64,000 bases of DNA from an uncultured Clostridia bacterium (GCA_944388585.1 CALXJI010000002.1:62001-126000); one strand, 5' to 3'; numbered from the stretch's first letter, positions 1 through 64,000 are shown. Notes: generated by a model not told the origin, from the letters alone. Numbers and translations: made by a program.

Positions 1-1613
1 GTTGTGCAATAGCACATACTAGGTGGGCAACACATGGAGAACCAAGTGAAATGAATGCTCATCCTCATAGAGTAGGCTGTGTAACTTTAGTGCATAATGG
101 TATTATAGAAAACTATTCTCAACTAAAAGAAGAACTTATATCTAAAGGATATGAATTTCAAACTCAAACAGATACTGAAGTTGCTACAGCATATATAGAT
201 TATTGCTACAAGCAAACTAAAGATAAATTACAAGCTATTATTCAAGCTTGTAAGCAATTTAGAGGCTCTTATGCTTTTAACATTATCTTTGATGATGAAC
301 TGCAAACTATCTATGCTACAAGAAAAGATAGTCCTTTAGTTATTGGATATTCTCATGAAGGAAATTTCGCTGCTTCAGATGTTTCAGCAATTTTAAATTA
401 TACAAAACAATATTCTTTAATTGATGAGGGTGAATTTGTAAAAATAAATAAAGATGTAGTTACTTTTTACAATACTAAATTGCAGATTGTTCAAAAAGAA
501 ATAAAAACAGCTACTTGGGATGCAGCTCAATATCAAAAAAATGGATATGATCATTTTATGCTAAAAGAAATATTTGAACAACCTGATGTTATCCAAAACA
601 TATATAACAGATATTATGATGACTGTTCATATAATGATATAGATTTTACTAAATTTGATAAAATACATATTGTTGCTTGTGGAAGTGCTATGCATGCTTC
701 ACTTGTTGGAAAATATTTACTACAAACTTATGCAAAAATTCCAGTAATGGTAGAAATTGCATCAGAATATAGATATGCTGAAGAGCTTATTACACCTTCA
801 ACATTATTAATAGTAGTATCTCAATCAGGAGAAACAGCAGATACAATTGCAGCTTTAAGACTTGCCAAAGAAAAGGGTGCATATGTTGTAGGAATAGTTA
901 ATGCAGTAGGTTCTACTATTTCGAGAGAAGTAGATAAATGCATATATACATATGCAGGACCTGAAATCGCAGTTGCAACTACAAAAGGTTATACTTCACA
1001 AGTTGCTATTCTTTCTACATTAGCAATAAATGCGATGAAACAAAATGGTCTTTTAGATAAAGAAACAGAACAAGAATTAAAAAATGATTTACTTAATATA
1101 AAAGAAAAATTAAATAAAGTACTTAAAAACAGAGAAGAATATTTAGAAATAGCAAAATCTATTTACAATCATGAAGACCTATTCTTTATTGGTAGAGGAA
1201 TTGACTCTTCTATTTGTATGGAAGGTTCTTTAAAATTAAAAGAAATATCTTACATGCATTCTGAATCTTATAGCGCAGGTGAGCTAAAACATGGCACAAT
1301 TTCTCTAATAGAAAATGATACTCCTGTTATTGCAATCGCAACAAATGAAGAACTATTTGAAAAAACAGTAAGTAATGTAAAAGAAACTAAAGCAAGAGGT
1401 GCTTTTTCAATATTTATAACAACGTCTGCTCATCAAGATTATAATTTCGATGAATTTGCAGATAAAGTTGTTATTGTTCCTACTGCAACCGAATTTACAC
1501 AAGCAATTCTTGTTGTTGCTGCTTTACAACTTGTTGCATATGAAACAGCAAAACTTAGAAAATGTGATATTGACAAGCCTAGAAATTTAGCAAAATCTGT
1601 TACTGTAGAGTAA
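1..1613 (+). CDS. glmS: Glutamine--fructose-6-phosphate aminotransferase, 5'-truncated by window edge
   Basis: This enzyme makes glucosamine-6-phosphate from fructose-6-phosphate and glutamine, the first step towards UDP-GlcNAc and peptidoglycan. The reading frame is already open at base 3 (reading CAIAHTRWATHGEPSEMNAH), so the ATG at 51 is internal and the true start with the catalytic Cys2 lies outside the window. The glutaminase part occupies roughly the first 220 visible residues. Two SIS sugar-binding domains follow, with the SQSGETADT phosphosugar loop and the usual C-terminus DKPRNLAKSVTVE. A strong terminator follows the stop. The identity is secure from full-length family resemblance. 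Confidence 0.97.
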   Translation, partial: CAIAHTRWATHGEPSEMNAHPHRVGCVTLVHNGIIENYSQLKEELISKGYEFQTQTDTEVATAYIDYCYKQTKDKLQAIIQACKQFRGSYAFNIIFDDELQTIYATRKDSPLVIGYSHEGNFAASDVSAILNYTKQYSLIDEGEFVKINKDVVTFYNTKLQIVQKEIKTATWDAAQYQKNGYDHFMLKEIFEQPDVIQNIYNRYYDDCSYNDIDFTKFDKIHIVACGSAMHASLVGKYLLQTYAKIPVMVEIASEYRYAEELITPSTLLIVVSQSGETADTIAALRLAKEKGAYVVGIVNAVGSTISREVDKCIYTYAGPEIAVATTKGYTSQVAILSTLAINAMKQNGLLDKETEQELKNDLLNIKEKLNKVLKNREEYLEIAKSIYNHEDLFFIGRGIDSSICMEGSLKLKEISYMHSESYSAGELKHGTISLIENDTPVIAIATNEELFEKTVSNVKETKARGAFSIFITTSAHQDYNFDEFADKVVIVPTATEFTQAILVVAALQLVAYETAKLRKCDIDKPRNLAKSVTVE

Positions 1614-1619
1614 AAATAA

Positions 1620-1654
1620 AAGTGTTCTAGAAAAAAATTCTAGGACACTTTTTA
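1620..1654 (+). terminator. glmS terminator
   Basis: A 13-bp stem (1620-1632 with 1638-1650, one G.U pair) is followed by a T run on the plus strand. It ends glmS transcription and separates it from the convergent minus-strand operon. Confidence 0.85.
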
Positions 1655-2500
1655 TATTTTCTTAAAACTATCTAACTTATATATATCATTATTATTTTTA
1701 AATATATACTGTACACTCTCAAGTATACTTTCATCTATTGTTCCATTTTCTATTAACTCTCTTATATATTCTATCTGTCCACTTTCCATTCCGAGTTTTT
1801 CATCGTTTAAAGTAAGTGCAAGTACTGATTTTGCTTTATCATAATACAAATTATTTGTGATATTTGATGTTATTTCTTGCATTTGTACATTCTTTGTTAT
1901 GTATATTCTATATGCTTGAAGCTCTATTCTATCAGAATATTGCAAAATTTGATATGGTATTTCAAGAGTATAATTAAATGAAGCTCCTTCATAACCTATA
2001 TGCACTAATGTAAATATATTGTTTACACTATCATACTCTAAACTTTCTTCTATACTCATATAATTTGTATTAGAATTATAAAAAGTATCATCAAGTATTT
2101 TTTGCATATTTTCTCCTGTAATATATGTAGCACTATAATCTTCTGGATAGCTCATAAGATTTTGATAATCAGCTTTTCTATATAATTTATCCAAAGCAAT
2201 AAGTAACTTTGCCTTATCACTTAATCCATTTTCATCTAATTCATTTACTATTCTATCTGAATATATATTAGAATAATTTATATGTTCTGTTAATTGATTA
2301 CCAATTCTACTATTTACAACAACATTTTTAGCTCTCTCTTCTCTTTGAACTACTTCTGTATTCTCCTCTTCTTCTTGTTCATTATTAACATTAGTATTTT
2401 CTTCCACTTTTTTATTTGAATTTAAAAATATATATCCAAAACATATAATTGCTAAAATAATTAATATGCAACAAACAATTGTAACAGCTTTATTTTTCAT
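1652..2500 (-). CDS. Membrane-anchored extracytoplasmic protein of unknown function
   Basis: This 282-residue protein has a short basic N-terminus, one hydrophobic segment (about residues 5-27) and then an acidic Glu/Asn-rich linker (about 33-55). The remaining 220 residues are mixed alpha/beta and would lie outside the membrane. There is no lipobox cysteine, so it should be anchored by the uncleaved segment. It starts 9 bases after recO ends and has a good ribosome site (AGGGGGAAAAG), which makes it the last gene of the era-yqzL-recO operon. I do not recognise the family. Its layout resembles the anchored proteins at 60.7 and 62.3 kb only in general architecture. Confidence 0.75.
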   Translation of the reverse strand: MKNKAVTIVCCILIILAIICFGYIFLNSNKKVEENTNVNNEQEEEENTEVVQREERAKNVVVNSRIGNQLTEHINYSNIYSDRIVNELDENGLSDKAKLLIALDKLYRKADYQNLMSYPEDYSATYITGENMQKILDDTFYNSNTNYMSIEESLEYDSVNNIFTLVHIGYEGASFNYTLEIPYQILQYSDRIELQAYRIYITKNVQMQEITSNITNNLYYDKAKSVLALTLNDEKLGMESGQIEYIRELIENGTIDESILESVQYIFKNNNDIYKLDSFKKI

Positions 2501-2509
2501 CTTTTCCCC

Positions 2510-3232
2510 CTATAATCCAGACATCATAGAATCAGCAAATACTTGTCCAAAAGTCTCAAAGTCCATATAATCTTTAAGTTCAAAAGAAAATATTTTTTTT
2601 AAATCTGATCTTATAACAAATATTATTGCATTATATGTTGCCTTGTTTATTTGAATTCTTCTTTTTGAATCAACCGTATTTTTACACTCTTCACACAAAA
2701 AAGTATTACCTATATAATCATAGTATACATACTCATCACTATTATTAAGTAATGATTTAGAACAATTTGAACACTTGTCCTCTCTTGGAGCAAAACCTAA
2801 ATAAGTAAACAATTTTATTTTAAAAGCATTTACTACAAGCTTATAATTTTTATTATATTTATCTAGTACATAAATCGTATTTAAAAATAATTTTAAAATT
2901 TTTTCACAATCTTGATTTTCGTCTGTTACTGAATTTAAAAGCTTCGTCATGTTAAAAATAATCTGTAATTTATCAAAATTAATTCTAAGATTGTAAAATG
3001 TATTTATAACAGAAGTAGAATTTAAATAATAATACCCTGTATTTTGATACAAAATGAACTCACTATATACCAAATATTGCGAACTAGCCAAAAATTGACT
3101 ATTATTTTTTTTTGCTCCCTTTGCTATAGCAGATACTTTTCCAATAGTATCTGTAAGTATTGTTATTATCTTATCATTATCTTTATAAGCTACTTCTCGT
3201 ATCACTATCCCCTTTACTTTGATAAGCTTCAT
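2510..3232 (-). CDS. recO: DNA repair protein RecO
   Basis: RecO loads RecA onto SSB-coated DNA in the RecF pathway. The 240-residue protein begins with the typical OB-fold segment (KVKGIVIREVAYKDNDKI, then ILTDTIGKVSAIAKGAKK). A helical region follows with a zinc-type Cys pattern, CSNC (about 154-157) and CEEC (about 180-183). The start ATG at 3232 lies inside the preceding yqzL-like frame and has its own GGAG site, which suggests translational coupling. The gene order era-yqzL-recO matches that of Bacillus. Confidence 0.95.
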   Translation of the reverse strand: MKLIKVKGIVIREVAYKDNDKIITILTDTIGKVSAIAKGAKKNNSQFLASSQYLVYSEFILYQNTGYYYLNSTSVINTFYNLRINFDKLQIIFNMTKLLNSVTDENQDCEKILKLFLNTIYVLDKYNKNYKLVVNAFKIKLFTYLGFAPREDKCSNCSKSLLNNSDEYVYYDYIGNTFLCEECKNTVDSKRRIQINKATYNAIIFVIRSDLKKIFSFELKDYMDFETFGQVFADSMMSGL

Positions 3233-3356
3233 TAACTACTCCATCCTTCTTTTCATATATATTATTTTCAGCTAATGCCATCAACTTTTTATACTCAATA
3301 AAAGTTTCTAAATTTCCAGTAATTAAAAATTGCTCCCAAGCAAAATTTTCATACAT
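3183..3356 (-). CDS. yqzL: YqzL-like small protein
   Basis: This is a 57-residue protein. The ATG at 3356 is preferred because GAGGTGATTGAT sits directly upstream, and the GTG at 3365 falls inside that ribosome site. The segment WEQFLITGNLETFIEYKKL matches the short conserved core of the YqzL family, which sits between era and recO in Bacillus; its function is not known. The 3' end overlaps recO by 50 bases in another frame. The residues after about 35 look unconserved, as expected for a family whose core is about 45 residues long. Confidence 0.75.
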   Translation of the reverse strand: MYENFAWEQFLITGNLETFIEYKKLMALAENNIYEKKDGVVNEAYQSKGDSDTRSSL

Positions 3357-3405
3357 ATCAATCACCTCTTATTTTTATTATATGTATATAATCTTATTAG
3401 ATACA

Positions 3406-4320
3406 TTAAATTTTTGATTTAATATTATTTAAATAACTATCATTATCCTGCCAATCTGGTCTTACTTTTACCCAAATTTTTAAATTTACCTTATCTTGTA
3501 ATAAACTTTCTATATCAATTCTAGCTTGAGATCCAATTTTTTTAAGCATTACACCATCTTTTCCTATTATAATACCTTTATGAGAATTCTTTTCACATAT
3601 TATATTTACGTCTATATCATAGACACTTTGTTTTTGTCTGTTTTTTCTTTTTTTAAACCTTTCGACTTCAACTTTTATACCATGTGGTACTTCTTCATCC
3701 AAATTATTAAGCGCTTTTTCGCGTATTATCTCTTCTATTAATTCCCTTTCAGTTATATCTGTAATATCGTCTTCTGAATATATTGGCATACTTTCTGGTA
3801 AATACTTTTCAATACTTTCTTTTAAAATATCTAATCCATCTTCTTTATATACAGATATTGGAATTATATCCTTAAATTCTCCTCCAATAGATTTAAAATA
3901 ATCATTATATATAGTTATTATTTTTAAAATTTTTCCTTTTTCAATTTTATCTATTTTATTTATACATAATATAATATTATTATTTGCATCAATAATATTT
4001 TTCATTATTGTTTCATTTGCCTTATCTATAGTAGGTCTTGTAGCATCTACCATATATATTATTACATCGACAGATTTTATTGCACTCTCAACATTTTTCA
4101 TCATGTACTCTCCCATTTTATCTTTTGGGATATGAACACCCGGTGTATCAATTAAAATCATCTGTGAATTTTCATTTGTAATTATTCCTTTTATATTAAA
4201 TCTAGTAGTTTGCGGTTTAGGAGTTGTAATAGCTACTTTAAATCCCACCAATTTATTTACTAATGTAGATTTTCCAGCATTCGGCTTTCCAACAACTGTT
4301 ATATATCCTGCTTTAAACAT
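3406..4320 (-). CDS. era: Ribosome-assembly GTPase Era
   Basis: Era is an essential GTPase that binds 16S rRNA during 30S subunit maturation. Visible G motifs are GKPNAGKS (P loop, near residue 12), DTPGVH (G3) and NKID (G4). A C-terminal KH domain follows, with its GKDG loop near residue 265. The ATG at 4320 is preferred over the GTG at 4335 because GGAGG lies 7 bases upstream of it and overlaps the GTG. This gives 304 residues, normal for the family. It is the first gene of the operon with yqzL and recO. Confidence 0.97.
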   Translation of the reverse strand: MFKAGYITVVGKPNAGKSTLVNKLVGFKVAITTPKPQTTRFNIKGIITNENSQMILIDTPGVHIPKDKMGEYMMKNVESAIKSVDVIIYMVDATRPTIDKANETIMKNIIDANNNIILCINKIDKIEKGKILKIITIYNDYFKSIGGEFKDIIPISVYKEDGLDILKESIEKYLPESMPIYSEDDITDITERELIEEIIREKALNNLDEEVPHGIKVEVERFKKRKNRQKQSVYDIDVNIICEKNSHKGIIIGKDGVMLKKIGSQARIDIESLLQDKVNLKIWVKVRPDWQDNDSYLNNIKSKI

Positions 4321-4341
4321 ATTTTTTTCCTCCACATATTA

Positions 4342-4370
4342 ATTATATCAAAAAAGCTATAAAAAAACAA
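4342..4370 (-). promoter_or_regulatory. Probable era operon promoter
   Basis: On the minus strand a -35-like TTGTTT (4365-4370) and a consensus -10 TATAAT (4342-4347) are separated by 17 bases, just upstream of era. The -35 box is weak. The element is divergent from the promoter of the S1 gene. Confidence 0.5.
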
Positions 4371-4416
4371 TCTTGAATCATTTTTTTGTTTTTATGTTTA
4401 CTGTTAATGTTACATA

Positions 4417-4445
4417 TTGCTTTTTAAGTCGATTTATGGTATAAT
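4417..4445 (+). promoter_or_regulatory. SigA-type promoter of the S1-domain gene
   Basis: TTGCTT (4417-4422), a 17-base spacer and a perfect TATAAT (4440-4445) precede the S1-domain gene. The leader to the ATG at 4506 is about 55 bases. Confidence 0.7.
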
Positions 4446-4505
4446 ATAGTAGCTATTAAAAATATAGTACTGCAATTAACTATATTGCAGAGATGGAGGT
4501 AAAAA

Positions 4506-5240
4506 ATGAAGTTAGTAAGAAGAATATGGCTTCTTACAAAAGAAAAGGAAGTGACTGCAACAATTTTAGGTTATAACTATAAAGATAATACAGTTGTAGC
4601 ACAAGTAGAAGAACAAAAGGCCATAATTAGGCCAGAAGATATATCAATATATCAAAACAAACAAAATACAGGCTACATATTTAGTCTAATAGGATCAACA
4701 ATAAAATGTACAGTTGAAAGTTTTTCTAAAAAGGATGGATATATCTTATCTAGATCCAAATTTATGGCAAAAGAAGCAGAAAAATATAATAAAGGTGATG
4801 TAGTAACGGCAACTATTGTTTCTTCATCAGATAAAGCTCTTTATTTAGAATTTGATGAAGAATTAAGTGGGATTATGTACTTAAGTGAACTAACAACGGC
4901 AAAAATAGAAAAACCTCTTGATTTATTTAAAATAGGTGACAAAATAAGATGTGTAATAACAAAAAAAAGAGGGAATTATTTCGAATTATCTAGACTTAAA
5001 TTTTATAACTATATAACATTAAATATAAGAAATGGAAAGAAAGTATTATGTAAAATAACAAAAAAATTAGATGATAATTCGGGATACTTTGTAGAAGTTA
5101 CACAAAACCCAAATTACTCAGGAATTTTTGATATTACAGAAGAAAATATAAATAAAGATTATGTAATAGGAGAAAAAATTCCATTAAGAATAATTCATAT
5201 AAAAGATGACAAAAAGCAATTAAAACTTAGAACTATTTAA
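4506..5240 (+). CDS. S1-domain RNA-binding protein
   Basis: This 244-residue protein appears to be built from consecutive S1-like OB-fold repeats. The clearest covers roughly residues 93-160 (YNKGDVVTATIVSSSDKALYLEF, then SGIMYLSEL). A preceding unit is centred near residue 60 and a third near 170-240. It probably binds RNA, but whether its target is ribosomal, mRNA or RNase-associated cannot be told. It is monocistronic, with its own promoter, a GATGGAGG ribosome site and a terminator. A second S1 protein lies at 48.4 kb with a different architecture. Confidence 0.8.
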   Translation: MKLVRRIWLLTKEKEVTATILGYNYKDNTVVAQVEEQKAIIRPEDISIYQNKQNTGYIFSLIGSTIKCTVESFSKKDGYILSRSKFMAKEAEKYNKGDVVTATIVSSSDKALYLEFDEELSGIMYLSELTTAKIEKPLDLFKIGDKIRCVITKKRGNYFELSRLKFYNYITLNIRNGKKVLCKITKKLDDNSGYFVEVTQNPNYSGIFDITEENINKDYVIGEKIPLRIIHIKDDKKQLKLRTI

Positions 5241-5241
5241 A

Positions 5242-5269
5242 AAAGAAAGTATTAATACTTTCTTTTTTT
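5242..5269 (+). terminator. Terminator of the S1-domain gene
   Basis: A perfect 12-bp inverted repeat (5242-5253 with 5254-5265) is followed by a T run. Confidence 0.8.
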
Positions 5270-5316
5270 CACTTTTATAACAGAAAATCATATAATATAT
5301 TAATTGAGGTGAGCAT

Positions 5317-5637
5317 ATGGATAGGTTTTGCTATGATATAGCTATAAGACAAAAAAAATGTCAAAATGGTATTTCAGTTACCGTAGATAATGTATGTACT
5401 AATATAAAGGATAACGCACAAATTAATTTATCTTTTGGATATATTCTAACCATTCTCTCTAAAAATAAAAATAGTGTAACAATACAAATATCTAATTTTG
5501 CATTGCTTGAGCCTGTAAAATTCAATATTCCCAAAGATACTTTTAAAACATTTGACTTACCATTATTTAATGGTACATATATTTTATTAATAGGTGCCGT
5601 TAAAAATAACTGTCCATGTCCAGACATAGTAGGGTGA
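5317..5637 (+). CDS. Small Cys-containing protein of unknown function (first of a pair)
   Basis: This is a 106-residue protein with a good ribosome site (TTGAGGTGAGCAT ATG). It has no signal peptide or membrane helix. It is beta-rich with alternating hydrophobic residues and has six Cys, at about residues 5, 15, 27 and a CPCP pair with one more near the end. It ends in TGA, and the next gene starts 6 bases later. I do not recognise the family. The lone plus-strand pair lies between two terminators, so it forms its own transcription unit. Confidence 0.65.
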   Translation: MDRFCYDIAIRQKKCQNGISVTVDNVCTNIKDNAQINLSFGYILTILSKNKNSVTIQISNFALLEPVKFNIPKDTFKTFDLPLFNGTYILLIGAVKNNCPCPDIVG

Positions 5638-5642
5638 TTAAT

Positions 5643-5912
5643 ATGAATATAACTTTAAATATAACAGATACATATTGTACTAATTGCTATAAAAATTCTG
5701 TTGAAAAAACTCAAAGTTTTACTTCAACTGATATATCAATTGAACTGCAAAATAATTATTTTTTAAATGTTATAAGTGTGTCAGATACTACATTTAGTGT
5801 TATTATACAAAATGGAAATTGTGTAATTATCCGAAATATTCTAAAAGAAGTAGAAACATCTATATTAATACCATCAAAATGTACTCATATAGTAACAATA
5901 ACAAGTCAATAA
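5643..5912 (+). CDS. Small Cys-containing protein of unknown function (second of a pair)
   Basis: This is an 89-residue protein. The ATG at 5643 is chosen because an earlier ATG at 5616 lies inside the upstream gene without a ribosome site, while GGGTGA lies 6-11 bases before 5643. Its pattern (beta strands, a CTNC motif near residues 12-15, two further Cys) resembles the preceding 106-residue protein in style, so the two may be distant paralogues or partners. No signal peptide or membrane segment is visible, and no function can be assigned. Confidence 0.6.
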   Translation: MNITLNITDTYCTNCYKNSVEKTQSFTSTDISIELQNNYFLNVISVSDTTFSVIIQNGNCVIIRNILKEVETSILIPSKCTHIVTITSQ

Positions 5913-5925
5913 TAACTAGAAAATA

Positions 5926-5958
5926 AAAAATTAGTAGTATATTTCACTACTAATTTTT
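5926..5958. terminator. Bidirectional terminator between the small-protein pair and smpB
   Basis: A perfect 13-bp stem (5926-5938 with 5946-5958) has A/T runs on both sides. It overlaps the smpB stop codon and can serve both convergent units. Confidence 0.85.
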
Positions 5959-6411
5959 AAATTCATTAATCTGCTTTTTTGCTTCTTTTTCCTTTAATGA
6001 CTGCCTTTTATCGTATAATTTTTTTCCCTTACAAACACATAATTCTACTTTAAACCATCTTCCTTTACTATATAAGGAAGATGGAACCAAAGTATATCCT
6101 CCTTGTTTTATATAATTTAATAGTTTTAGTATTTCCTTTTTATGTATTAAAATTCTTCTATCTCTTATAGGATTTACATTATTTATATTACCATGTTCAT
6201 ATGGACTAATATGCATATTTTTAAGTATTACTTCTCCATCTTTTACAAAAGCAAAACTATCTTTTAAGTTGCACATACCATTACGAATAGATTTTACTTC
6301 TGTACCTTTAAGCTCTATTCCACACTCAATTTTTTCTATAATATCATATTTATAGTTTATTTCTCTATTTTTTATTGATATATTACTTTTATTTACATAT
6401 TGCTTCTTCAT
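5950..6411 (-). CDS. smpB: SsrA-binding protein SmpB
   Basis: SmpB binds tmRNA and is required for trans-translation rescue of stalled ribosomes. The 153-residue protein has the family core ELKGTEVKSIRNG, then LKDSFAFV and the HISPYEHGN loop, followed by the basic tail with KLYDKRQSLKEKEAKK. Length and motifs are normal. It follows the coiled-coil gene by 11 bases with an AGGAG site, so the two are probably cotranscribed. No tmRNA gene is visible nearby. Confidence 0.97.
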   Translation of the reverse strand: MKKQYVNKSNISIKNREINYKYDIIEKIECGIELKGTEVKSIRNGMCNLKDSFAFVKDGEVILKNMHISPYEHGNINNVNPIRDRRILIHKKEILKLLNYIKQGGYTLVPSSLYSKGRWFKVELCVCKGKKLYDKRQSLKEKEAKKQINEFKN

Positions 6412-6422
6412 TATTACTCCTA

Positions 6423-8018
6423 TTAACTTTTTAAAATCTCTGTAATCATATCATCATACATCTTTGTTATATTAGTATTCTTACTAGATAAATCTTTTAA
6501 TTGATTAACTAGTAGATTTATTAAATTATTCAATTCCATTATTGAATTCATACTATTTTCATTTATATATTTTGTTAAATTATTAGGTAAATCTATATAT
6601 ACATATTTAGTATATTCAAAAATATCATTTTTTACTTCTATTCCAGAATCTATTTCTACTATAATAGATGAAACTTTATCATTACTATCTTTAAGTAGCA
6701 TATTTATATTATTAATATAGAAATTGTTTTCTCTTGATAAAAATTCTTCATATTTTTTATATAATGTATCTATTTTTTGTCTATTTTCTTCTACAATTTC
6801 ACTTTCACTTTTGTTCTGTTCTTCTTTTACAGCAGTATCTTGTTGTGTTTGATCGTCGTTTTCTGAAGTATTCTGTTGATTTTCTGTATCCTCTTGTTGT
6901 TGTTTTATTTCTTCTTGCTGCTTGTTATACTCATCTATTTGAGCGTTTATATCATTTAACTCTAACTGCATATATTCTAAAGTTGCTCTTGAAGTAACAT
7001 CATAATTTACAGTAGTCTTTATCTCTTCTTTATCATTTTCAATTTCCTTAGTTTGTGTTATAGAGGCCTCAATATATTCATCCATTCTATTTGTTCTACT
7101 CTCATATTCCTTTTTAATATTTCCTAAAAGAATACCATAATCTACATTTTTTAAAGCTTCTTCATAAGCTTTATTAACAGAATTTTGTAAATCCAATATT
7201 TCTGACTCATTAGTTAAAGATGTTTTTACAAGTTCCGTTAATTCATCATCTAATATTAATGTGTTTCTTGAGCTCTTATCGATATTATATAATTTATCAC
7301 TTAATGTAAAATAACTTTGACTAAAGCTTGTTATATCGTTTCCAAGCAAAGATAATATAGTAATTTTTCTAGATATCTCCTCTAAGTAATTTTCCATCTT
7401 ACTATTTCTATCTTTTATGTCTTTAATGCTAGACTGTTTATTTTCATCAATATAATTTCTAAATATTTTATTTATTTGATTATCTACAAATTCATTAGCA
7501 CTTTCTACTTGTGATAAATATTGTATACATTTTACTAATGTGAGTTTTAATTGTGCCAATGTCATATCACTAGAAATTTCATACTCCTTTGTTGAAACAA
7601 CTATTGAACCTAGTAATGAATCTGGTAATCTTATTATATTTTTCTCAACTATGTCTCTTATAGAATATCCATTTGCTACATCAGAAGTTGATATATCTTT
7701 TTTTACTTTAAGCTTATTTTCAACTAACGATGACATTCCAAAAAGTGGCGTATCAATGTTAAGTCTAATTGCTGGATAATAGTCGAACTCTTTCTGCTTT
7801 TTTGAATTTTCTATTTTCAAATCAATATCATTTAATTTACTCTCTATCTCAGATAAATATTCATCAATAAGCTTTACAATATCTTCTTTTTGCTTTAATT
7901 CATCTTCTTCATCTTGAACAATCTGTTCATTCTCTTCTTGAGCATATAAATTTATAGTTACAAAATTAAAAACTAAAAGTATAACTGCAGATATGAATAA
8001 AAACTTAATTTTTTTCAT
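6423..8018 (-). CDS. Secreted coiled-coil protein of unknown function
   Basis: This 531-residue protein has a clear signal peptide (MKKIKFLFISAVILLVFNF..., with cleavage probable near LYAQ|EE at about residue 27). It is rich in Glu, Lys, Gln and Asn. Heptad-like helices run from about residues 28-80 and again from about 190-420, including a Gln/Glu-rich low-complexity stretch near 365-405. No enzymatic motif, LPXTG or cell-wall-binding repeat is visible. It has its own promoter and lies directly upstream of smpB. A structural cell-surface role is only a guess. Confidence 0.75.
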   Translation of the reverse strand: MKKIKFLFISAVILLVFNFVTINLYAQEENEQIVQDEEDELKQKEDIVKLIDEYLSEIESKLNDIDLKIENSKKQKEFDYYPAIRLNIDTPLFGMSSLVENKLKVKKDISTSDVANGYSIRDIVEKNIIRLPDSLLGSIVVSTKEYEISSDMTLAQLKLTLVKCIQYLSQVESANEFVDNQINKIFRNYIDENKQSSIKDIKDRNSKMENYLEEISRKITILSLLGNDITSFSQSYFTLSDKLYNIDKSSRNTLILDDELTELVKTSLTNESEILDLQNSVNKAYEEALKNVDYGILLGNIKKEYESRTNRMDEYIEASITQTKEIENDKEEIKTTVNYDVTSRATLEYMQLELNDINAQIDEYNKQQEEIKQQQEDTENQQNTSENDDQTQQDTAVKEEQNKSESEIVEENRQKIDTLYKKYEEFLSRENNFYINNINMLLKDSNDKVSSIIVEIDSGIEVKNDIFEYTKYVYIDLPNNLTKYINENSMNSIMELNNLINLLVNQLKDLSSKNTNITKMYDDMITEILKS

Positions 8019-8045
8019 ATTTTACGCTCCTTTTCTTGCTTAATA

Positions 8046-8074
8046 ATTATACCATGGATGTAATTATATGTAAA
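8046..8074 (-). promoter_or_regulatory. SigA-type promoter for the coiled-coil protein and smpB
   Basis: On the minus strand TTTACA (8069-8074), a 17-base spacer and TATAAT (8046-8051) lie about 30 bases upstream of the start at 8018. Confidence 0.75.
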
Positions 8075-8088
8075 GTAAAATAATAATA

Positions 8089-8117
8089 TAAAAAGTTAGA
8101 CAACTTATGCCTAACTT
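8089..8117 (-). terminator. Terminator of the metallopeptidase-like gene
   Basis: A stem made by 8093-8099 and 8111-8117, with a few further inner pairs, is followed by a T run on the minus strand. It overlaps the stop codon of the gene above it. Confidence 0.65.
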
Positions 8118-8976
8118 ATTCTAAATAGGAAGAAAAATAAAAATCATATACTGTAATATTCTCATATATTTCACTCATTAAATACCTTATTTTCTCTTTT
8201 ATTCTACTACCATTTTCTAAAAACTTTTCTTTTTTGTCTAAAATCATAAGTTCAGCAAACATTTCTGCTCTATCCTCTTTTTCAGAAACCTTTGAATATT
8301 TGGTTAAAAAATATGAATTAACATTTTCACTATCTGATAAATGTTTATCATATACAAATTCATCTGTTAGCTTATTTATATTAGATTCATAGTTAAAACC
8401 ATATGGATTATATGAATTCCAAGAATAGTATAGATAATCTGTTTGATCTGCCATGTAGTATTCTAATACATGAAAAAACTCATGATGAAATGATCTTTCA
8501 AAATCTTCATTATTACTTAAATATATTCTATATTGATTTAAAGTATTTTTTGAAGCAAGTGCAATATTATTATCATTAAACTTGTCTAACAAAATTATAT
8601 ACAAACCATATTTTTTATCTTTATACATTTTAAAAATATTATACGGATATTTTTTTAAAGCATCATATATAATCTTTATATTATTATTAACTATATTAAT
8701 ATCATATTGAGGCTGTGCATTTATTGAATTTATAAAGCTTTTTTCATCATTTCCATACACTATATTTATTCCATATTCATCTTTAATTTTGTTTATATAA
8801 TATTTATTTTCTTGCTCTACTGTATCTTCTATGTTTTTTTGATAAAGTATATCTTCAAAATCTGAAGATATATTAAGCTCCTTTACAAAAAGTATTGTTA
8901 CTAGAACAACACATATAAATATAAAAGAGTATGTAAAGACAGAGAGATTTCTCCTTTTTAAATTATCTTGAGACAT
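8116..8976 (-). CDS. Membrane-anchored putative zinc metallopeptidase (HExxH)
   Basis: This is a 286-residue protein from the ATG at 8976, which has GGGAGG 6 bases upstream; the TTG at 8994 overlaps that site. One membrane segment (about residues 13-32) is followed by an external domain. HEFFH at about 165-169 is a zinc-binding and catalytic motif, and a later EDRAEMFAEL near 255 could supply the third ligand Glu in a gluzincin-like fold. The substrate is unknown. It follows the polytopic membrane gene by about 10 bases, so the two probably work together. The specific peptidase family was not identified. Confidence 0.7.
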   Translation of the reverse strand: MSQDNLKRRNLSVFTYSFIFICVVLVTILFVKELNISSDFEDILYQKNIEDTVEQENKYYINKIKDEYGINIVYGNDEKSFINSINAQPQYDINIVNNNIKIIYDALKKYPYNIFKMYKDKKYGLYIILLDKFNDNNIALASKNTLNQYRIYLSNNEDFERSFHHEFFHVLEYYMADQTDYLYYSWNSYNPYGFNYESNINKLTDEFVYDKHLSDSENVNSYFLTKYSKVSEKEDRAEMFAELMILDKKEKFLENGSRIKEKIRYLMSEIYENITVYDFYFSSYLE

Positions 8977-8986
8977 TTTATCCTCC

Positions 8987-10009
8987 CTATTCAAAATATT
9001 CTACATTTAAAGCTCTTACTATATATTCATATGGCTCTTCTTGTCCATTTTTAAGCATATCCTTATATCCACTCATATATATATATGAACTTACACTATC
9101 TTTTGCATTACTATTTGACTCTAAAACAACCTTTATCTGTTCAATTAGGTTAAAATCTTCAATTTTTAAAGCTTCTTCCATATATTCAGATATTTCTTTA
9201 GCATATTCTTCTACACTTATTTTGTTGACATCATCTACATTTTTATAAAAATTAATTGTTAGTGTATGTGTATCATCATACGAAATTTCAACATCTATAT
9301 TTGAAGACTCTATATGATCTAGATTTGCACTAAGATCATCAGATATTTTATCTAATATTTTTTGCTTATATTCATCTTGAACATTATCTTTTTCTTTTAG
9401 AAAAACGACAAAATATCCTATATTGTTATTATTTATAGTATCATTTGTATAAAAAATAAAGCTTGGATTTATTCCATAATTATACTCTGTTAAAAATACC
9501 TTAAATCTACTACTAGATGAATATTCATTAGAAAAATATTTAACAAGGCTTTTTTTAGCATAAAAATATGAAATATAATTTCCATTAAAGAAGCTATTTA
9601 TTACCACTGAAATAAATAATGATATTATAACTATTAATAAATATCTTATTTTCAATTTATTATTATTTTTTCTTTTTTTCTTAATTAAATAATATAGTTT
9701 TCTAATATAATATCCACATATTTCTCCGAATAAACAGCAAACTGTTATTTGTATGGAAATAAATAAATTATATAATAATTGTGATGGTATTTTTATCTGT
9801 AGCAATACTATAGATATAATAAATGTAAATATTGTAGTCATAAACTTTCTATTAAATACTACTTGTCCTAAAATTCCAACTATACAAGCAATAGGTAGCA
9901 TTTTAAAAAATATATTTCCATATATACACCAATATATAGATATAACTAATAGCACACATCCCAGTATAGCTTCTAAATATTTAAATAAAATATTATCTTT
10001 CTTTTTCAA
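8987..10009 (-). CDS. Polytopic membrane protein with extracytoplasmic C-terminal domain
   Basis: This protein has about 340 residues. A TTG start at 10009 fits the GAGGTGG ribosome site, because the GTG at 10018 lies inside that site. About four hydrophobic segments cover roughly residues 10-95, and another lies near 120-145. A charged loop (KKKRKNNNK) separates them. The C-terminal 200 residues are soluble, beta-rich and contain no recognised motif. It sits directly upstream of the HExxH gene in one operon. I do not recognise the family. Confidence 0.7.
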   Translation of the reverse strand: MKKKDNILFKYLEAILGCVLLVISIYWCIYGNIFFKMLPIACIVGILGQVVFNRKFMTTIFTFIISIVLLQIKIPSQLLYNLFISIQITVCCLFGEICGYYIRKLYYLIKKKRKNNNKLKIRYLLIVIISLFISVVINSFFNGNYISYFYAKKSLVKYFSNEYSSSSRFKVFLTEYNYGINPSFIFYTNDTINNNNIGYFVVFLKEKDNVQDEYKQKILDKISDDLSANLDHIESSNIDVEISYDDTHTLTINFYKNVDDVNKISVEEYAKEISEYMEEALKIEDFNLIEQIKVVLESNSNAKDSVSSYIYMSGYKDMLKNGQEEPYEYIVRALNVEYFE

Positions 10010-10069
10010 GAATACCACCTCATTTATTAAATTATATATTAAAGAAAAAAATATATCAATATAAATATA

Positions 10070-10762
10070 TCAATATAACACCCATTTAATTCCTTTAGCT
10101 ATTCTTAACGATACTTCTTGAAAATGATTTCCATCATTTTCGATATAAACAGTATTTATGCCTTTATCTTTATATATTTTTTCTAACTCTTTTGTATTGT
10201 TTTCAACTTCTGATAATATTTTATTTTTAACTTTACTTTCTCTATTTCCAAGAGAAAAGTATATTTTTTCAATATTAGAACTTATATTATTTTCCTTAAC
10301 AAATTCTAAAAAATCTGGATACCAAAAAGAACCTGAAGCTGATACTATTCTTTTAAATAAATCTGTTTTATATGCTATATAAACAGAGAATAATCCAGCT
10401 AGAGAATATCCAGCTATCGTATAATATTTTATATTTTTATTCAATTTATTTATAATAAAATTACTTACATATTGCATAATGTCATTTACTAATAAATCTA
10501 TATACTCATCTGCTTTTCCCAAAAAATTAGAATCATAATTATTTATATTTTCTGTATACCAAGGAGACATATCATTATTCCAATCTAAATTAGATATTGA
10601 AACTAATATAAATTCATTACAATTTATATCATTACATTTATTATATACTTCTTCAGCATTATCACTATAATTATTTAATATTACTACTGGTAATTCCTTT
10701 AGATTACTGTTGTTAAAATATATATTAATAATTTTATTCTTTATTTTAAATTGCTCTTTCAT
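10070..10762 (-). CDS. Alpha/beta-hydrolase, esterase-D/enterochelin-esterase type
   Basis: This 230-residue protein is of the predicted alpha/beta-hydrolase type. The nucleophile elbow GYSLAGLFS (about residues 118-126) holds the Ser, and the tail has ENDGNHFQEVSLR, where His is the likely catalytic base. FSLGNRESKVKN near 165 may hold the acid region. There is no signal peptide, so it is probably cytosolic. It starts 9 bases after the broken MmcQ/YjbR gene and may share its transcript. The substrate is unknown. Confidence 0.8.
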   Translation of the reverse strand: MKEQFKIKNKIINIYFNNSNLKELPVVILNNYSDNAEEVYNKCNDINCNEFILVSISNLDWNNDMSPWYTENINNYDSNFLGKADEYIDLLVNDIMQYVSNFIINKLNKNIKYYTIAGYSLAGLFSVYIAYKTDLFKRIVSASGSFWYPDFLEFVKENNISSNIEKIYFSLGNRESKVKNKILSEVENNTKELEKIYKDKGINTVYIENDGNHFQEVSLRIAKGIKWVLY

Positions 10763-10771
10763 ATTTTCACC

Positions 10772-11797
10772 CTAACATTTATTTAAATCCTCTCTTAATC
10801 TACTAGAAACACCTCGTGGTCCTCTTATTGATTTTATACCATATTCATTTAATTTTTTTAGAGTAAATTTATCTTTATCATATTTTTTCAAAAGTTTTAA
10901 TTTCATTATTTTTTTCATAGAAACATTTTTATCTTTATATTCATAAGGTATATCTGTCTCTATTGCTTCACACTTATATAGTATTGCAGAATATGGTCTG
11001 GCAACATACAAATATACTATATCTCCTTTTAATATGTTATTTGACTGTTTCCAATCAACAACACTACTATTATTAAAAGATTCTATTAAATCAAAATAAT
11101 TAGGATTAGCTGGGACAATCCATTCTCCTTGAATATTAGAATTTTGATAACTAATATCTATAAGATTCATTATTTCTTCATCTGTCAAACTATCATCTAA
11201 AATTATAGTTATCCAATTCTTTTTACTTAAGTGATATGCAGGATAGATATTTTTTTTATTTAAATATTTTTCTACTTTATCATCAAGTTTTACATTTAAT
11301 ATTTCAATATTTAAGGACTCATTAGAAATTATTTTTTCTTTATTAATACTCATAATTATTCCAAACCATTTACCACTTCTAGAATTTCTAAAGACTGCAT
11401 AATCTGGAAACTTGTCCCATAAAAATTCAGGTAATACTTCATATCAATTTTTTATTAACTCTGCTATTCTATTTGATTGTTCAAAAACAAAATACTTATT
11501 TTCAAAGCATTTATTTTTTATATCTTTCAAAATTTTCATATATTCATTTTTTACAGTATTTATAAATTCTCCTAATACATTTTCAATTCTAAAATTTGTA
11601 TATTCCTCTTCCATTTCTAAATCATATACTTTTCCATTAATATTGCCTAATTTATCTACACTAATATCTGCTCTAAATTTATCATTCATAAAAATCTTAG
11701 AATATTTATATTCATCATTTTCTTTTAAGAAGCCATATTTTTCTAATTTATTAAAATTTACACTTGCTTTTTTAAATAATTCACTTTCAATACTCAT
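10772..11797 (-). pseudogene. MmcQ/YjbR + EVE-like protein gene interrupted by one in-frame TGA
   Basis: Two open frames (11797-11444 and 11353-10772) are in the same phase and are separated only by a TGA at 11444-11446. Read through, the sequence continues IAELIKN-stop-YEVLPEFLWDKFPDYAVFRN, the usual centre of MmcQ/YjbR proteins. The C-terminal half then has the family motif YPAYHLSKKNWITIILDD followed by a PUA/EVE-like domain (EWIVPANPNYFDLIESF, then GDIVYLYVARP). The full product would be about 341 residues. The start at 11797 has GGGGTGAAATTT. TGA is a normal stop elsewhere, so this looks like a recent nonsense mutation or a sequence error. Confidence 0.85.
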
Positions 11798-11906
11798 AAA
11801 TTTCACCCCTGCATCCATAATTATTATATCATACATAAACTAATTTATATACTATAGTGTATATTTCTATTTTTAAATTAATATATTGTTATGAGGTTAT
11901 TTTATT

Positions 11907-13037
11907 ATGAAAAGAAAAATTATATTATTTTTTATTCTTATAGTCGTCTTTAATATGTTTTCAAATATTTTTGCTACAGAAATATCTTCTCCAAGTGCTG
12001 TAGTAATATGTGAGGATACAGGTAGAGTATTATATGATAAAAATTCAAAAGAAAAAAGAAAAATGGCATCTTTAACTAAAGTTATGACATCTATACTCTT
12101 AATAGAAAACTGTAAACTAGATGAACAAATTAAAATAGCAAAAGAAGCATGTTATATTGGTGGCTCTGAAGTAGGACTAAAACCAAATGACACGGTAAGT
12201 GCAGAAAGCTTACTTTATGGAATGTTACTTCCGTCTGGTAATGATTGTGCTATGGCAGTAGCATATCATATAGGAGGAAATATAGAAAACTTTGCAAACT
12301 TAATGAATGCTAAAGCTACAGAATTAGGACTTGAAGATACTCATTTTGCAAATCCACATGGTCTAGATAATGATGAACACTATTCTAGTGCTTATTCTCT
12401 TGCTATACTTGCAAAATATGCACTATCTTATCCAAAGATTGCAGAAATTGTTTCAACTAATGAAAAAGATGTAAATTTTGGTTCATTTAATAAACATCTT
12501 ACTAATACAAATGCTCTTCTTAGAACATACGATAAAGCTACTGGTGTTAAAACAGGATTTACCAATGGAGCAAATAGATGTTTAATAGCCTCAGCTACAC
12601 AAGATGAACTAAACCTTATTGGTGTAGTGCTAGGAAGTGATACATCTCAAACACGTTTTAATGACACTAAAACAATTTTAGAAGATACTTTTAGTAAATA
12701 TAAATTATTCGATATTTCTAACTTTTTAAATGTATATATAAATATACCTATAATTAAAGGAAAAGACGAAAGATATATTTTCTCTTATAGTGAAAATAAA
12801 AAGGAAGCTTTAACTCAAGAAGAATATGATAAAATTTATGTTTCTCAAAATTTTCTAGACAAAATAGAAGCTCCAATGTATGCAGGAACATACATTGGAA
12901 CGTATAAAGTAAGTGTTGATGATGAAGTTTTATATTCTAAAGATTTCTATCTTTCACAAGACATTTTAAAAAAGACTCCTTTAGATTATTTTATATCTAG
13001 CATAAAAAATATGTTTAATAAACTAGAAGCTATTTAG
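11907..13037 (+). CDS. Serine-type D-alanyl-D-alanine carboxypeptidase (S11, DacF/PBP5-like)
   Basis: The enzyme trims the terminal D-Ala from peptidoglycan stem peptides. A signal peptide (about residues 1-24, ending NIFA) precedes the catalytic domain. SLTK (about 55-58) is the SxxK nucleophile motif, PSGND (about 110-114) is the SxN motif, and KTG lies in TGVKTGFTNGA (about 215). The C-terminal 110 residues fit the PBP5_C beta domain. The 376-residue length is normal. The 3' end overlaps the convergent TcdA-like gene by 15 bases. Confidence 0.95.
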   Translation: MKRKIILFFILIVVFNMFSNIFATEISSPSAVVICEDTGRVLYDKNSKEKRKMASLTKVMTSILLIENCKLDEQIKIAKEACYIGGSEVGLKPNDTVSAESLLYGMLLPSGNDCAMAVAYHIGGNIENFANLMNAKATELGLEDTHFANPHGLDNDEHYSSAYSLAILAKYALSYPKIAEIVSTNEKDVNFGSFNKHLTNTNALLRTYDKATGVKTGFTNGANRCLIASATQDELNLIGVVLGSDTSQTRFNDTKTILEDTFSKYKLFDISNFLNVYINIPIIKGKDERYIFSYSENKKEALTQEEYDKIYVSQNFLDKIEAPMYAGTYIGTYKVSVDDEVLYSKDFYLSQDILKKTPLDYFISSIKNMFNKLEAI

Positions 13038-13718
13038 CAAATCATTTATTACCTCAGACGATATCATAAGACCAGCAACAGATGGTACAAAAGATATACT
13101 TCCTTGTACTATCTTTTCCTCTACTCTTTTTACAGGTAATGGTTCTTCAGTAGAATAAAGTACTTTGACATTTCTTACATCTAGCTTTTTTAATTCTTTC
13201 CTTATAATTTTTGCAAGTGGACATACCGAAGTTTTTGAAATATCACATATTTTAAATGCAAATGGATTAAGCTTATTACCTGTTCCCATTGAGCTTATTA
13301 CTTTAGTGTTTGCCTCTTTAGCTTTTACTATTATTTCTATTTTTGCTTTAATATCATCCACAGCATCAACAACATAATCATATGAATTAAAATTTATTAA
13401 GTTTGATTTTTCTTTTGTAAAATTCATTTTAAAAGTATTAACTTTAGCATTTGGATTAATAGACAATATTCTTTCCTTCTCTACATCTACTTTATTTTTT
13501 CCGATTGTATTAAGAGTTGCAATAATTTGTCTATTTATATTTGTCACATCTATAATATCCTTATCTACAATATCTATATTTTCTATTCCAGCTCTTGCAA
13601 GAGCTTCAATTACATATGAGCCTACTCCTCCACATCCAAACACAATTATTTTTTTATCTTTTATATAATTAAATTTTTCTTCTCCTATTAGAAGTTTTTC
13701 TCTTTGAAATATATCCAA
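13023..13718 (-). CDS. tcdA: tRNA threonylcarbamoyladenosine dehydratase (TcdA/YgdL, ThiF-type E1)
   Basis: The protein adenylates and cyclises t6A37 in tRNA to ct6A. The 231-residue protein has the nucleotide loop FGCGGVGSYVIEALARAG near residues 28-45, then DKDIIDVTNINRQI, and later DAVDDIKAKIEI, all typical of ThiF/MoeB-type E1 enzymes. The start is TTG at 13718 with GGAGATTGAA before it. The product begins FQREKLLIG, as is usual for TcdA. It has no ubiquitin-like partner nearby, which favours TcdA over ThiF or MoeB. Confidence 0.9.
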   Translation of the reverse strand: MDIFQREKLLIGEEKFNYIKDKKIIVFGCGGVGSYVIEALARAGIENIDIVDKDIIDVTNINRQIIATLNTIGKNKVDVEKERILSINPNAKVNTFKMNFTKEKSNLINFNSYDYVVDAVDDIKAKIEIIVKAKEANTKVISSMGTGNKLNPFAFKICDISKTSVCPLAKIIRKELKKLDVRNVKVLYSTEEPLPVKRVEEKIVQGSISFVPSVAGLMISSEVINDLLNSF

Positions 13719-13802
13719 TTCAATCTCCTTTCAATTATGTATACTATTATATTTTATTATTCTTGTTTAGTCAAGCTTTTTATATTCTTAAGAAAGTGTA
13801 AT

Positions 13803-13858
13803 TGCAAGTTTTTACGACGACTTTTGCTATGAAAATGCAAGTTTTTACGACGACTTTT
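13803..13858. repeat. Two 23-base direct repeats
   Basis: The unit starting TGCAAGTTTTTACGACGA is present at 13803-13825 and again, identical, at 13836-13858, spaced 33 bases apart. It lies in the non-coding gap between the TcdA-like gene and pheT. Its function is unknown. Confidence 0.8.
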
Positions 13859-13864
13859 AAAAAT

Positions 13865-13892
13865 AATATAAAAGACCTACACAGTAGGCCTT
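13865..13892 (-). terminator. pheST terminator
   Basis: A 9-bp stem (13872-13880 with 13884-13892, one G.U) ends just after the pheT stop, with a T-rich tail on the minus strand. Confidence 0.75.
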
Positions 13893-13895
13893 ATT

Positions 13896-16289
13896 TTATT
13901 CATTTATATATATATTATTTTTATTTAATTCTTTAAGAATAATTTCTCTTTCTTCATCTATTTGTTCTTTAGTTAAAGTATCAATATATGATCCAATAGT
14001 AAATCTTATTGTAATAGTCTTTTTGTCTTTTAATTTTTCTGAATCTTCATAAATATCTACTAATGAATATTCCATAAGATATTGCATTTTAGCATTATTT
14101 ATTATTTCTTCTATCTGAGAATATTTTATTTCTTTATCTACAATTAAAGATAAATCAAAATTTACAGTTTGATATTTTGACACTTCTTTATATGATATAT
14201 CTCTTTTTACCATATTACCTAATATATCTATTCTAAGTTCTGCTACAACAATAGATACTTTTGAATTAATTGCATCTTTAATTTTAGGATGAACAACAGT
14301 AATATATCCTAGCTCTTGATCATTTACTATAATTTTAAAACTATTTACAGGGTGCATCCAATTATATTTTATATCTTCAATGTTTTCGTATCTTGCATTT
14401 AAGTTTTTATTAATATTTACAATATTATCTATCATTGACTTTACTTCATATACTAGCTCTTCTTCACTCTGCTTAGCACTTGTAAGACCAATGCCTAACA
14501 CTTTATACTCATCTGCTTCTTTCCCATCAAAATTATAATCAAAAGTTCTTCCTATTTCAAATATTTTGCATTCTGGCATATACTTTAAATTTTTATTAAT
14601 AGCATAAAGCATAGTTGGTGCCATTTCTCTTCTTAATGTATTGTCTAGTTTTGCTATTCCATTTACAATTTTTAAGTTGTCTCTTACTTTTATTCCTAAT
14701 TCTTGATTTAGCTGTGTATCATACCAAACATAGCTATGTATTTCAGACATACCATATTTTGTTGCAAGTAAAACTTTTGCATCATACTCAAGTTCTCTTA
14801 CTTGATCTTTTGGTACTGGTGAAATTTTCCATAAATTAGTTTTTGGCTCAATATTATCATATCCATGAATTCTTGCAATTTCTTCTATAATATCTGCTTT
14901 TTGACTAACATCTTTTGTTGCTCTAAAAGTAGGTACATCTATTGTTAAATTTTTATCTTCACGTTTTACACCATACTCTAAATTTGTTAATGTTGTAACA
15001 ATTTCATCCATAGATATTTCTTTTCCTATACTTCTATCAATATAATCTTTATCTATATCAATAGTTATATGTGGATATTTTTTAATATATATATCTGTAA
15101 ATGATGATGTTACCTTAATATCCTTATCCTCATCTTTAAGTATCTTTATAAATCTAGCTATAGCAAGTTTTGTAAGCTCTGGATCTAATGTCTTCTCATA
15201 ACGAGCAGCTGCATCTGTTCTTAAATCCAATTTACTTGCAGTCTTACGGATATTTACAGCATCAAAATTTGCTGACTCTAAAAATAGAGATGTTGTATTA
15301 TCTGTAATTTCACTTGCAAGACCACCCATAACTCCTGCAATACCTACAGGCTCATCTTCATGACAAATCATTAAAGTGCCTTTATCTAATTTTCTTTTTT
15401 GAGAATCTAATGTTACAAACTCACTATCCTCTTTTAATGTTCTTACATTTACACTATTTACTATCTTCTCATCAAATGCATGCATTGGCTGGCCAAGTTC
15501 AAGCATAATATAGTTTGTCATGTCTGCAAGTAAATTAATACTTCTCATTCCACAATAATATAGTCTAACTTTTATTTTCCAAGAGGCCTGTTTTTTAGTT
15601 ACATTTTCTACTCTCATAGAACTATATCTTAAACATAATGGATTTTCATCATCTTCTACTTCCACACCTATATTTAATTTTTCTAAATTATTATATAAAT
15701 CTAGATCCTCTATCTCTAAAGGTTTCAATTTTCTTCCTGTAATTGCAGCTATTTCTCTTGCAATTCCATAATGTCCCCATAAATCTGGTCTATTAGTTAA
15801 AGATTTGTTATCTACTTCATATATAATATCATCTACTGGTATTATATTTTTTATATTTTCTCCTAATGGAGCATCATCATCTAAAATTATAATTCCTGAA
15901 TGATCATCACTAATTCCAAGTTCTTTTTCAGATAAACACATACCATTACTTTCTTGTCCAGCAAGTATAGCTTTTCCTATTTTTTGTCCAGCTACAGTAC
16001 TTCCAACTTGTGCAAAAGCTACTTTAATTCCTTCTCTTACATTTGGAGCTCCACAAATAACTTGTAATTTTTCTTTTCCAGTATCTACCATTAATTTATG
16101 TAGTTTTTTAGAATTTTCAACATTTTCTACACTTAAAACTTTTGCAACTATTACTCCATCAACATCTTGACCATGTTTTGTAATTCCTTCAACTTCTGCA
16201 GTTGACATTGTAAATTTATATATTAACTTTTCTACATCTACCCCATCTAAATCTACAAAATCTTTAATCCAATTTATTGATATATACAT
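13896..16289 (-). CDS. pheT: Phenylalanine--tRNA ligase beta subunit
   Basis: This is the beta chain of the alpha2beta2 enzyme that charges tRNA-Phe. The 797-residue protein starts with YISINWIKDFVDL. It has an EMAP/tRNA-binding OB domain (about residues 40-150, VIVAKVLSVE then QVICGAPNV), the B3/B4 editing region, the B5 domain, and the C-terminal ferredoxin-like anticodon-binding domain (about 705-797). The length is standard. It follows pheS by 12 bases with an AGGAGG site, so both depend on the upstream T-box. Confidence 0.98.
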   Translation of the reverse strand: MYISINWIKDFVDLDGVDVEKLIYKFTMSTAEVEGITKHGQDVDGVIVAKVLSVENVENSKKLHKLMVDTGKEKLQVICGAPNVREGIKVAFAQVGSTVAGQKIGKAILAGQESNGMCLSEKELGISDDHSGIIILDDDAPLGENIKNIIPVDDIIYEVDNKSLTNRPDLWGHYGIAREIAAITGRKLKPLEIEDLDLYNNLEKLNIGVEVEDDENPLCLRYSSMRVENVTKKQASWKIKVRLYYCGMRSINLLADMTNYIMLELGQPMHAFDEKIVNSVNVRTLKEDSEFVTLDSQKRKLDKGTLMICHEDEPVGIAGVMGGLASEITDNTTSLFLESANFDAVNIRKTASKLDLRTDAAARYEKTLDPELTKLAIARFIKILKDEDKDIKVTSSFTDIYIKKYPHITIDIDKDYIDRSIGKEISMDEIVTTLTNLEYGVKREDKNLTIDVPTFRATKDVSQKADIIEEIARIHGYDNIEPKTNLWKISPVPKDQVRELEYDAKVLLATKYGMSEIHSYVWYDTQLNQELGIKVRDNLKIVNGIAKLDNTLRREMAPTMLYAINKNLKYMPECKIFEIGRTFDYNFDGKEADEYKVLGIGLTSAKQSEEELVYEVKSMIDNIVNINKNLNARYENIEDIKYNWMHPVNSFKIIVNDQELGYITVVHPKIKDAINSKVSIVVAELRIDILGNMVKRDISYKEVSKYQTVNFDLSLIVDKEIKYSQIEEIINNAKMQYLMEYSLVDIYEDSEKLKDKKTITIRFTIGSYIDTLTKEQIDEEREIILKELNKNNIYINE

Positions 16290-16301
16290 TTTTTCTTCCT
16301 C

Positions 16302-17330
16302 CTATTTAATTTTCATTTGCTTTAATATTCTTAAATCACATGAATTTAATGCACGTAAATCGTCAATATTATATTTCATCATAGCCAAACGACTAAGTCC
16401 AAGGCCAAAAGCAAAGCCTGAATATTCTTCCGGATCTATTCCACCCATTCTTAGCACATTAGGATGTATCATACCACATGGACATAACTCTATCCAACTT
16501 CCATTTTTACATACCTTACATCCTTTTCCATCACAATATGGACATTTTATATCTAACTCAAATCCAGGTTCAACAAATGGGAAATATCCTGGTCTAAGTC
16601 TGACTTCTACATCTTTTTTAAATACCTCTGAAAGTAAAGTCTTCATAAAATATATTAAATTTGAAATAGATACATCCTTATCTATCATCATGCCTTCCAT
16701 TTGGAAGAATGTATTTTCATGAGATGCATCAAGTGCCTCATTTCTAAAACATCTTCCAGGAAATATTGCCTTTAGTGGTGCACCATATTTTAACATTATT
16801 TTATTTTGAGCTGCTGAAGTCTGAGTTTTTAAAAGCTCACCATTTTCTAACCAAAATGTATCTTGCATATCACGTGCTGGGTGATATTTTGGAACATTAA
16901 CAGCTTCAAAGTTATTATATTCTGTTTCTACCTCGTTTCCATCTTCAACTGTAAATCCCATTCCTGTAAAAATATCTTCCAATTCTTTTTGCACTATTGT
17001 AATAGGATGTAAAGATCCTATTTTATTTTCCACTGGAACTGTTATATCTATTTTTTTAGCGTTTTTTATTCTTGTCTCATATTCTTTTTCTTTCAATTCT
17101 TGCTTTTTTTGTTCAACTAAAATTTCAATTTCTTCTCTTAGTTTATTTGCCTGCTGTCCTACCTCTTTTCTTTTTGAAGCTTCTACATTTTTCAAGTTTT
17201 TTAAAATTTCTACAACTTTTCCTTTTTTTCCTAAATATTCTACACGAATATTTTCAACATCTGCAGTAGTTTGAACATTTTTCATTTCTTTTTCTACTTC
17301 TTCTTTTAATAGTGATAATTTTTCTTCCAT
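16302..17330 (-). CDS. pheS: Phenylalanine--tRNA ligase alpha subunit
   Basis: This is the catalytic alpha chain. The ATG at 17330 is chosen because GGAGGAGAAAATA lies directly before it and the product then begins MEEKLSLLKEEVEKEM, giving 342 residues. An N-terminal coiled coil (about 1-85) binds tRNA. The class II core follows, with HPARDMQDTFW, the FRNEALDASHENTFFQMEG motif and the motif-3 region GLGLSRLAMMKY. A Cys-rich insert (CPYCDGKGCKVC) of the usual clostridial type may bind zinc. Expression is controlled by the T-box leader. Confidence 0.98.
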   Translation of the reverse strand: MEEKLSLLKEEVEKEMKNVQTTADVENIRVEYLGKKGKVVEILKNLKNVEASKRKEVGQQANKLREEIEILVEQKKQELKEKEYETRIKNAKKIDITVPVENKIGSLHPITIVQKELEDIFTGMGFTVEDGNEVETEYNNFEAVNVPKYHPARDMQDTFWLENGELLKTQTSAAQNKIMLKYGAPLKAIFPGRCFRNEALDASHENTFFQMEGMMIDKDVSISNLIYFMKTLLSEVFKKDVEVRLRPGYFPFVEPGFELDIKCPYCDGKGCKVCKNGSWIELCPCGMIHPNVLRMGGIDPEEYSGFAFGLGLSRLAMMKYNIDDLRALNSCDLRILKQMKIK

Positions 17331-17355
17331 TATTTTCTCCTCCTTAAATACAAAA

Positions 17356-17617
17356 AAACATTCCATCCTAAAACATAGGACGAAATGTTTAATTCCGCGT
17401 TACCACCTAAATTCATTTGCATAAATACAAATGCTCTCAAAAGCTATTACGGGCATACCCGCTTGTTCCTACTCAAAATATTTTTTCAAAACAAGACCTC
17501 CAAAGTGAAATTTCAGTAATAGTATATTAGTAGGCTTACAGCCGATGACCCACATTCTCTATAATATATTCTCTATTACCTACTTTGCTTTATCATAGGT
17601 TTTTTATGTATCTTACA
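17356..17617 (-). ncRNA. Phe-specific T-box riboswitch leader of pheST
   Basis: The leader contains the conserved T-box sequence AGGTGGTAACGCGG (complement of 17395-17408) and a Stem I whose 3' side reads ATTTCACTTTGG. In it UUC (complement of 17507-17509) followed by A is the Phe specifier, matching the downstream gene. Stem I begins near 17590. The intrinsic terminator (17357-17370 with 17376-17389 and a T run) competes with the antiterminator. Uncharged tRNA-Phe should therefore switch the operon on. Confidence 0.95.
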
Positions 17618-17623
17618 TTTTGC

Positions 17624-17652
17624 ATTATAACACACCTATATTAGTTTGTCAA
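17624..17652 (-). promoter_or_regulatory. Consensus SigA promoter of the pheST T-box
   Basis: On the minus strand a perfect TTGACA (17647-17652), a 17-base spacer and a perfect TATAAT (17624-17629) lie upstream of Stem I. Confidence 0.92.
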
Positions 17653-17659
17653 ATACATA

Positions 17660-18531
17660 TTAAATTTTATTATAAACATCTTTTATTATTTCATATCTAA
17701 AAGTAATTATTTTTTTGTAAAAATTTTTTCTAATATCTGATATACATGGTATATTATCTATGAAATTGTTAATTTCATTAATATCAATATAACTAAATAC
17801 TCTTTTAATAGCTTTATTACATTCTACATTTTTCATACTTTTTATATATTCCATATATTTTATCTTTTTACCATTATCTTTAATACAAGAATAACAATTT
17901 AAAGCTAAATTTTTAATTTCTGCATTAGTAATCTTCTCTATTTGCATATCCTCCAAAATAGGATTTAAACAAGAGCCACAATCATATATTGGTGAAAACT
18001 TTGCCTTACGTGTTTTTATATCTAATAATATTCCCCAGTTTCCATTATGTCTATCTGTATTTCCAATTAAACTGTCTATTATAAACATGTTCCAAAATTT
18101 CTCATTTAAATCTTCAATAAATATTATATTTATCTTGGTTAGTTTTTTTATTTCTCTATTACTTCAATAATATCTGTTATTTCTGTTTCAATTTTTCTAT
18201 CTGGGTTTACACTTAATGCTAAACTTTGAAATTCATATAAAACATGCTCTGAATCAGTAAAATCTTTACAAGCACAAACTATTTTTTCTTTCCCATTATA
18301 TTCATATGTACCTAATATAGTATTTTGTGTATCAAAATTTGCAAATTTAAATATATTACTCCCAATATATTCTGAAAGTGCATTATTTATATATGAAATA
18401 TTTTTATTTTTATATATTATTGGATTTGGAAATTTTACTAGATATTTTTTATTATTATATATTAAAGTTTTCTTTTTCTCTGATCCTTTATAATTATTTA
18501 ATTCTTCTTTAGCTTTTAAAAAATCTATCAT
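17660..18531 (-). pseudogene. HipA/CtkA-like protein kinase gene with a frameshift
   Basis: The N-terminal part (18531-18148, 127 residues) has an ATP-site Lys in KKYLVKFPNP. The C-terminal part (open from about 18145 in the -1 phase, internal ATG at 18088) has the catalytic loop GNTDRHNGNWG and the metal-binding YDCGS. Joined, they would form one HipA-like Ser/Thr kinase of about 290 residues. The break lies at an A-rich tract near 18145-18155, where GAGAAA-TAA is followed by seven A. A one-base loss restores the frame, so it is a recent mutation or a homopolymer error. No HipB-like antitoxin is adjacent. The start has AAGGAGAGAA. Confidence 0.8.
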
Positions 18532-18567
18532 TTCTCTCCTTTATAACATAGATATTTTTTTATTATA

Positions 18568-19035
18568 TTAACTAATATTTTTTCTCATTTTTATTTGATA
18601 GTTTTGAAATCCAACTTTCTCATAAAAAGCTATTGCACTATAATTATTACTTAATACATTTAATTCTATACTTTTTAAATTTCTTTCTTTTGCCCATTTT
18701 TGTGCCTCTTCAATTAAATATTTACCATATCCTTTTAGTCTATATTCTGGTAATATTACCACTTCATAAATATATGCAAACTCATCCTCTTTAAAAGATT
18801 CATATGTTTTATATGGAGATTCTCTTTTTTCTATCAATACATATCCTATTATTTTATCATCATCTTCTATTATTATATAGTCTGAATCTGGAGATTTAAT
18901 CATTATATCTATAAATTGTTTTGGAAAGCCTATTGGATTATATATTTTATCATTTAAACTATTTAATACTATAAATAATTCTGTATTTAAATTATATATT
19001 TGTTCTATATCTTTTTCACTTGCAATTCTTGTCAT
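18568..19035 (-). CDS. GNAT-family N-acetyltransferase
   Basis: This 155-residue protein has the GNAT core. The beta4 strand is EFAYIYEVVILPEYRLKGYG, where the acetyl-CoA loop (R/Q-x-x-G-x-G/A type) is seen as RLKGYGKYLI near residues 107-116. SIELNVLSNNYSAIAFYEKVGF follows at the C-terminus. The substrate is unknown, and it could modify an amine or a protein N-terminus. It has a GAGGTG ribosome site and stands alone on the minus strand. Confidence 0.88.
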   Translation of the reverse strand: MTRIASEKDIEQIYNLNTELFIVLNSLNDKIYNPIGFPKQFIDIMIKSPDSDYIIIEDDDKIIGYVLIEKRESPYKTYESFKEDEFAYIYEVVILPEYRLKGYGKYLIEEAQKWAKERNLKSIELNVLSNNYSAIAFYEKVGFQNYQIKMRKNIS

Positions 19036-19096
19036 AATAACACCTCTTATTCGCTGAAATTATATTATATAGTATTATTTTTTTCAATATTTAGTG

Positions 19097-19126
19097 CAAA
19101 AAAAACTAGGATTTATTTTCCTAGCT
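19097..19126 (-). terminator. Terminator of the DUF402 gene
   Basis: A short stem (CTAGGA 19106-19111 with TCCTAG 19119-19124) is followed by eight T on the minus strand. Confidence 0.65.
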
Positions 19127-19127
19127 T

Positions 19128-19664
19128 CTATTTAAAATTATTTTCTATATAACTTTTATGATCATTATTAATATATCTATTAGTATTTTCTGAAATTTGA
19201 TTTAATAAGTTTTTTAAAGTGTAGTATGCCATATCATACTGCTCTTTAGTAATGTCTTCTTCATCTAATGCTTTTTGCAACTCATCTTCATCCCAAACCT
19301 TAACAAGATCATCACACAGTCTATCTATTGTAATATCTAAATATAAATCATCATAGTATAACCCCTTATCATAATCTATTCCTACTTTATCTATGATATC
19401 TATATAATAAGACAAATCATTTTTATTTTCATCAAGAAAAATTCTAACTCCATAGTGTTCATTTTTAGGCATATATTCTAAAATATAGTATCCTTCTTTT
19501 AAAAGGCATATATCTTTTCCACCCCTTGTAGATACATATGGCTTATCTATACTATTTACTTTTTTAATAACAGTATAACAATCTAAAAAATCATCTTCAA
19601 ATTGCATCATGATATAATTATCTATTCCCTTTAAATATGTATTTGTTAAAAATTTTCTTTTCAT
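19128..19664 (-). CDS. DUF402-domain protein
   Basis: This 178-residue protein resembles the DUF402 family (YgaC/Ntdp-like nucleoside phosphatase or RNA-associated fold). The conserved acidic centre lies at about residues 70-115, with YGVRIFLDENKNDLSYYIDI, then YDDLYLDITI. C-terminal helices (about 120-165) are acidic. No signal peptide is seen. The ribosome site AAGGTGATGTT precedes the ATG. Some relatives hydrolyse nucleotides, but the activity here is not established. Confidence 0.75.
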   Translation of the reverse strand: MKRKFLTNTYLKGIDNYIMMQFEDDFLDCYTVIKKVNSIDKPYVSTRGGKDICLLKEGYYILEYMPKNEHYGVRIFLDENKNDLSYYIDIIDKVGIDYDKGLYYDDLYLDITIDRLCDDLVKVWDEDELQKALDEEDITKEQYDMAYYTLKNLLNQISENTNRYINNDHKSYIENNFK

Positions 19665-19689
19665 AACATCACCTTCACAAAAATTATAT

Positions 19690-19725
19690 CAAAAAATAAC
19701 AAAAGCTTCAATATTTGAAGCTTTT
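19690..19725 (-). terminator. Terminator of the DHH phosphoesterase gene
   Basis: An 11-bp stem (19701-19711 with 19715-19725) directly abuts the stop codon and is followed by T-rich sequence on the minus strand. Confidence 0.8.
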
Positions 19726-20645
19726 TACGACAATAGTATATCTAAAATTCTCTCTTTTTGAATATCTGAAATATTATTTCCTGCTGCCTCATCATGTCCT
19801 TTACCACCCATTTTTTCAGCAACAAGTCTTACATTCACGCCTGGTCTTACACTTCTATATGAAATAGTCCCATGTTCTATTGCTATAAGCATTACAAAAT
19901 CTATATCATATTTCATATCCGTTAAATACTGTGCCACTTCGTTTCTATATTCATACGATATAAAAACTATTCCTGCTTTTAGTCCAAATACTTTTTTATA
20001 TACAATTCCTTCAACATAAGATAAAACTTTTTCCATCATTTTAGTTTTTCTATTTTCTATTAAAAATTCTTCTACTTTATTAAACTTAAATTCTTTTTCT
20101 GTTTTTAGTTTACTATACATTACTTCTATATATTTTTCAGTGCCAACAGTCTCAAAGAATAAACTTAAATCTCTAGACATTTCATCATTATATATCTTTT
20201 TCCATTCCCATGTATCATGTCTTCTAGTAAGTTCACAAAATTTATCTATAGCTGAATTAGATTCTATTATTTTGTTATCTAATAAATAATTATAAAATAA
20301 AGTAGTACCACAGCAATATCCTTTTTCATCTTTTATAGTTATATTGACAAAATCGTATGTATTAAACTGTAGAACTGATTCGTGATGATCGAATATTTTT
20401 ACTTTATCTTTTAAGAGCTTATCATTTTGTATAATTTTTAAATGCTCATCATCTAAACATAAATCAGTTATATATATTCTATCATAATTATAAATATCTT
20501 TACTATTATAATATTCTTCAAACTTATCATTTACATTAAAAGTTTCGCAAAGCTCATAATGCATATCTTTATTTACAAGTTTTAATAATACAACAGATCC
20601 CATACCATCAATGTCACTTATATGAGAAAAAATTAAATCACGCAT
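19725..20645 (-). CDS. DHH/DHHA1 phosphoesterase (NrnB-like)
   Basis: This 306-residue protein has the DHH metal motifs. HISDIDGMG lies at about residues 8-16, DLCLDD near 62, DHH near 88-90, and the C-terminal DHHA1 motif GGKGHDEAAG near 283-292. Such enzymes degrade short oligoribonucleotides or cyclic dinucleotides, and the sequence alone does not decide the substrate. RRHDTWEWKK near 141 is typical of NrnB-type proteins. It follows the anchored 136-residue gene by 8 bases with AGGAGG, so the two form an operon. Confidence 0.9.
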   Translation of the reverse strand: MRDLIFSHISDIDGMGSVVLLKLVNKDMHYELCETFNVNDKFEEYYNSKDIYNYDRIYITDLCLDDEHLKIIQNDKLLKDKVKIFDHHESVLQFNTYDFVNITIKDEKGYCCGTTLFYNYLLDNKIIESNSAIDKFCELTRRHDTWEWKKIYNDEMSRDLSLFFETVGTEKYIEVMYSKLKTEKEFKFNKVEEFLIENRKTKMMEKVLSYVEGIVYKKVFGLKAGIVFISYEYRNEVAQYLTDMKYDIDFVMLIAIEHGTISYRSVRPGVNVRLVAEKMGGKGHDEAAGNNISDIQKERILDILLS

Positions 20646-20653
20646 ACATCCTC

Positions 20654-21064
20654 CTACTGAGCTACTTTTTCTGTTATCTGAACCTCTATTGTTCCAGTTT
20701 CAAAATCTAGAATCTCTACATTATATGGCATATCATTTGCTTCACTATGCATAGTATATCCAACTCCAAAAGTATGACTACCTGAATATTCTTTATCGTT
20801 TACTTTTAGTACATAAGGTACTACATATTGATAGTCAGTGGCAGTTTTATCAAAATTTAAATCAGAATCTATTACTAATGTAATTTTATCTTCGCCATTA
20901 TCTATTACCATACTTTCATTAGAGCTTAACCATGTAGCTTGTCCTAAATTAGAACTTATTTCTTTTACTGAGTTTACTCCATTTTTACTAAAAAATATAA
21001 TACAAGCTATTATAATAATTACTAATACAATAGCTATTAAAATTATTACTTTTTTATTTTTCAT
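20654..21064 (-). CDS. Membrane-anchored small protein of unknown function
   Basis: This 136-residue protein has an N-terminal hydrophobic segment (about residues 5-25) and then a beta-rich external domain of about 105 residues. That domain includes NGEDKITLVID and a GSHTFGVGYTMH stretch. There is no lipobox. It is the first gene of the operon with the DHH phosphoesterase and has a consensus promoter. I do not recognise the family. Confidence 0.7.
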   Translation of the reverse strand: MKNKKVIILIAIVLVIIIIACIIFFSKNGVNSVKEISSNLGQATWLSSNESMVIDNGEDKITLVIDSDLNFDKTATDYQYVVPYVLKVNDKEYSGSHTFGVGYTMHSEANDMPYNVEILDFETGTIEVQITEKVAQ

Positions 21065-21090
21065 AACATCCTCTCCTATTTTTCGCTTGT

Positions 21091-21119
21091 ATTATATCAC
21101 AATATATATATTATGACAA
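21091..21119 (-). promoter_or_regulatory. SigA-type promoter of the anchored protein-DHH operon
   Basis: On the minus strand TTGTCA (21114-21119), a 17-base spacer and TATAAT (21091-21096) lie about 27 bases before the start. Confidence 0.8.
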
Positions 21120-21147
21120 GATAATTATGAGTTTAACTGTACATTTA

Positions 21148-22179
21148 TTACTGTAATAAATTCATATCACTTACCATATTTTCAATAAAAGCACCATACC
21201 CTCTTTTAGGATCATCTAAAAAAACATGTGTTATTGCACCAATTAATTTTCCATCTTGTATTATTGGTGCACCACTCATTCCTTGAACTATTCCTCCAGT
21301 TTTCTCTAATAATTCTTGATCTGTTATTTTTATAGCTATATTTTTATTTCCAGTTGAATTTAGAAAAACTTTTTCTATTTGTATATTATATTTTTTCTTT
21401 ACATTGTCATCTAATGTAGCATAAATACATGCATCTCCTATTTTTATTTCTTCTTTACTTCCAAGCTGTATTATTTCATTGTTTTTATATAAATTTTTAT
21501 CCTCTATTATTCCAAAAACTCCATTTTGAGTATTACAATAAATTTGCCCAAGAGTATTATTAGTTATAGTTCCTTTTAACTCACCAGGTAAATTAGCTAC
21601 TCCTTTTTTTATAGAATAAATTTCAGTTGTTGTAATTCCCCCTGTAGTAATTGGAAGTATATATTGTTCTGAAGTTTCAGTTATAGCATGACCTAATGCT
21701 GCAAATCTAGATGTATCTTTTTCATATAAAGTTATTGTTCCAACACCAGCACTACTATCTTTTACCCAAAGTCCTAATCTATATTCACCCGTAGTTTCAT
21801 TATATTTGGGAACAATTTGAATATTAATATTTTTATCTTGTCTTAATACTGTTAAATCTAAATTATTTCCTTTTGATGCAAATTCTTGTAATTGAGCATC
21901 AGTTTCTATCTTTTGCCCATTAACTTGTAATATAATATCTCCAATTTGTAAGTCACAATCATCTCTATCAACTCCCATAACCAATACTCCACTTGCAAGT
22001 AACTTTATTCCAACTGTTTCTCCACCAACATAGTACTCCTTTTCCTTAAATGAACATGCTATAGTTTCTTCATTTCTGTATAAAAATGCATATGTAAAAA
22101 TACACGATACTAAAGTTAATATAAAAATAGAAGCTATAATTATTTTCTTTTTATTATATACAAAAAATCCTCTAAACAT
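21148..22179 (-). CDS. spoIVB: SpoIVB-type serine peptidase (S55)
   Basis: SpoIVB is made in the forespore and signals activation of SigK in the mother cell. The 343-residue protein has an N-terminal membrane segment (about 13-33) and a PDZ domain (about 60-115, GVLVMGVDRDDCDLQIGDII). The S55 catalytic domain follows, with His in FAALGHAITE and the nucleophile Ser in VQGMSGAPIIQDGKLIGA, followed by THVFLDDP. The start overlaps the stop of the TIGR04086 gene (shared bases 22172-22179), which indicates translational coupling. spo0A, the usual downstream neighbour, is absent. Confidence 0.95.
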   Translation of the reverse strand: MFRGFFVYNKKKIIIASIFILTLVSCIFTYAFLYRNEETIACSFKEKEYYVGGETVGIKLLASGVLVMGVDRDDCDLQIGDIILQVNGQKIETDAQLQEFASKGNNLDLTVLRQDKNINIQIVPKYNETTGEYRLGLWVKDSSAGVGTITLYEKDTSRFAALGHAITETSEQYILPITTGGITTTEIYSIKKGVANLPGELKGTITNNTLGQIYCNTQNGVFGIIEDKNLYKNNEIIQLGSKEEIKIGDACIYATLDDNVKKKYNIQIEKVFLNSTGNKNIAIKITDQELLEKTGGIVQGMSGAPIIQDGKLIGAITHVFLDDPKRGYGAFIENMVSDMNLLQ

Positions 22180-22531
22180 TTACTCCTAGTATTCCTCCAA
22201 CAATTCCAGTCAATGAACAAATACCAATATATATTCCTAGTGTATTGGTAATACTAAATTGATGATTTAAAATACATGATATAATAAATAATATTAATAC
22301 GCAAAAAATATTAACTAGTACACCATGAATAATTCCTTTTTTCTTGATTTTTTTACAAAGAAAAAAAGAAGAAATAAAAGCTGATATAGCCATTGATAAA
22401 AAAATAGCTGAATCTATATATCTATCATCTATATTAGTATAAGCAAAAATTAATGATACTATAATTAGAAATAAAACTATAGATATAGCAAAACTAAAAA
22501 TTGCTATTAAATAATTCTTTATATATTCCAT
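22172..22531 (-). CDS. TIGR04086-type membrane protein
   Basis: This 119-residue protein has four hydrophobic segments (about residues 8-30, 40-58, 67-88 and 93-117). A KKIKKKG cytoplasmic loop and a Gly-rich last helix (TGIVGGILGVN) match small membrane proteins of the TIGR04086 type, which have no known function. It overlaps spoIVB by 8 bases, so a link with sporulation is possible. Confidence 0.75.
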   Translation of the reverse strand: MEYIKNYLIAIFSFAISIVLFLIIVSLIFAYTNIDDRYIDSAIFLSMAISAFISSFFLCKKIKKKGIIHGVLVNIFCVLILFIISCILNHQFSITNTLGIYIGICSLTGIVGGILGVNV

Positions 22532-22590
22532 ATTATCAACCTCAATTAATTATATGAAAATATATATTAATTATACTTGTAAAACAAAAT

Positions 22591-22619
22591 AAAACTGTTG
22601 ATATTAAATCAACAGTTTT
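22591..22619 (-). terminator. Terminator of the ABC importer operon
   Basis: A perfect 12-bp stem (22591-22602 with 22608-22619) lies just after the ATPase stop. The minus-strand side ends in TTTTA. Confidence 0.75.
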
Positions 22620-22623
22620 TAAT

Positions 22624-23346
22624 TTATAATAAATTCTTTATTTCTTCTTTATCTTTATCTTGTGGATTTTCTATAAAGTAATATTTAAAATCACTTTCTT
22701 CATTCTTTCCAAAAACTAAAATTCTATCTCCCATAAACTGAGCTTCTTTTATATTATGACTAACAAAAAGTACAGTTTGTTGCTTTTCTTTTATTATCCT
22801 TTTGGTAGATTCTTGAAGCTTATCCCTTGTTGAAGCATCTAATGCAGCAAATGGTTCATCCATCAAAATCAAATCTGGCTCAATAGCAAGTGCTCTTGCA
22901 AAAGCTACTCTTTGCTTTTGTCCACCAGATAATGTGTTAGGAAATGCTTCTTTATATTCATTAAGCTCTACTAGCTCAGTATAATAGTTTGCTCTTTTTT
23001 TAATTTCCTCTTCATCCAAATCTAATTGCTCTATAGAATATGCTATATTCTTTAAAACATTTTTCCATGCAAATAATTGCTCATAATTTTGTTGTAAATA
23101 CATAACATTTTTAGTAGGTTTTTTATGTTCTTCTCCATTTACTATTATCTTGCCTGAAGTAGGAGTTAAAAAACCAGCAATAATTTTTAACATAGTAGAT
23201 TTTCCGCATCCACTTTTTCCTATTATACTTAAAATCTCACCTTTTCCAACAGAAAAAGAAAGATCTTTAAAAACAAGTTTTTCTTTTCGTTTTTCCTTAT
23301 AACTATGTGTTAAGTTAATAACTTCTAAAACATTATTTTTTTTCAT
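22624..23346 (-). CDS. ABC importer ATPase (SsuB/TauB/ThiZ type)
   Basis: This 240-residue nucleotide-binding subunit has Walker A GKSGCGKST (about residues 43-51), the Q loop, signature LSGGQKQR (about 142-149), Walker B LILMDEP and the switch His in VSHN. The family imports sulfonates, taurine, nitrate or pyrimidine precursors; the substrate cannot be read from this subunit. It overlaps the permease gene by 14 bases. It is intact although the permease gene is frameshifted. Confidence 0.92.
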   Translation of the reverse strand: MKKNNVLEVINLTHSYKEKRKEKLVFKDLSFSVGKGEILSIIGKSGCGKSTMLKIIAGFLTPTSGKIIVNGEEHKKPTKNVMYLQQNYEQLFAWKNVLKNIAYSIEQLDLDEEEIKKRANYYTELVELNEYKEAFPNTLSGGQKQRVAFARALAIEPDLILMDEPFAALDASTRDKLQESTKRIIKEKQQTVLFVSHNIKEAQFMGDRILVFGKNEESDFKYYFIENPQDKDKEEIKNLL

Positions 23347-24113
23347 AAGACATCCCCCATTTCTTAACAGTTAATTTTTCTAGTGCAACAAATAATTTGT
23401 CAATCACTACACTTATTAGAATTATTAATATTATTCCAACCATAACTTTTGTTAAGTTTCCGTATGCCCTATTTGTATATATATATAATCCCAATCCGCC
23501 TGAAGTACCAATCATACCAAATATAGCTTCTGAACTAATTATACTTCTCCAAGCTCTTGCACAACTTATTCTCATAGCAGCTATAACACCTGGTAATATT
23601 ATCATCATGTATACACATACTACCTTTTTTATTGAGCCGTACTTGTAAATTAGCTAATAATTCATGGTATACAGTAGGTATAGATTCTACCTTTTCCATC
23701 AAATTTATTATCATTGGCCATACAACACTATGAACGACTAGTACAAGCATTGCACTATCATTAATACCCATCCAAATAATTACAAGTGGTAATATTGCAA
23801 CACTTGGCAAAGGAGATAATATATTACATACAGTTCGTGTAAAATATTTGAAATTTTTAAACTTATCACATAATATTAAAACAATAACCGTTATTATTAA
23901 GGAAATAAACATTCCAAATACTACAATTCTAAAAGAATTAAGTACTTGTATCATAATATTTCCATCTTGAAGCTCTTGAAAAAGTTGCATCACAACTTTA
24001 GAAAAAGGTGGGAGAACATATGATGAAATAATCCCAAGTCTTGACACGCTCTCCCAAATTATAATTATGATCACTATCCAAAAGATATTCGACTTTAATA
24101 TTTTTTCTTTCAT
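23333..24113 (-). pseudogene. ABC importer permease gene with a frameshift (SsuC/ThiX type)
   Basis: The first part (from 24113, start with AAGGAGG) reads normally for about 165 residues, with four to five membrane helices, up to YHELLANLQVRLNKK. The frame is then lost at a run of six A (complement of about 23622-23627). The correct continuation (K-VVCVYMMIILPGVIAAMR, then the helical end with WRSIISSEAIFGMIGTSGG) lies in the +1 phase and runs to 23333. It contains the EAA-like loop that contacts the ATPase. One extra A, or two lost bases just before it, explains the shift. With both partners intact, a very recent mutation or an assembly error is likely. Confidence 0.85.
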
Positions 24114-24139
24114 ATCAAAAGTCCTCCTTATCTTTTAAT

Positions 24140-25144
24140 TTATCTAGGTATAGAATCATAATTAGGTAAATCTTCTAGTTTTAGTGGTTTACTTAGCATA
24201 TCTACTTCATAAAGTAACTGTGCTAAATCATTATATCCTGTTAATTTATCTGTAGGTGGTTGTTTTTCCATCAAATCTATTACATCTTTAACTTCACAAT
24301 CATATTGATTAGCTAAAATCTCTGCATTTTTCTCCATATCTTTATCCCAATTTTCAATTACTTCATTTTGTACTTTTCTTATTGCTTCACAAATATCTGG
24401 ATTATTATTATAAAAATCTGTATTTGCAATTAATGCTGTTCCAATACTATATTTTTCAATAACATCAGAAAAATCTCTAATCTTTTTTACGCCTTGATCT
24501 TTTAATGCATCAGCTTTTAAATTTGCTGAGAAGGATAAAATACTTCCTTTTATTTGATTTCTTCCTTCCAACATAGCTATAGCTTCTGTATTTGGAATTT
24601 TTACAAGCATTTGATTATATTTTTGAACATCAAGACCTTCTTCTTTTAAAGCTGCTAAGTAAGCTGCTTGTGGATTTGAAGCTAGTCCGCTTATACTAAT
24701 TTGATCTCCTGCTTGAAAATCTGCTAATGAGTTTATATTGTCTTGATTTGTATATGCCATAACAGTTGCATAACCATAAAAACTCATAAGAGTTAATGGT
24801 GCACCTTCATCTATTGCAGTCATATATGCCATAATTCCTGGTGTTCCAATATCTATTTCACCTGCAACCATTGCATCTCTTATATCAGATGCTGAAGCTA
24901 TTGTAGTCCATTCTACTTTTACATTTTCTGGTAAATATTTTTCCATTAAATTTTCTTCCTTAGCTATTTGAAATACTGCTGAAGCATAATTATCTGGGTT
25001 ATAGTTTATAACCACTGTTCTTTCTTGAGTGGAAGCTTGACCTCCAACCTCTTGTCCATTATTATTTTTCACTACTATTGTAGCAACAATAGCGACTACT
25101 ACAACTGCCAAAATACCAACAATAATTTTACTCCTCTTTTTCAT
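24140..25144 (-). CDS. ABC importer substrate-binding protein (SsuA/TauA/NMT1 type)
   Basis: This 334-residue protein has an N-terminal membrane anchor (about residues 7-26) without a lipobox Cys. A type II periplasmic-binding-protein-like domain follows, with IASASDIRDAMVAGEIDIGTPGI near residue 82 and AQLLYEVDMLSKPLKLEDLP at the end. These features fit the family for sulfonates, taurine or thiamine precursors. It is the first gene of the importer operon, with AAAGGAGG before the ATG and a long leader carrying operator-like palindromes. Confidence 0.88.
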   Translation of the reverse strand: MKKRSKIIVGILAVVVVAIVATIVVKNNNGQEVGGQASTQERTVVINYNPDNYASAVFQIAKEENLMEKYLPENVKVEWTTIASASDIRDAMVAGEIDIGTPGIMAYMTAIDEGAPLTLMSFYGYATVMAYTNQDNINSLADFQAGDQISISGLASNPQAAYLAALKEEGLDVQKYNQMLVKIPNTEAIAMLEGRNQIKGSILSFSANLKADALKDQGVKKIRDFSDVIEKYSIGTALIANTDFYNNNPDICEAIRKVQNEVIENWDKDMEKNAEILANQYDCEVKDVIDLMEKQPPTDKLTGYNDLAQLLYEVDMLSKPLKLEDLPNYDSIPR

Positions 25145-25218
25145 AGGCGTAATCCTCCTTTAAAATAATTTTTTTCAGAAATATTTCCTAACTAATATAT
25201 TAACCCGTATTCACCTCC

Positions 25219-25268
25219 TTACTAAATTATTAGTAAACATAAATAACAGTTCACCAAATTATTAGTTA
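25219..25268 (-). promoter_or_regulatory. Two operator-like palindromes in the importer leader
   Basis: A perfect inverted repeat TTACTAA-n4-TTAGTAA (25219-25236) and a partly degenerate copy (25251-25268, sharing the ACTAATAATTT core) have centres 32 bases apart. That is about three helical turns. Both lie downstream of the promoter -10 box, suited to repressor binding. Confidence 0.65.
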
Positions 25269-25291
25269 CTACTCTACTCTTATCTAGCGCA

Positions 25292-25320
25292 AGTATACCA
25301 CAGTCCTTTTATTATGTCAA
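25292..25320 (-). promoter_or_regulatory. SigA promoter of the ABC importer operon
   Basis: On the minus strand TTGACA (25315-25320), a 17-base spacer and TATACT (25292-25297) are seen. The leader to the start at 25144 is about 140 bases and also contains an orphan AAGGAGG (complement of about 25214-25220) with no start codon at a suitable distance. Confidence 0.85.
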
Positions 25321-25349
25321 GTATTTTTCAAATGATTTGCATTTTTTTA

Positions 25350-25383
25350 TAAAAAAATAAGGTATTACCTAAGTAATACCTTA
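25350..25383 (-). terminator. Terminator at the end of the dcw/DUF975 run
   Basis: An 11-bp perfect stem (25358-25368 with 25373-25383) is followed by a T run on the minus strand. It lies just after the DUF975 stop. Confidence 0.85.
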
Positions 25384-25393
25384 CTAAATTACA

Positions 25394-26260
25394 TTATTGT
25401 TTTATTGGATTATCATTATCATTATCGTTTACTTTAAAAGTATTTAATACTACATTTTTTTGTTCATTTTCATTATTTGCTTCTACAACTGGTTCTTGAC
25501 TAACTTCTACTGTATCAGAATCATTTGATGCTGAATTACTTTGTTTTTTACCTGCCAAAGCTTCATAAAAGCATACATAAGCTACACTCATATATGGTAA
25601 CAAGAATATATATCCAAATCCAAATGTAATAATAGATAAAATCATCCAACCTAAAAACGAAAGTGATAAACAAATATATTTCCATCTATTTCCATTCATT
25701 AATTTTGCAGATGTATCTACTGATTCTTTTGCTGTCATTTGTGGATTATCTATAGCAATATATGTAGATAACATATACAACAATCCTCTTACAAATAATA
25801 CTATATATGCTATAATAGATATAAAAAGACTAATAAATGCTACAACATATAATACCGCTATAATTGATCCATCGCCAAATATAGCACTTATTACTACAGA
25901 TGTTAAAGATATATAAAATACAATTAATGCAACTATAGCAACTATACATGGTATTAATACTTTTTGAATTGTTCTTCCAACAACTGACCATGATCTTTTA
26001 AAATTTGCAAATATTTCTTTGAAAAATTCAAATGCATTATCTGTTTCTTTTCTTTTTAATCTTAATAAGTTTTGTGAATAACTATATGTTAATGGTACAA
26101 TTAATAGTATATATGCTATAGCACCTAAAAAAGGTATAAAATAATTAATAAACGTTAAAACTGATATTGCCAATACATACATTACATTTAACAAAATAAA
26201 TGTAGTCCAATTCCCAGATAGAGCTTCTCTTGCTTGTGCTCTTATCTCTCTTGCTCTCAT
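25394..26260 (-). CDS. DUF975-family integral membrane protein
   Basis: This is a 288-residue protein from the ATG at 26260, which has AGGAGGG 5 bases upstream; the TTG at 26278 lies before that site. It begins RAREIRAQAREALSGNW, the N-terminal signature of DUF975. Six or so membrane helices follow to about residue 235, and then an Asn/Ser-rich soluble tail. Its role is unknown. It starts about 40 bases after sbp, so it is the last gene of the dcw transcript. Confidence 0.88.
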   Translation of the reverse strand: MRAREIRAQAREALSGNWTTFILLNVMYVLAISVLTFINYFIPFLGAIAYILLIVPLTYSYSQNLLRLKRKETDNAFEFFKEIFANFKRSWSVVGRTIQKVLIPCIVAIVALIVFYISLTSVVISAIFGDGSIIAVLYVVAFISLFISIIAYIVLFVRGLLYMLSTYIAIDNPQMTAKESVDTSAKLMNGNRWKYICLSLSFLGWMILSIITFGFGYIFLLPYMSVAYVCFYEALAGKKQSNSASNDSDTVEVSQEPVVEANNENEQKNVVLNTFKVNDNDNDNPIKQ

Positions 26261-26299
26261 AAAATCCCTCCTATACAAAAATATTAAATATAATTATCA

Positions 26300-26725
26300 T
26301 TATTTTTCTTCTTCGGCTTCTGTATCAGTCTTTATAGCATTATTTGAAACAATATTTCTCTTTAACTTATACTTTTTTCTTCTATCATCTGCTTTTTGCA
26401 TAAAATCTCTCCTAATAATAGAAAAATTATTCAATATTCTTCCTCCAAATACTATTATTGCTGCAAGATATATTTCTACATTTAATATTTCTCCTAAATA
26501 AACTAAAAACATAGAAAATAATGCATTAAAGAAAAAACCTGATAAAAATATTTTCATTTTAAAATTTTTACCAGTACTTGCTGCAAGTGCCCCAAAAATA
26601 GAATCTAAACAAGCTAAAATTGCTACAGCTACATACTGATAAGTAGAATATGGTATAACTATAAATTGTCCTACTAATATTCCAGCTAATATAAAAATAA
26701 TTAATATTATTAATCCTAAAATCAT
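26300..26725 (-). CDS. sbp: Small basic protein Sbp (DUF1290)
   Basis: This 141-residue membrane protein has four hydrophobic segments. The internal pattern QYVAVAILACLDSIFGALAA (about 29-48) and GGRILNNFSIIRR (about 94-106) matches DUF1290/Sbp. The family sits between DUF881 genes and ftsA/ftsZ in Bacillota, and its function is not known. Here DUF975, not ftsA, follows. It is separated from DUF881 by 2 bases and has AAGGAG. Confidence 0.88.
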   Translation of the reverse strand: MILGLIILIIFILAGILVGQFIVIPYSTYQYVAVAILACLDSIFGALAASTGKNFKMKIFLSGFFFNALFSMFLVYLGEILNVEIYLAAIIVFGGRILNNFSIIRRDFMQKADDRRKKYKLKRNIVSNNAIKTDTEAEEEK

Positions 26726-26727
26726 AG

Positions 26728-27471
26728 TTACTCTCCTTGTTTTGCAAAGTTAAATGATAAAGCTCCCTCATATTTTGGAATATTTACATTTGTTTCTCTA
26801 GTTAATGTAACCTTAAGTCCATATCCATTTAATACATCAACGACACCATTCTTTATAGTTAATGCGCTCTCTAAATACTGAGAATTTCCTATAGCTTTTA
26901 TTACAAAAGGAGCTGCTACTTTTTGATAATTTACTTGTACAACAGATCCAACGCATCTTACGGCAGAAGTATTTATTATTCTTTGTTCATTTACACTTAT
27001 AGCTTCTGCTCCAGCAACTCTTAATTCATTTATTACAGTTATTATATCACTATCATGTACCAAAGAATCAGATGAATTTCCATCGTACAAAGTTATTATT
27101 ATTCCTTCACCCTGAACATCAGTTGTGCCTGCTAATAAAGATAAAGTATTAATTTGATTTCTCATTGAAGCAATTAAATTATCATTAGTTGCTGCATTAG
27201 TTTGATATTCTTCAACTACAGCTTGATTATCATCATATTTTTTCTTTAATTCATCATACTCTGTTTGAAGTCTAACCAAAGAATCAGCGAGCTCACTTTC
27301 TCTTTTTCCTTCTAATATTGCTTCTGATTTACTAATAGTTGTAACTTGTGCAGTAATCATTATAGCTAATAAAAATAAAGCAATACCTATAGAAACATAT
27401 GCTGCAATAGAATTTTTTTGCATATATTCTAAAACTTTATTTTTCTTCTTGTCATTACTATCTTTATGCAT
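26728..27471 (-). CDS. DUF881-family membrane-anchored protein (YlxW/YlxX-like)
   Basis: This 247-residue protein has one membrane segment (about residues 18-40) and an external coiled coil (about 50-95). The DUF881 domain follows, with QGEGIIITLYDG, then INELRVAGAEAISVNEQRI, both typical. It is conserved next to division genes but has no settled role. Start choice is between TTG (27474) and ATG (27471), which both lie downstream of AAGGAG. ATG is given. Confidence 0.88.
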   Translation of the reverse strand: MHKDSNDKKKNKVLEYMQKNSIAAYVSIGIALFLLAIMITAQVTTISKSEAILEGKRESELADSLVRLQTEYDELKKKYDDNQAVVEEYQTNAATNDNLIASMRNQINTLSLLAGTTDVQGEGIIITLYDGNSSDSLVHDSDIITVINELRVAGAEAISVNEQRIINTSAVRCVGSVVQVNYQKVAAPFVIKAIGNSQYLESALTIKNGVVDVLNGYGLKVTLTRETNVNIPKYEGALSFNFAKQGE

Positions 27472-27485
27472 CAAATATTCACTCC

Positions 27486-28415
27486 TTAATCATATTCTGA
27501 ATAGACAGGATTATCTACACTCATGTCTATTGTTCCTTCCATATTATTTTGATTTTTTTGCATAATTCCTTTCAAAAACGACACCTTATAACTTAAGTTT
27601 GAATCGTTTGCAAATTCTATATTAAGTTTATCATCTAAGGTAACTATTGTCAAGGAATTGGAAAAATTAACCTTAGTTATATTTCCTTCTATTTGAAAGT
27701 TTTCGAATTCTTTTTTTATGCTATTATATATTTCTAATTTTTCTATATATACTTCATTTATTTTCTCGCCAACTTTTGCATTATCTCCAAATGTAAAACC
27801 CTCAACTAAAAGCTCATCTCTTTTACTTTCTAATTCACACTGTTCTAGTAAATATCCTTCATTATCTATTTTATAATAATTTCCTGTATTGCTATCTAAT
27901 GCCATATACATAGGATATCTTTCTTCTACATCTATAATTATTACATTAGGCATAGAATAATGTAATCTGCTTTTAGCTATATATGATAAATTAACATTAT
28001 TACTATCACTTCTAAATAATTGCTTAAATACATTTTCTCCTATTTTTAAGCTTGAGTTTTGCATTATTTGCTGATCAGTATACTTAGTATTGCCTTTAAC
28101 TTCTATTCTTACTAAGTTAAAAATCTCTAAATTGAATAATAAATATATAAATATTAAAATTATTGCAATAAAAAATGTTATTTTAAGTACTATAGCTGTC
28201 TTTATACTATTCTTTTTTAATTTATCATTACCAGAAGACTCATTTAATATACTTTCTTTATTAGTTTTCTGTCTATTACTAGATTTATTAGCTAATTTAT
28301 TATTAGATGAATTTTGAGGCATTTTTTTTATTTTTGTGCTTTTAGTATTAGTGCGTAAAGGACTAGCATTATTTTTTGCTCTCTTTTTATTTATACTTGT
28401 CCTAGACTTTTTCAA
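27486..28415 (-). CDS. ftsQ: Cell-division protein FtsQ/DivIB
   Basis: FtsQ/DivIB forms the division complex with FtsL and FtsB/DivIC. The 309-residue protein has a long basic Asn/Lys-rich cytosolic tail (about 1-75) and one membrane helix (about 80-100). A POTRA domain follows (VRIEVKGNTKYTDQQIMQ near 110-128), then the beta domain. TTG at 28415 fits AGGTGAT best, because the alternative GTG at 28424 is part of that site. It follows murG directly. Confidence 0.9.
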   Translation of the reverse strand: MKKSRTSINKKRAKNNASPLRTNTKSTKIKKMPQNSSNNKLANKSSNRQKTNKESILNESSGNDKLKKNSIKTAIVLKITFFIAIILIFIYLLFNLEIFNLVRIEVKGNTKYTDQQIMQNSSLKIGENVFKQLFRSDSNNVNLSYIAKSRLHYSMPNVIIIDVEERYPMYMALDSNTGNYYKIDNEGYLLEQCELESKRDELLVEGFTFGDNAKVGEKINEVYIEKLEIYNSIKKEFENFQIEGNITKVNFSNSLTIVTLDDKLNIEFANDSNLSYKVSFLKGIMQKNQNNMEGTIDMSVDNPVYSEYD

Positions 28416-28424
28416 AATAATCAC

Positions 28425-29543
28425 CTACTTCATCTTTATACAATTATATATTTTATCTTCTACATTTTTTACAATTACACTCTTAGCTTTTTCACTCATT
28501 TTTTCTAACTTATTTTTATCTTTAAGTATTTCTTGCACATTTTCATACAAAATATCTTCTGTTAGATCTCTCTGCTCAATTATTTTTGCTGCTCCGACAT
28601 TTTCCAATACCTTTGCATTGAAAAATTGATGATTTTCCGCTGCTGTAGGAAGAGGAATTAAAATAGATGGTTTATGTGCAAGAGCAAGTTCACTTATTGT
28701 CATTGCCCCTGCTCTTGTTATACAAAGATCCGATACTTTATACATTTCATCCATATTGAATATAAATTTCTCTATTTTTATATATTTATCTAAATTTATA
28801 TTTATCTCCTCTTGAATTTTCTCTTTTATATTACAAACTTCTTCGTAGTTTTTATCTCCTGTAACCAATATATAGTATACATTATCACTATGATATTTTT
28901 TTATCATATTAAGAACAACTTCATTTATTCTTTTAGCACCTTGACTTCCGCAAGTAACTAAAACTATTTTTTTGTCTATATTTTCAAGTTTAAGTTTCTT
29001 TAAACAAGCTTCTTTATCTAAGTTCTCTATCTCTTCTTCACTAAATTTTGCAGGAGTACCCGTATATATAGTTTTTGCTTTTGAATTTAATCTATTTTTT
29101 GCATCTTCAAAACCAAGCATTACACATTTTGCATCTTTTGCTAAAAGCTTTACTGACACACCCGGGAAAGCATTACTTTCATGTAAAATATATGGAATAC
29201 GTAATTTTTTTGCAGCTTTCATTACAGGACCACATATATATCCACCTGTACCAATAACCAAATCTGGTTTAAATTCTTTTAGTATTTTTTTGGAATCATA
29301 AATCCCCATATATGCATTTATTAATGCTGTTATATTTTTTAAAGTAATTTCTCTTAGTATTTTACCAGTTCTAATATGTTTAATATCATATCCAGCATTT
29401 TTAACTAATTTATTTTCAAGTCCACTTTCTGTACCAATAAATAATATTTTACTATCTGGCTCATGTTTTAAAACAATATTTGCCATTGCAATGGCTGGAT
29501 TTATGTGTCCACCTGTACCCGCACATGCAAAAACTACTCTCAT
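28425..29543 (-). CDS. murG: UDP-GlcNAc--lipid I N-acetylglucosaminyltransferase
   Basis: MurG adds GlcNAc to lipid I to form lipid II on the inner face of the membrane. The 372-residue protein has the N-terminal loop FACAGTGGHINPAIA and then VIGTGGYICGP and HESNAFPG. The second Rossmann domain has VTCGSQGAKRIN and CITRAGAMTISEL. Length and motifs are normal. It sits between ftsW and ftsQ. Confidence 0.97.
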   Translation of the reverse strand: MRVVFACAGTGGHINPAIAMANIVLKHEPDSKILFIGTESGLENKLVKNAGYDIKHIRTGKILREITLKNITALINAYMGIYDSKKILKEFKPDLVIGTGGYICGPVMKAAKKLRIPYILHESNAFPGVSVKLLAKDAKCVMLGFEDAKNRLNSKAKTIYTGTPAKFSEEEIENLDKEACLKKLKLENIDKKIVLVTCGSQGAKRINEVVLNMIKKYHSDNVYYILVTGDKNYEEVCNIKEKIQEEININLDKYIKIEKFIFNMDEMYKVSDLCITRAGAMTISELALAHKPSILIPLPTAAENHQFFNAKVLENVGAAKIIEQRDLTEDILYENVQEILKDKNKLEKMSEKAKSVIVKNVEDKIYNCIKMK

Positions 29544-29557
29544 AAAAAACTTCCCTT

Positions 29558-30694
29558 CTATTGTTCTTTTACCCTATTACAATTTTTAGATATATTCAAA
29601 ATAATACCCATTGAACATAAATTAATAAATAATGATGTACCACCATAACTAAAAAATGGCAGTGTCATACCTGTAACAGGCATGCTACAAGTTACAACGG
29701 CTATATTAATTAATATTTGTATTGCAAATATACTTATAATACCTGCTGCAATCAAAGACCCATAAAAATCTTTACAAGTCATTGCAATCTTATATCCTTT
29801 ATATATAAAAAATACAAATAGTCCAACAACAATTGCAGCGCCAAAAAAACCTAATTCTTCACCTAATATTGAAAAAATAAAATCATTTTGAGCTTCAGGT
29901 AGCCAAAGATATTTTTGTCTACTCTGTCCTAGTCCTCTTCCAAAAAGTCCACCAGAACCTATAGCATATAAACTTTGTGCTGCTTGCCAGTTGTCATCTT
30001 TTAAATTTTCCTCTGGATTCATAAAGGCAAGTATTCTTTGTAGTCTAAAATCTTCAGCCATTACAAATGCCACTCCTACCATTCCTATTACTAATACACC
30101 TGCAGCAATAGCTTTAAATTTCAGTTTTATTCCACTAGCAAATATTACTGATACTGCAGCAACAATTAGTACTAGCATGCCACTCATATGCTTTTGTAGA
30201 TACATTAGTAATACTACTATTAGCAACATAATAATTGGAACAATATACCCCTTTATATTATTTAGTTTTTTTACATTTCTAGATAAATATGTAGCTATTG
30301 CCAGAACTAAAACAGGTTTCATTATCTCAGATGGTTGAATTTGAAACGTTTCTCCCACTCCAAGCCATCTTTGTGCTCCATTTCTAGATACACCTAATGG
30401 TGTAATTACTAATAATAACAATATAGCAGCTATAATGAAAGCTAAATAACTCCATTTTTTATACTTTCTATAATCTATTCTAGAAATAATAATCATAGCT
30501 ATAATACCAAGTATTGCAAAGATTAATTGCTTATTAAATAACTCATTACTATTTCCATAATATATAAGTGAATGATAGGAACTCGCAGATGCAACCATAA
30601 CAAGACCTATACAAAGCAATATTATAGTTATTACAAACATGCCAAAGTCCATATTTCCACTTGTCTTTTTCATAATATCAACATCTTTTTTCAT
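29558..30694 (-). CDS. ftsW: SEDS peptidoglycan polymerase FtsW/SpoVE
   Basis: SEDS proteins polymerise lipid II together with a class B PBP. The 378-residue protein has about ten membrane helices. Conserved segments are QPSEIMKPVLVLAIA (about 122-136), QKHMSGMLVL, and near the end GMTLPFFSYGGTSLF. Position in dcw suits either septal FtsW or spore-cortex SpoVE; sequence alone does not decide. The first ATG (30694) has an AGGGG site. Confidence 0.94.
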   Translation of the reverse strand: MKKDVDIMKKTSGNMDFGMFVITIILLCIGLVMVASASSYHSLIYYGNSNELFNKQLIFAILGIIAMIIISRIDYRKYKKWSYLAFIIAAILLLLVITPLGVSRNGAQRWLGVGETFQIQPSEIMKPVLVLAIATYLSRNVKKLNNIKGYIVPIIMLLIVVLLMYLQKHMSGMLVLIVAAVSVIFASGIKLKFKAIAAGVLVIGMVGVAFVMAEDFRLQRILAFMNPEENLKDDNWQAAQSLYAIGSGGLFGRGLGQSRQKYLWLPEAQNDFIFSILGEELGFFGAAIVVGLFVFFIYKGYKIAMTCKDFYGSLIAAGIISIFAIQILINIAVVTCSMPVTGMTLPFFSYGGTSLFINLCSMGIILNISKNCNRVKEQ

Positions 30695-30711
30695 TCAAAA
30701 ACCCCTACTTT

Positions 30712-31665
30712 TTAAATGAAATATGCTATAATACAGCATATTACAGTTATAATCCAAAATATCATAACAACTGTTGTTTCTTTAAATCCACTAAGCTCTA
30801 AATGATGATGAAATGGCGCCATTTTAAATAATCTTTTTCCCTTTGTTGCTTTAAAATATAATACTTGTAATATTACAGATATTGTATCTATAATACATAC
30901 CAAAGCAACAATAGCTAAATATAATGGCATTTTTAATATTAAAGATATAATCGCTACTGCTCCTCCTAATGCAAGAGAACCAGTGTCTCCCATAAATACT
31001 TTTGCAGGATGCATATTAAATAATAGAAATCCTATACAGCTTCCTACCATGCTTGATGCAAAGATTACCATCTCTGTGTTTTGTTGTTTTAATGCAACTA
31101 ATGTAAAGAAAGTCATTATGATCGCTACAACACCTGTTGCAAGCCCATCAAGTCCATCAGTTAAATTAACTGCATTTGTTGTACCGAGTAATATAAATGC
31201 AGCAAAAATTATAAATAAAGGAATACCTAAAGATATAGGTTGATCTACAAAAGGTATTATAATTGTTGTACCCAAATCAAATACAAACAAATATAAACCT
31301 AATATTATTGCAGTAATTAATATTAATCCTAACATTTTTATTTTAGGAGAAATCCCTTCAGGATCTTTTAATACCAATTTTTTAAAGTCATCTACAAATC
31401 CTATAAATCCAAATCCTACAATTGCTATTATAGGTAATACTAAAATTGGATATTCCTTTAAGTAAAAAGCTAATATACATGTCACCACTAATATCATTAT
31501 TATACCACCCATAATAGGTGTTCCACTTTTTTTAAAATGAGATTGTGGTCCATCTTTTCTAACATCTGACCCTAAATGTTTCTTTTTAAGTATCGGTACA
31601 ACAATCATTCCAAGTACTACTGTTGCAATAAAAGATACAAATAATAAAATCGTTTGTATATTCAT
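30712..31665 (-). CDS. mraY: Phospho-N-acetylmuramoyl-pentapeptide transferase
   Basis: MraY moves phospho-MurNAc-pentapeptide to undecaprenyl phosphate to make lipid I. The 317-residue protein has about ten membrane helices. Conserved loops are DDFKKLVLK (about 93-101), NAVNLTDGLDGLATG (about 165-179), FMGDTGSLALGG (about 225-236) and PFHHHLELSG (about 285-294). All catalytic Asp and His residues are present. Confidence 0.97.
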   Translation of the reverse strand: MNIQTILLFVSFIATVVLGMIVVPILKKKHLGSDVRKDGPQSHFKKSGTPIMGGIIMILVVTCILAFYLKEYPILVLPIIAIVGFGFIGFVDDFKKLVLKDPEGISPKIKMLGLILITAIILGLYLFVFDLGTTIIIPFVDQPISLGIPLFIIFAAFILLGTTNAVNLTDGLDGLATGVVAIIMTFFTLVALKQQNTEMVIFASSMVGSCIGFLLFNMHPAKVFMGDTGSLALGGAVAIISLILKMPLYLAIVALVCIIDTISVILQVLYFKATKGKRLFKMAPFHHHLELSGFKETTVVMIFWIITVICCIIAYFI

Positions 31666-31679
31666 ATTTTTCTCCTTGT

Positions 31680-33146
31680 CTATTGAATATTTTTATCTGG
31701 CATCTCTTGTGCTATTTTTCTTACAACTTCTCTATCATCAAAATGTAGCTTTTTATTTTTTTCTACTTCTTGATAAGTCTCATGTCCTTTTCCAGCTATT
31801 ATAATTACATCACTTTTCCATGCAATTCTCATTGCAAATTTTATAGCTTGACGCCTATTTTCTATTGATTTATATAATCCTCTTGTTTGTTTTATTCCAC
31901 TTTCTATATCTTTTATAATATCTGATGGTTTTTCGTTTCTAGGATTATCTGATGTTATTACAGTAAAATCCGCAAGACGACCCGCAACCTCTCCCATCAT
32001 TGCTCTTTTAGCTTTATCTCTATCTCCTCCACATCCAAATACACAAATAACTCTTCCTCTTGTATATTTTTTTGCAGAAGATAGTATTGCTTCAAGACTT
32101 GATGGAGTATGCGCATAATCTATAATAACTGTAAATGTTTTATTTAAATCTATTACTTCATTTCTTCCAGGAACTCTAACTGCTGCAAGTGCAGCAAGTA
32201 TAGAATCCATTTGAGCTCCAAATAAACTACATACACCTATAGCTGCAAGTGCATTGTACACTGTAAATCTACCAGGTATATTTATTCTTATTGTTTCCAA
32301 CATTTTATTAATATACATCTTAAATTCTACAAAAGAAGGATTTACTCTTACATCTGTTGCAGTTAGATCAACATCATTATCTAAACCAAATGTAGCCATT
32401 TTTATTTTTATCATCTTCATAAGCTTTGGTGCATATATATCATCACCATTAATAATTGCAAAATCTGACATTTCAAAAAGTTTTGCTTTTGCCTTTAAAT
32501 ATTCATCCATTGTCTTATGAAAATCTAAATGGTCTTCAGATAAATTTGTAAATACCCCTACTATAAATTTAATTCCATACACTCTATTTAATTCTAAAGC
32601 ATGAGAAGAAACTTCCATTACTACATATTCCATTCCAGACTCTACCATTCTTGAAAGTAATGCTTGCAAATCTAAAGACTCTGGTGATGTTCTAATAGAT
32701 TCTTCTACCTTATTTGCATAAGTATTACATATAGTTCCTATCATTCCAATTTTTTTACCAACAGCAAGCATTATATCTCTTATCATATACGCTGTAGTAG
32801 TTTTTCCTTTTGTTCCCGTAATTCCAATTATTTTTAATTTTCTAGCAGGATTTCCATAATAAGTAGCAGATATAATTGCAAGCGCTATCCTTACATCTTC
32901 TACTTGTATATATGTTATTCCTTCTTCTTTTTCTTCAATTTCATCTTGTGAAACTATAACAATAGCTCCTTTTTCTATTGCCTCTTTAATATATTTTTTA
33001 CCATCATCTTTATATCCGCTTATTGCAACAAATATATCGCCTTTGGTAATTTTTTTAGAGTTATACTCTATTTTATTTATTTCTATATTAGTATTTCCAT
33101 TAACTTTAACATTTGTTAAATTTTCAATTAAATATTGTAAAAGCAT
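31680..33146 (-). CDS. murE: UDP-MurNAc-tripeptide ligase MurE (meso-DAP type)
   Basis: MurE adds the third residue to the UDP-MurNAc dipeptide. The 488-residue protein has the P loop GITGTKGKTTTA (about 109-120), the TSPESLDLQ substrate loop and EVSSHALELNRV. The C-terminal domain has TSDNPRNEKP; the DNPR motif is typical of ligases adding meso-diaminopimelate, not lysine. murF and murD, often next in the cluster, are absent here. Confidence 0.96.
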   Translation of the reverse strand: MLLQYLIENLTNVKVNGNTNIEINKIEYNSKKITKGDIFVAISGYKDDGKKYIKEAIEKGAIVIVSQDEIEEKEEGITYIQVEDVRIALAIISATYYGNPARKLKIIGITGTKGKTTTAYMIRDIMLAVGKKIGMIGTICNTYANKVEESIRTSPESLDLQALLSRMVESGMEYVVMEVSSHALELNRVYGIKFIVGVFTNLSEDHLDFHKTMDEYLKAKAKLFEMSDFAIINGDDIYAPKLMKMIKIKMATFGLDNDVDLTATDVRVNPSFVEFKMYINKMLETIRINIPGRFTVYNALAAIGVCSLFGAQMDSILAALAAVRVPGRNEVIDLNKTFTVIIDYAHTPSSLEAILSSAKKYTRGRVICVFGCGGDRDKAKRAMMGEVAGRLADFTVITSDNPRNEKPSDIIKDIESGIKQTRGLYKSIENRRQAIKFAMRIAWKSDVIIIAGKGHETYQEVEKNKKLHFDDREVVRKIAQEMPDKNIQ

Positions 33147-33203
33147 AATAAGCCTCCATTCTGATTAATTATTATATCATACTTAATTTATACTTGCAAA
33201 TAA

Positions 33204-35384
33204 TTATGGTAACTCGCTTAAATCATCAACACACTTTATAGTAACAATAGATCCCATCTCTATTTCTTCTTGAGGTGTTACATCCTGTGTTAAAACATAC
33301 CCTGTTCCCTCTATTCTTACATTAAGTCCTACATTTTTAAAAGCTGCAATTGCCTCAGCTGTACTTAAATTTCTTACATCTGGAACATTAACCTTTTTCG
33401 AATCTTCTCCCTCTTTATATACCATTATACTTGAACCAGATACTAAAGAAGCACCACTTTTAGGAACTTGATTTGTTATAATTGTATCTGAGGCAAATTC
33501 AGAAGCTGTATTTAAAGTAAATCCACTCTCAGCTAATATTTGTTGTGCCTCACCATAAGTTTTTCCAACAACATTAGGTACAACTATCTCATTACTTTCA
33601 GTCTCTTCAATTGTATAATCTGTTTGAATATCCATATATTTTAATACTTCATCAATTATAGAGCCAACAACAGGTCCGCAAATTGCTGCTCCTCCATGTC
33701 CAGATGGTCCTTTTGGATCATACAAATTCATAACAACTACTATTTCAGGATTACTTGCTGGTCCAATTCCAACAAATCCAGCTAAATATTTTGTGTTGTC
33801 TCCTCTACCATTTTCACCGGTAGCTGTCTTACCCGCTACTTGATAATCTGATATTTTACCCGATTTAGCAGTTCCAAAGTTAACAGTATCAACAAGCGCA
33901 CTCATTAATTCTGATGATGTTTGTTCAGACATAATTTGTTTTAATACTTTGGATTCTACCTGCTCATCATAGTTACCAGAATTACTTTTTATTTCTTTTA
34001 CTACATATGGTTCTACTAGATATCCACCATTTGCTACTGCACAATAATTTACAGCAGTTTGAATTGTAGTTATTTGTATAGTCTGCCCAAATGAAGATGT
34101 AGCTAAATCTACATCAGTCATAGTTGATTCATTATGCATTATACCAGTAGCTTCACCAGGAAGATCTATTCCAGTTTTAGAGTTTAAATTAAAAGCTCTT
34201 ATATATTCCATAAACGCTGGTATACCCATTTTTTGAGATACTTGCATAAACACGGGATTACATGAATTCATAATTCCTTCTCTTAAAGATTCACTACCAT
34301 GAGGATTATAATATCTCCAACACTTTATAGTCCATGTTCCTACATTCATTTGTCCTGCACAGTAAAATACTTTATCATCTATATTTACTATATTTTCTTC
34401 AAGTGCAGCAGTTGCAGTAATAAGTTTAAAAGTAGAACCAGGCTCTTGTGTATCAGAGATAGCTTTATTTCTCCACATCTGATTTAATGCATCACTTTTT
34501 TGCTTACTATCCATAGAGTCCCACTGAGTTTTTAATTCATCTGTATTTGGAGTAAATGGATCATTAGGATCAAATGTCGGATAATTTGCCATTGCAAGTA
34601 CTTCACCTGTAGAAGGTCGCATTATAACAATACTACCATATTCTGCTATATTTTCTTCAACAGCTTTACTTAAATACTTTTCCACAATAGACTGTATTGT
34701 AGCATCTATAGTAAGTACTATATCTTTTCCATCTTCTGCTGCTATATATTGCTCCTGAGTAAAAGGTGTTTCTCTTCCACTTCCATCAAAACTTGCTACA
34801 ATTTTACCAGGAGTTCCTGCTAAATCATCCTCATAATACGCCTCTACTCCTGCAAGACCTTGATTATCTGTACCAACAAATCCCAAAACATGAGAAAGTA
34901 ATGTTCCATATGGATATACTCTTAACATATCTTCATCTATACTTATTCCTGTTATATCATTTTCATCTATATATTCTAATAGTTTTTGAGCTGTTTCTTG
35001 ATCTACTTTAGTTGCTAAAGTTACGCTAGAAACATTTTTTTGTAATTTTGTTAATATCTCATCTTTATTTTCGCCTAAAATCTGGGCAATATTTGTTGCA
35101 ATTTCTTCCTTTTTATCTTTAGATACACTGTTTGGAACAGCAGTTATAATATTAGTAGAAATACTTTGAGCAAGTATTCTCTCACCAGTTGCATCATAGA
35201 TAGTGCCTCTTTTAGATTCAACAGTTTTACTTCTTGTTTGCTGTGCATAAGCTTTTTGAGAATAATAATCTGATTTTATTATTTGTATATATAAAAGTCT
35301 TATCATAAGCAAAGATGCTACACTAATACATGCTATCATCATTATAAGAACTCTTTTTTGACTATTTACACTAACATATGACAC
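33204..35384 (-). CDS. Class B penicillin-binding protein, SpoVD/FtsI-like, with two PASTA domains
   Basis: This is the transpeptidase partner of the SEDS protein. The 726-residue protein has one membrane helix (about 11-33), the PBP dimerisation domain and the transpeptidase domain. The motifs are STFKL (SxxK, about 317), SCN (about 375) and KTA at about 548, where KTG is usual. Two PASTA domains end it (VPNVVGKTYGEAQ and VPDVRNLSTAEA, about 595-725). The start is GTG with GAGGTGAG. PASTA domains fit SpoVD or a vegetative PBP2 equally. Confidence 0.95.
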   Translation of the reverse strand: MSYVSVNSQKRVLIMMIACISVASLLMIRLLYIQIIKSDYYSQKAYAQQTRSKTVESKRGTIYDATGERILAQSISTNIITAVPNSVSKDKKEEIATNIAQILGENKDEILTKLQKNVSSVTLATKVDQETAQKLLEYIDENDITGISIDEDMLRVYPYGTLLSHVLGFVGTDNQGLAGVEAYYEDDLAGTPGKIVASFDGSGRETPFTQEQYIAAEDGKDIVLTIDATIQSIVEKYLSKAVEENIAEYGSIVIMRPSTGEVLAMANYPTFDPNDPFTPNTDELKTQWDSMDSKQKSDALNQMWRNKAISDTQEPGSTFKLITATAALEENIVNIDDKVFYCAGQMNVGTWTIKCWRYYNPHGSESLREGIMNSCNPVFMQVSQKMGIPAFMEYIRAFNLNSKTGIDLPGEATGIMHNESTMTDVDLATSSFGQTIQITTIQTAVNYCAVANGGYLVEPYVVKEIKSNSGNYDEQVESKVLKQIMSEQTSSELMSALVDTVNFGTAKSGKISDYQVAGKTATGENGRGDNTKYLAGFVGIGPASNPEIVVVMNLYDPKGPSGHGGAAICGPVVGSIIDEVLKYMDIQTDYTIEETESNEIVVPNVVGKTYGEAQQILAESGFTLNTASEFASDTIITNQVPKSGASLVSGSSIMVYKEGEDSKKVNVPDVRNLSTAEAIAAFKNVGLNVRIEGTGYVLTQDVTPQEEIEMGSIVTIKCVDDLSELP

Positions 35385-35409
35385 AATATCTCACCTCTTT
35401 TTCTAATAT

Positions 35410-35467
35410 AATAACCAAGACAAATAAAAGCCCTACTACATAATACTTAAAATTTGCCTTGGTTATT
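35410..35467 (-). other. Long hairpin between ftsL and spoVD/pbp2
   Basis: A 16-base inverted repeat (35410-35425 with 35452-35467; 15 Watson-Crick pairs and one G.U) has a 26-base loop. It occupies the gap after ftsL. No T run follows on the minus strand, so it is not an ordinary terminator. It may be an RNA-processing or attenuation element. Confidence 0.6.
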
Positions 35468-35474
35468 CATAATT

Positions 35475-35975
35475 TTACAAAAATATTCCTTTTATATAGT
35501 TAATAATTTTTTCAATAATAGAAGCTTCTTGATTTACTTGCACTTTATTTAGTTCTTGTGAAGTATCTATATATACTGTTTGACTACTATCTGCTTTTTG
35601 CATTCCAAGTTGCTGTTTTGCATAAGCTTCAATAGAATTTAAATCAGTATTTTGATCTACTTCAATTTGAGCAGTTGTTGCTTGAGAAGAGACAATTTCC
35701 AATTCTTTTTCTAAATTTTGAACTTCAAGATTTTTTTCGTTAATTAATCCAAATCTATATGTAATAATAACAGACATAGTAAATCCACAAAGTATAAATG
35801 CCACCATAGAAGCATTTTTTCTTCTTTGTACCTGTTGTGCTCGTTTATAATTTCTGCTTGAAATATTTTTTCTTTTAGTAGTATTAGCTCTTTTTATAGG
35901 TATATCATCTGGTACTATTTGTCTTGCTGCAGAACCATCTTGATAATACTGACTATTAACTCTTCTAGCTGGCAT
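35475..35975 (-). CDS. ftsL: FtsL-like septum protein
   Basis: This is a small bitopic division protein, 166 residues. A basic cytosolic N-terminus of about 55 residues (KRANTTKRKN, NYKRAQQVQRRKN) is followed by one membrane helix (about 57-77). A coiled coil (about 80-105) and a short conserved tail with AKQQLGMQKAD follow. Position between rsmH and the PBP and the AKQQLGM-type motif identify it. FtsL sequences are poorly conserved. Confidence 0.85.
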   Translation of the reverse strand: MPARRVNSQYYQDGSAARQIVPDDIPIKRANTTKRKNISSRNYKRAQQVQRRKNASMVAFILCGFTMSVIITYRFGLINEKNLEVQNLEKELEIVSSQATTAQIEVDQNTDLNSIEAYAKQQLGMQKADSSQTVYIDTSQELNKVQVNQEASIIEKIINYIKGIFL

Positions 35976-36049
35976 CTATATTTTTCACCTCTTTTTCTAT
36001 AAAATACCATTACTATTACTACATCCAATACTACATCTATTCTACATTT

Positions 36050-36988
36050 TTATTTTTCTATTCTTTCGAAAACCCTAAGTTTTGCACTTCTTGCTCTGGG
36101 ATTTTGAATCAATTCCTCCTCTGTTGAAACAATAGGCTTCTTATTAACTATCTTACCATATGACTTATAATTACACACACATACAGGAAAATCTTTTGGG
36201 CATGTACATCTGCCTTCCATCTCTTCATATGCATGTTTTACTATTTTATCTTCTAGTGAATGAAATGTTATTATAGCAAGTCTTCCACCATTATTTAAAG
36301 ATAAAATACTATCTATTACTGCTTGCTTAAGCTTTTCCAATTCTTGATTTACTTCTATTCTTATAGCTTGAAACACTCTTTTTGCTGGATGCTGTTTTTC
36401 ATTTAATGCTCTTTGTGGCATTGCACTTTTAATAATGTCCACAAGTTCAAAAGTTGTTTCAATACTTTTTTCTTTTCTTACTTCACAAATTTTTTTAGCA
36501 ATTTGTCTTGAATATCTTTCTTCACCAAAATCTTTGAAAATCCTATATAATTTATCTTCATCATATCCATTAACTACATCATACGCACTAAATTCATCCT
36601 CTCTATTCATACGCATATCTAATTTTGCATTATGCATATAACTAAATCCTCTATCTGCTTCATCTAATTGATATGATGATACTCCTAAATCTAATAAAAT
36701 TCCATCTACATGATATATTTTTAAGTTTTCTAATATTTTAATAATATTTGCATGATTATCGTGAACTGCTTTAAAATTCGAAAATTCTTTTAATTTTTCT
36801 TTAGCAGCATTTATAGCATCCATATCACGATCTATTCCAATTAACATTCCAGTATTATTTAATTTTTTTAATATATAATATGAATGACCTCCACCACCAA
36901 GTGTTCCATCAACATATATTCCATTTTCTTTTATATTTAAATTTTCTATACATTCATCTAATAGCACTGATCTATGTTTAAATTCCAT
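36050..36988 (-). CDS. rsmH: 16S rRNA (cytosine1402-N4)-methyltransferase
   Basis: RsmH (MraW) methylates C1402 of 16S rRNA using AdoMet. The 312-residue protein begins FKHRSVLLDECIENL, has the AdoMet loop YVDGTLGGGGHSYYIL, then GILLDLGVSSYQLDEADRGFSY, and ends with NPRARSAKLRVFERI. All are signature segments of the family. Confidence 0.98.
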   Translation of the reverse strand: MEFKHRSVLLDECIENLNIKENGIYVDGTLGGGGHSYYILKKLNNTGMLIGIDRDMDAINAAKEKLKEFSNFKAVHDNHANIIKILENLKIYHVDGILLDLGVSSYQLDEADRGFSYMHNAKLDMRMNREDEFSAYDVVNGYDEDKLYRIFKDFGEERYSRQIAKKICEVRKEKSIETTFELVDIIKSAMPQRALNEKQHPAKRVFQAIRIEVNQELEKLKQAVIDSILSLNNGGRLAIITFHSLEDKIVKHAYEEMEGRCTCPKDFPVCVCNYKSYGKIVNKKPIVSTEEELIQNPRARSAKLRVFERIEK

Positions 36989-37084
36989 TTTTACCTCGTT
37001 TTTTCTATAGTATTATTTAAATAATTTTATCTTTTGTACATTTACTTTTTATCTTTAGTATATTTAATTTCTTTTGTATATATC

Positions 37085-37516
37085 CTAAATGCCTAAATTA
37101 GACATTTGAGATGCTATTTTAGAAACATCAAGAGAATCAGAATTTGTGTATTTATTCCAATTATCATTACTCCATATCTCTGCTCGAGTTGAAACTCCAA
37201 CTATTACTACATCTTTTTGAATTTTTGCATATTCTCTTAAATTTTGTGGTATATTAATTCTTCCTTGTTTATCTACTTCACACTCTGAAGCTCCTGCAAA
37301 AAAGAATCGTACAAAAATTCTTGCATCTTGACTAGTTATTGGCAAGCTCTTAAGTTTATCTTCAAATTTTTTCCATTCATCTTTAGAATATAAATATAAA
37401 CAATTGTCTAACCCCTTAGTAACTACAAATGACTGTCCTAAATCCCCTCTAAACTTTGAAGGTACACTTACTCTACCTTTTGCATCTACATTATGTTTAT
37501 ACTCACCTAATAACAT
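37085..37516 (-). CDS. mraZ: Transcriptional regulator MraZ
   Basis: MraZ binds direct repeats upstream of dcw. The 143-residue protein starts at the ATG at 37516, with GAGGTGTACAAA before it; an upstream ATG-bearing extension has no support. Two SpoVT/AbrB-type half-domains carry DAKGRVSVPSKFR (about 13-25) and DKQGRINIPQNLR (about 84-96). It is the first gene of the cluster. Confidence 0.96.
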   Translation of the reverse strand: MLLGEYKHNVDAKGRVSVPSKFRGDLGQSFVVTKGLDNCLYLYSKDEWKKFEDKLKSLPITSQDARIFVRFFFAGASECEVDKQGRINIPQNLREYAKIQKDVVIVGVSTRAEIWSNDNWNKYTNSDSLDVSKIASQMSNLGI

Positions 37517-37805
37517 TTTGTACACCTCTTTTCCACACATTGCCACTATATACCACTTCACATTTATTCTATTATAAACAAAAATAAAAATCAATAGTTT
37601 TAAGTAAAAAATATTAAAAAATAAGCTACTTTTATCTACATTAGTTTACTTAATTAGTCAAAAATCTAAATGTTATTTTGTTACATAAAAATTATTATTT
37701 TTTAACATTTCTATTACATACTATTTTTATATTTGTAATTAGAAGAATAAATATTTACATAAATTTGTTTTGATCAAGTAATCATTTTGAAACATATATA
37801 AAAAT
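37517..37805. other. AT-rich intergenic region upstream of mraZ
   Basis: This stretch is almost pure A/T. A TATAAT on the minus strand (37571-37576) is a candidate -10 for mraZ, but no convincing -35 lies 16-18 bases before it. I could not identify MraZ operator repeats by eye, and no gene was seen. Confidence 0.4.
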
Positions 37806-37840
37806 AATTAGAAAATGAGTATTTAACCCATTTTCTAATT
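37806..37840 (-). terminator. Terminator of the cysteine desulfurase gene
   Basis: A 12-bp stem (37806-37817 with 37829-37840) includes the stop codon of the gene. T-rich sequence follows on the minus strand. Confidence 0.75.
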
Positions 37841-38971
37841 ATTTTTCTTATTTCTAATAATATTTACACTTCTTTTCATCACATATACTATTTTTTCTAT
37901 ATCATAAATAGTATTTTCTGATGAAAGTGTTATTCTTAGTGCTGTATTTTCTTGCCCAATTGCTTTTAAAACATGAGATAATTCCTTTTGAGATGAATTA
38001 CAAGCACTTCCACCTGACGCACAAATTCCATTCATATCTAAAAATAGCATAAGTTCTGATGAATCTACTCCATCTATACTTATATTTATATTGCTATTTA
38101 TTCTTCTTTCCTTATCACCATTAATAGCAATACCCTTAATTTCACTATTTAGCATATTATATAAATAATCTCTTAGTGCTTTTTCCTTCTTATTATTTTT
38201 ATCTAAATTATTTGTAGTAATCTCAAGTGCCTCTGCCATTCCAACAATCCCTGCAACATTTTCTGTACCAGGTCTTATTCCATTTTCTTGATGTCCGCCA
38301 CAAATAACATTATTTATATTTATACCATCTTTTAAATATAAAGCCCCTACTCCTTTAGGTCCATTAAATTTGTGTGCTGACATAGTAAGCGCATCTATAT
38401 CTTTTACATCTATCTTTAAGTGTGGCATTGCTTGAACTGCATCTGTATGAAATATAATTCCTTTTTCTTTTGCTAATTTTGAAATTTCTTGTATATTTTG
38501 AATAGTGCCAATTTCATTATTTACATACATAATAGATATTAAGATAGTATCTTCTCGTATCGCCTCTTTAATTTTTTCTATATCTATTATTCCATTTCTT
38601 TGAGTTTCTACATAAGTTACTTCAAAACCCTCTAGCTCTAGTTTTTTGCAAGTATTTAAAACAGCTAAATGCTCTATATTTGATGTTATAATATGCTTTC
38701 CTTTATACATATATTTATGTGCTATTCCTTGAATTGCCATATTATCTGATTCTGTACCAGATGCAGTAAAATATATCTCTTCAGGATTTGCATTTATACA
38801 TTTAGCTATTTTCTTTCTACTCTCCTCTATAGCTTTCCTAGATATTTTTCCTAAACTATACGTAGTAGATGCATTTCCATAATTTTCTTTTAAGTATGGC
38901 AACATCTTATATAATACACTCTCATTTAATCTTGTTGTTGAACTATTATCTACATATATATATCTATTCAT
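37835..38971 (-). CDS. Cysteine desulfurase (NifS/IscS family)
   Basis: This PLP enzyme takes sulfur from cysteine for Fe-S clusters or tRNA thiolation. The 378-residue protein has the PLP Lys in MSAHKFNGPKGVG (about residue 202) and the active Cys in SGGSACNSSQKELSHVL (about 322). It begins YIYVDNSSTTRL. The ATG at 38971 is preferred to the GTG at 38980, which overlaps the AGGA site. No iscU or mnmA is adjacent, so its sulfur acceptor is unclear. Confidence 0.94.
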   Translation of the reverse strand: MNRYIYVDNSSTTRLNESVLYKMLPYLKENYGNASTTYSLGKISRKAIEESRKKIAKCINANPEEIYFTASGTESDNMAIQGIAHKYMYKGKHIITSNIEHLAVLNTCKKLELEGFEVTYVETQRNGIIDIEKIKEAIREDTILISIMYVNNEIGTIQNIQEISKLAKEKGIIFHTDAVQAMPHLKIDVKDIDALTMSAHKFNGPKGVGALYLKDGININNVICGGHQENGIRPGTENVAGIVGMAEALEITTNNLDKNNKKEKALRDYLYNMLNSEIKGIAINGDKERRINSNINISIDGVDSSELMLFLDMNGICASGGSACNSSQKELSHVLKAIGQENTALRITLSSENTIYDIEKIVYVMKRSVNIIRNKKNN

Positions 38972-39040
38972 AAAAATCACATCCTATTTTATTTTATGTA
39001 TAGATATTTATTTAGTGATAACATAAATTAAATTTAACAT

Positions 39041-40894
39041 TTAATTTATATCTATATCATATTGTTCCTCTTCAACTTGTTTAATATTTTGTGATTTTTC
39101 TATTTCTTTTCCGGTATCTAATAATGGAATATTAAGTCTTTTGCATTCATCAACTTGTCTTTTTGTAATTTTCCCGATGCAAAGAACACCTGTTGGTTTC
39201 ATTTCTTTATATTTATAGTTTTCATCAGTTCCATTATAGTCTTTATTTTTCTCATTAGCTATATTTATTTCACTAAATGAAGAATTTGACTCTACAATTT
39301 CTTTAGGTGTTGCTATTCTATTTACTCTATTAGTTAAATTATTTTTATCATCTACTGTATAAGAATCCCCCTGATATACATTTATTATACGTTTAGGATC
39401 GATTTTATCATACACATATATTAAACTATTCGTTGCATTTTCAAATACGCTTAAATTTTTATCTGATATAAGTGAATATGAAGACTGGGAGCTATTAGTT
39501 CCCTCATGGTATTCTCTACTTAACACTCTTACAAGAAGATAATATGATTTTTTGCTTAAATCATATACTTCAACATTATTTTTCTCACTTTCTTCAATAG
39601 AAAAAGAATCTATATTATTCTCTGTTTTAAATAAAGAATCACTTATCTCTTGATAAGATATTTCTCTTAATTTTGAAATATCATTATAAAAAGAAGCCAT
39701 TACATTTTTTTCTTTTAAATTTTCATACATCTCTATTTTCTTATCATTTGGAATATTATCTAAATTTTTAATTATACTATAAAAATCTGACTTATCACCA
39801 TCTAATACTTTTTTATTTTCACTCAAATAATCATTGTACTTTAGCATTTCATTTATATTAAGACTAACATTATTTTTAGTATCATTAAATAAAGAATCTA
39901 TTATTACTTCACTTAATTTTTCACTAGTTCTTTTTTTTAAATATTGATTTAATTTTTCTTTATCCTTTAAATTACTTACTATATTAAATTTTGTTTCGCT
40001 ATCTAATATATAGTCTTTATTATTATCATATAATTTATCTATTTGGTCTTGAGTTTGAAAATCATATTGCTTAAAAATTTCTTTTGCTTTATCATAAGAA
40101 TTGATGATATTTTCTCTATATTTATCTACTTTCCTTTGAATAATATCTGAATAGTTATTTCTATATAATCTATTTATATTTCTTCTAAAATCTACAAAAT
40201 TATCCGCTTTTAATTTTTCAAAAAAATAATCTTGTTTCATTATATCTGTTGGAAACTGTATTCCATCTTCTGCCATCTTTAAAACATTAAAATCTTTACA
40301 CATTGTTAATGCTCTAGGATCATTACTAATAAAAGACTGCTGTATTTTTTTATTGGACGATGAAATTATCTCTTTTACTAAATCATAACTTAAATCTTCT
40401 TTTAATAGCTTTTCTTTTGATTCATTATCAATACCTCTATAAAAATAATTTAAATTTTTATAATTTTCTTTATTACTTTCTACATTACCTATAATTTTTC
40501 TTACATCATCATAATTTGCCTTTTCTAAAAGAAAATAACAATTATCTATATTTTTTAAAAAATAATCACAATATTTTTCATCTGAAGCTACCTTATTTAT
40601 TATCTCTTTACTATCACAATAATTAGATAAAGTTACAATATATCTGTATGATGAATTCAAATTTCTTAAACTATCTAAATCTATATTTTCTATACAATTA
40701 TTAACACCAAATACTTCTACAACTATTCTAATGCAAGAATATGAAAAATTAGTTTCACTAAGCTCTTTATATAATTTTTCTTGAAACTTTCTATTTTCTA
40801 TTATGCTTTTCTTATCTATATTGTGTTCTTGTATATATTTACAAATTTCTTCTACACTTGCTTTACTTTCAACAATGTCTTCTACATTCTCCAT
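39041..40894 (-). CDS. Large cytosolic protein of unknown function (617 residues)
   Basis: There is no signal peptide or membrane segment. The protein is helical and rich in Lys, Asn, Asp, Glu and Ile for about 430 residues. A more conserved-looking C-terminal part begins near residue 447 (YYLLVRVLSREYHEGTNSS), continues through NSLIYVYDKIDPKRIINVYQ and ends with TGVLCIGKITKRQVDECKRL, suggesting a folded alpha/beta domain. I do not recognise it. It has GGAGG before the ATG and follows a 33-residue membrane peptide gene by 25 bases. Confidence 0.7.
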   Translation of the reverse strand: MENVEDIVESKASVEEICKYIQEHNIDKKSIIENRKFQEKLYKELSETNFSYSCIRIVVEVFGVNNCIENIDLDSLRNLNSSYRYIVTLSNYCDSKEIINKVASDEKYCDYFLKNIDNCYFLLEKANYDDVRKIIGNVESNKENYKNLNYFYRGIDNESKEKLLKEDLSYDLVKEIISSSNKKIQQSFISNDPRALTMCKDFNVLKMAEDGIQFPTDIMKQDYFFEKLKADNFVDFRRNINRLYRNNYSDIIQRKVDKYRENIINSYDKAKEIFKQYDFQTQDQIDKLYDNNKDYILDSETKFNIVSNLKDKEKLNQYLKKRTSEKLSEVIIDSLFNDTKNNVSLNINEMLKYNDYLSENKKVLDGDKSDFYSIIKNLDNIPNDKKIEMYENLKEKNVMASFYNDISKLREISYQEISDSLFKTENNIDSFSIEESEKNNVEVYDLSKKSYYLLVRVLSREYHEGTNSSQSSYSLISDKNLSVFENATNSLIYVYDKIDPKRIINVYQGDSYTVDDKNNLTNRVNRIATPKEIVESNSSFSEINIANEKNKDYNGTDENYKYKEMKPTGVLCIGKITKRQVDECKRLNIPLLDTGKEIEKSQNIKQVEEEQYDIDIN

Positions 40895-40919
40895 ATATTA
40901 ACCTCCAAATTATCTTAAG

Positions 40920-41021
40920 CTAATTTATTCCATTTATTAACGTATAAGCTGTTACAATTCCTATTGCTACAAGTATTATGATTATACACACAATCATTAT
41001 AATTTTACTTTTTTTGTCCAT
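40920..41021 (-). CDS. 33-residue single-pass membrane peptide
   Basis: This short gene has a very strong ribosome site (AAGGAGGACAGT ATG). The product is MDKKSKIIM, followed by a hydrophobic helix of about 20 residues (IVCIIIILVAIGIVTAY) and TLINGIN. It lies directly upstream of the 617-residue gene and shares its strand, so they are probably cotranscribed. It could be a small membrane adaptor or a toxin-like peptide, but no family was recognised. Confidence 0.7.
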   Translation of the reverse strand: MDKKSKIIMIVCIIIILVAIGIVTAYTLINGIN

Positions 41022-41062
41022 ACTGTCCTCCTTAAGTTATATTATATTCTATCATAATGGTC

Positions 41063-41093
41063 AAAAAAAGTATAGCACAAATATGCTATACTT
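41063..41093 (-). terminator. Terminator of the 217-residue anchored protein gene
   Basis: A 10-bp perfect stem (41068-41077 with 41084-41093) is followed by a T run on the minus strand. Confidence 0.8.
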
Positions 41094-41104
41094 AGAATCT
41101 CTAA

Positions 41105-41758
41105 TTACTCTATTACCTTAGATGTTCCATCCGACATAACAGCCACTGCAAGAATTGTTGCTCCTCCATTATTTCTAGTAAATGTTGCTTTTTGTAGTCT
41201 TACTACATCTTTTAAATTATCTATATTTCTTAATGTAAAATCTCTTTTTATAATGTCATTTCCCTCTATATATCTTACTGTTCCATCTTCCATTAAAAAT
41301 AATACCTTACATGCACTTCCATATCCTGATACCAAAACTTGTACTATTTCTTTATCTATTACATCTGATTCATAAGTTATTGGATCTCCATTATAATAAA
41401 AATAAGTTTCTGCTTCATCAGTTGTAGAAATTGTAAATTTATTCTCGTTTACAAAAACATCAATACCAGATAATCTATCAAACATTAATGATGTTCTTCT
41501 AAACTCTTCACTATTAAATGTCATGTTATCTGCATCTACTTTTGTAGGTAATATTTTTTCTTCTTTATTTGCTTGTGCTTTAAAATTATTGTACTCTGTT
41601 TCTAAATTAGTATAATTTATTTTTTCTTGTTCAAGTTGCGCAGTAATTTGTGTTATTGTATCATTTCTTTTTATTATAGTATTAATACAAAATCCACATG
41701 CAACTATTGCTACAATTAAAAGTAAAAATAATGTAAGTGTTGGTATATATTTTCTCAT
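41105..41758 (-). CDS. Membrane-anchored protein of unknown function
   Basis: This is a 217-residue protein from the ATG at 41758; GAGGTGAATATA precedes it and contains the alternative GTG. One membrane segment (about residues 7-28, containing two Cys) is followed by a coiled coil (about 33-62). A compact beta-rich external domain of about 145 residues follows (YGSACKVLFLMEDGTVRYIEG). The domain might bind a ligand, but no family was recognised. A truncated gene remnant lies just upstream. Confidence 0.7.
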   Translation of the reverse strand: MRKYIPTLTLFLLLIVAIVACGFCINTIIKRNDTITQITAQLEQEKINYTNLETEYNNFKAQANKEEKILPTKVDADNMTFNSEEFRRTSLMFDRLSGIDVFVNENKFTISTTDEAETYFYYNGDPITYESDVIDKEIVQVLVSGYGSACKVLFLMEDGTVRYIEGNDIIKRDFTLRNIDNLKDVVRLQKATFTRNNGGATILAVAVMSDGTSKVIE

Positions 41759-41820
41759 TATATTCACCTCTACTTTTAGAATAGCATATTACTATAAATT
41801 TCTCAATATAATAATATAAT

Positions 41821-41928
41821 TTAATCCAAATCTAAAATAATTGATGTTCCATCTAATTTAAGTCCAGAAAAATCTATATAACCAGAATATAAAACTATAG
41901 CAAGTACGATAAAAATTAAAGTATGCTC
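41821..41928 (-). pseudogene. 3' remnant of a small membrane-protein gene
   Basis: A 35-codon open stretch ends in TAA at 41821 and reads EHTLIFIVLAIVLYSGYIDF, then SGLKLDGTSIILDLD. It looks like real protein sequence (a hydrophobic helix then an amphipathic tail) but has no start codon or ribosome site. A stop lies directly upstream in frame. It is probably the end of a gene whose 5' part was lost when the adjacent plus-strand ATPase segment arrived. Confidence 0.5.
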
Positions 41929-41937
41929 TTAAAAAGT

Positions 41938-41986
41938 CTTTTTTTGCAAAGTTTTACGTTTATAACCGTAAAACTCGATTTTTGCA
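41938..41986. repeat. Imperfect inverted repeat upstream of the DUF4143 ATPase
   Basis: The arms TTTTTGCAAAGTTTTACG and its near complement (CGTAAAACTCGATTTTTGCAAA) flank TTTATAAC. The inner 9 bp pair perfectly. It overlaps the expected -35 region of the ATPase gene, whose candidate -10 TATAAT is at 41998-42003, so it may be an operator. Confidence 0.5.
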
Positions 41987-42022
41987 AAATAGTATTATAT
42001 AATATTAGTAGAGGTGGTATTC

Positions 42023-43222
42023 GTGTTATTAAGGAAAAAATATTTAAATCAACTTATTGATGGAAAAGATCTAAATTTAATAAAAGTAATAACTGGTGTA
42101 AGAAGATGTGGAAAAAGTACATTATTATTACAATATAAAGATTATTTAATATCTCAAAATATCCCTGATGAAGACATTATATATATGAATTTTGAAAGTG
42201 CAAAATGGTACGATATTAAAGACTATAAAGACTTATATAATTACATAAAGAAAAATGTAAAGAATCAAAATAAAAAATATATACTGTTAGATGAAGTACA
42301 AAATGTGGAAAAATGGGAAAAAGCAGTAAATTCTCTACTTGTAGATATAAATTCTGATATTTATATTACAGGTTCTAATGCTTATCTTCTATCAAGTGAA
42401 CTTACAACTTTACTAGCAGGAAGAGTACTTACAATAAAAATATATCCTTTTTCTTATAAAGAGTTTCTTGAAGAATATTCATTTAAAAATAATGAAGATA
42501 AATTTGAAAAATTTGATAAATATTTAAAATATGGTGGAATGCCTATGATTGTAAATATGAAAGATAATGAAAATTTAATATTAAATTATCTTAGTGATTT
42601 AAAAGAGGTGGTTTTAAAAAAAGATGTTATTAATAGAAATAAAATAAAAGATGTTGTTTTTCTAGATAATTTAATAAAATATATGTCTACAGTAATAGGT
42701 AATTTAACAACACCTAATGCTATTGCTGAATTTATGAAGAAAAATGGCACTAATATCTCAAATGAGACTGTAGATTCATATCTAAATATGCTTGAAAATG
42801 CATATTTTATATATAGAGTTCCTAGATACGAATTAAAAAGAAAGCAACTTTTAAAAACTCAAGGTAAATATTATTTTGTAGATAACGGATTAAAAAATAT
42901 AATCGCTGGTATATCTTCATATGATACTGGTAGTAGCTATGAGAACTTAATATATATTGAACTACTACGTAGAGGTTATGAAGTATATGTTGGACAATAT
43001 AATGATATAGAAATAGATTTTATCGCTATAAATCCGAATGAAAGAGTATACTATCAAGTAGCTAGAAGTATTATGGACGAAAAAGTTGAAGAAAGAGAGA
43101 AAAAATCATTACTAGCAATAAATGATAATTATAAAAAGGTAATACTAACAATGGATAATGTAAAAAATAAGCAAATTGATGGAATTGAAGTAATAAATAT
43201 AATTGATTTTTTAATGGAATAA
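42023..43222 (+). CDS. AAA ATPase with C-terminal DUF4143 domain
   Basis: This 399-residue protein has Walker A GVRRCGKSTLL (about residues 20-30) and Walker B KYILLDEVQNVEKW (about 88-101). ITGSNAYLLSS and AGRVLTIKIYPFSYKEFLEEY follow, all typical of the AAA_14/DUF4143 family. A C-terminal nuclease-like region contains IEIDFIAI. Function is unsettled; relatives are widely transferred orphan genes. GTG at 42023 is chosen because GAGGTGG fits it, and the upstream GTG is within that site. It is alone on the plus strand. Confidence 0.88.
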   Translation: MLLRKKYLNQLIDGKDLNLIKVITGVRRCGKSTLLLQYKDYLISQNIPDEDIIYMNFESAKWYDIKDYKDLYNYIKKNVKNQNKKYILLDEVQNVEKWEKAVNSLLVDINSDIYITGSNAYLLSSELTTLLAGRVLTIKIYPFSYKEFLEEYSFKNNEDKFEKFDKYLKYGGMPMIVNMKDNENLILNYLSDLKEVVLKKDVINRNKIKDVVFLDNLIKYMSTVIGNLTTPNAIAEFMKKNGTNISNETVDSYLNMLENAYFIYRVPRYELKRKQLLKTQGKYYFVDNGLKNIIAGISSYDTGSSYENLIYIELLRRGYEVYVGQYNDIEIDFIAINPNERVYYQVARSIMDEKVEEREKKSLLAINDNYKKVILTMDNVKNKQIDGIEVINIIDFLME

Positions 43223-43355
43223 ATTAAAACCAACAAAATATATTACATAAAGTTTATATTTTTATTGCAATTTTAAATATTATATCGTATAATATTCATA
43301 TATGTGTTTTTAAATTAAATGATTTCTAGTTATTTTTCCATTGTACAAATAACTA

Positions 43356-43400
43356 GAAAAAGAAGCTATCATATTTTACATATGGTAGCTTCTATTTTTT
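43356..43400. terminator. Bidirectional terminator between the ATPase and ileS
   Basis: A 13-bp stem (43361-43373 with 43381-43393, one G.U) has T runs on both strands. A second perfect 10-bp inverted repeat (43327-43336 with 43348-43357) lies just before it on the ATPase side. Confidence 0.75.
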
Positions 43401-43403
43401 ATA

Positions 43404-46400
43404 CTATTTTGCAACTTCTACATCTAAGTTCATATGTTCTCCATTAATATTTGTATCAGTATAGGTATCTCTTTTTGTATTATACTCAATATTTAAAGCT
43501 AAAGTTTCTCTTTTTATTTCATCAGCATATTTTTTAACAACTTCTTCTAACATATCATTACCTGATACATAAAGATTTATTTTATCTAGTACTTCAAATC
43601 CTTTATCTTTTCTCATGTTTTGTACTTTAGATAGTATTTCTCTTAAATATCCTTCTTCTTTAAGTTCTGGTGTAATAGTTGTATCTAATACTACACCTAC
43701 TTCTCCTTCACCTGCAAATGCATATCCTTCTTTACCTTGCATTGTAATTAACAAATTATTTGAATCTAAAGCTATTTCTGTATCATCTACAAATATTGTT
43801 TCTACTTTTCCTGCCTTTACCTTATTTGCTAGATCCATTTGATTCATCTTAGATAGCTCTTCTTTTATCTTTGGAATTAATCTTCCATATTCTTTTCCAA
43901 GTACTGGTAAATTTGGTTTTATTTCAAAATTTACATACTCAGACATATCTGCACCTAATACAACTTCTTTTACATTTAATTCATCTTTTACTATATTACC
44001 ATAGTATTCAGGTAAAGTATCTACAGATATTAGCATTTTAGATAAAGGTTGTCTATTTTTAATATTTTCAGAATTTCTTGCACTTCTTCCAAGTTTTACT
44101 ATTTTATATGCCAAATCCATCTCTTTTTCAAGTTTTAAATCTACTTCTTTATCGTTTACCTCTGGCCAATAGCATAAATGTACACTTTCTGGAGCACTAT
44201 TATCTAAACCATAAACTAGATTTTGGTAAATCTCATCTGTAATAAATGGTACAAATGGAGCTGCTACTTTTATTAATGTAGTTAAAACTCTATATAATGT
44301 AACATATGCACCTATCTTTTCATCTGTTAAATCTTGTGCCCAAAATCTTTCTCTATTTCTTCTTACATACCAGTTAGATAATTCATCAGTAAAATCTTCA
44401 ATCAAATATCCTGCACCAGTTATATCATATTTATCTAATTTTTCATCAACTGTCTTTACTAATGTATTTAATTTAGAAATTATCCATTTATCCATAACAT
44501 TTTCAGATTTAAATTCTTTATAATCCAATGGATTAAAATTATCTATCTGTGCATATAAAACATAAAACGAATATACATTCCATAATGTACTTAAGAAACC
44601 TCTTTGACTTTCTTGTACATTTTCAATAGATAAACGAGATGATATCCAAGGAGCACTTCCAGTATAAAAATACCATCTTGTAGCATCTGCTCCAACTGTA
44701 TTTAATAATACTAATGGATCTACACCATTTTTCTTAGATTTAGACATCTTTTGTCCTTTTCCATCTAAAACATGCCCAAGTACAATACAATTTTCAAAAG
44801 GTATCTTATTAAATAAAGCTGTACCTACTGCTGTTAATGTATAAAACCATCCTCTTGTTTGATCTATTGCTTCAGATATATATTGTGCTGGAAAATTATT
44901 TTTAAACATTTCCTGATTTTCAAATGGATAATGCCACTGTGCAAAAGGCATTGAACCAGAATCAAACCAGCAATCGATAACTTCTTTTGCTCTTTTCATT
45001 TTCTTTCCGCATTTTGGACATTTTAAATATACATTATCTATATATGGTTTATGTAATTCTATATCTTCTGGGACATCTATTCCTTTTTCTTTTAATTCTG
45101 CTATAGATCCTATACATTCTCTATGACCACATGATTCATCTTCACAAGTCCATATTGGAAGCGGTGTTCCCCAATATCTATCTCTTGATATTCCCCAATC
45201 AATTACATTTTCTAAGAAATTACCAAATCTACCTTTTTTGATATTTTCAGGATACCAATTAACTTTATCATTATTTTCAACTAAGTTATCTCTTAATTTA
45301 CTCATAGCAACAAACCAACTCTCTTTTGGATAATATAGAAGTGGTGTGTCACATCTCCAACAATGTGGATATGAGTGAACATGTCTTTCTTTTGAAAATA
45401 ATTTATTTTCATCTTCTAGCCATTTGCAGATATCTACATCACAATCTCTAACAAATCTTCCCTTCCAAGGTTCTACATCATCTACAAATTTTCCTTCTTT
45501 ATCTACTAAATTAACAAAAGCTATTCCATTTTGTTTAGATACTAAACTATCATCCTCACCATAAGCTGGAGCAATATGAACTATTCCTGTTCCATCACTA
45601 AGTGATACATAATCTCCATGAATTATTACAAAAGCTTTTCCATCAACCTTAGCGAAAGGCATTAATTGCTCATATTCTTTTCCTAAAAGCTCGCTTCCTT
45701 TATATACATTTAATACTTCATGTTCTTTATCTTTTAAAACTGTATCAACTAAATCTTTTGCAAGTATATATACTTCATATTTATCTTCATCTATTTTTAC
45801 TTTTACATCACAATAATCATATGCTTTATTTATACATAAAGCTAAATTTGAAGGCAAAGTCCATGGAGTTGTTGTCCACGCAAGTACATACTTATCTTCA
45901 TCTTTTAATTTAAATTTTGCTATACAAGTTAAATCTTTTACATCTTTATATCCTTGTGCTACTTCGTGAGAAGATAGAGCTGTACCACATCTTGGACAGT
46001 ATGGCATAACCTTATGTCCTTCATAAAGTAGACCTTTATTCCACATTTCTTTTAAAGCCCACCATACAGATTCAATATATTCATTGTGATATGTTACATA
46101 TGGATGCTCCATATCTACCCAATATCCAACTTTATTTGTCATTTCTTCCCATTCATGAACATATTTAAATACGCTCGCTTTACATTCTTTTACAAATTTT
46201 TCTACGCCATATTCTTCTATTTGCTCTTTTCCAGAAATTCCTAATTTCTTTTCAATTTCAAGTTCTACAGGCAAGCCATGTGTGTCCCAACCAGCTTTTC
46301 TTATTACACGGTATCCCTTCATTACTTTGTACCTAGGAATTATATCCTTCATAACTCTTGTTATGATATGACCAGCATGTGGCATACCATTTGCTGTTGG

Positions 46401-46541
46401 AGGTCCATCATAAAAAGTAAAATATCTTTTACCTTTATTCATGTCAAAATTCTTTTTTATAATATTTTTCTCTTTCCAGACATCAGCAATTTCATGTTCC
46501 ATTCCAACAAATCCATCTTTAAGTTCAACTTTTTTATACAT
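43404..46541 (-). CDS. ileS: Isoleucine--tRNA ligase, long (type 2-like) form
   Basis: This class I synthetase charges tRNA-Ile. The ATG at 46541 with AGGAGAAGT gives 1045 residues. The HIGH-type motif is [12 protein letters not shown] (about 45-56) and the KMSKS motif is [11 protein letters not shown] (about 600). The editing domain lies between, with CPRCG and CPKCG Cys pairs. Length and the C-terminal anticodon-binding region resemble type 2 (eukaryote-like) IleRS, a class often naturally mupirocin-insensitive. It is controlled by the T-box upstream. Confidence 0.96.
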
Positions 46542-46574
46542 AAATACTTCTCCTTTCTGATAACAAGAATAAAT

Positions 46575-46841
46575 AATTATAAAAAAACGCACATACCTGT
46601 ATATAAGGAATGTACGATTATATCAACATAATATAATATATACAAAATAATAACCACCTTAATATACAACATACCATCATATGTGCCCTTTATAACGTAA
46701 GGAATACGGCACAGCTTACTATTAATTCAGCCTGCAACTCAGAGGTGATTTTCATATAAAACTAATCTAAATGAGCTCACACCATCCTCATTTCGCTTGA
46801 TATTTCATTTTATATTACTCTTCCTCGTCATAGTCTTTGTC
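46575..46841 (-). ncRNA. Ile-specific T-box riboswitch leader of ileS
   Basis: The minus-strand leader has a Stem I (from about 46841) with the GGATGGTGTGAGCTC distal region. A specifier loop GAAAATCACCTC follows, in which AUC (complement of 46747-46749) followed by A fits Ile. The T-box element AAGGTGGTTA (complement of 46651-46660) keeps the UGGU that pairs with the tRNA end but lacks the usual ACCGCG continuation. The terminator is 46588-46616 with a T run. Uncharged tRNA-Ile should allow ileS transcription. Confidence 0.9.
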
Positions 46842-46876
46842 AATTATTATTTATTCTATCTTTTCAACATGTTTCT

Positions 46877-46905
46877 ATTATACCACAGTGCTATTTTATT
46901 GTAAA
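46877..46905 (-). promoter_or_regulatory. SigA promoter of the ileS T-box
   Basis: On the minus strand TTTACA (46900-46905), a 17-base spacer and TATAAT (46877-46882) lie just before Stem I. Confidence 0.8.
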
Positions 46906-46990
46906 GTACTAATTTCATATATTTTTCTAAAAAGAAATATTTCATTTATGTTACATTTTCTACTTTTTTCGACTTTTTTTATTTTTTTCC

Positions 46991-47019
46991 TTGCATTTAC
47001 AAAAATCATATGGTATATT
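46991..47019 (+). promoter_or_regulatory. Promoter of the candidate small RNA
   Basis: On the plus strand TTGCAT (46991-46996), a 17-base spacer and TATATT (47014-47019) are seen. No coding frame follows before the terminator at 47061-47094. Confidence 0.5.
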
Positions 47020-47025
47020 ATAGTC

Positions 47026-47094
47026 ATCATCTATTTTAATACCTTTCATTTTAGATTGGTTCCCACTAGTTTTTCTAGTGGGACTTATTTTTTT
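47026..47094 (+). ncRNA. Candidate small RNA (~69 nt) with own promoter and terminator
   Basis: Between the promoter at 46991-47019 and a strong rho-independent terminator lies a short non-coding stretch of about 35 bases. The terminator stem is TCCCACTAG/CTAGTGGGA (47061-47069 with 47075-47083), followed by CTTATTTTTTT. The T run is on the plus strand, where no protein gene exists nearby, so the terminator must serve a short transcript. It does not match any RNA family I know. Confidence 0.5.
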
Positions 47095-47125
47095 CAAAAA
47101 ATACTAGCATTAAATACTAGTATTT
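47094..47125 (-). terminator. Terminator of the Replic_Relax-like gene
   Basis: A 9-bp stem (47099-47107 with 47117-47125) is followed by T-rich sequence on the minus strand, just after the gene stop. Confidence 0.7.
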
Positions 47126-47128
47126 CTT

Positions 47129-48154
47129 TTATTCTATTATCATATTTGCATTATATTTTACATCCTCATTTAATCTTGTAGTTGATGCTTTATTTTCACC
47201 AGGTTTTAATATATCTAGTGGTTTAGTAACAACCTTATATTTTTTGCCATCTTTTTCAAGTTCAAATACACTTATACTATTTTCCAAAGTTTCTTCTAGA
47301 TGTCTTAATTCAGTTGTAAAATACATTTCCTCATCTTTTAAAAACATTCCAACTTTTTTTATAATTCTAAACATTTCAGCAATATGCTGTATATCTTCCC
47401 CAACAAATACAACCTGTGGCTTTTCTGCAAATCCAGCATCATTTTTTACAAAATTTTCATAAAAATCTGAATATAGTTGTACTTTTTCTGCAAACATATT
47501 TTGCCAATCATCATTTCTTCTTACAACTTCAAAAACAAAATCTACTTCCTTATTCTCTTCCTTTAATGTAACCATACCACCAGTCGGCTTAAATTTAACA
47601 TTATATTTTTTAGAATATAATAATATATTTGGATTTGCTCTTACAAAAGCTCCAACTTTTTGCATATACGCAATTATTACTTGATTACCAGCTAATTTTC
47701 TTTTTACTGCAAAAGCTGGTTTAGTATTTTCAGTAGGTTGCCACGTTGTTGGTATATTTCTTTGCTTTAATATATATGTTGCTATCTTATCTATGCAATA
47801 AGCTCTATATGAACTTTTTCCTGTCTCACTTTGAAAGAAATATCTAGCTATTACTTTAGACTTAGTCAAATCTTCAAGCCATTTTGCAACTTTTGTTTGT
47901 CTTTTTTCTGGCTCAATATCATTTAGCTTCCCTCTAAGCTCAAGTACTTGTGTTACTTGTCTTGAAGTTACATACCCAAATTCATTAACAACTTCTAGGG
48001 CATCAATATGAGATTCATTTATATATCCCATATCCATTTTAAAAACCACTTGATTAATTGATGCAAATCCTTCTTTTCCATCATATACTTTTTTCTCATC
48101 TTGCCTTACAGCAAATGGAGACACAGCAGTTTTTACTTCTTTATCATTTACCAT
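47129..48154 (-). CDS. Putative winged-helix protein, Replic_Relax-like (tentative)
   Basis: This 341-residue cytosolic protein has an N-terminal winged-helix-like part (about residues 45-120: IDALEVVNEFGYVTSRQVTQ, then KVAKWLEDLTKSKVIARYFF). A C-terminal alpha/beta part (about 200-280) has KEVDFVFEVVRRND and KVQLYSDFYENF. This order resembles Replic_Relax/MobC-type proteins of plasmids and conjugative elements, but the match is by eye and weak. It is monocistronic with its own promoter and terminator. Confidence 0.55.
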   Translation of the reverse strand: MVNDKEVKTAVSPFAVRQDEKKVYDGKEGFASINQVVFKMDMGYINESHIDALEVVNEFGYVTSRQVTQVLELRGKLNDIEPEKRQTKVAKWLEDLTKSKVIARYFFQSETGKSSYRAYCIDKIATYILKQRNIPTTWQPTENTKPAFAVKRKLAGNQVIIAYMQKVGAFVRANPNILLYSKKYNVKFKPTGGMVTLKEENKEVDFVFEVVRRNDDWQNMFAEKVQLYSDFYENFVKNDAGFAEKPQVVFVGEDIQHIAEMFRIIKKVGMFLKDEEMYFTTELRHLEETLENSISVFELEKDGKKYKVVTKPLDILKPGENKASTTRLNEDVKYNANMIIE

Positions 48155-48254
48155 TTTTCATCTCTCCTTAAATTTAATTTTGAAATTTTTTGGCTTATCT
48201 AGTATAATTTACTAGAGATAACTAAATATCTATTCATACCTAATTATCACTAGT

Positions 48255-48283
48255 ATTATATCTCATATGTAAACTTAATGCAA
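48255..48283 (-). promoter_or_regulatory. SigA-type promoter of the Replic_Relax-like gene
   Basis: On the minus strand TTGCAT (48278-48283), a 17-base spacer and TATAAT (48255-48260) are seen about 100 bases before the start. Confidence 0.65.
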
Positions 48284-48321
48284 TATAATAGCACAATTTA
48301 TTTAAAAATCTACATTATATT

Positions 48322-48358
48322 AAAAAATACAATCTAGTTAAACTAGATTGTATTTTTT
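48322..48358. terminator. Terminator of the second S1-domain gene
   Basis: An almost unbroken 18-base inverted repeat (48322-48339 with 48341-48358) begins and ends in A/T runs. It overlaps the stop codon. Confidence 0.8.
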
Positions 48359-49217
48359 ATCCTATAATAATAAGCTTTACTTTTTTTCTCTCTAAATTGA
48401 TCCTTCTTATACTAACTAATACTTTTTGTCCGTACTCAATTCCGTTTACATGATCTGCTATGCCTAATACATTAGGAGCTATTTCAACAAAAACACCTGT
48501 TTTAATAGAGTTACGAACTATACCTTCTACGATATCTCCCTCTTTAAATTTTTTTATATTGTCTTCAAAGGTACCTAAAAGTTCTTTATATGAAAGTTCT
48601 ATTCTTCCTGTATCTCTATCATATTTTTTTACAACCACATCAATTCTTTGACCAACTTTAAACATGTCAGATGCATTATTTAACATAGAATCAGACATAT
48701 CATGTAATTTTAAAATACCAGTTACGCCACCACCAACATCAACAAAAGCAGCGTAGTCTTTAAGACCTACAACTACACCTTTTAATTTCATACCTGTTTT
48801 TAAATATTTATACATCCATCTTCTTACTTTTAACTCTAATATTCTCTTAGACATTATTAGCTCAAATCCATCTTCATTTTTTAATATTTCTTTTATACAA
48901 ACAGGTATTACTTTTCCTTTTTTATTTAGAATAAATTTCTCCTCAACTAATCCGTCATCTCCCACTACACTAGATGCTTCATCTCTCGGAATAATTGCTT
49001 TTATATCTTTCCCTACTTTTCCAATCATATTAAGGCTTTCATCAATATTTTCAATATACATATCTAAAACTTGTTGAGAATCTTTTATTTCTTGTAATGT
49101 TTTTTCATTTAAAACAATTTTCTTATTTTCCTTTTTATTCTTCTTTATATTTTTTAATTTTTTATTATTTTTTTCCTTTTCCATACGTTTTAGTAAATTA
49201 TTACTTACTCCCTCCAT
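48357..49217 (-). CDS. S1-domain RNA-binding protein with basic N-terminus
   Basis: This 286-residue protein has a very Lys/Asn-rich N-terminus (about residues 8-35). At least two S1 domains follow: about 140-205 (TGMKLKGVVVGLKDYAAFVD, then GGGVTGILKLHDMSD) and about 222-284 (KEGDIVEGIVRNSIKTGVFV). It resembles a short RpsA-like protein. The start is uncertain: the ATG at 49217 has no upstream ribosome site, and a GGAGGGAG sits inside codons 2-4 with no start codon at a suitable distance after it. Confidence 0.8.
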   Translation of the reverse strand: MEGVSNNLLKRMEKEKNNKKLKNIKKNKKENKKIVLNEKTLQEIKDSQQVLDMYIENIDESLNMIGKVGKDIKAIIPRDEASSVVGDDGLVEEKFILNKKGKVIPVCIKEILKNEDGFELIMSKRILELKVRRWMYKYLKTGMKLKGVVVGLKDYAAFVDVGGGVTGILKLHDMSDSMLNNASDMFKVGQRIDVVVKKYDRDTGRIELSYKELLGTFEDNIKKFKEGDIVEGIVRNSIKTGVFVEIAPNVLGIADHVNGIEYGQKVLVSIRRINLERKKVKLIIIG

Positions 49218-49302
49218 TCTGATTTAATTTAATCATATACTCTTATTATATAATATTTACATTTTTAATGCAATATATAAATTAAATGTTTACATATAAA
49301 AT

Positions 49303-49337
49303 AAGTCCTTAAGCATTAAAAATTACTTAAGAACTCA
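49303..49337 (-). terminator. Terminator of the 1868-residue adhesin gene
   Basis: A stem of about 10 bp (49304-49313 with 49326-49335) is followed by a T-rich tail on the minus strand. Confidence 0.65.
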
Positions 49338-49348
49338 TTTTATATTTA

Positions 49349-52300
49349 TTATTTACTATTTATTATCATTTTTTTATTTTTCATACTAATAAATACTATT
49401 CCAGTAATACACAAAACTGTTACAATAGCTAAAGTTACTACTTGTATATCTCCTGTCTCAGGTGCTTTTTCATTTGTGATTCTTACTTTAATATCTTCTG
49501 CATTTATCTCTATTTCATGCTCTTGTGTATCTATTATATATCCTTCTGGTGCTTCTACTTCTTTATATGTATATTTTCCATATGGTACATCTTCAAATAC
49601 ATATAATCCATTCTCATCAGTTACTCCTTCTAATACATAATCTGTTTCTAGACTTCTCAATTCAAATTTACAATTAGATATTGGTGTTTGATCTGCTGAA
49701 TCTATTTTTTCAAAAGTTACTTTTGATGTCTTTCTTGTATTTTCTACTACTTGCTTTTCTACTGCCCAATTTCCTTCTTCGTCAAAATGAGCTGTAAATT
49801 CAAATTCTTGTTCGTTTAAATTATATATTTCTGGAGCACTTATTTCTTTATATGTATATTTTTTTCCTTCTTCAAATAAGTCTAATGGTATGTATCCTTG
49901 TCCATTATCATCTGTTATTGAATTTAAAATTACTTCTCCTTTATCATTTCTAATTTCAAATTCACAACTTGATATTTCTTGACCATCGAATATATCTATT
50001 TTAGTTAAAAATACATTTTTTAAAGAATTTTCAACCAATGCTCTATATACCATTTGATTTTGATTATTTTGAGTTAATTCTATTTTTATAACGCTATTTG
50101 TTGGTTCATATTTTTCTGGAGCTTCTACTTCTTTTAAATAATATGATCCTAATGGTATATTCTCTAATTTTATCATACCTGTTTCATTTGTTATTAGTTC
50201 TGCCTCTTTAAATGGAGATTCACTATTTTCTCTTATATACAATGGCTTAGTACATTCTTCATCTGTATATATTTTATATCTTGCTCCTGGAATAAATTTT
50301 ATTTGATTCTCATCTAAATATTCTTTAATCTCTTCATCTGTCATTCCTCTTATTTCATCCAATATTTGATTTACTTTTTCGTCAATATTTTCTACTTGTG
50401 TTTCACTTCCATTTAATATTAAATCTCCTAAAGATGATGAAGACAATTTAATCATAGTTAAAGATGCTTGGTCATAGTCATTTTCTATTCCATCTAAATA
50501 GTATGTTACAAATTCTCTTTCATTTCCATCATATTTTATTTCTACTTCTCTTATTTCCTCACTTATTGTGTATGGATATGAAGTCTCAATTTCTTTTACA
50601 TAGTATTTTCCCTCTGGTAAATCTATTTTACTTGTTACAGAATCATTTCCTTTTACTTCTATAATATCTATTAAATTATCTTTTCTAATTACTATCTCGC
50701 CATTTACATTTTTAATGTCTTCATTTGCATATACACCAAATACTGCTCTTTGCTCTATATTTTCTCCATTTGCAAAGTTTACATCTTTAAATTTCTTCTC
50801 TAAACTTATTAATAATTTTTGTCTTTCATTATATAATTCTTTTGTTGTAGTATCTACTCTTACTAGTTCATTATCATTTTCTAATACTACGTTTTCTATA
50901 TCATTATCTATTATTTGTCCTTCTGGTGCTTTTACTTCTCTTATTTCATATTCTCCTAGATATAATTCTTTACTTACTGCTATTCCTTCACTTCCAGTTG
51001 TTATTGTATCTACTTTTGTTCCTTTTGTTTCATATGTTACTCTTCCATCAGGTGATTTTATATCTTCAGCTGTATATATTTCATATGTTACTCCTTCTAG
51101 TGGTATTACATCCCATACAGGAGTATATCTATATCCATATTCTGTTTGTTCAATACTTACATCTAATAGACCTGTACCAGTTTTTACAATTTCTAATCTT
51201 CCCTTTAATGGCTCATCTGGCATATCTACAATATAATATAAATCTACTGTATTAGCTGGCTCATTTTTTTCTATATCCATTGCAGCTTTGTCGATTACTA
51301 CATGTTTTCCACCTTCACCAATTACTCCTACTTTTTCTTCGTCTATTTCTCCATTTTCTTTAGTTGGTAATCTCCATTCATCTTGTAAATAATATCCCTC
51401 AGGAGCTTTAGTTTCATATATTATATATTCTCCTGCTTGAATTTTTTGTAGTGTTATAAAATAACCCTCTGAGTTTGTTACATATGTTGTTATTTTTTCA
51501 TCTGCTGATGTATCATATAATTCTAACCAATTATTTTCTTGACAATTCCATATTTTAAATTCAGCTCCTGCTAAGTTTACAGTTGCTCCTGTATCTTTAT
51601 CTCTTTTTTGTACTTTTAAATATGGTGTTATTGGTTCGTCTGCTTCAATTCTGTATTCTTTTTGTACTTGTCTTTCTATTATTACATCTTCTGGTTGAAT
51701 TGCCCAATGAGTATTTTCACCAGAATTACTTTCTTTTATTTCTGTTATTTCATATTCTCCATATGGTATTGTATAAGGATAATATTTTTCTCTTGACTCC
51801 TCTTCTACAAATTCTCCATATCCATACTTATCTATTGTTAAATCATAATATTTTTCTGGATTTGATTTTAATGTTAATCTTAATATTGCTCCTTCTGATG
51901 CAGCTTCTTCTGTTTGTCCTAATATATTATCATATTTTATAACTTCTACTCTTCCCCTTATTACTTCTTCTCTTGAAGTATCATAATGATATGTTCTCTC
52001 TTCTGTCTGAGCTGCTGGATCTTGTTCAAAATAATATTCATTTGGATCAACTAAATAACCTTCTGCATATGAATAATTAAATGTTTGTCCATCCACAGTC
52101 TCTGTATGACTTATTTTTTCTTTTATCATGTAGTTTCCTACTAGTAAGTCTTTTGACTCAGCACACCAATATCCTTCGCTATCTTTATGATCTACTACTA
52201 TATCATATACTTTTTCTGTATATGCATCTGTCTGTGGATCATATCTATAAATTTCATATATTGCTCCTTCAAGCACTGCATCTCCTTGTGTATAATCTGG

Positions 52301-54955
52301 TTCATCTGTATCTTCCCTATTTGCATCTATTTTTCTTATTTTAAGTTGCATTACTTTTGGTGTATCAACTATATTTTTACTATATGGCTCTACTTGTACT
52401 TTTCTATCTTCTTCTACAAATATTGTAAAATCGTCACATTTTAATGAAATTGGTGATACCTTTGTTTCCTCTACTATATATTCACCATATGGTAAATCTT
52501 CTATTATACAGTATCCATTTTCATCAGTTTGCGCTGTACATTTTCTTGAAAATACATGATCTGTTCCTATAGTTGACTTTAATGTAGCTGTAAATTCACA
52601 CTGATCTAATGGAAATTGTGGAGTATTACTTGTTGCTCCTATTTCTTTATATATTTCAATATCGTTTCTTTTTGGCTCATTTTTTATTGTTATTGGTACT
52701 TTAATTGTTTCTGTTCCTTGTGTAGTATTATCTGCTGTTACCATATATACTTTATTTCTATATGTTACATTCTCATTTGGTATAGTTGCATCTGGATCAA
52801 TTCCTTCAGGAAATGTTGTTTCTTTTAAGTAATATGTTCCTGTTCTCATTGTTCCACTTATTGCATATCCATTTTCATCTGTTGGTCCAATTACACATAC
52901 TTTATCTGTACAATTCTGATCTCTATATACCGTAAAGTATGCTCCTTCTACTTTTGCATCTGTTGCCTCTCCCTCATGAACTAATATCTCTTTGTATACT
53001 TCAATTTTCATGTCCTTTGAGTTATCTACTTTTGTATAATCATATGTATTTCCATTCTCTTCAACAAACACAGTAAAATCTTGTATTCTTTCTGCTTCTG
53101 GTGGAACTACACATTCCTCTACTACATATTCGCCATATGGAATATCATTAATTTGACATATTCCATCTTCTCCTGATACATTTGAATAATATACTTGAGT
53201 TGAATCAGATATTAATGTTGCTTTAAATTGTGCACCTTTTAAATTTATTTCTGGATCATAGTCTAAAGCACCTAATCTTTTTAATATTTTTATATTTCCA
53301 TATATAGGTGGTTCTGAAGCTTCACATACAACTTCAGCTATTGTTGATTCAGATTGACCTTTATATACTATTTCTACATCAACTTTACTTGAATTTATAT
53401 TAAATCCCTCTGATGCTTTTATTTCTTTATAATAATATTTTCCAACAGGCAAATTTTTTACTGCTTCTGTATCTCCATTAGCATCAGTTTTTATACCATC
53501 TTTTACAATTTCATCTTTTTGATATACTCTTGTACTACCTTGATATATATCCTCTGCTGCATATAGATTATATATTGCTCCTTCTAAAGTTGCATCTCCT
53601 TTAGTATTACCTCTATTATCTGCATCATATTTTTTAAGTCTTACACTACCACTTGGATAAGAATTTTCTTTTGTATAAGTCATTGTTTCATTAGTATTTA
53701 CTTTTACTGTTTGCGTTTTTGTAGCTTCATCAATTACCATTCCATTAACTGTGCTAACTTCTGTTATTGTATATGTTCCTGTAGGAATGTTACTTAATGT
53801 GTAAGTACCATCACTTCCAGTAGTAATATCCCATTTTAATCCATTACCTGTAACTGTAAATTTTACACCTTGATGTGCCACACCATAATTGTCTACTTTT
53901 TTTATTTTTAAGTTTCCTACATCTGTATAAACTTTAAAATTATGCTTTTCATCTTCCATATTACTTGCTACAAAAGATGCTAATGGTTGTGGATCATCTC
54001 CAGCTCTAGAAGTATCTGCTTGTCCAAAATATGCTGTACCTTCATTATCTCCAACTTTTCTTGTAAATGTACAACTAACAGGTGATGACTTTGTTCCAAC
54101 TGCTTTAGTTGATGTTATAGTTATTTTATTTTCTTCAACTTTAAATTTTAAATTACTATTTGATGATGTAACTTGTCCACTTATTGCATCACCTAGCTTA
54201 TACTTATAATTACTTTCTGTTATTACAGCTTTATATACTTGTTCATCTTCATCCCAAGTCATTTTATATGTTTTATCAAAATTAACTGCTCTCTCATCTT
54301 TACAAGCATTATATGCATCATATGCCTTATCATAAATATCTTTTGCTCTATTATATGTATTGCTACCTTTATCTTTACAGAAAGATCTTAATATTTGAAC
54401 CATTTTATCATAATTCTCAAAATATCCATCTGCTGTTGCCCACATTACTGTTTGAGTAGCAAAATATTTATCTTGAGCTTGTGAGTCTGTATCATTTAAA
54501 TAATCCCTCATAAATTGTTCAGCGGCAGTTGCTCCACTTAAATATGATGTATCTAGTATAAATCCATACTTTAATACATACTCTAATTGCTCTATAACTT
54601 TATCACTTATTACCTTACCACTGGCACTAATTAAATCTTTGCCAGGCCATCTTTCTAATATGTCTCCTCCATTAACTGCTCTACCATATCCTATGCAGTA
54701 TGAGATATATGACCTATTATTATAACTAACCCAAAATATATATCCATGCTCATGTTTCTTTCCAAGAACACTTCCTCTATTGGCAGTATCCGCTTCTATT
54801 TCCCTATATGTCATATCATAATCTCCAAGAGGGCCACTTTTTTTAACATAATCTGCCATTTGCACTTCACCTTCCGCTGCCATTACTGTGCATATTCCAC
54901 TAATAGCAAGCATAAATGAAATTACTAATGCAAAAATCACTTTTCCCTTTTTCAT
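49349..54955 (-). CDS. Giant thioester/Cna-B (SpaA-like) surface adhesin, about 1868 residues
   Basis: A signal peptide (about 1-27) leads into an N-terminal thioester domain. Cys87 in SYISYCIGYG and Gln168 in FATQTVMWA are placed to form the internal Cys-Gln thioester used to bind host targets covalently. About a dozen SpaA/Cna-B-like repeats follow, each ending in a GxYxxxExxAPEGY-type strand that usually carries the Glu of a Lys-Asn isopeptide bond. The end has KAPETGD, a membrane helix and KNKK, an LPXTG-like sorting signal with Ala for Leu. The ATG at 54955 follows GAGGTGAATTAT. No sortase gene is in the window. Confidence 0.9.
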   Translation of the reverse strand: MKKGKVIFALVISFMLAISGICTVMAAEGEVQMADYVKKSGPLGDYDMTYREIEADTANRGSVLGKKHEHGYIFWVSYNNRSYISYCIGYGRAVNGGDILERWPGKDLISASGKVISDKVIEQLEYVLKYGFILDTSYLSGATAAEQFMRDYLNDTDSQAQDKYFATQTVMWATADGYFENYDKMVQILRSFCKDKGSNTYNRAKDIYDKAYDAYNACKDERAVNFDKTYKMTWDEDEQVYKAVITESNYKYKLGDAISGQVTSSNSNLKFKVEENKITITSTKAVGTKSSPVSCTFTRKVGDNEGTAYFGQADTSRAGDDPQPLASFVASNMEDEKHNFKVYTDVGNLKIKKVDNYGVAHQGVKFTVTGNGLKWDITTGSDGTYTLSNIPTGTYTITEVSTVNGMVIDEATKTQTVKVNTNETMTYTKENSYPSGSVRLKKYDADNRGNTKGDATLEGAIYNLYAAEDIYQGSTRVYQKDEIVKDGIKTDANGDTEAVKNLPVGKYYYKEIKASEGFNINSSKVDVEIVYKGQSESTIAEVVCEASEPPIYGNIKILKRLGALDYDPEINLKGAQFKATLISDSTQVYYSNVSGEDGICQINDIPYGEYVVEECVVPPEAERIQDFTVFVEENGNTYDYTKVDNSKDMKIEVYKEILVHEGEATDAKVEGAYFTVYRDQNCTDKVCVIGPTDENGYAISGTMRTGTYYLKETTFPEGIDPDATIPNENVTYRNKVYMVTADNTTQGTETIKVPITIKNEPKRNDIEIYKEIGATSNTPQFPLDQCEFTATLKSTIGTDHVFSRKCTAQTDENGYCIIEDLPYGEYIVEETKVSPISLKCDDFTIFVEEDRKVQVEPYSKNIVDTPKVMQLKIRKIDANREDTDEPDYTQGDAVLEGAIYEIYRYDPQTDAYTEKVYDIVVDHKDSEGYWCAESKDLLVGNYMIKEKISHTETVDGQTFNYSYAEGYLVDPNEYYFEQDPAAQTEERTYHYDTSREEVIRGRVEVIKYDNILGQTEEAASEGAILRLTLKSNPEKYYDLTIDKYGYGEFVEEESREKYYPYTIPYGEYEITEIKESNSGENTHWAIQPEDVIIERQVQKEYRIEADEPITPYLKVQKRDKDTGATVNLAGAEFKIWNCQENNWLELYDTSADEKITTYVTNSEGYFITLQKIQAGEYIIYETKAPEGYYLQDEWRLPTKENGEIDEEKVGVIGEGGKHVVIDKAAMDIEKNEPANTVDLYYIVDMPDEPLKGRLEIVKTGTGLLDVSIEQTEYGYRYTPVWDVIPLEGVTYEIYTAEDIKSPDGRVTYETKGTKVDTITTGSEGIAVSKELYLGEYEIREVKAPEGQIIDNDIENVVLENDNELVRVDTTTKELYNERQKLLISLEKKFKDVNFANGENIEQRAVFGVYANEDIKNVNGEIVIRKDNLIDIIEVKGNDSVTSKIDLPEGKYYVKEIETSYPYTISEEIREVEIKYDGNEREFVTYYLDGIENDYDQASLTMIKLSSSSLGDLILNGSETQVENIDEKVNQILDEIRGMTDEEIKEYLDENQIKFIPGARYKIYTDEECTKPLYIRENSESPFKEAELITNETGMIKLENIPLGSYYLKEVEAPEKYEPTNSVIKIELTQNNQNQMVYRALVENSLKNVFLTKIDIFDGQEISSCEFEIRNDKGEVILNSITDDNGQGYIPLDLFEEGKKYTYKEISAPEIYNLNEQEFEFTAHFDEEGNWAVEKQVVENTRKTSKVTFEKIDSADQTPISNCKFELRSLETDYVLEGVTDENGLYVFEDVPYGKYTYKEVEAPEGYIIDTQEHEIEINAEDIKVRITNEKAPETGDIQVVTLAIVTVLCITGIVFISMKNKKMIINSK

Positions 54956-55039
54956 ATAATTCACCTCAACACTTACACATATAATGTTATATCAAAAAAA
55001 AACTTTTTTCAATATTTTTTATGTATTATATCAAAAAAT

Positions 55040-55069
55040 AAGTGTACTAAACAATAATTTAGTACACTT
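55040..55069 (-). terminator. Terminator of the 1470-residue adhesin gene
   Basis: A perfect 12-bp stem (55040-55051 with 55058-55069) is followed by TTATTTTTT on the minus strand. It separates the two tandem adhesin genes into distinct units. Confidence 0.85.
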
Positions 55070-55090
55070 AAAGTTTAAATTTTAAAATTA

Positions 55091-58000
55091 CTATACATTT
55101 TTTCTTGATTTTCTATTTCTTATTACAACAAATATTATTCCAGCCATACTTACTAATGCAACAGATACTATTGCTATTACAGCTATATCTCCTGTATTAG
55201 TTACTTCAAATATTAAAGTATCTGGTGTATTGTCATCTATTGTAAATTCATATCCTTCCATATTTTGTTCTTCCAAATCATATCCTTCTGGTGCTTCTAC
55301 TTCGATAAATCTGTATGTTCCATATACTGGTTTTTCTACTCTATATTCTCCGTTTTCATCTGTTATTGCATCTTTTACTAAATATACTGTTTCTCCCGCT
55401 TCGTTTACATATGGATCTCCATTTTCATCTAATAGCACTATTGAAAATTTACATCCTTGTAATGGCTCTCCTGTCTCTTCATCTGTCTTTTTAACTACTA
55501 ACTCTTCTATTACTGGTCTATAGTTATCTACTTCTTCTTTATCTTCATTATTCCATATAAGTTTTTCATTTTCATAATCTATTGTATAATCTAGTACAAA
55601 TGGATGTTTTTCTGTATTTATTGTATATAATTTTCCATCTTCTTTATATATGTCTGGTGCTTCTATTTCTTGATAATAATATGTTTTTCCTTGATCAAAC
55701 ATATCTATTGGAATTTCTGCTATTCCACTTTCATTTGTTGTCATTTCCACTATTTTATTATTATCTTCATCTGTTATTATAAATTTACAATCTTTTACTC
55801 TGTCTCCTGTAAATATATCTATTTTTTCAAATGTAAATGTTATAGATTTATCTACTAATAGTCTATATGCTAATTCTACTTCAGTATCTGATGTTGTTAA
55901 TTCTATTTGAATAACTTCATTTGATAATTCAGCTTTTGCTGGAGCTTTTGTTTCCTTTAAATAATATACTCCTAATGGTAATTCCTTGACTTCTGCTAAT
56001 CCATACTCATCTGTTGTTATTTTTACTTCTGTTCCATCTTTTAATTTTAATGGTTTTGTACATTCTTCATCTAAATATATAGAATATTCTGCACCACTTA
56101 ATAAATAATTAGTTGTATTTTCTTCTAAATATTTTATTAATTGATCTTTTGATAAACTTTTAATTTCATCTAATAATTCTTGTGACAAAGCATCTAGCTT
56201 TTCTTTATCTATATCATTTGAGCCATATATTCCTGTTTCATCTATAAATGATGATGTACTTAATTTTATTAGCATTAAATCTGCATCTTCTATTTCATTT
56301 TTTACTGTCTTACCTTCTATTTCTACAATCTCTGCATCTTCTTCATAATCTATTGTAAAATCATATTTGCTTTCGTCTTTTGTATAAGAAGGTGCTGCTA
56401 TTATTTCTTGATAGTAATATTCTCCTTCTGGTAGATTTAATGTTTCTTCTACAGTAATATTATTATTTAATTCTATTGTTTGAATTAGATCTCCATTATT
56501 TATTACTACCTTTCCTTTATAATCTTTTATATCATGTCCAGCATATACTCCAAATACTGCATACTTTTCTTCTTTTATATCATATATTGATTCTTCAAAT
56601 ATTTTATCAAAAGTTAATTTTGCATTTTTGTTTTCATTTTCAAGTTCTAAATTCTCTGTTACTACTGGTACATCTTGACCTTCGTATTTTAATTCAAAAT
56701 ATACAGGATCATCATTTATTATTACTCTATCATCTTCAGAGTCTACTTCAATCGCATAATATTTTCCTAAATCCAACTCTTTTGATTGTGCATATCCATT
56801 TCCATCTGTTTTTAATGTATCTACTTTTACATTTGCTTCTTCATATGTTGTTCTTCCATCTGGTGATACTATAGGTTCAGCTGTATATATATCGTATGTT
56901 ACACCTTCTAAGCCTTGATTTGCATATACTGGCCTCTTTTCTACACCATGCTCTCCACTAATCATATTAACATCTGTTATTACAGGTCCTGTTTTATGTA
57001 CTGTTACTGTTCCTTTTACCCTTTTATCTGTCATTTCAATTTCATATATTAAGTCTCCTGCATCTATACCTGGAAATTCTGCATCTTCTGCTACTTCTAA
57101 CGCCTGCTTATCTATTTTTACATATTTTCCACCTTTTTCGGGATCTCCTAAATCTGCTTCATTCTCTGGTATTTTCCATTCTTCCTTTAAGGCATATCCT
57201 TCTGGTGCTTGTACTTCATACACTATATATTCTCCTGCATAAAGCTCTCTTGGTGTTACAAAATATCCATTTTCTCCAGTATAGAATGTATCTATTTCTT
57301 TATCTTGCTGAGAATCATATAGACTTACAAATTCTCCATCATTAATACTCCAAATTTTAAATCCTGCTCCTGCTAATGCAACTGTACTTTTGTCTTCTAA
57401 ATCTTTCTTTATAACTTGTAAATACATTGGTACAGGCTCATCCATAACAATTCTTTCTTCTACTTCATCTTGATAATCTATAGTAACTGTTGTATCTTGA
57501 ATATAATAGTATATACTTTCTCCACTATCACTTTCTTTTATTTCTATTAGTTCATATTTTCCATATGGTATTGTAAATTCCACATCTGGATATCTTTCTT
57601 TAAAGTCTTCGTCTACAAAATTTGCATATCCATTTTCATCTATTTCAACATCATAATATTCTGATGGATCTGATTCTAATGCAAGTCTTAATTGTGCTCC
57701 AGTTGCTGAATTTTTATCTGTATCATTCTCTGAATCATCATTATTATTATCATTATCCATTTTTATAACTTGTACTTTTCCTTTTATAGGAATTTCTAAG
57801 TGTTTTTTTACAACTGTATCCATATCTGCTTCATACAAGTCGTCTAAATTATCATTTGTTATTTCAAAATTTATTATTTCATTATTTAAATTAAATCCTT
57901 TTGATGCTTTTGTTTCTTTCCAATAATAACTTCCTATTGGTAATCCATCTAATTCTTTATTTGCAATTTCACTTTCTACATTTTTTACTACTGGTGTTGC

Positions 58001-59503
58001 TCCTGTTTTGTCTGTTGATACATGTGCTATTTCTTCATTAGCTTTAAATAATAATGTAGAACCTTCATATATATCTTCTGCAGCATATAATTTATATTCT
58101 GCACCTTCTAATATAGAATCTCCCTTAGGATCTGTATCTTCATAAGCATCTCTTTTTAGTAATTGCGCACTTCCTCTTTTATATGGATTTTCACCTCTAA
58201 AAGTTACAGTTCTTCCTCCTTCAACATTTACCTCTACATTAACATTAGACTCATTTATATATAAATTTCCTTCTACATAAACTTCTGTAATAGTGTATGT
58301 TCCTGCATTTATCTCATTTAATTCGATTACACCATTTTCATCTGTTTTTAATGTTTCATTAAAACCATATGGTCCAACTATAGTAAACTCACAATTTGGT
58401 ACTGGTTTTCCATGTTCATCTACTTTTTCAATTTTTAAATTTCCTAGTTCTGTATAAACACTAAAATTATGAGTCTCAGGTGGCATATCACCTTCTCTAA
58501 ATACTGCTAACGGTTGTGGATCACCGCCTCCACGAGTCTCATCTGCTTGTCCAAAGAAACATCTTCCTTCATTTACACCAACTTTTCTTGTAAAAGTACA
58601 AGTAACTGGTGAAGATGCAGTTCCTATAGGCTCAGTTGAAGTTATAGTTATTTTATTTTCTTCAACTTTAAACTTTAAATTACTATTTGATGATGTAACT
58701 TTTCCTTTTATCATATCATCTAATATATATTTATAATTATCTTCTGTTATTACTGCTTTATATACTTGCTCATTTTCATCCCAAGTCATTTTATATGTTT
58801 TGTCAAAATTAACTGCTTTCTCGTTTTTACATGCTTTATATGTATTATATGCTTTATCATAAATGTCTTTTGCTATATCATAAGGATTTACACCTTCTTC
58901 TTTTCCTTTACAGAAAGATTTTAAAATTTGTATCATTCTATCATAATCTTCAAAATATCCCTCTGATGTTGCCCACATAATAATCTGTGTAGCAAAGTTT
59001 CTATCTTGAGCATCTGGTATAATATTATCTTTCATTAAGGAAGCCATATACCCTTCTGCCTTTTCATCTGTATCTACTATATCACCTGATACAGAATGAA
59101 CAAATCCAAATTTTAATACATATTCTAGTTGTTCTACAATTTCATCAGAGATAATATCTCCACTACCATTATTTAGATTTGCATCGGGCCATGGTCTTAA
59201 CACATCATATCCATCTCTACTTGTGCTTATATCACGGCCATATCCTATACAATATGATAAATATGCTATTCCATCAAAAGTAACCCAAAATGTTGCTCCT
59301 TGTGGATGTTCTTTTCCTAAAACACTACCCCTATTAGCAACGTCTGCTGGTATAGTTTTGTATTTGTTATCATAACTGCCATTCTTATCCACTACATATG
59401 CCATTTGTACTTCTGCATCACCTCTAGCTGCCATTACTTGCTGTCCGTATCCGGCAAAAATACATAACAGCATTAATATAATAAGTATTTTTCCCTTTTT
59501 CAT
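55091..59503 (-). CDS. Second thioester/Cna-B surface adhesin, about 1470 residues
   Basis: This is a paralogue of the next gene downstream. After a signal peptide (about 1-26), Cys85 in YLSYCIGYG and Gln173 in FATQIIMWA form the thioester site. Residues 190-350 closely resemble the same part of its partner (KTYKMTWDENEQVYKAVITE). About nine Cna-B-like repeats follow. The C-terminus differs: VTNTGD replaces a PxTG motif before the last membrane helix and RNRKSRKN tail, so sortase recognition may differ. The ribosome site and first codons are identical to the partner gene. Confidence 0.9.
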   Translation of the reverse strand: MKKGKILIILMLLCIFAGYGQQVMAARGDAEVQMAYVVDKNGSYDNKYKTIPADVANRGSVLGKEHPQGATFWVTFDGIAYLSYCIGYGRDISTSRDGYDVLRPWPDANLNNGSGDIISDEIVEQLEYVLKFGFVHSVSGDIVDTDEKAEGYMASLMKDNIIPDAQDRNFATQIIMWATSEGYFEDYDRMIQILKSFCKGKEEGVNPYDIAKDIYDKAYNTYKACKNEKAVNFDKTYKMTWDENEQVYKAVITEDNYKYILDDMIKGKVTSSNSNLKFKVEENKITITSTEPIGTASSPVTCTFTRKVGVNEGRCFFGQADETRGGGDPQPLAVFREGDMPPETHNFSVYTELGNLKIEKVDEHGKPVPNCEFTIVGPYGFNETLKTDENGVIELNEINAGTYTITEVYVEGNLYINESNVNVEVNVEGGRTVTFRGENPYKRGSAQLLKRDAYEDTDPKGDSILEGAEYKLYAAEDIYEGSTLLFKANEEIAHVSTDKTGATPVVKNVESEIANKELDGLPIGSYYWKETKASKGFNLNNEIINFEITNDNLDDLYEADMDTVVKKHLEIPIKGKVQVIKMDNDNNNDDSENDTDKNSATGAQLRLALESDPSEYYDVEIDENGYANFVDEDFKERYPDVEFTIPYGKYELIEIKESDSGESIYYYIQDTTVTIDYQDEVEERIVMDEPVPMYLQVIKKDLEDKSTVALAGAGFKIWSINDGEFVSLYDSQQDKEIDTFYTGENGYFVTPRELYAGEYIVYEVQAPEGYALKEEWKIPENEADLGDPEKGGKYVKIDKQALEVAEDAEFPGIDAGDLIYEIEMTDKRVKGTVTVHKTGPVITDVNMISGEHGVEKRPVYANQGLEGVTYDIYTAEPIVSPDGRTTYEEANVKVDTLKTDGNGYAQSKELDLGKYYAIEVDSEDDRVIINDDPVYFELKYEGQDVPVVTENLELENENKNAKLTFDKIFEESIYDIKEEKYAVFGVYAGHDIKDYKGKVVINNGDLIQTIELNNNITVEETLNLPEGEYYYQEIIAAPSYTKDESKYDFTIDYEEDAEIVEIEGKTVKNEIEDADLMLIKLSTSSFIDETGIYGSNDIDKEKLDALSQELLDEIKSLSKDQLIKYLEENTTNYLLSGAEYSIYLDEECTKPLKLKDGTEVKITTDEYGLAEVKELPLGVYYLKETKAPAKAELSNEVIQIELTTSDTEVELAYRLLVDKSITFTFEKIDIFTGDRVKDCKFIITDEDNNKIVEMTTNESGIAEIPIDMFDQGKTYYYQEIEAPDIYKEDGKLYTINTEKHPFVLDYTIDYENEKLIWNNEDKEEVDNYRPVIEELVVKKTDEETGEPLQGCKFSIVLLDENGDPYVNEAGETVYLVKDAITDENGEYRVEKPVYGTYRFIEVEAPEGYDLEEQNMEGYEFTIDDNTPDTLIFEVTNTGDIAVIAIVSVALVSMAGIIFVVIRNRKSRKNV

Positions 59504-59599
59504 ATAATTCACCTCAACACTTACATACTATAATCTTATAGCATATATAAACATTTTTCAATATTTTTTAACATAAATGTAAAAAATTTTCATCAGCCT

Positions 59600-59965
59600 A
59601 ACTAGTGATTTTTGCTTTTAGAAGTCTCATTACATTTAATAGCTATATTGAGATTGCATTTCATTAGCATATAGTGTAAAAATACTTCTGATTCTATTAA
59701 TGTTAGTCATTCTCATTCACATAAGTGTCTTAATATTTGAACTATCTCTAATCTTTTTTCATTGTAAAAACTTTTCTTCTATGCTTTGAATAAATACTAT
59801 ATGATATTTGTAATTCCATGTTATGCATGTAGCTTTGTATGGCATTAATTTCGATATTCTTTGTAAGTAATGTTTCCCTTTTATGTTAAATTTTGCACCT
59901 CTTATTAGTCGGAAAAAATTATGCAGACGAAGGGGTTTGCCTACTCGTCACTTAAACCAAAAATT
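59600..59965 (-). mobile_element. Decayed IS200-type element (tnpA remnant)
   Basis: Translating the minus strand gives pieces of TnpA in broken frames. TWNYKYHIVF (about 59800-59830) matches the intact copy's TTWECKYHIVF. LRHLCE followed by LTLIESEVFLHY (about 59680-59740), with internal stops, matches RTLCERKEVTIIEAEACKDH. An imperfect hairpin (GACGA/TCGTC near 59927-59950) may be its left end. The orientation is the same as in the adjacent intact copy. Confidence 0.7.
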
Positions 59966-59994
59966 ATATTGAAATTTTCTTTATATATACAATA

Positions 59995-60690
59995 AAAAAC
60001 TACGGGTATAACCCGTAGTTTTTCTTTGCGCCCTATAAGGGACTATTGCGAGCAACCTCTCAATAGGTATCTTAGTCCGACAACCGCAATCCTACTCGCT
60101 ACCCTTTAAAAGGGTCTATGTATTCATTTATTGTTATTTGGTCTGATATCATGTCTTCTTGTATCTGGTTTCTTATATATTCTTCTATTTTTCTCTTATT
60201 TTTTCCTACTGTACTTACATAATATCCTTTTGCCCAGAAGACACGATTTCCATATCTATATTTTAAATTTGCATGTCTTTCAAATATCATTAAACTGCTT
60301 TTTCCTTTTAAATATCCCATAAAACTTGATACACTTAATTTTGGTGGTATACTTACTAACAAATGTATATGATCTTTACATGCTTCTGCTTCTATTATTG
60401 TTACTTCTTTTCTTTCACATAATGTTCTTATTATCATTCCTATTTCTTGCTTTAATTCTCCATATATCTCTTGTCTTCTATATTTTGGTGCAAATACTAT
60501 ATGATACTTGCATTCCCACGTTGTATGTGCTAAACTTTCTGTGTATGAATTTTTTATACGTATTACTCTCCTTTTTTATAATGTTTGGTTGTCGGACCAA
60601 TTACATTATAATACAAGGAGAGTTCTTTTTTCTGCTACTTTTTGCAAAACTATAAGTTCTTTTGAACCACAGGCATAGCCTGTGGTTTTC
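59995..60690 (-). mobile_element. IS200/IS605-type insertion sequence (tnpA only)
   Basis: The element is bounded by two subterminal hairpins of the same design: an 11-bp stem at 59997-60021 (CTACGGGT/ACCCGTAG) and a 10-bp stem at 60665-60687 (CCACAGGC/GCCTGTGG). Both have 3-base ATA loops, as used by Y1 transposases to recognise ends. It holds only tnpA, with no tnpB. The first hairpin also has T runs and could act as a terminator. The exact ends are not fixed. Confidence 0.8.
60099..60557 (-). CDS. tnpA: IS200-type Y1 HUH transposase TnpA
   Basis: This single-strand transposase has the HUH motif in CKDHIHLLVSIPP and the catalytic Tyr in AKGYYVSTVGKNK. Its N-terminus reads KNSYTESLAHTTWECKYHIVFAP. 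A usual start would lie at 60557, 8 bases after AAGGAGAG, but that codon is ATA. No ATG, GTG or TTG is in frame between the upstream stop (60576-60578) and the internal ATG at 60437. The frame is open and about 152 residues long, so either ATA initiates weakly or the start has been lost. Confidence 0.8.
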   Translation of the reverse strand: MKNSYTESLAHTTWECKYHIVFAPKYRRQEIYGELKQEIGMIIRTLCERKEVTIIEAEACKDHIHLLVSIPPKLSVSSFMGYLKGKSSLMIFERHANLKYRYGNRVFWAKGYYVSTVGKNKRKIEEYIRNQIQEDMISDQITINEYIDPFKG

Positions 60691-60699
60691 CCTAAACCC

Positions 60700-60731
60700 A
60701 AAAATACAAGTCAAATTTAATGACTTGTATC
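60700..60731 (-). terminator. Terminator of the 326-residue anchored protein gene
   Basis: A perfect 10-bp stem (60704-60713 with 60721-60730) and a short T run lie directly after the stop codon. Confidence 0.7.
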
Positions 60732-61712
60732 TTATAATATTTTATATTTATATTCCATAACATCTTGTGTAATAATTTCCACAGCGAAATTATTATCATT
60801 ATTACTATTGAACACATATATTGAATATTTATCTTTATATTCCATTGTATAATTGTCACTTGCAAGTTCATAAATACCATCATAATTGTCAGTTATATAT
60901 TTACAAAATTTTTCATACGTTCTAAATTTTTTTTTCTTTAAATCATCATCTAGCTTTTCATATGCTATTTGTGGATTATATAGTAAAAATTCTTTTAACT
61001 GATATATTAATTCATTAGCATAATCTGACATATTAAATTGATAGCTTCCAAACATATTAAATTCATTTCTATCTATTTTTTCTGGAAATTTAAAAGTCAC
61101 TGTATTACTATGTTTTAGATTATTGTAATTTAACTCACCAATGTACTTATTTGGTAAAATACTAAAACTATTAGTATTTCTATCTTGCAAAACCAACATA
61201 TCAAAAATATTAATTTCATTTGTTTCCATATCTCTTAAATCAATTCTTACTAAATATGCATAAAAGTTTCTATCTTTTTCTCTAAAAAATATTATATCTT
61301 CTATATTAATATAATATTTATCGCTATTAAACATTAAATTTACTATATCATTTTCTGTTATATTATACATATTCAAACAGTTATTATCTAAAATACTATA
61401 CATATTTTGAATATATATTTTTTTATCATTTTGACTATCAGTATTAAAATAACCAGAAGTAATTAAAAAATATTTAGTTATACATGATTTTAAAATATAA
61501 TAATCCTCAATATTAGATATTTTTTCAATTTTATATTCATTTTTATCATATATAATTTGCACATTAGTATTTGTGTCATTATTAATCAAAATATTGTTTA
61601 AATTATTACTTTTATATTTTTTTAAATTATAACTAATAGAAAAAAATAATATAAATAAAAAAAATACTACAATAATTATAATAATACTGCTTATTATTAA
61701 TCTTCTTTTCAT
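60732..61712 (-). CDS. Membrane-anchored protein, relative of the 315-residue protein at 62.3 kb
   Basis: This 326-residue protein has one N-terminal membrane segment (about residues 4-28) and an external part with two similar-sized alpha/beta regions. Both it and the protein at 62342-63289 share the order of a Cys-containing helix followed by YSMLNN/YSILDNN, a central 'FEIP/FKFPE' strand, a long helix (SDYANELIYQLKEFLLYNP) and a final YTIYDSSDKFAIDIY-like strand pair. The layout suggests two NTF2-like domains, as in VirB8/TcpC proteins, but this is inference. It has its own promoter. Confidence 0.7.
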   Translation of the reverse strand: MKRRLIISSIIIIIVVFFLFILFFSISYNLKKYKSNNLNNILINNDTNTNVQIIYDKNEYKIEKISNIEDYYILKSCITKYFLITSGYFNTDSQNDKKIYIQNMYSILDNNCLNMYNITENDIVNLMFNSDKYYINIEDIIFFREKDRNFYAYLVRIDLRDMETNEINIFDMLVLQDRNTNSFSILPNKYIGELNYNNLKHSNTVTFKFPEKIDRNEFNMFGSYQFNMSDYANELIYQLKEFLLYNPQIAYEKLDDDLKKKKFRTYEKFCKYITDNYDGIYELASDNYTMEYKDKYSIYVFNSNNDNNFAVEIITQDVMEYKYKIL

Positions 61713-61762
61713 ATAACTCCTCCTTTATTAAAATTTAGATATATTATATTAAATATACTTAT

Positions 61763-61791
61763 ATATTATCACACATATACTTTTATGTCAA
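61763..61791 (-). promoter_or_regulatory. SigA promoter of the 326-residue protein gene
   Basis: On the minus strand a perfect TTGACA (61786-61791), a 17-base spacer and TAATAT (61763-61768) lie about 50 bases upstream of the start, which has AAAGGAGGAG. Confidence 0.8.
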
Positions 61792-61874
61792 TCGCATTAT
61801 AATTATAATGTGATTAACTTGTGATAATGTCACTATATAAATAGTAAATTTTAATTTTCAGAAATGTCACTATA
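61790..61874. repeat. Palindrome and direct repeats upstream of the promoter
   Basis: A near-perfect 26-base palindrome (61790-61815, one mismatched pair) abuts the -35 box. Two identical 12-base copies of AATGTCACTATA follow at 61826-61837 and 61863-61874. Together they look like a binding region for a regulator. Confidence 0.55.
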
Positions 61875-62188
61875 AATTATGATAAAATACAAGAACGGAG
61901 AAACATATAATGCTATTTTATAATAAATGTTGGGGTAAAAAATTACTCAATATTATTTCTTAGCAAATAAATACAATCCATTATAAAATAATATTGTCTC
62001 GGAGTCAACAAAAAAATTATTTAATTACAAAAATATTAAAGAAATTAAATTCACTTAGTTATTGACATTTATACTGAAAAAATTTGTCAAAGATCATTAA
62101 ATCAGCTTAACTTGCAAAATCTCTGACTATAAAATCCAAAAAAGTTTAATATATTAATACTGATAAAAAATATTTTATTTAAACATAA
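61875..62188. other. Non-coding AT-rich stretch
   Basis: I see no gene here. A short 17-codon frame at 61910-61963 on the plus strand has a weak GGAG but no recognisable product. TCGGAGT near 61999 and its complement ACTCCGA near 62253 could be relics of an element's ends, but the match is only 7 bases. Confidence 0.4.
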
Positions 62189-62190
62189 AA

Positions 62191-62222
62191 AGAAGATGAA
62201 TTAAAAACTTAATTCATCTTCT
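62191..62222 (-). terminator. Terminator of the CHAP/315-residue operon
   Basis: A perfect 12-bp stem (62191-62202 with 62211-62222) is followed by TTTTTATG on the minus strand, about 120 bases after the gene stop. Confidence 0.75.
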
Positions 62223-62341
62223 ACTAATTTTAAGGTTTTGATAAATTTTTCACTCCGACTATTGACTTAGAACCATTTCTTTTTTTTATAAATTATATAT
62301 TATACCAGAATTTTTTAATAAATTTAAGCATATTATTAATA

Positions 62342-63289
62342 TTATAATAAATATATATTAAAAGAAAATGTGGAGTATTTATCAAAATATATATCTATAG
62401 CAAATTTATCACTACTATCATAAATAGTGTATATTTCTCTACCATTCTCATCTACATTTATATCACTTGCGCCATAATATAATAAACTTAATTCTGATCT
62501 ATATTGATTAACAAAATTTTTTAAATCATCTATAGAATTATATTTTTCTTTTGCTATATTATCTAATTTTGAAAAAGCATATTCAATATCATTTAACAGT
62601 AAATCCCTTACAATAATTAAATAGTCACTCGATATTTCACTAATAGTAGATGAAACAGGGGAATAAATATTGTATATTCTGTTTTCAACAGACTGTGGAA
62701 TTTCAAATTCTACAACATCTCCTTCCTCAAGTTGAGATATATCAATATCTGAAATATAATCATCCATATATACCTCAAAAGTTTCATTTTTATTATCTAG
62801 ATTTATAGCTACTTTAAAATTTTTTAAATTATTAGTAACATTACTCTTTAAAACACCACTAGCAAAATAAGTACTAACATCTTCATAATATGTTAACTTA
62901 TATATATCATATATTTCTACAGTAGAATCCTCATATCCACTAAATTTACTTGCAATATTTTCTTGTGTAATATGCATTTTTTCTATATATTTATTATTTA
63001 GCATAGAATAAATTATATTTGACACTCTATCATCATTATTTAAAAGTGAACATTGTGTAAAAAATTTAAATAAACAAGCCTTTACAGTATATAATTCTCC
63101 TCTATTGTTTAAGCATGTAATCTTTCCAGATGTCTCCTCTCTCATTTCTATTGCTTCTGGAACTAACGGATCGTAAATTACTACATTAGATAAATCATCC
63201 TCATGATTATTATTAAAAAACAAAAACAATAATATAATCCCTATTACTAATACAATAATTATTAATAATATTTTTCTTTTTTTATACAT
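62342..63289 (-). CDS. Membrane-anchored protein, possibly VirB8/TcpC-like
   Basis: This 315-residue protein has an N-terminal membrane segment (about residues 6-26) and an external part of two alpha/beta regions (about 60-180 and 190-315), shared with the 326-residue protein downstream. It starts 15 bases after the CHAP hydrolase gene with AAGGAG, so they form an operon. In Tn916-type elements a wall hydrolase gene is likewise followed by the VirB8-like TcpC gene. That comparison is by order and layout only. Confidence 0.7.
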   Translation of the reverse strand: MYKKRKILLIIIVLVIGIILLFLFFNNNHEDDLSNVVIYDPLVPEAIEMREETSGKITCLNNRGELYTVKACLFKFFTQCSLLNNDDRVSNIIYSMLNNKYIEKMHITQENIASKFSGYEDSTVEIYDIYKLTYYEDVSTYFASGVLKSNVTNNLKNFKVAINLDNKNETFEVYMDDYISDIDISQLEEGDVVEFEIPQSVENRIYNIYSPVSSTISEISSDYLIIVRDLLLNDIEYAFSKLDNIAKEKYNSIDDLKNFVNQYRSELSLLYYGASDINVDENGREIYTIYDSSDKFAIDIYFDKYSTFSFNIYLL

Positions 63290-63304
63290 ATAAATCTCCT
63301 TAAA

Positions 63305-64000
63305 CTAAAAACCATATGTAGCCAAAATATCTTCCATACAAACATATGTACCATTGATTTGACTACTATTTCTAGAAACAGCAGATACTCCATACCAATC
63401 TGTTCCAGATCCGCAATGACTAACCACTATTTCTGTATTGCCAACTGCTTCTACATATACAACATGACCATTAATAGAAAACACATAATGTTTTCCAACT
63501 TCTAATTCATTTACTTTATATGTTGGAACACCATAAACTTCTGCCATCTCAGAAGCAACTTGACCACCATCTCCTAGAGCATTTCCCTTTCCAATAGGTC
63601 CATTTATTTCACCACCAGAACTTGAATAAAGGAAATAATATGCCATTGACTCTGCCCACCATGTGCATTGAAAATATTCATTTACAGGTATAACTTTTGG
63701 ATAAGCTGATGATGAATATGTACCAGTAGCATTAAAATATATTCTATATTCTTCTTTTATAGATTGTTCTAAGCTGGTTCTTTGCCTATCTGTAACATTA
63801 TCACTGTCTTTATAAATACTATTAGGTTGTGGATTTAAAGGAGCTGTAGTACCATTAAATAGCTCTTGCTCATACCATATTTGTAATTCTTTAACATTAT
63901 CATAATTAATAGACCCATCAGCATTTAATAATTCAATACCTGGTAAATTAGATCCTCCTAAAGACCAAAATCTTTGTAAATTATCATAATATCCTAAAGA
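63305..64000 (-). CDS. CHAP-domain peptidoglycan hydrolase, 5'-truncated by window edge
   Basis: The frame is open to the edge; 231 residues are visible. The C-terminal CHAP domain has its nucleophile Cys in FQCTWWAESM (visible residue 112) and the catalytic His in NGHVVYVEAVG (visible residue 179). An uncharacterised region of at least 105 residues precedes it. It should cleave peptidoglycan amide or peptide bonds outside the cell. Its link with an anchored VirB8-like protein suggests a role in making room for a transport complex. The start lies beyond the window. Confidence 0.88.
   Translation of the reverse strand, partial: SLGYYDNLQRFWSLGGSNLPGIELLNADGSINYDNVKELQIWYEQELFNGTTAPLNPQPNSIYKDSDNVTDRQRTSLEQSIKEEYRIYFNATGTYSSSAYPKVIPVNEYFQCTWWAESMAYYFLYSSSGGEINGPIGKGNALGDGGQVASEMAEVYGVPTYKVNELEVGKHYVFSINGHVVYVEAVGNTEIVVSHCGSGTDWYGVSAVSRNSSQINGTYVCMEDILATYGF

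Follow-up and report, generated by a model that had tools for sequence, protein, structure and literature searches.

Results

A tandem pair of giant adhesin genes

The window analysed here is a stretch of 64,000 nucleotides from an uncultured Clostridia bacterium (GCA_944388585.1 CALXJI010000002.1:62001-126000), and in it lie two intact open reading frames, A and B, both on the minus strand and separated by 135 bp (Table 1). Adhesin A comprises a signal peptide, a predicted class II thioester head, 13 SpaA/CnaB domains and an APETGD sorting tail; adhesin B has the same plan with 9 SpaA/CnaB domains and a VTNTGD tail. A preliminary description of this DNA had proposed tandem giant thioester adhesins, and the intact reading frames, the thioester domain (TED) profile, the conserved Cys and Gln residues and the CnaB stalks confirm that observation. 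It had also reported that the two genes have a thioester domain, ribosome site and upstream sequence in common and differ in repeat number and sorting motif, and this is what we find: the heads are 62% identical, the last 26 leader bases (TAAGTGTTGAGGTGAATTATATGAAA) are the same in A, B and both sister-species orthologues, the domain counts are unequal, and the tails read APETGD in A and VTNTGD, without Pro, in B, each followed by a transmembrane (TM) helix and a basic tail.

The true starts are the ATG codons at 54955 (A) and 59503 (B), the latter being also where the preliminary description placed the end of the pair; the GTG starts of the ORF listing (54964 and 59512) were rejected, as they lie inside the Shine-Dalgarno sequence. 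A TTGAAA-17-TAASAT box stands 5' of A, of B and of the sister-species orthologues. Promoter-like matches across the region as a whole show no excess over shuffled sequences, and we credit this box because it is conserved. The separate terminators noted earlier are present as two hairpins (z -7.0 after A and -6.8 after B). Since each gene has its own promoter-like site and its own terminator, A and B are probably transcribed separately, each from a copy of the same control region.

Table 1. Features of the adhesin locus (positions counted from the first nucleotide of the window).
Feature	Position	Strand	Basis or remarks
Terminator hairpin 3' of A	49300..49339	-	RNA fold -16.8 kcal/mol, z -6.95
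Adhesin A	49349..54955	-	1868 aa; ORF and translation; Pfam SpaA E 3e-113; domain count
A sorting motif APETGD	49448..49465	-	TGD five residues (EKAPE) after predicted isopeptide Asn1828
A head, predicted thioester domain (residues 28-345)	53921..54874	-	Pfam TED score; BaTIE alignment
Promoter-like site of A, TTGAAA-17-TAACAT	54984..55012	-	Conserved with B and sister species
Terminator hairpin 3' of B	55039..55070	-	14-bp stem, then T run; z -6.8
Adhesin B	55091..59503	-	1470 aa; ORF and translation; Pfam; domain count
B last CnaB domain (Lys1339, Glu1401, Asn1436) and TM tail	55094..55516	-	AF2 model; VIA-align
B proline-free motif VTNTGD	55187..55204	-	N is predicted isopeptide Asn1436
B head, predicted thioester domain	58448..59425	-	62% identity to A head; BaTIE alignment
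Promoter-like site of B, TTGAAA-17-TAAGAT	59533..59561	-	Conserved box
T4SS-like cluster, 3' end	60732..64000	-	Upstream of B: 326-aa and 315-aa genes, C-terminus of 1046-aa lysozyme+CHAP gene

The heads resemble class II thioester domains

The Pfam TED profile scores A at 23.6 bits on the genome (cut-off 22) and at 21.8 bits on the isolated head, and B at 19.5 bits, below the cut-off. The bond-Cys motif ([YFL]C-hydrophobic-hydrophilic) reads YCIG in both proteins, a loose match given the Gly at the fourth position, and places the Cys at residue 87 in A and 85 in B. The TQxxPhiW motif, the alpha2 motif of class II TEDs, is TQTVMW at residues 167-172 of A and TQIIMW at 172-177 of B. Near the C-terminal end of the head, Gln323 of A and Gln330 of B align with Gln266 of BaTIE, whose thioester bond joins Cys71 to Gln266 (PMC6194298). 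By this homology we predict the thioester pairs to be Cys87-Gln323 in A and Cys85-Gln330 in B. The preliminary description had paired Cys87 with Gln168 and Cys85 with Gln173, and had looked to their contact in predicted structures as the check on its proposal; these are the Gln residues of TQxxPhiW, which in BaTIE neither form the bond nor are needed for it (PMC6194298), so that the contact was sought between the wrong residues.

If the thioester chemistry had been lost and the A and B heads were merely relatives in fold, weak Pfam scores would be expected, as observed. However, A, B and the two sister-species heads all retain the Cys, TQxxPhiW and the C-terminal Gln, and in an alignment of 16 heads with BaTIE the Cys is conserved in 16 of 16 and the Gln near the head's end in at least 15, which makes such a loss very improbable. 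These comparisons support the assignment of both heads to the class II thioester domains, like that of BaTIE.

Class II TEDs are recognised by a beta-sandwich of seven strands that is inserted between alpha3 and strand P (slipknot). An AF2 model of the A head, built from 4 alignment rows, has low confidence (pLDDT 52, with most of the TED lobe below 50); its residues 194-318 form a beta domain whose top VIA match is the SaTIE TED (6fx6; Z 7.6, rmsd 5.9), a value barely above those of unrelated folds. The predicted bond Gln follows this modelled domain, an order that fits class II to the extent that so poor a model can be read. Foldseek returned no match to this model at E<=0.001, no relative came up when PDB sequences were searched with the A head or the A3 profile, and hhalign of the A and B heads against two other TEDs, run with few rows, aligned the TQxxPhiW stretch alone (probability 1%).

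Identity between the A and B heads is 43-51% over residues 1-160 and 73-82% over residues 161-280, and it is plausible that the two bind different targets. Across species, A heads are 76% and B heads 84% identical, as against 62-65% between A and B. Since like heads are thus closer across species than unlike heads within one, the pair should predate the species split, with both members kept.

The stalks are mosaic

A sliding-window comparison confines the specific kinship of A and B to their first ~345 residues. Beyond these the B stalk is nearest to the C1_1675, C8 and C9 proteins (67-90% identity over most of its length) and the A stalk to C1_1886; a plain tandem duplication was therefore rejected, the stalks (and anchors) being of two lineages. 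Residues 560-1120 of A are 78-90% identical to a protein of genome G010 that carries an unrelated head. Against the A orthologue in the sister species (G009) the figure is 21-78%, and over much of 640-960 it falls to 21-45%. The head and C-terminus of A follow the G009 orthologue at about 75-85%. These patterns are direct evidence, at the level of sequence, for exchange of stalk segments by recombination both between adhesin loci and between species.

The proline-free tail of B has lost a linker

Lys/Glu/Asn triads were read in the last CnaB domains of both proteins (K1750/E1799/N1828 in A, K1339/E1401/N1436 in B), and by homology with BaTIE CnaB residues Asn373 and Asn555 the tail Asn would be the isopeptide Asn. 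The AF2 model of the last domain of B (pLDDT about 80-90 across most of its length) has the CnaB fold and matches a CnaB2 domain (8bdw) at a VIA-align Z of 12.6 and BaTIE at 11.7; its last strand ends at Asn1436, and TGD and then the TM helix follow. The last domains align as ITN-EKAPE-TGDI in A and VTN-----TGDI in B, identically in both species, and the tails are homologous from TGDI onward. Thus B has lost a linker rather than swapped its Pro: a Pro-to-Thr substitution was rejected, the five-residue EKAPE being cleanly absent. With respect to canonical LPXTG, A has Ala at P4 and retains Pro at P3, and B has Val and Thr at these positions, so the full Leu-Pro pair is absent from both.

The string FEVTNTGD occurs in 43 copies in 11 of the 28 genomes of the genus (the reversed-pattern control gave zero) and was not found in 8 genomes from four sister genera. 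This type of anchor is thus common in the genus, and the difference between the A and B tails is kept in the sister species. Tandem pairs in which one tail has Pro and the other does not recur in G009, G010, G011 and G016, and the heads of the G016 pair are homologous as well (45%). A DNA-level function for the motif, suggested by its unusually conserved DNA, was rejected, as codon bias explains most of that conservation once redundancy is removed.

The preliminary description also proposed that one of the two proteins may stay membrane-bound. On that reading A is attached to the wall, whereas B and all VTNTGD proteins are retained in the membrane, their motif, Pro-free and with its P2 residue locked in the last CnaB domain, being one that the sortases do not accept. 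P3 Pro is indeed missing from every VTNTGD tail, the Pro-free NVQTG(D) tail of C. difficile CbpA is not cut by SrtB in vitro (PMC4155245), and TIEpLS20, a class II TED adhesin, manages without any sortase signal (PMC8092201). In a mere anchor, however, T-G-D should drift, and it is kept in divergent tails as the rest of the TM tail varies. Moreover, when long adhesins of this genome were retrieved through their stalks or heads rather than their tails, the 10 complete ones (A, B, C1 x2, C6, C7 x2, C9 x2 and C10) all ended in T[GS]D, with A alone having Pro at P3; as the genome was read in stretches, ten is a lower bound and further ones may exist. A larger set of 65 tails had been selected for T[GS]D at loci picked by tail profile, and is no measure of how universal TGD is. 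We therefore regard membrane retention of B as unlikely, and sorting of VTNTGD tails as likely on the pattern of conservation.

A class B sortase is the best candidate for both tails

The genome encodes seven sortases: two of class C beside a pilus locus, three that exceed the NCBIfam cut-off for class B, and a pair of short enzymes that lie near classes E/D/C at scores under the cut-offs. All 16 genomes with TGD tails, and 0 of the 12 others, carry an orthologue (>=50%) of one class B enzyme, C4:127554 (302 aa). The class B sortase C5:47310 is in almost all 28 genomes; the class C, C2-type and C4:33166-type sortases are each absent from several TGD genomes, and the C8-type is absent from TGD genome G025. 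Because the sortase tree seems to place the 16 TGD genomes in a single clade, the co-occurrence with C4:127554 comes near to being one evolutionary event, and is suggestive rather than independent proof.

The preliminary description had supposed that A and B are handled by different sortases, and with seven sortases at hand, among them two of class C in the pilus locus and three of class B, and with two different tail motifs, the proteins might indeed be sent to different places (wall versus pilus, or different wall sites). Several observations make this quite improbable: the tails are homologous from TGDI on, with a clean loss of the linker; the pilus-locus proteins bear LPLTGG or LPETGG, a type apart from the A and B tails; mixed tandem pairs recur; TGD tails are also found in genomes that lack the class C pair; and no sortase was seen in the genus to go with one type of tail and not with the other. 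In C. difficile the sole sortase, SrtB, recognises (S/P)PxTGD signals (PMC4155245). Since the A and B tails share TGDI and resemble such class B signals, one class B sortase is likelier than two, and the T-G bond of both tails is most likely cleaved by a class B enzyme, of which C4:127554 is the best candidate.

A type IV secretion-like cluster lies upstream

The A/B pair is directly downstream of, and on the same strand as, a type IV secretion system (T4SS)-like cluster. Its genes upstream of B encode three pilin/TrbC proteins, PrgI, a CD1110-like VirB4 ATPase, VirB6/TrbL-like membrane proteins and a lysozyme+CHAP protein; the VirB4, PrgI, VirB6-like and pilin genes lie outside the window (C2:128446-138070). 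The cluster is predicted to be a DNA- or protein-transfer machine.

TIEpLS20 is required for efficient conjugation (PMC8092201), and this precedent together with the adjacency of the T4SS makes bacterial targets as plausible as host surfaces. By analogy with TIEpLS20 and PrgB, A and B might serve the adjacent T4SS, their heads binding recipient bacteria and stabilising mating or contact pairs. The position of the cluster fits, the gene order CHAP-325-331-B is kept in G009, and in G020 the same place, upstream of the S1 gene, is taken by a SpaA stalk protein of the A type (LPFTGD; its head is cut off by the contig end). On the other hand, G011 has the same cluster with no adhesin beside it, the other TED adhesins of this genome mostly lie elsewhere, A and B have promoters and terminators of their own, and a coupling-protein gene is 16 kb beyond the T4SS-like block (another is on C3). 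Service to the T4SS is thus possible but doubtful; it concerns the target, and is compatible with a thioester adhesin of the kind described above.

Discussion

Our preferred interpretation, to which we assign a probability of roughly 0.6, is that A and B are class II TIE fibrillar adhesins in which the head was duplicated, the stalks were recombined, and both tails are TGD-type wall-sorting signals, most likely read by a class B sortase. Sequence and profile comparisons bear out the head family, the domain counts, the last-domain triads, the loss of the linker, the mosaicism and the conservation. The formation of the thioester and isopeptide bonds, the sorting and its sortase, and the target are what we infer, along the following lines. 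A and B would first be exported by Sec; the thioester head would be held far from the cell on a long series of CnaB domains containing Lys-Asn isopeptide bonds; and the Cys-Gln thioester would form a covalent bond with an amine on the target. The pair would have arisen by duplication of the head together with its promoter and leader, each copy now sitting on a stalk and anchor of a different lineage, with stalk segments swapped by recombination. Both tails would be cut T|G by a class B sortase, and in B and many relatives the Pro-bearing linker has gone, leaving TG-D straight after the predicted isopeptide Asn of the final CnaB domain.

Class II TIE adhesins are a known kind of protein; what is new here is the anchoring variant and the unexpected T4SS neighbourhood. 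Like BaTIE, SaTIE and EfmTIE86 (PMC6194298; 6fwv, 6fx6), A and B have an N-terminal TED with a Cys near its start, TQxxPhiW, a predicted bond Gln near the TED end after a putative beta-sandwich insert, a CnaB stalk and a C-terminal anchor. They differ from these in having 9-13 rather than 3-5 CnaB domains, Cys-Gln spacings of 236 (A) and 245 (B) rather than 171-204 residues, and APETGD/VTNTGD rather than LPATG-like tails, and in being a tandem pair from uncultured Clostridia. With TIEpLS20 of plasmid pLS20 (PMC8092201) they share a class II TED and CnaB stalk beside conjugation-type genes; that protein, however, is 778 aa long, is encoded by a single gene inside the conjugation operon and has no sorting signal, whereas A and B have TM sorting tails and promoters of their own, and the predicted T4SS beside them is on a large (286 kb) contig. 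Their tails resemble the SrtB substrates of C. difficile (PMC4155245, PMC5569036) in that TG is followed by D and the Clostridia genome encodes a class B sortase, and VTNTGD, like the NVQTGD of CbpA, has no Pro. Unlike in C. difficile, the Pro-free form is the majority among the sampled tails of the genus and abuts the predicted isopeptide Asn of the last CnaB. The B tail also brings to mind a sorting signal of another class.

Class E LAXTG signals (S. coelicolor, Actinobacteria) have Ala at P3 and belong with a class E sortase. B shares with them the lack of P3 Pro, but not the Ala, the class E enzyme or the actinobacterial host.

A rather doubtful extension of linker-less sorting is that, P2 being the isopeptide Asn itself, final isopeptide closure and sortase cutting compete or are ordered. 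If so, the cell would anchor only fully folded, cross-linked fibres, or would do so only before the last domain folds. A and B form a natural pair, one head type on two anchors, for probing the role of the anchor. The finding bears on the unsettled standing of Pro-free TGD tails such as that of C. difficile CbpA, and if our interpretation is correct, wall sorting in a genus of uncultured Clostridia would depend on Pro-free signals that are overlooked by LPXTG searches.

Surroundings of the paired adhesins

Directly upstream of thioester adhesins A and B lies a type IV secretion-like cluster that runs from the window into the adjoining part of contig C2. Just upstream of the B promoter-like site, window 59600–60437 holds an IS200-type transposase gene and what looks like a second, decayed copy of it; in the corresponding gap of a sister species (G009) no transposase ORF of at least 110 aa was found.

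Coordinates of features in the window and elsewhere in the bacterium's own genome (G000; C, contigs; L, stretches of G000).
Feature	Stretch	Position
Type IV secretion-like cluster (three T4SS pilins, PrgI, VirB4, VirB6/TrbL-like, lysozyme+CHAP)	L291	window 60732-64000 and C2:125305-138070
Coupling-protein genes		C2:154169-156670 and C3:53820
IS200-type transposase		window 60099-60437
Apparent decayed copy		window ~59600-59960
522-aa thioester-domain protein	L060:3611-5179	C2:212611-214179
Overlapping ORFs (214 and 269 aa)	L063:3338-4763	C5
1276-aa pilus-locus protein	L062:3435-7265	C4
Second, class B pilus-type locus	L071:1-7001	C4:30000-37000

Other surface proteins of the genome

The 522-aa thioester-domain protein ends in ...NNTLPVTGI without a membrane segment, and its coding sequence overlaps the gene for a 184-aa sortase. 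On C5, adjoining thioester-domain and SpaA matches fall in two short overlapping ORFs that appear to be a broken or split adhesin. The 1276-aa pilus-locus protein carries LPEAGE in place of the LPETG of its paralogues, and tandem repeats of a family of ~1275-aa LPxTG proteins occur on C1 and C9. The class B locus encodes a sortase, a signal peptidase-like protein, proteins with TAPTGI/ISPTGI tails and a 193-aa protein with IPDTSD.

The end of C6 and the start of C10 (L064, L069) overlap exactly by 77 bases within a single adhesin gene, and C8 and C9 likewise end within adhesin stalks; because contigs break inside them, adhesin genes are undercounted in assemblies. The 137 SpaA/CnaB domain matches in this small genome (1.57 Mb) suggest a heavy investment in surface fibres.
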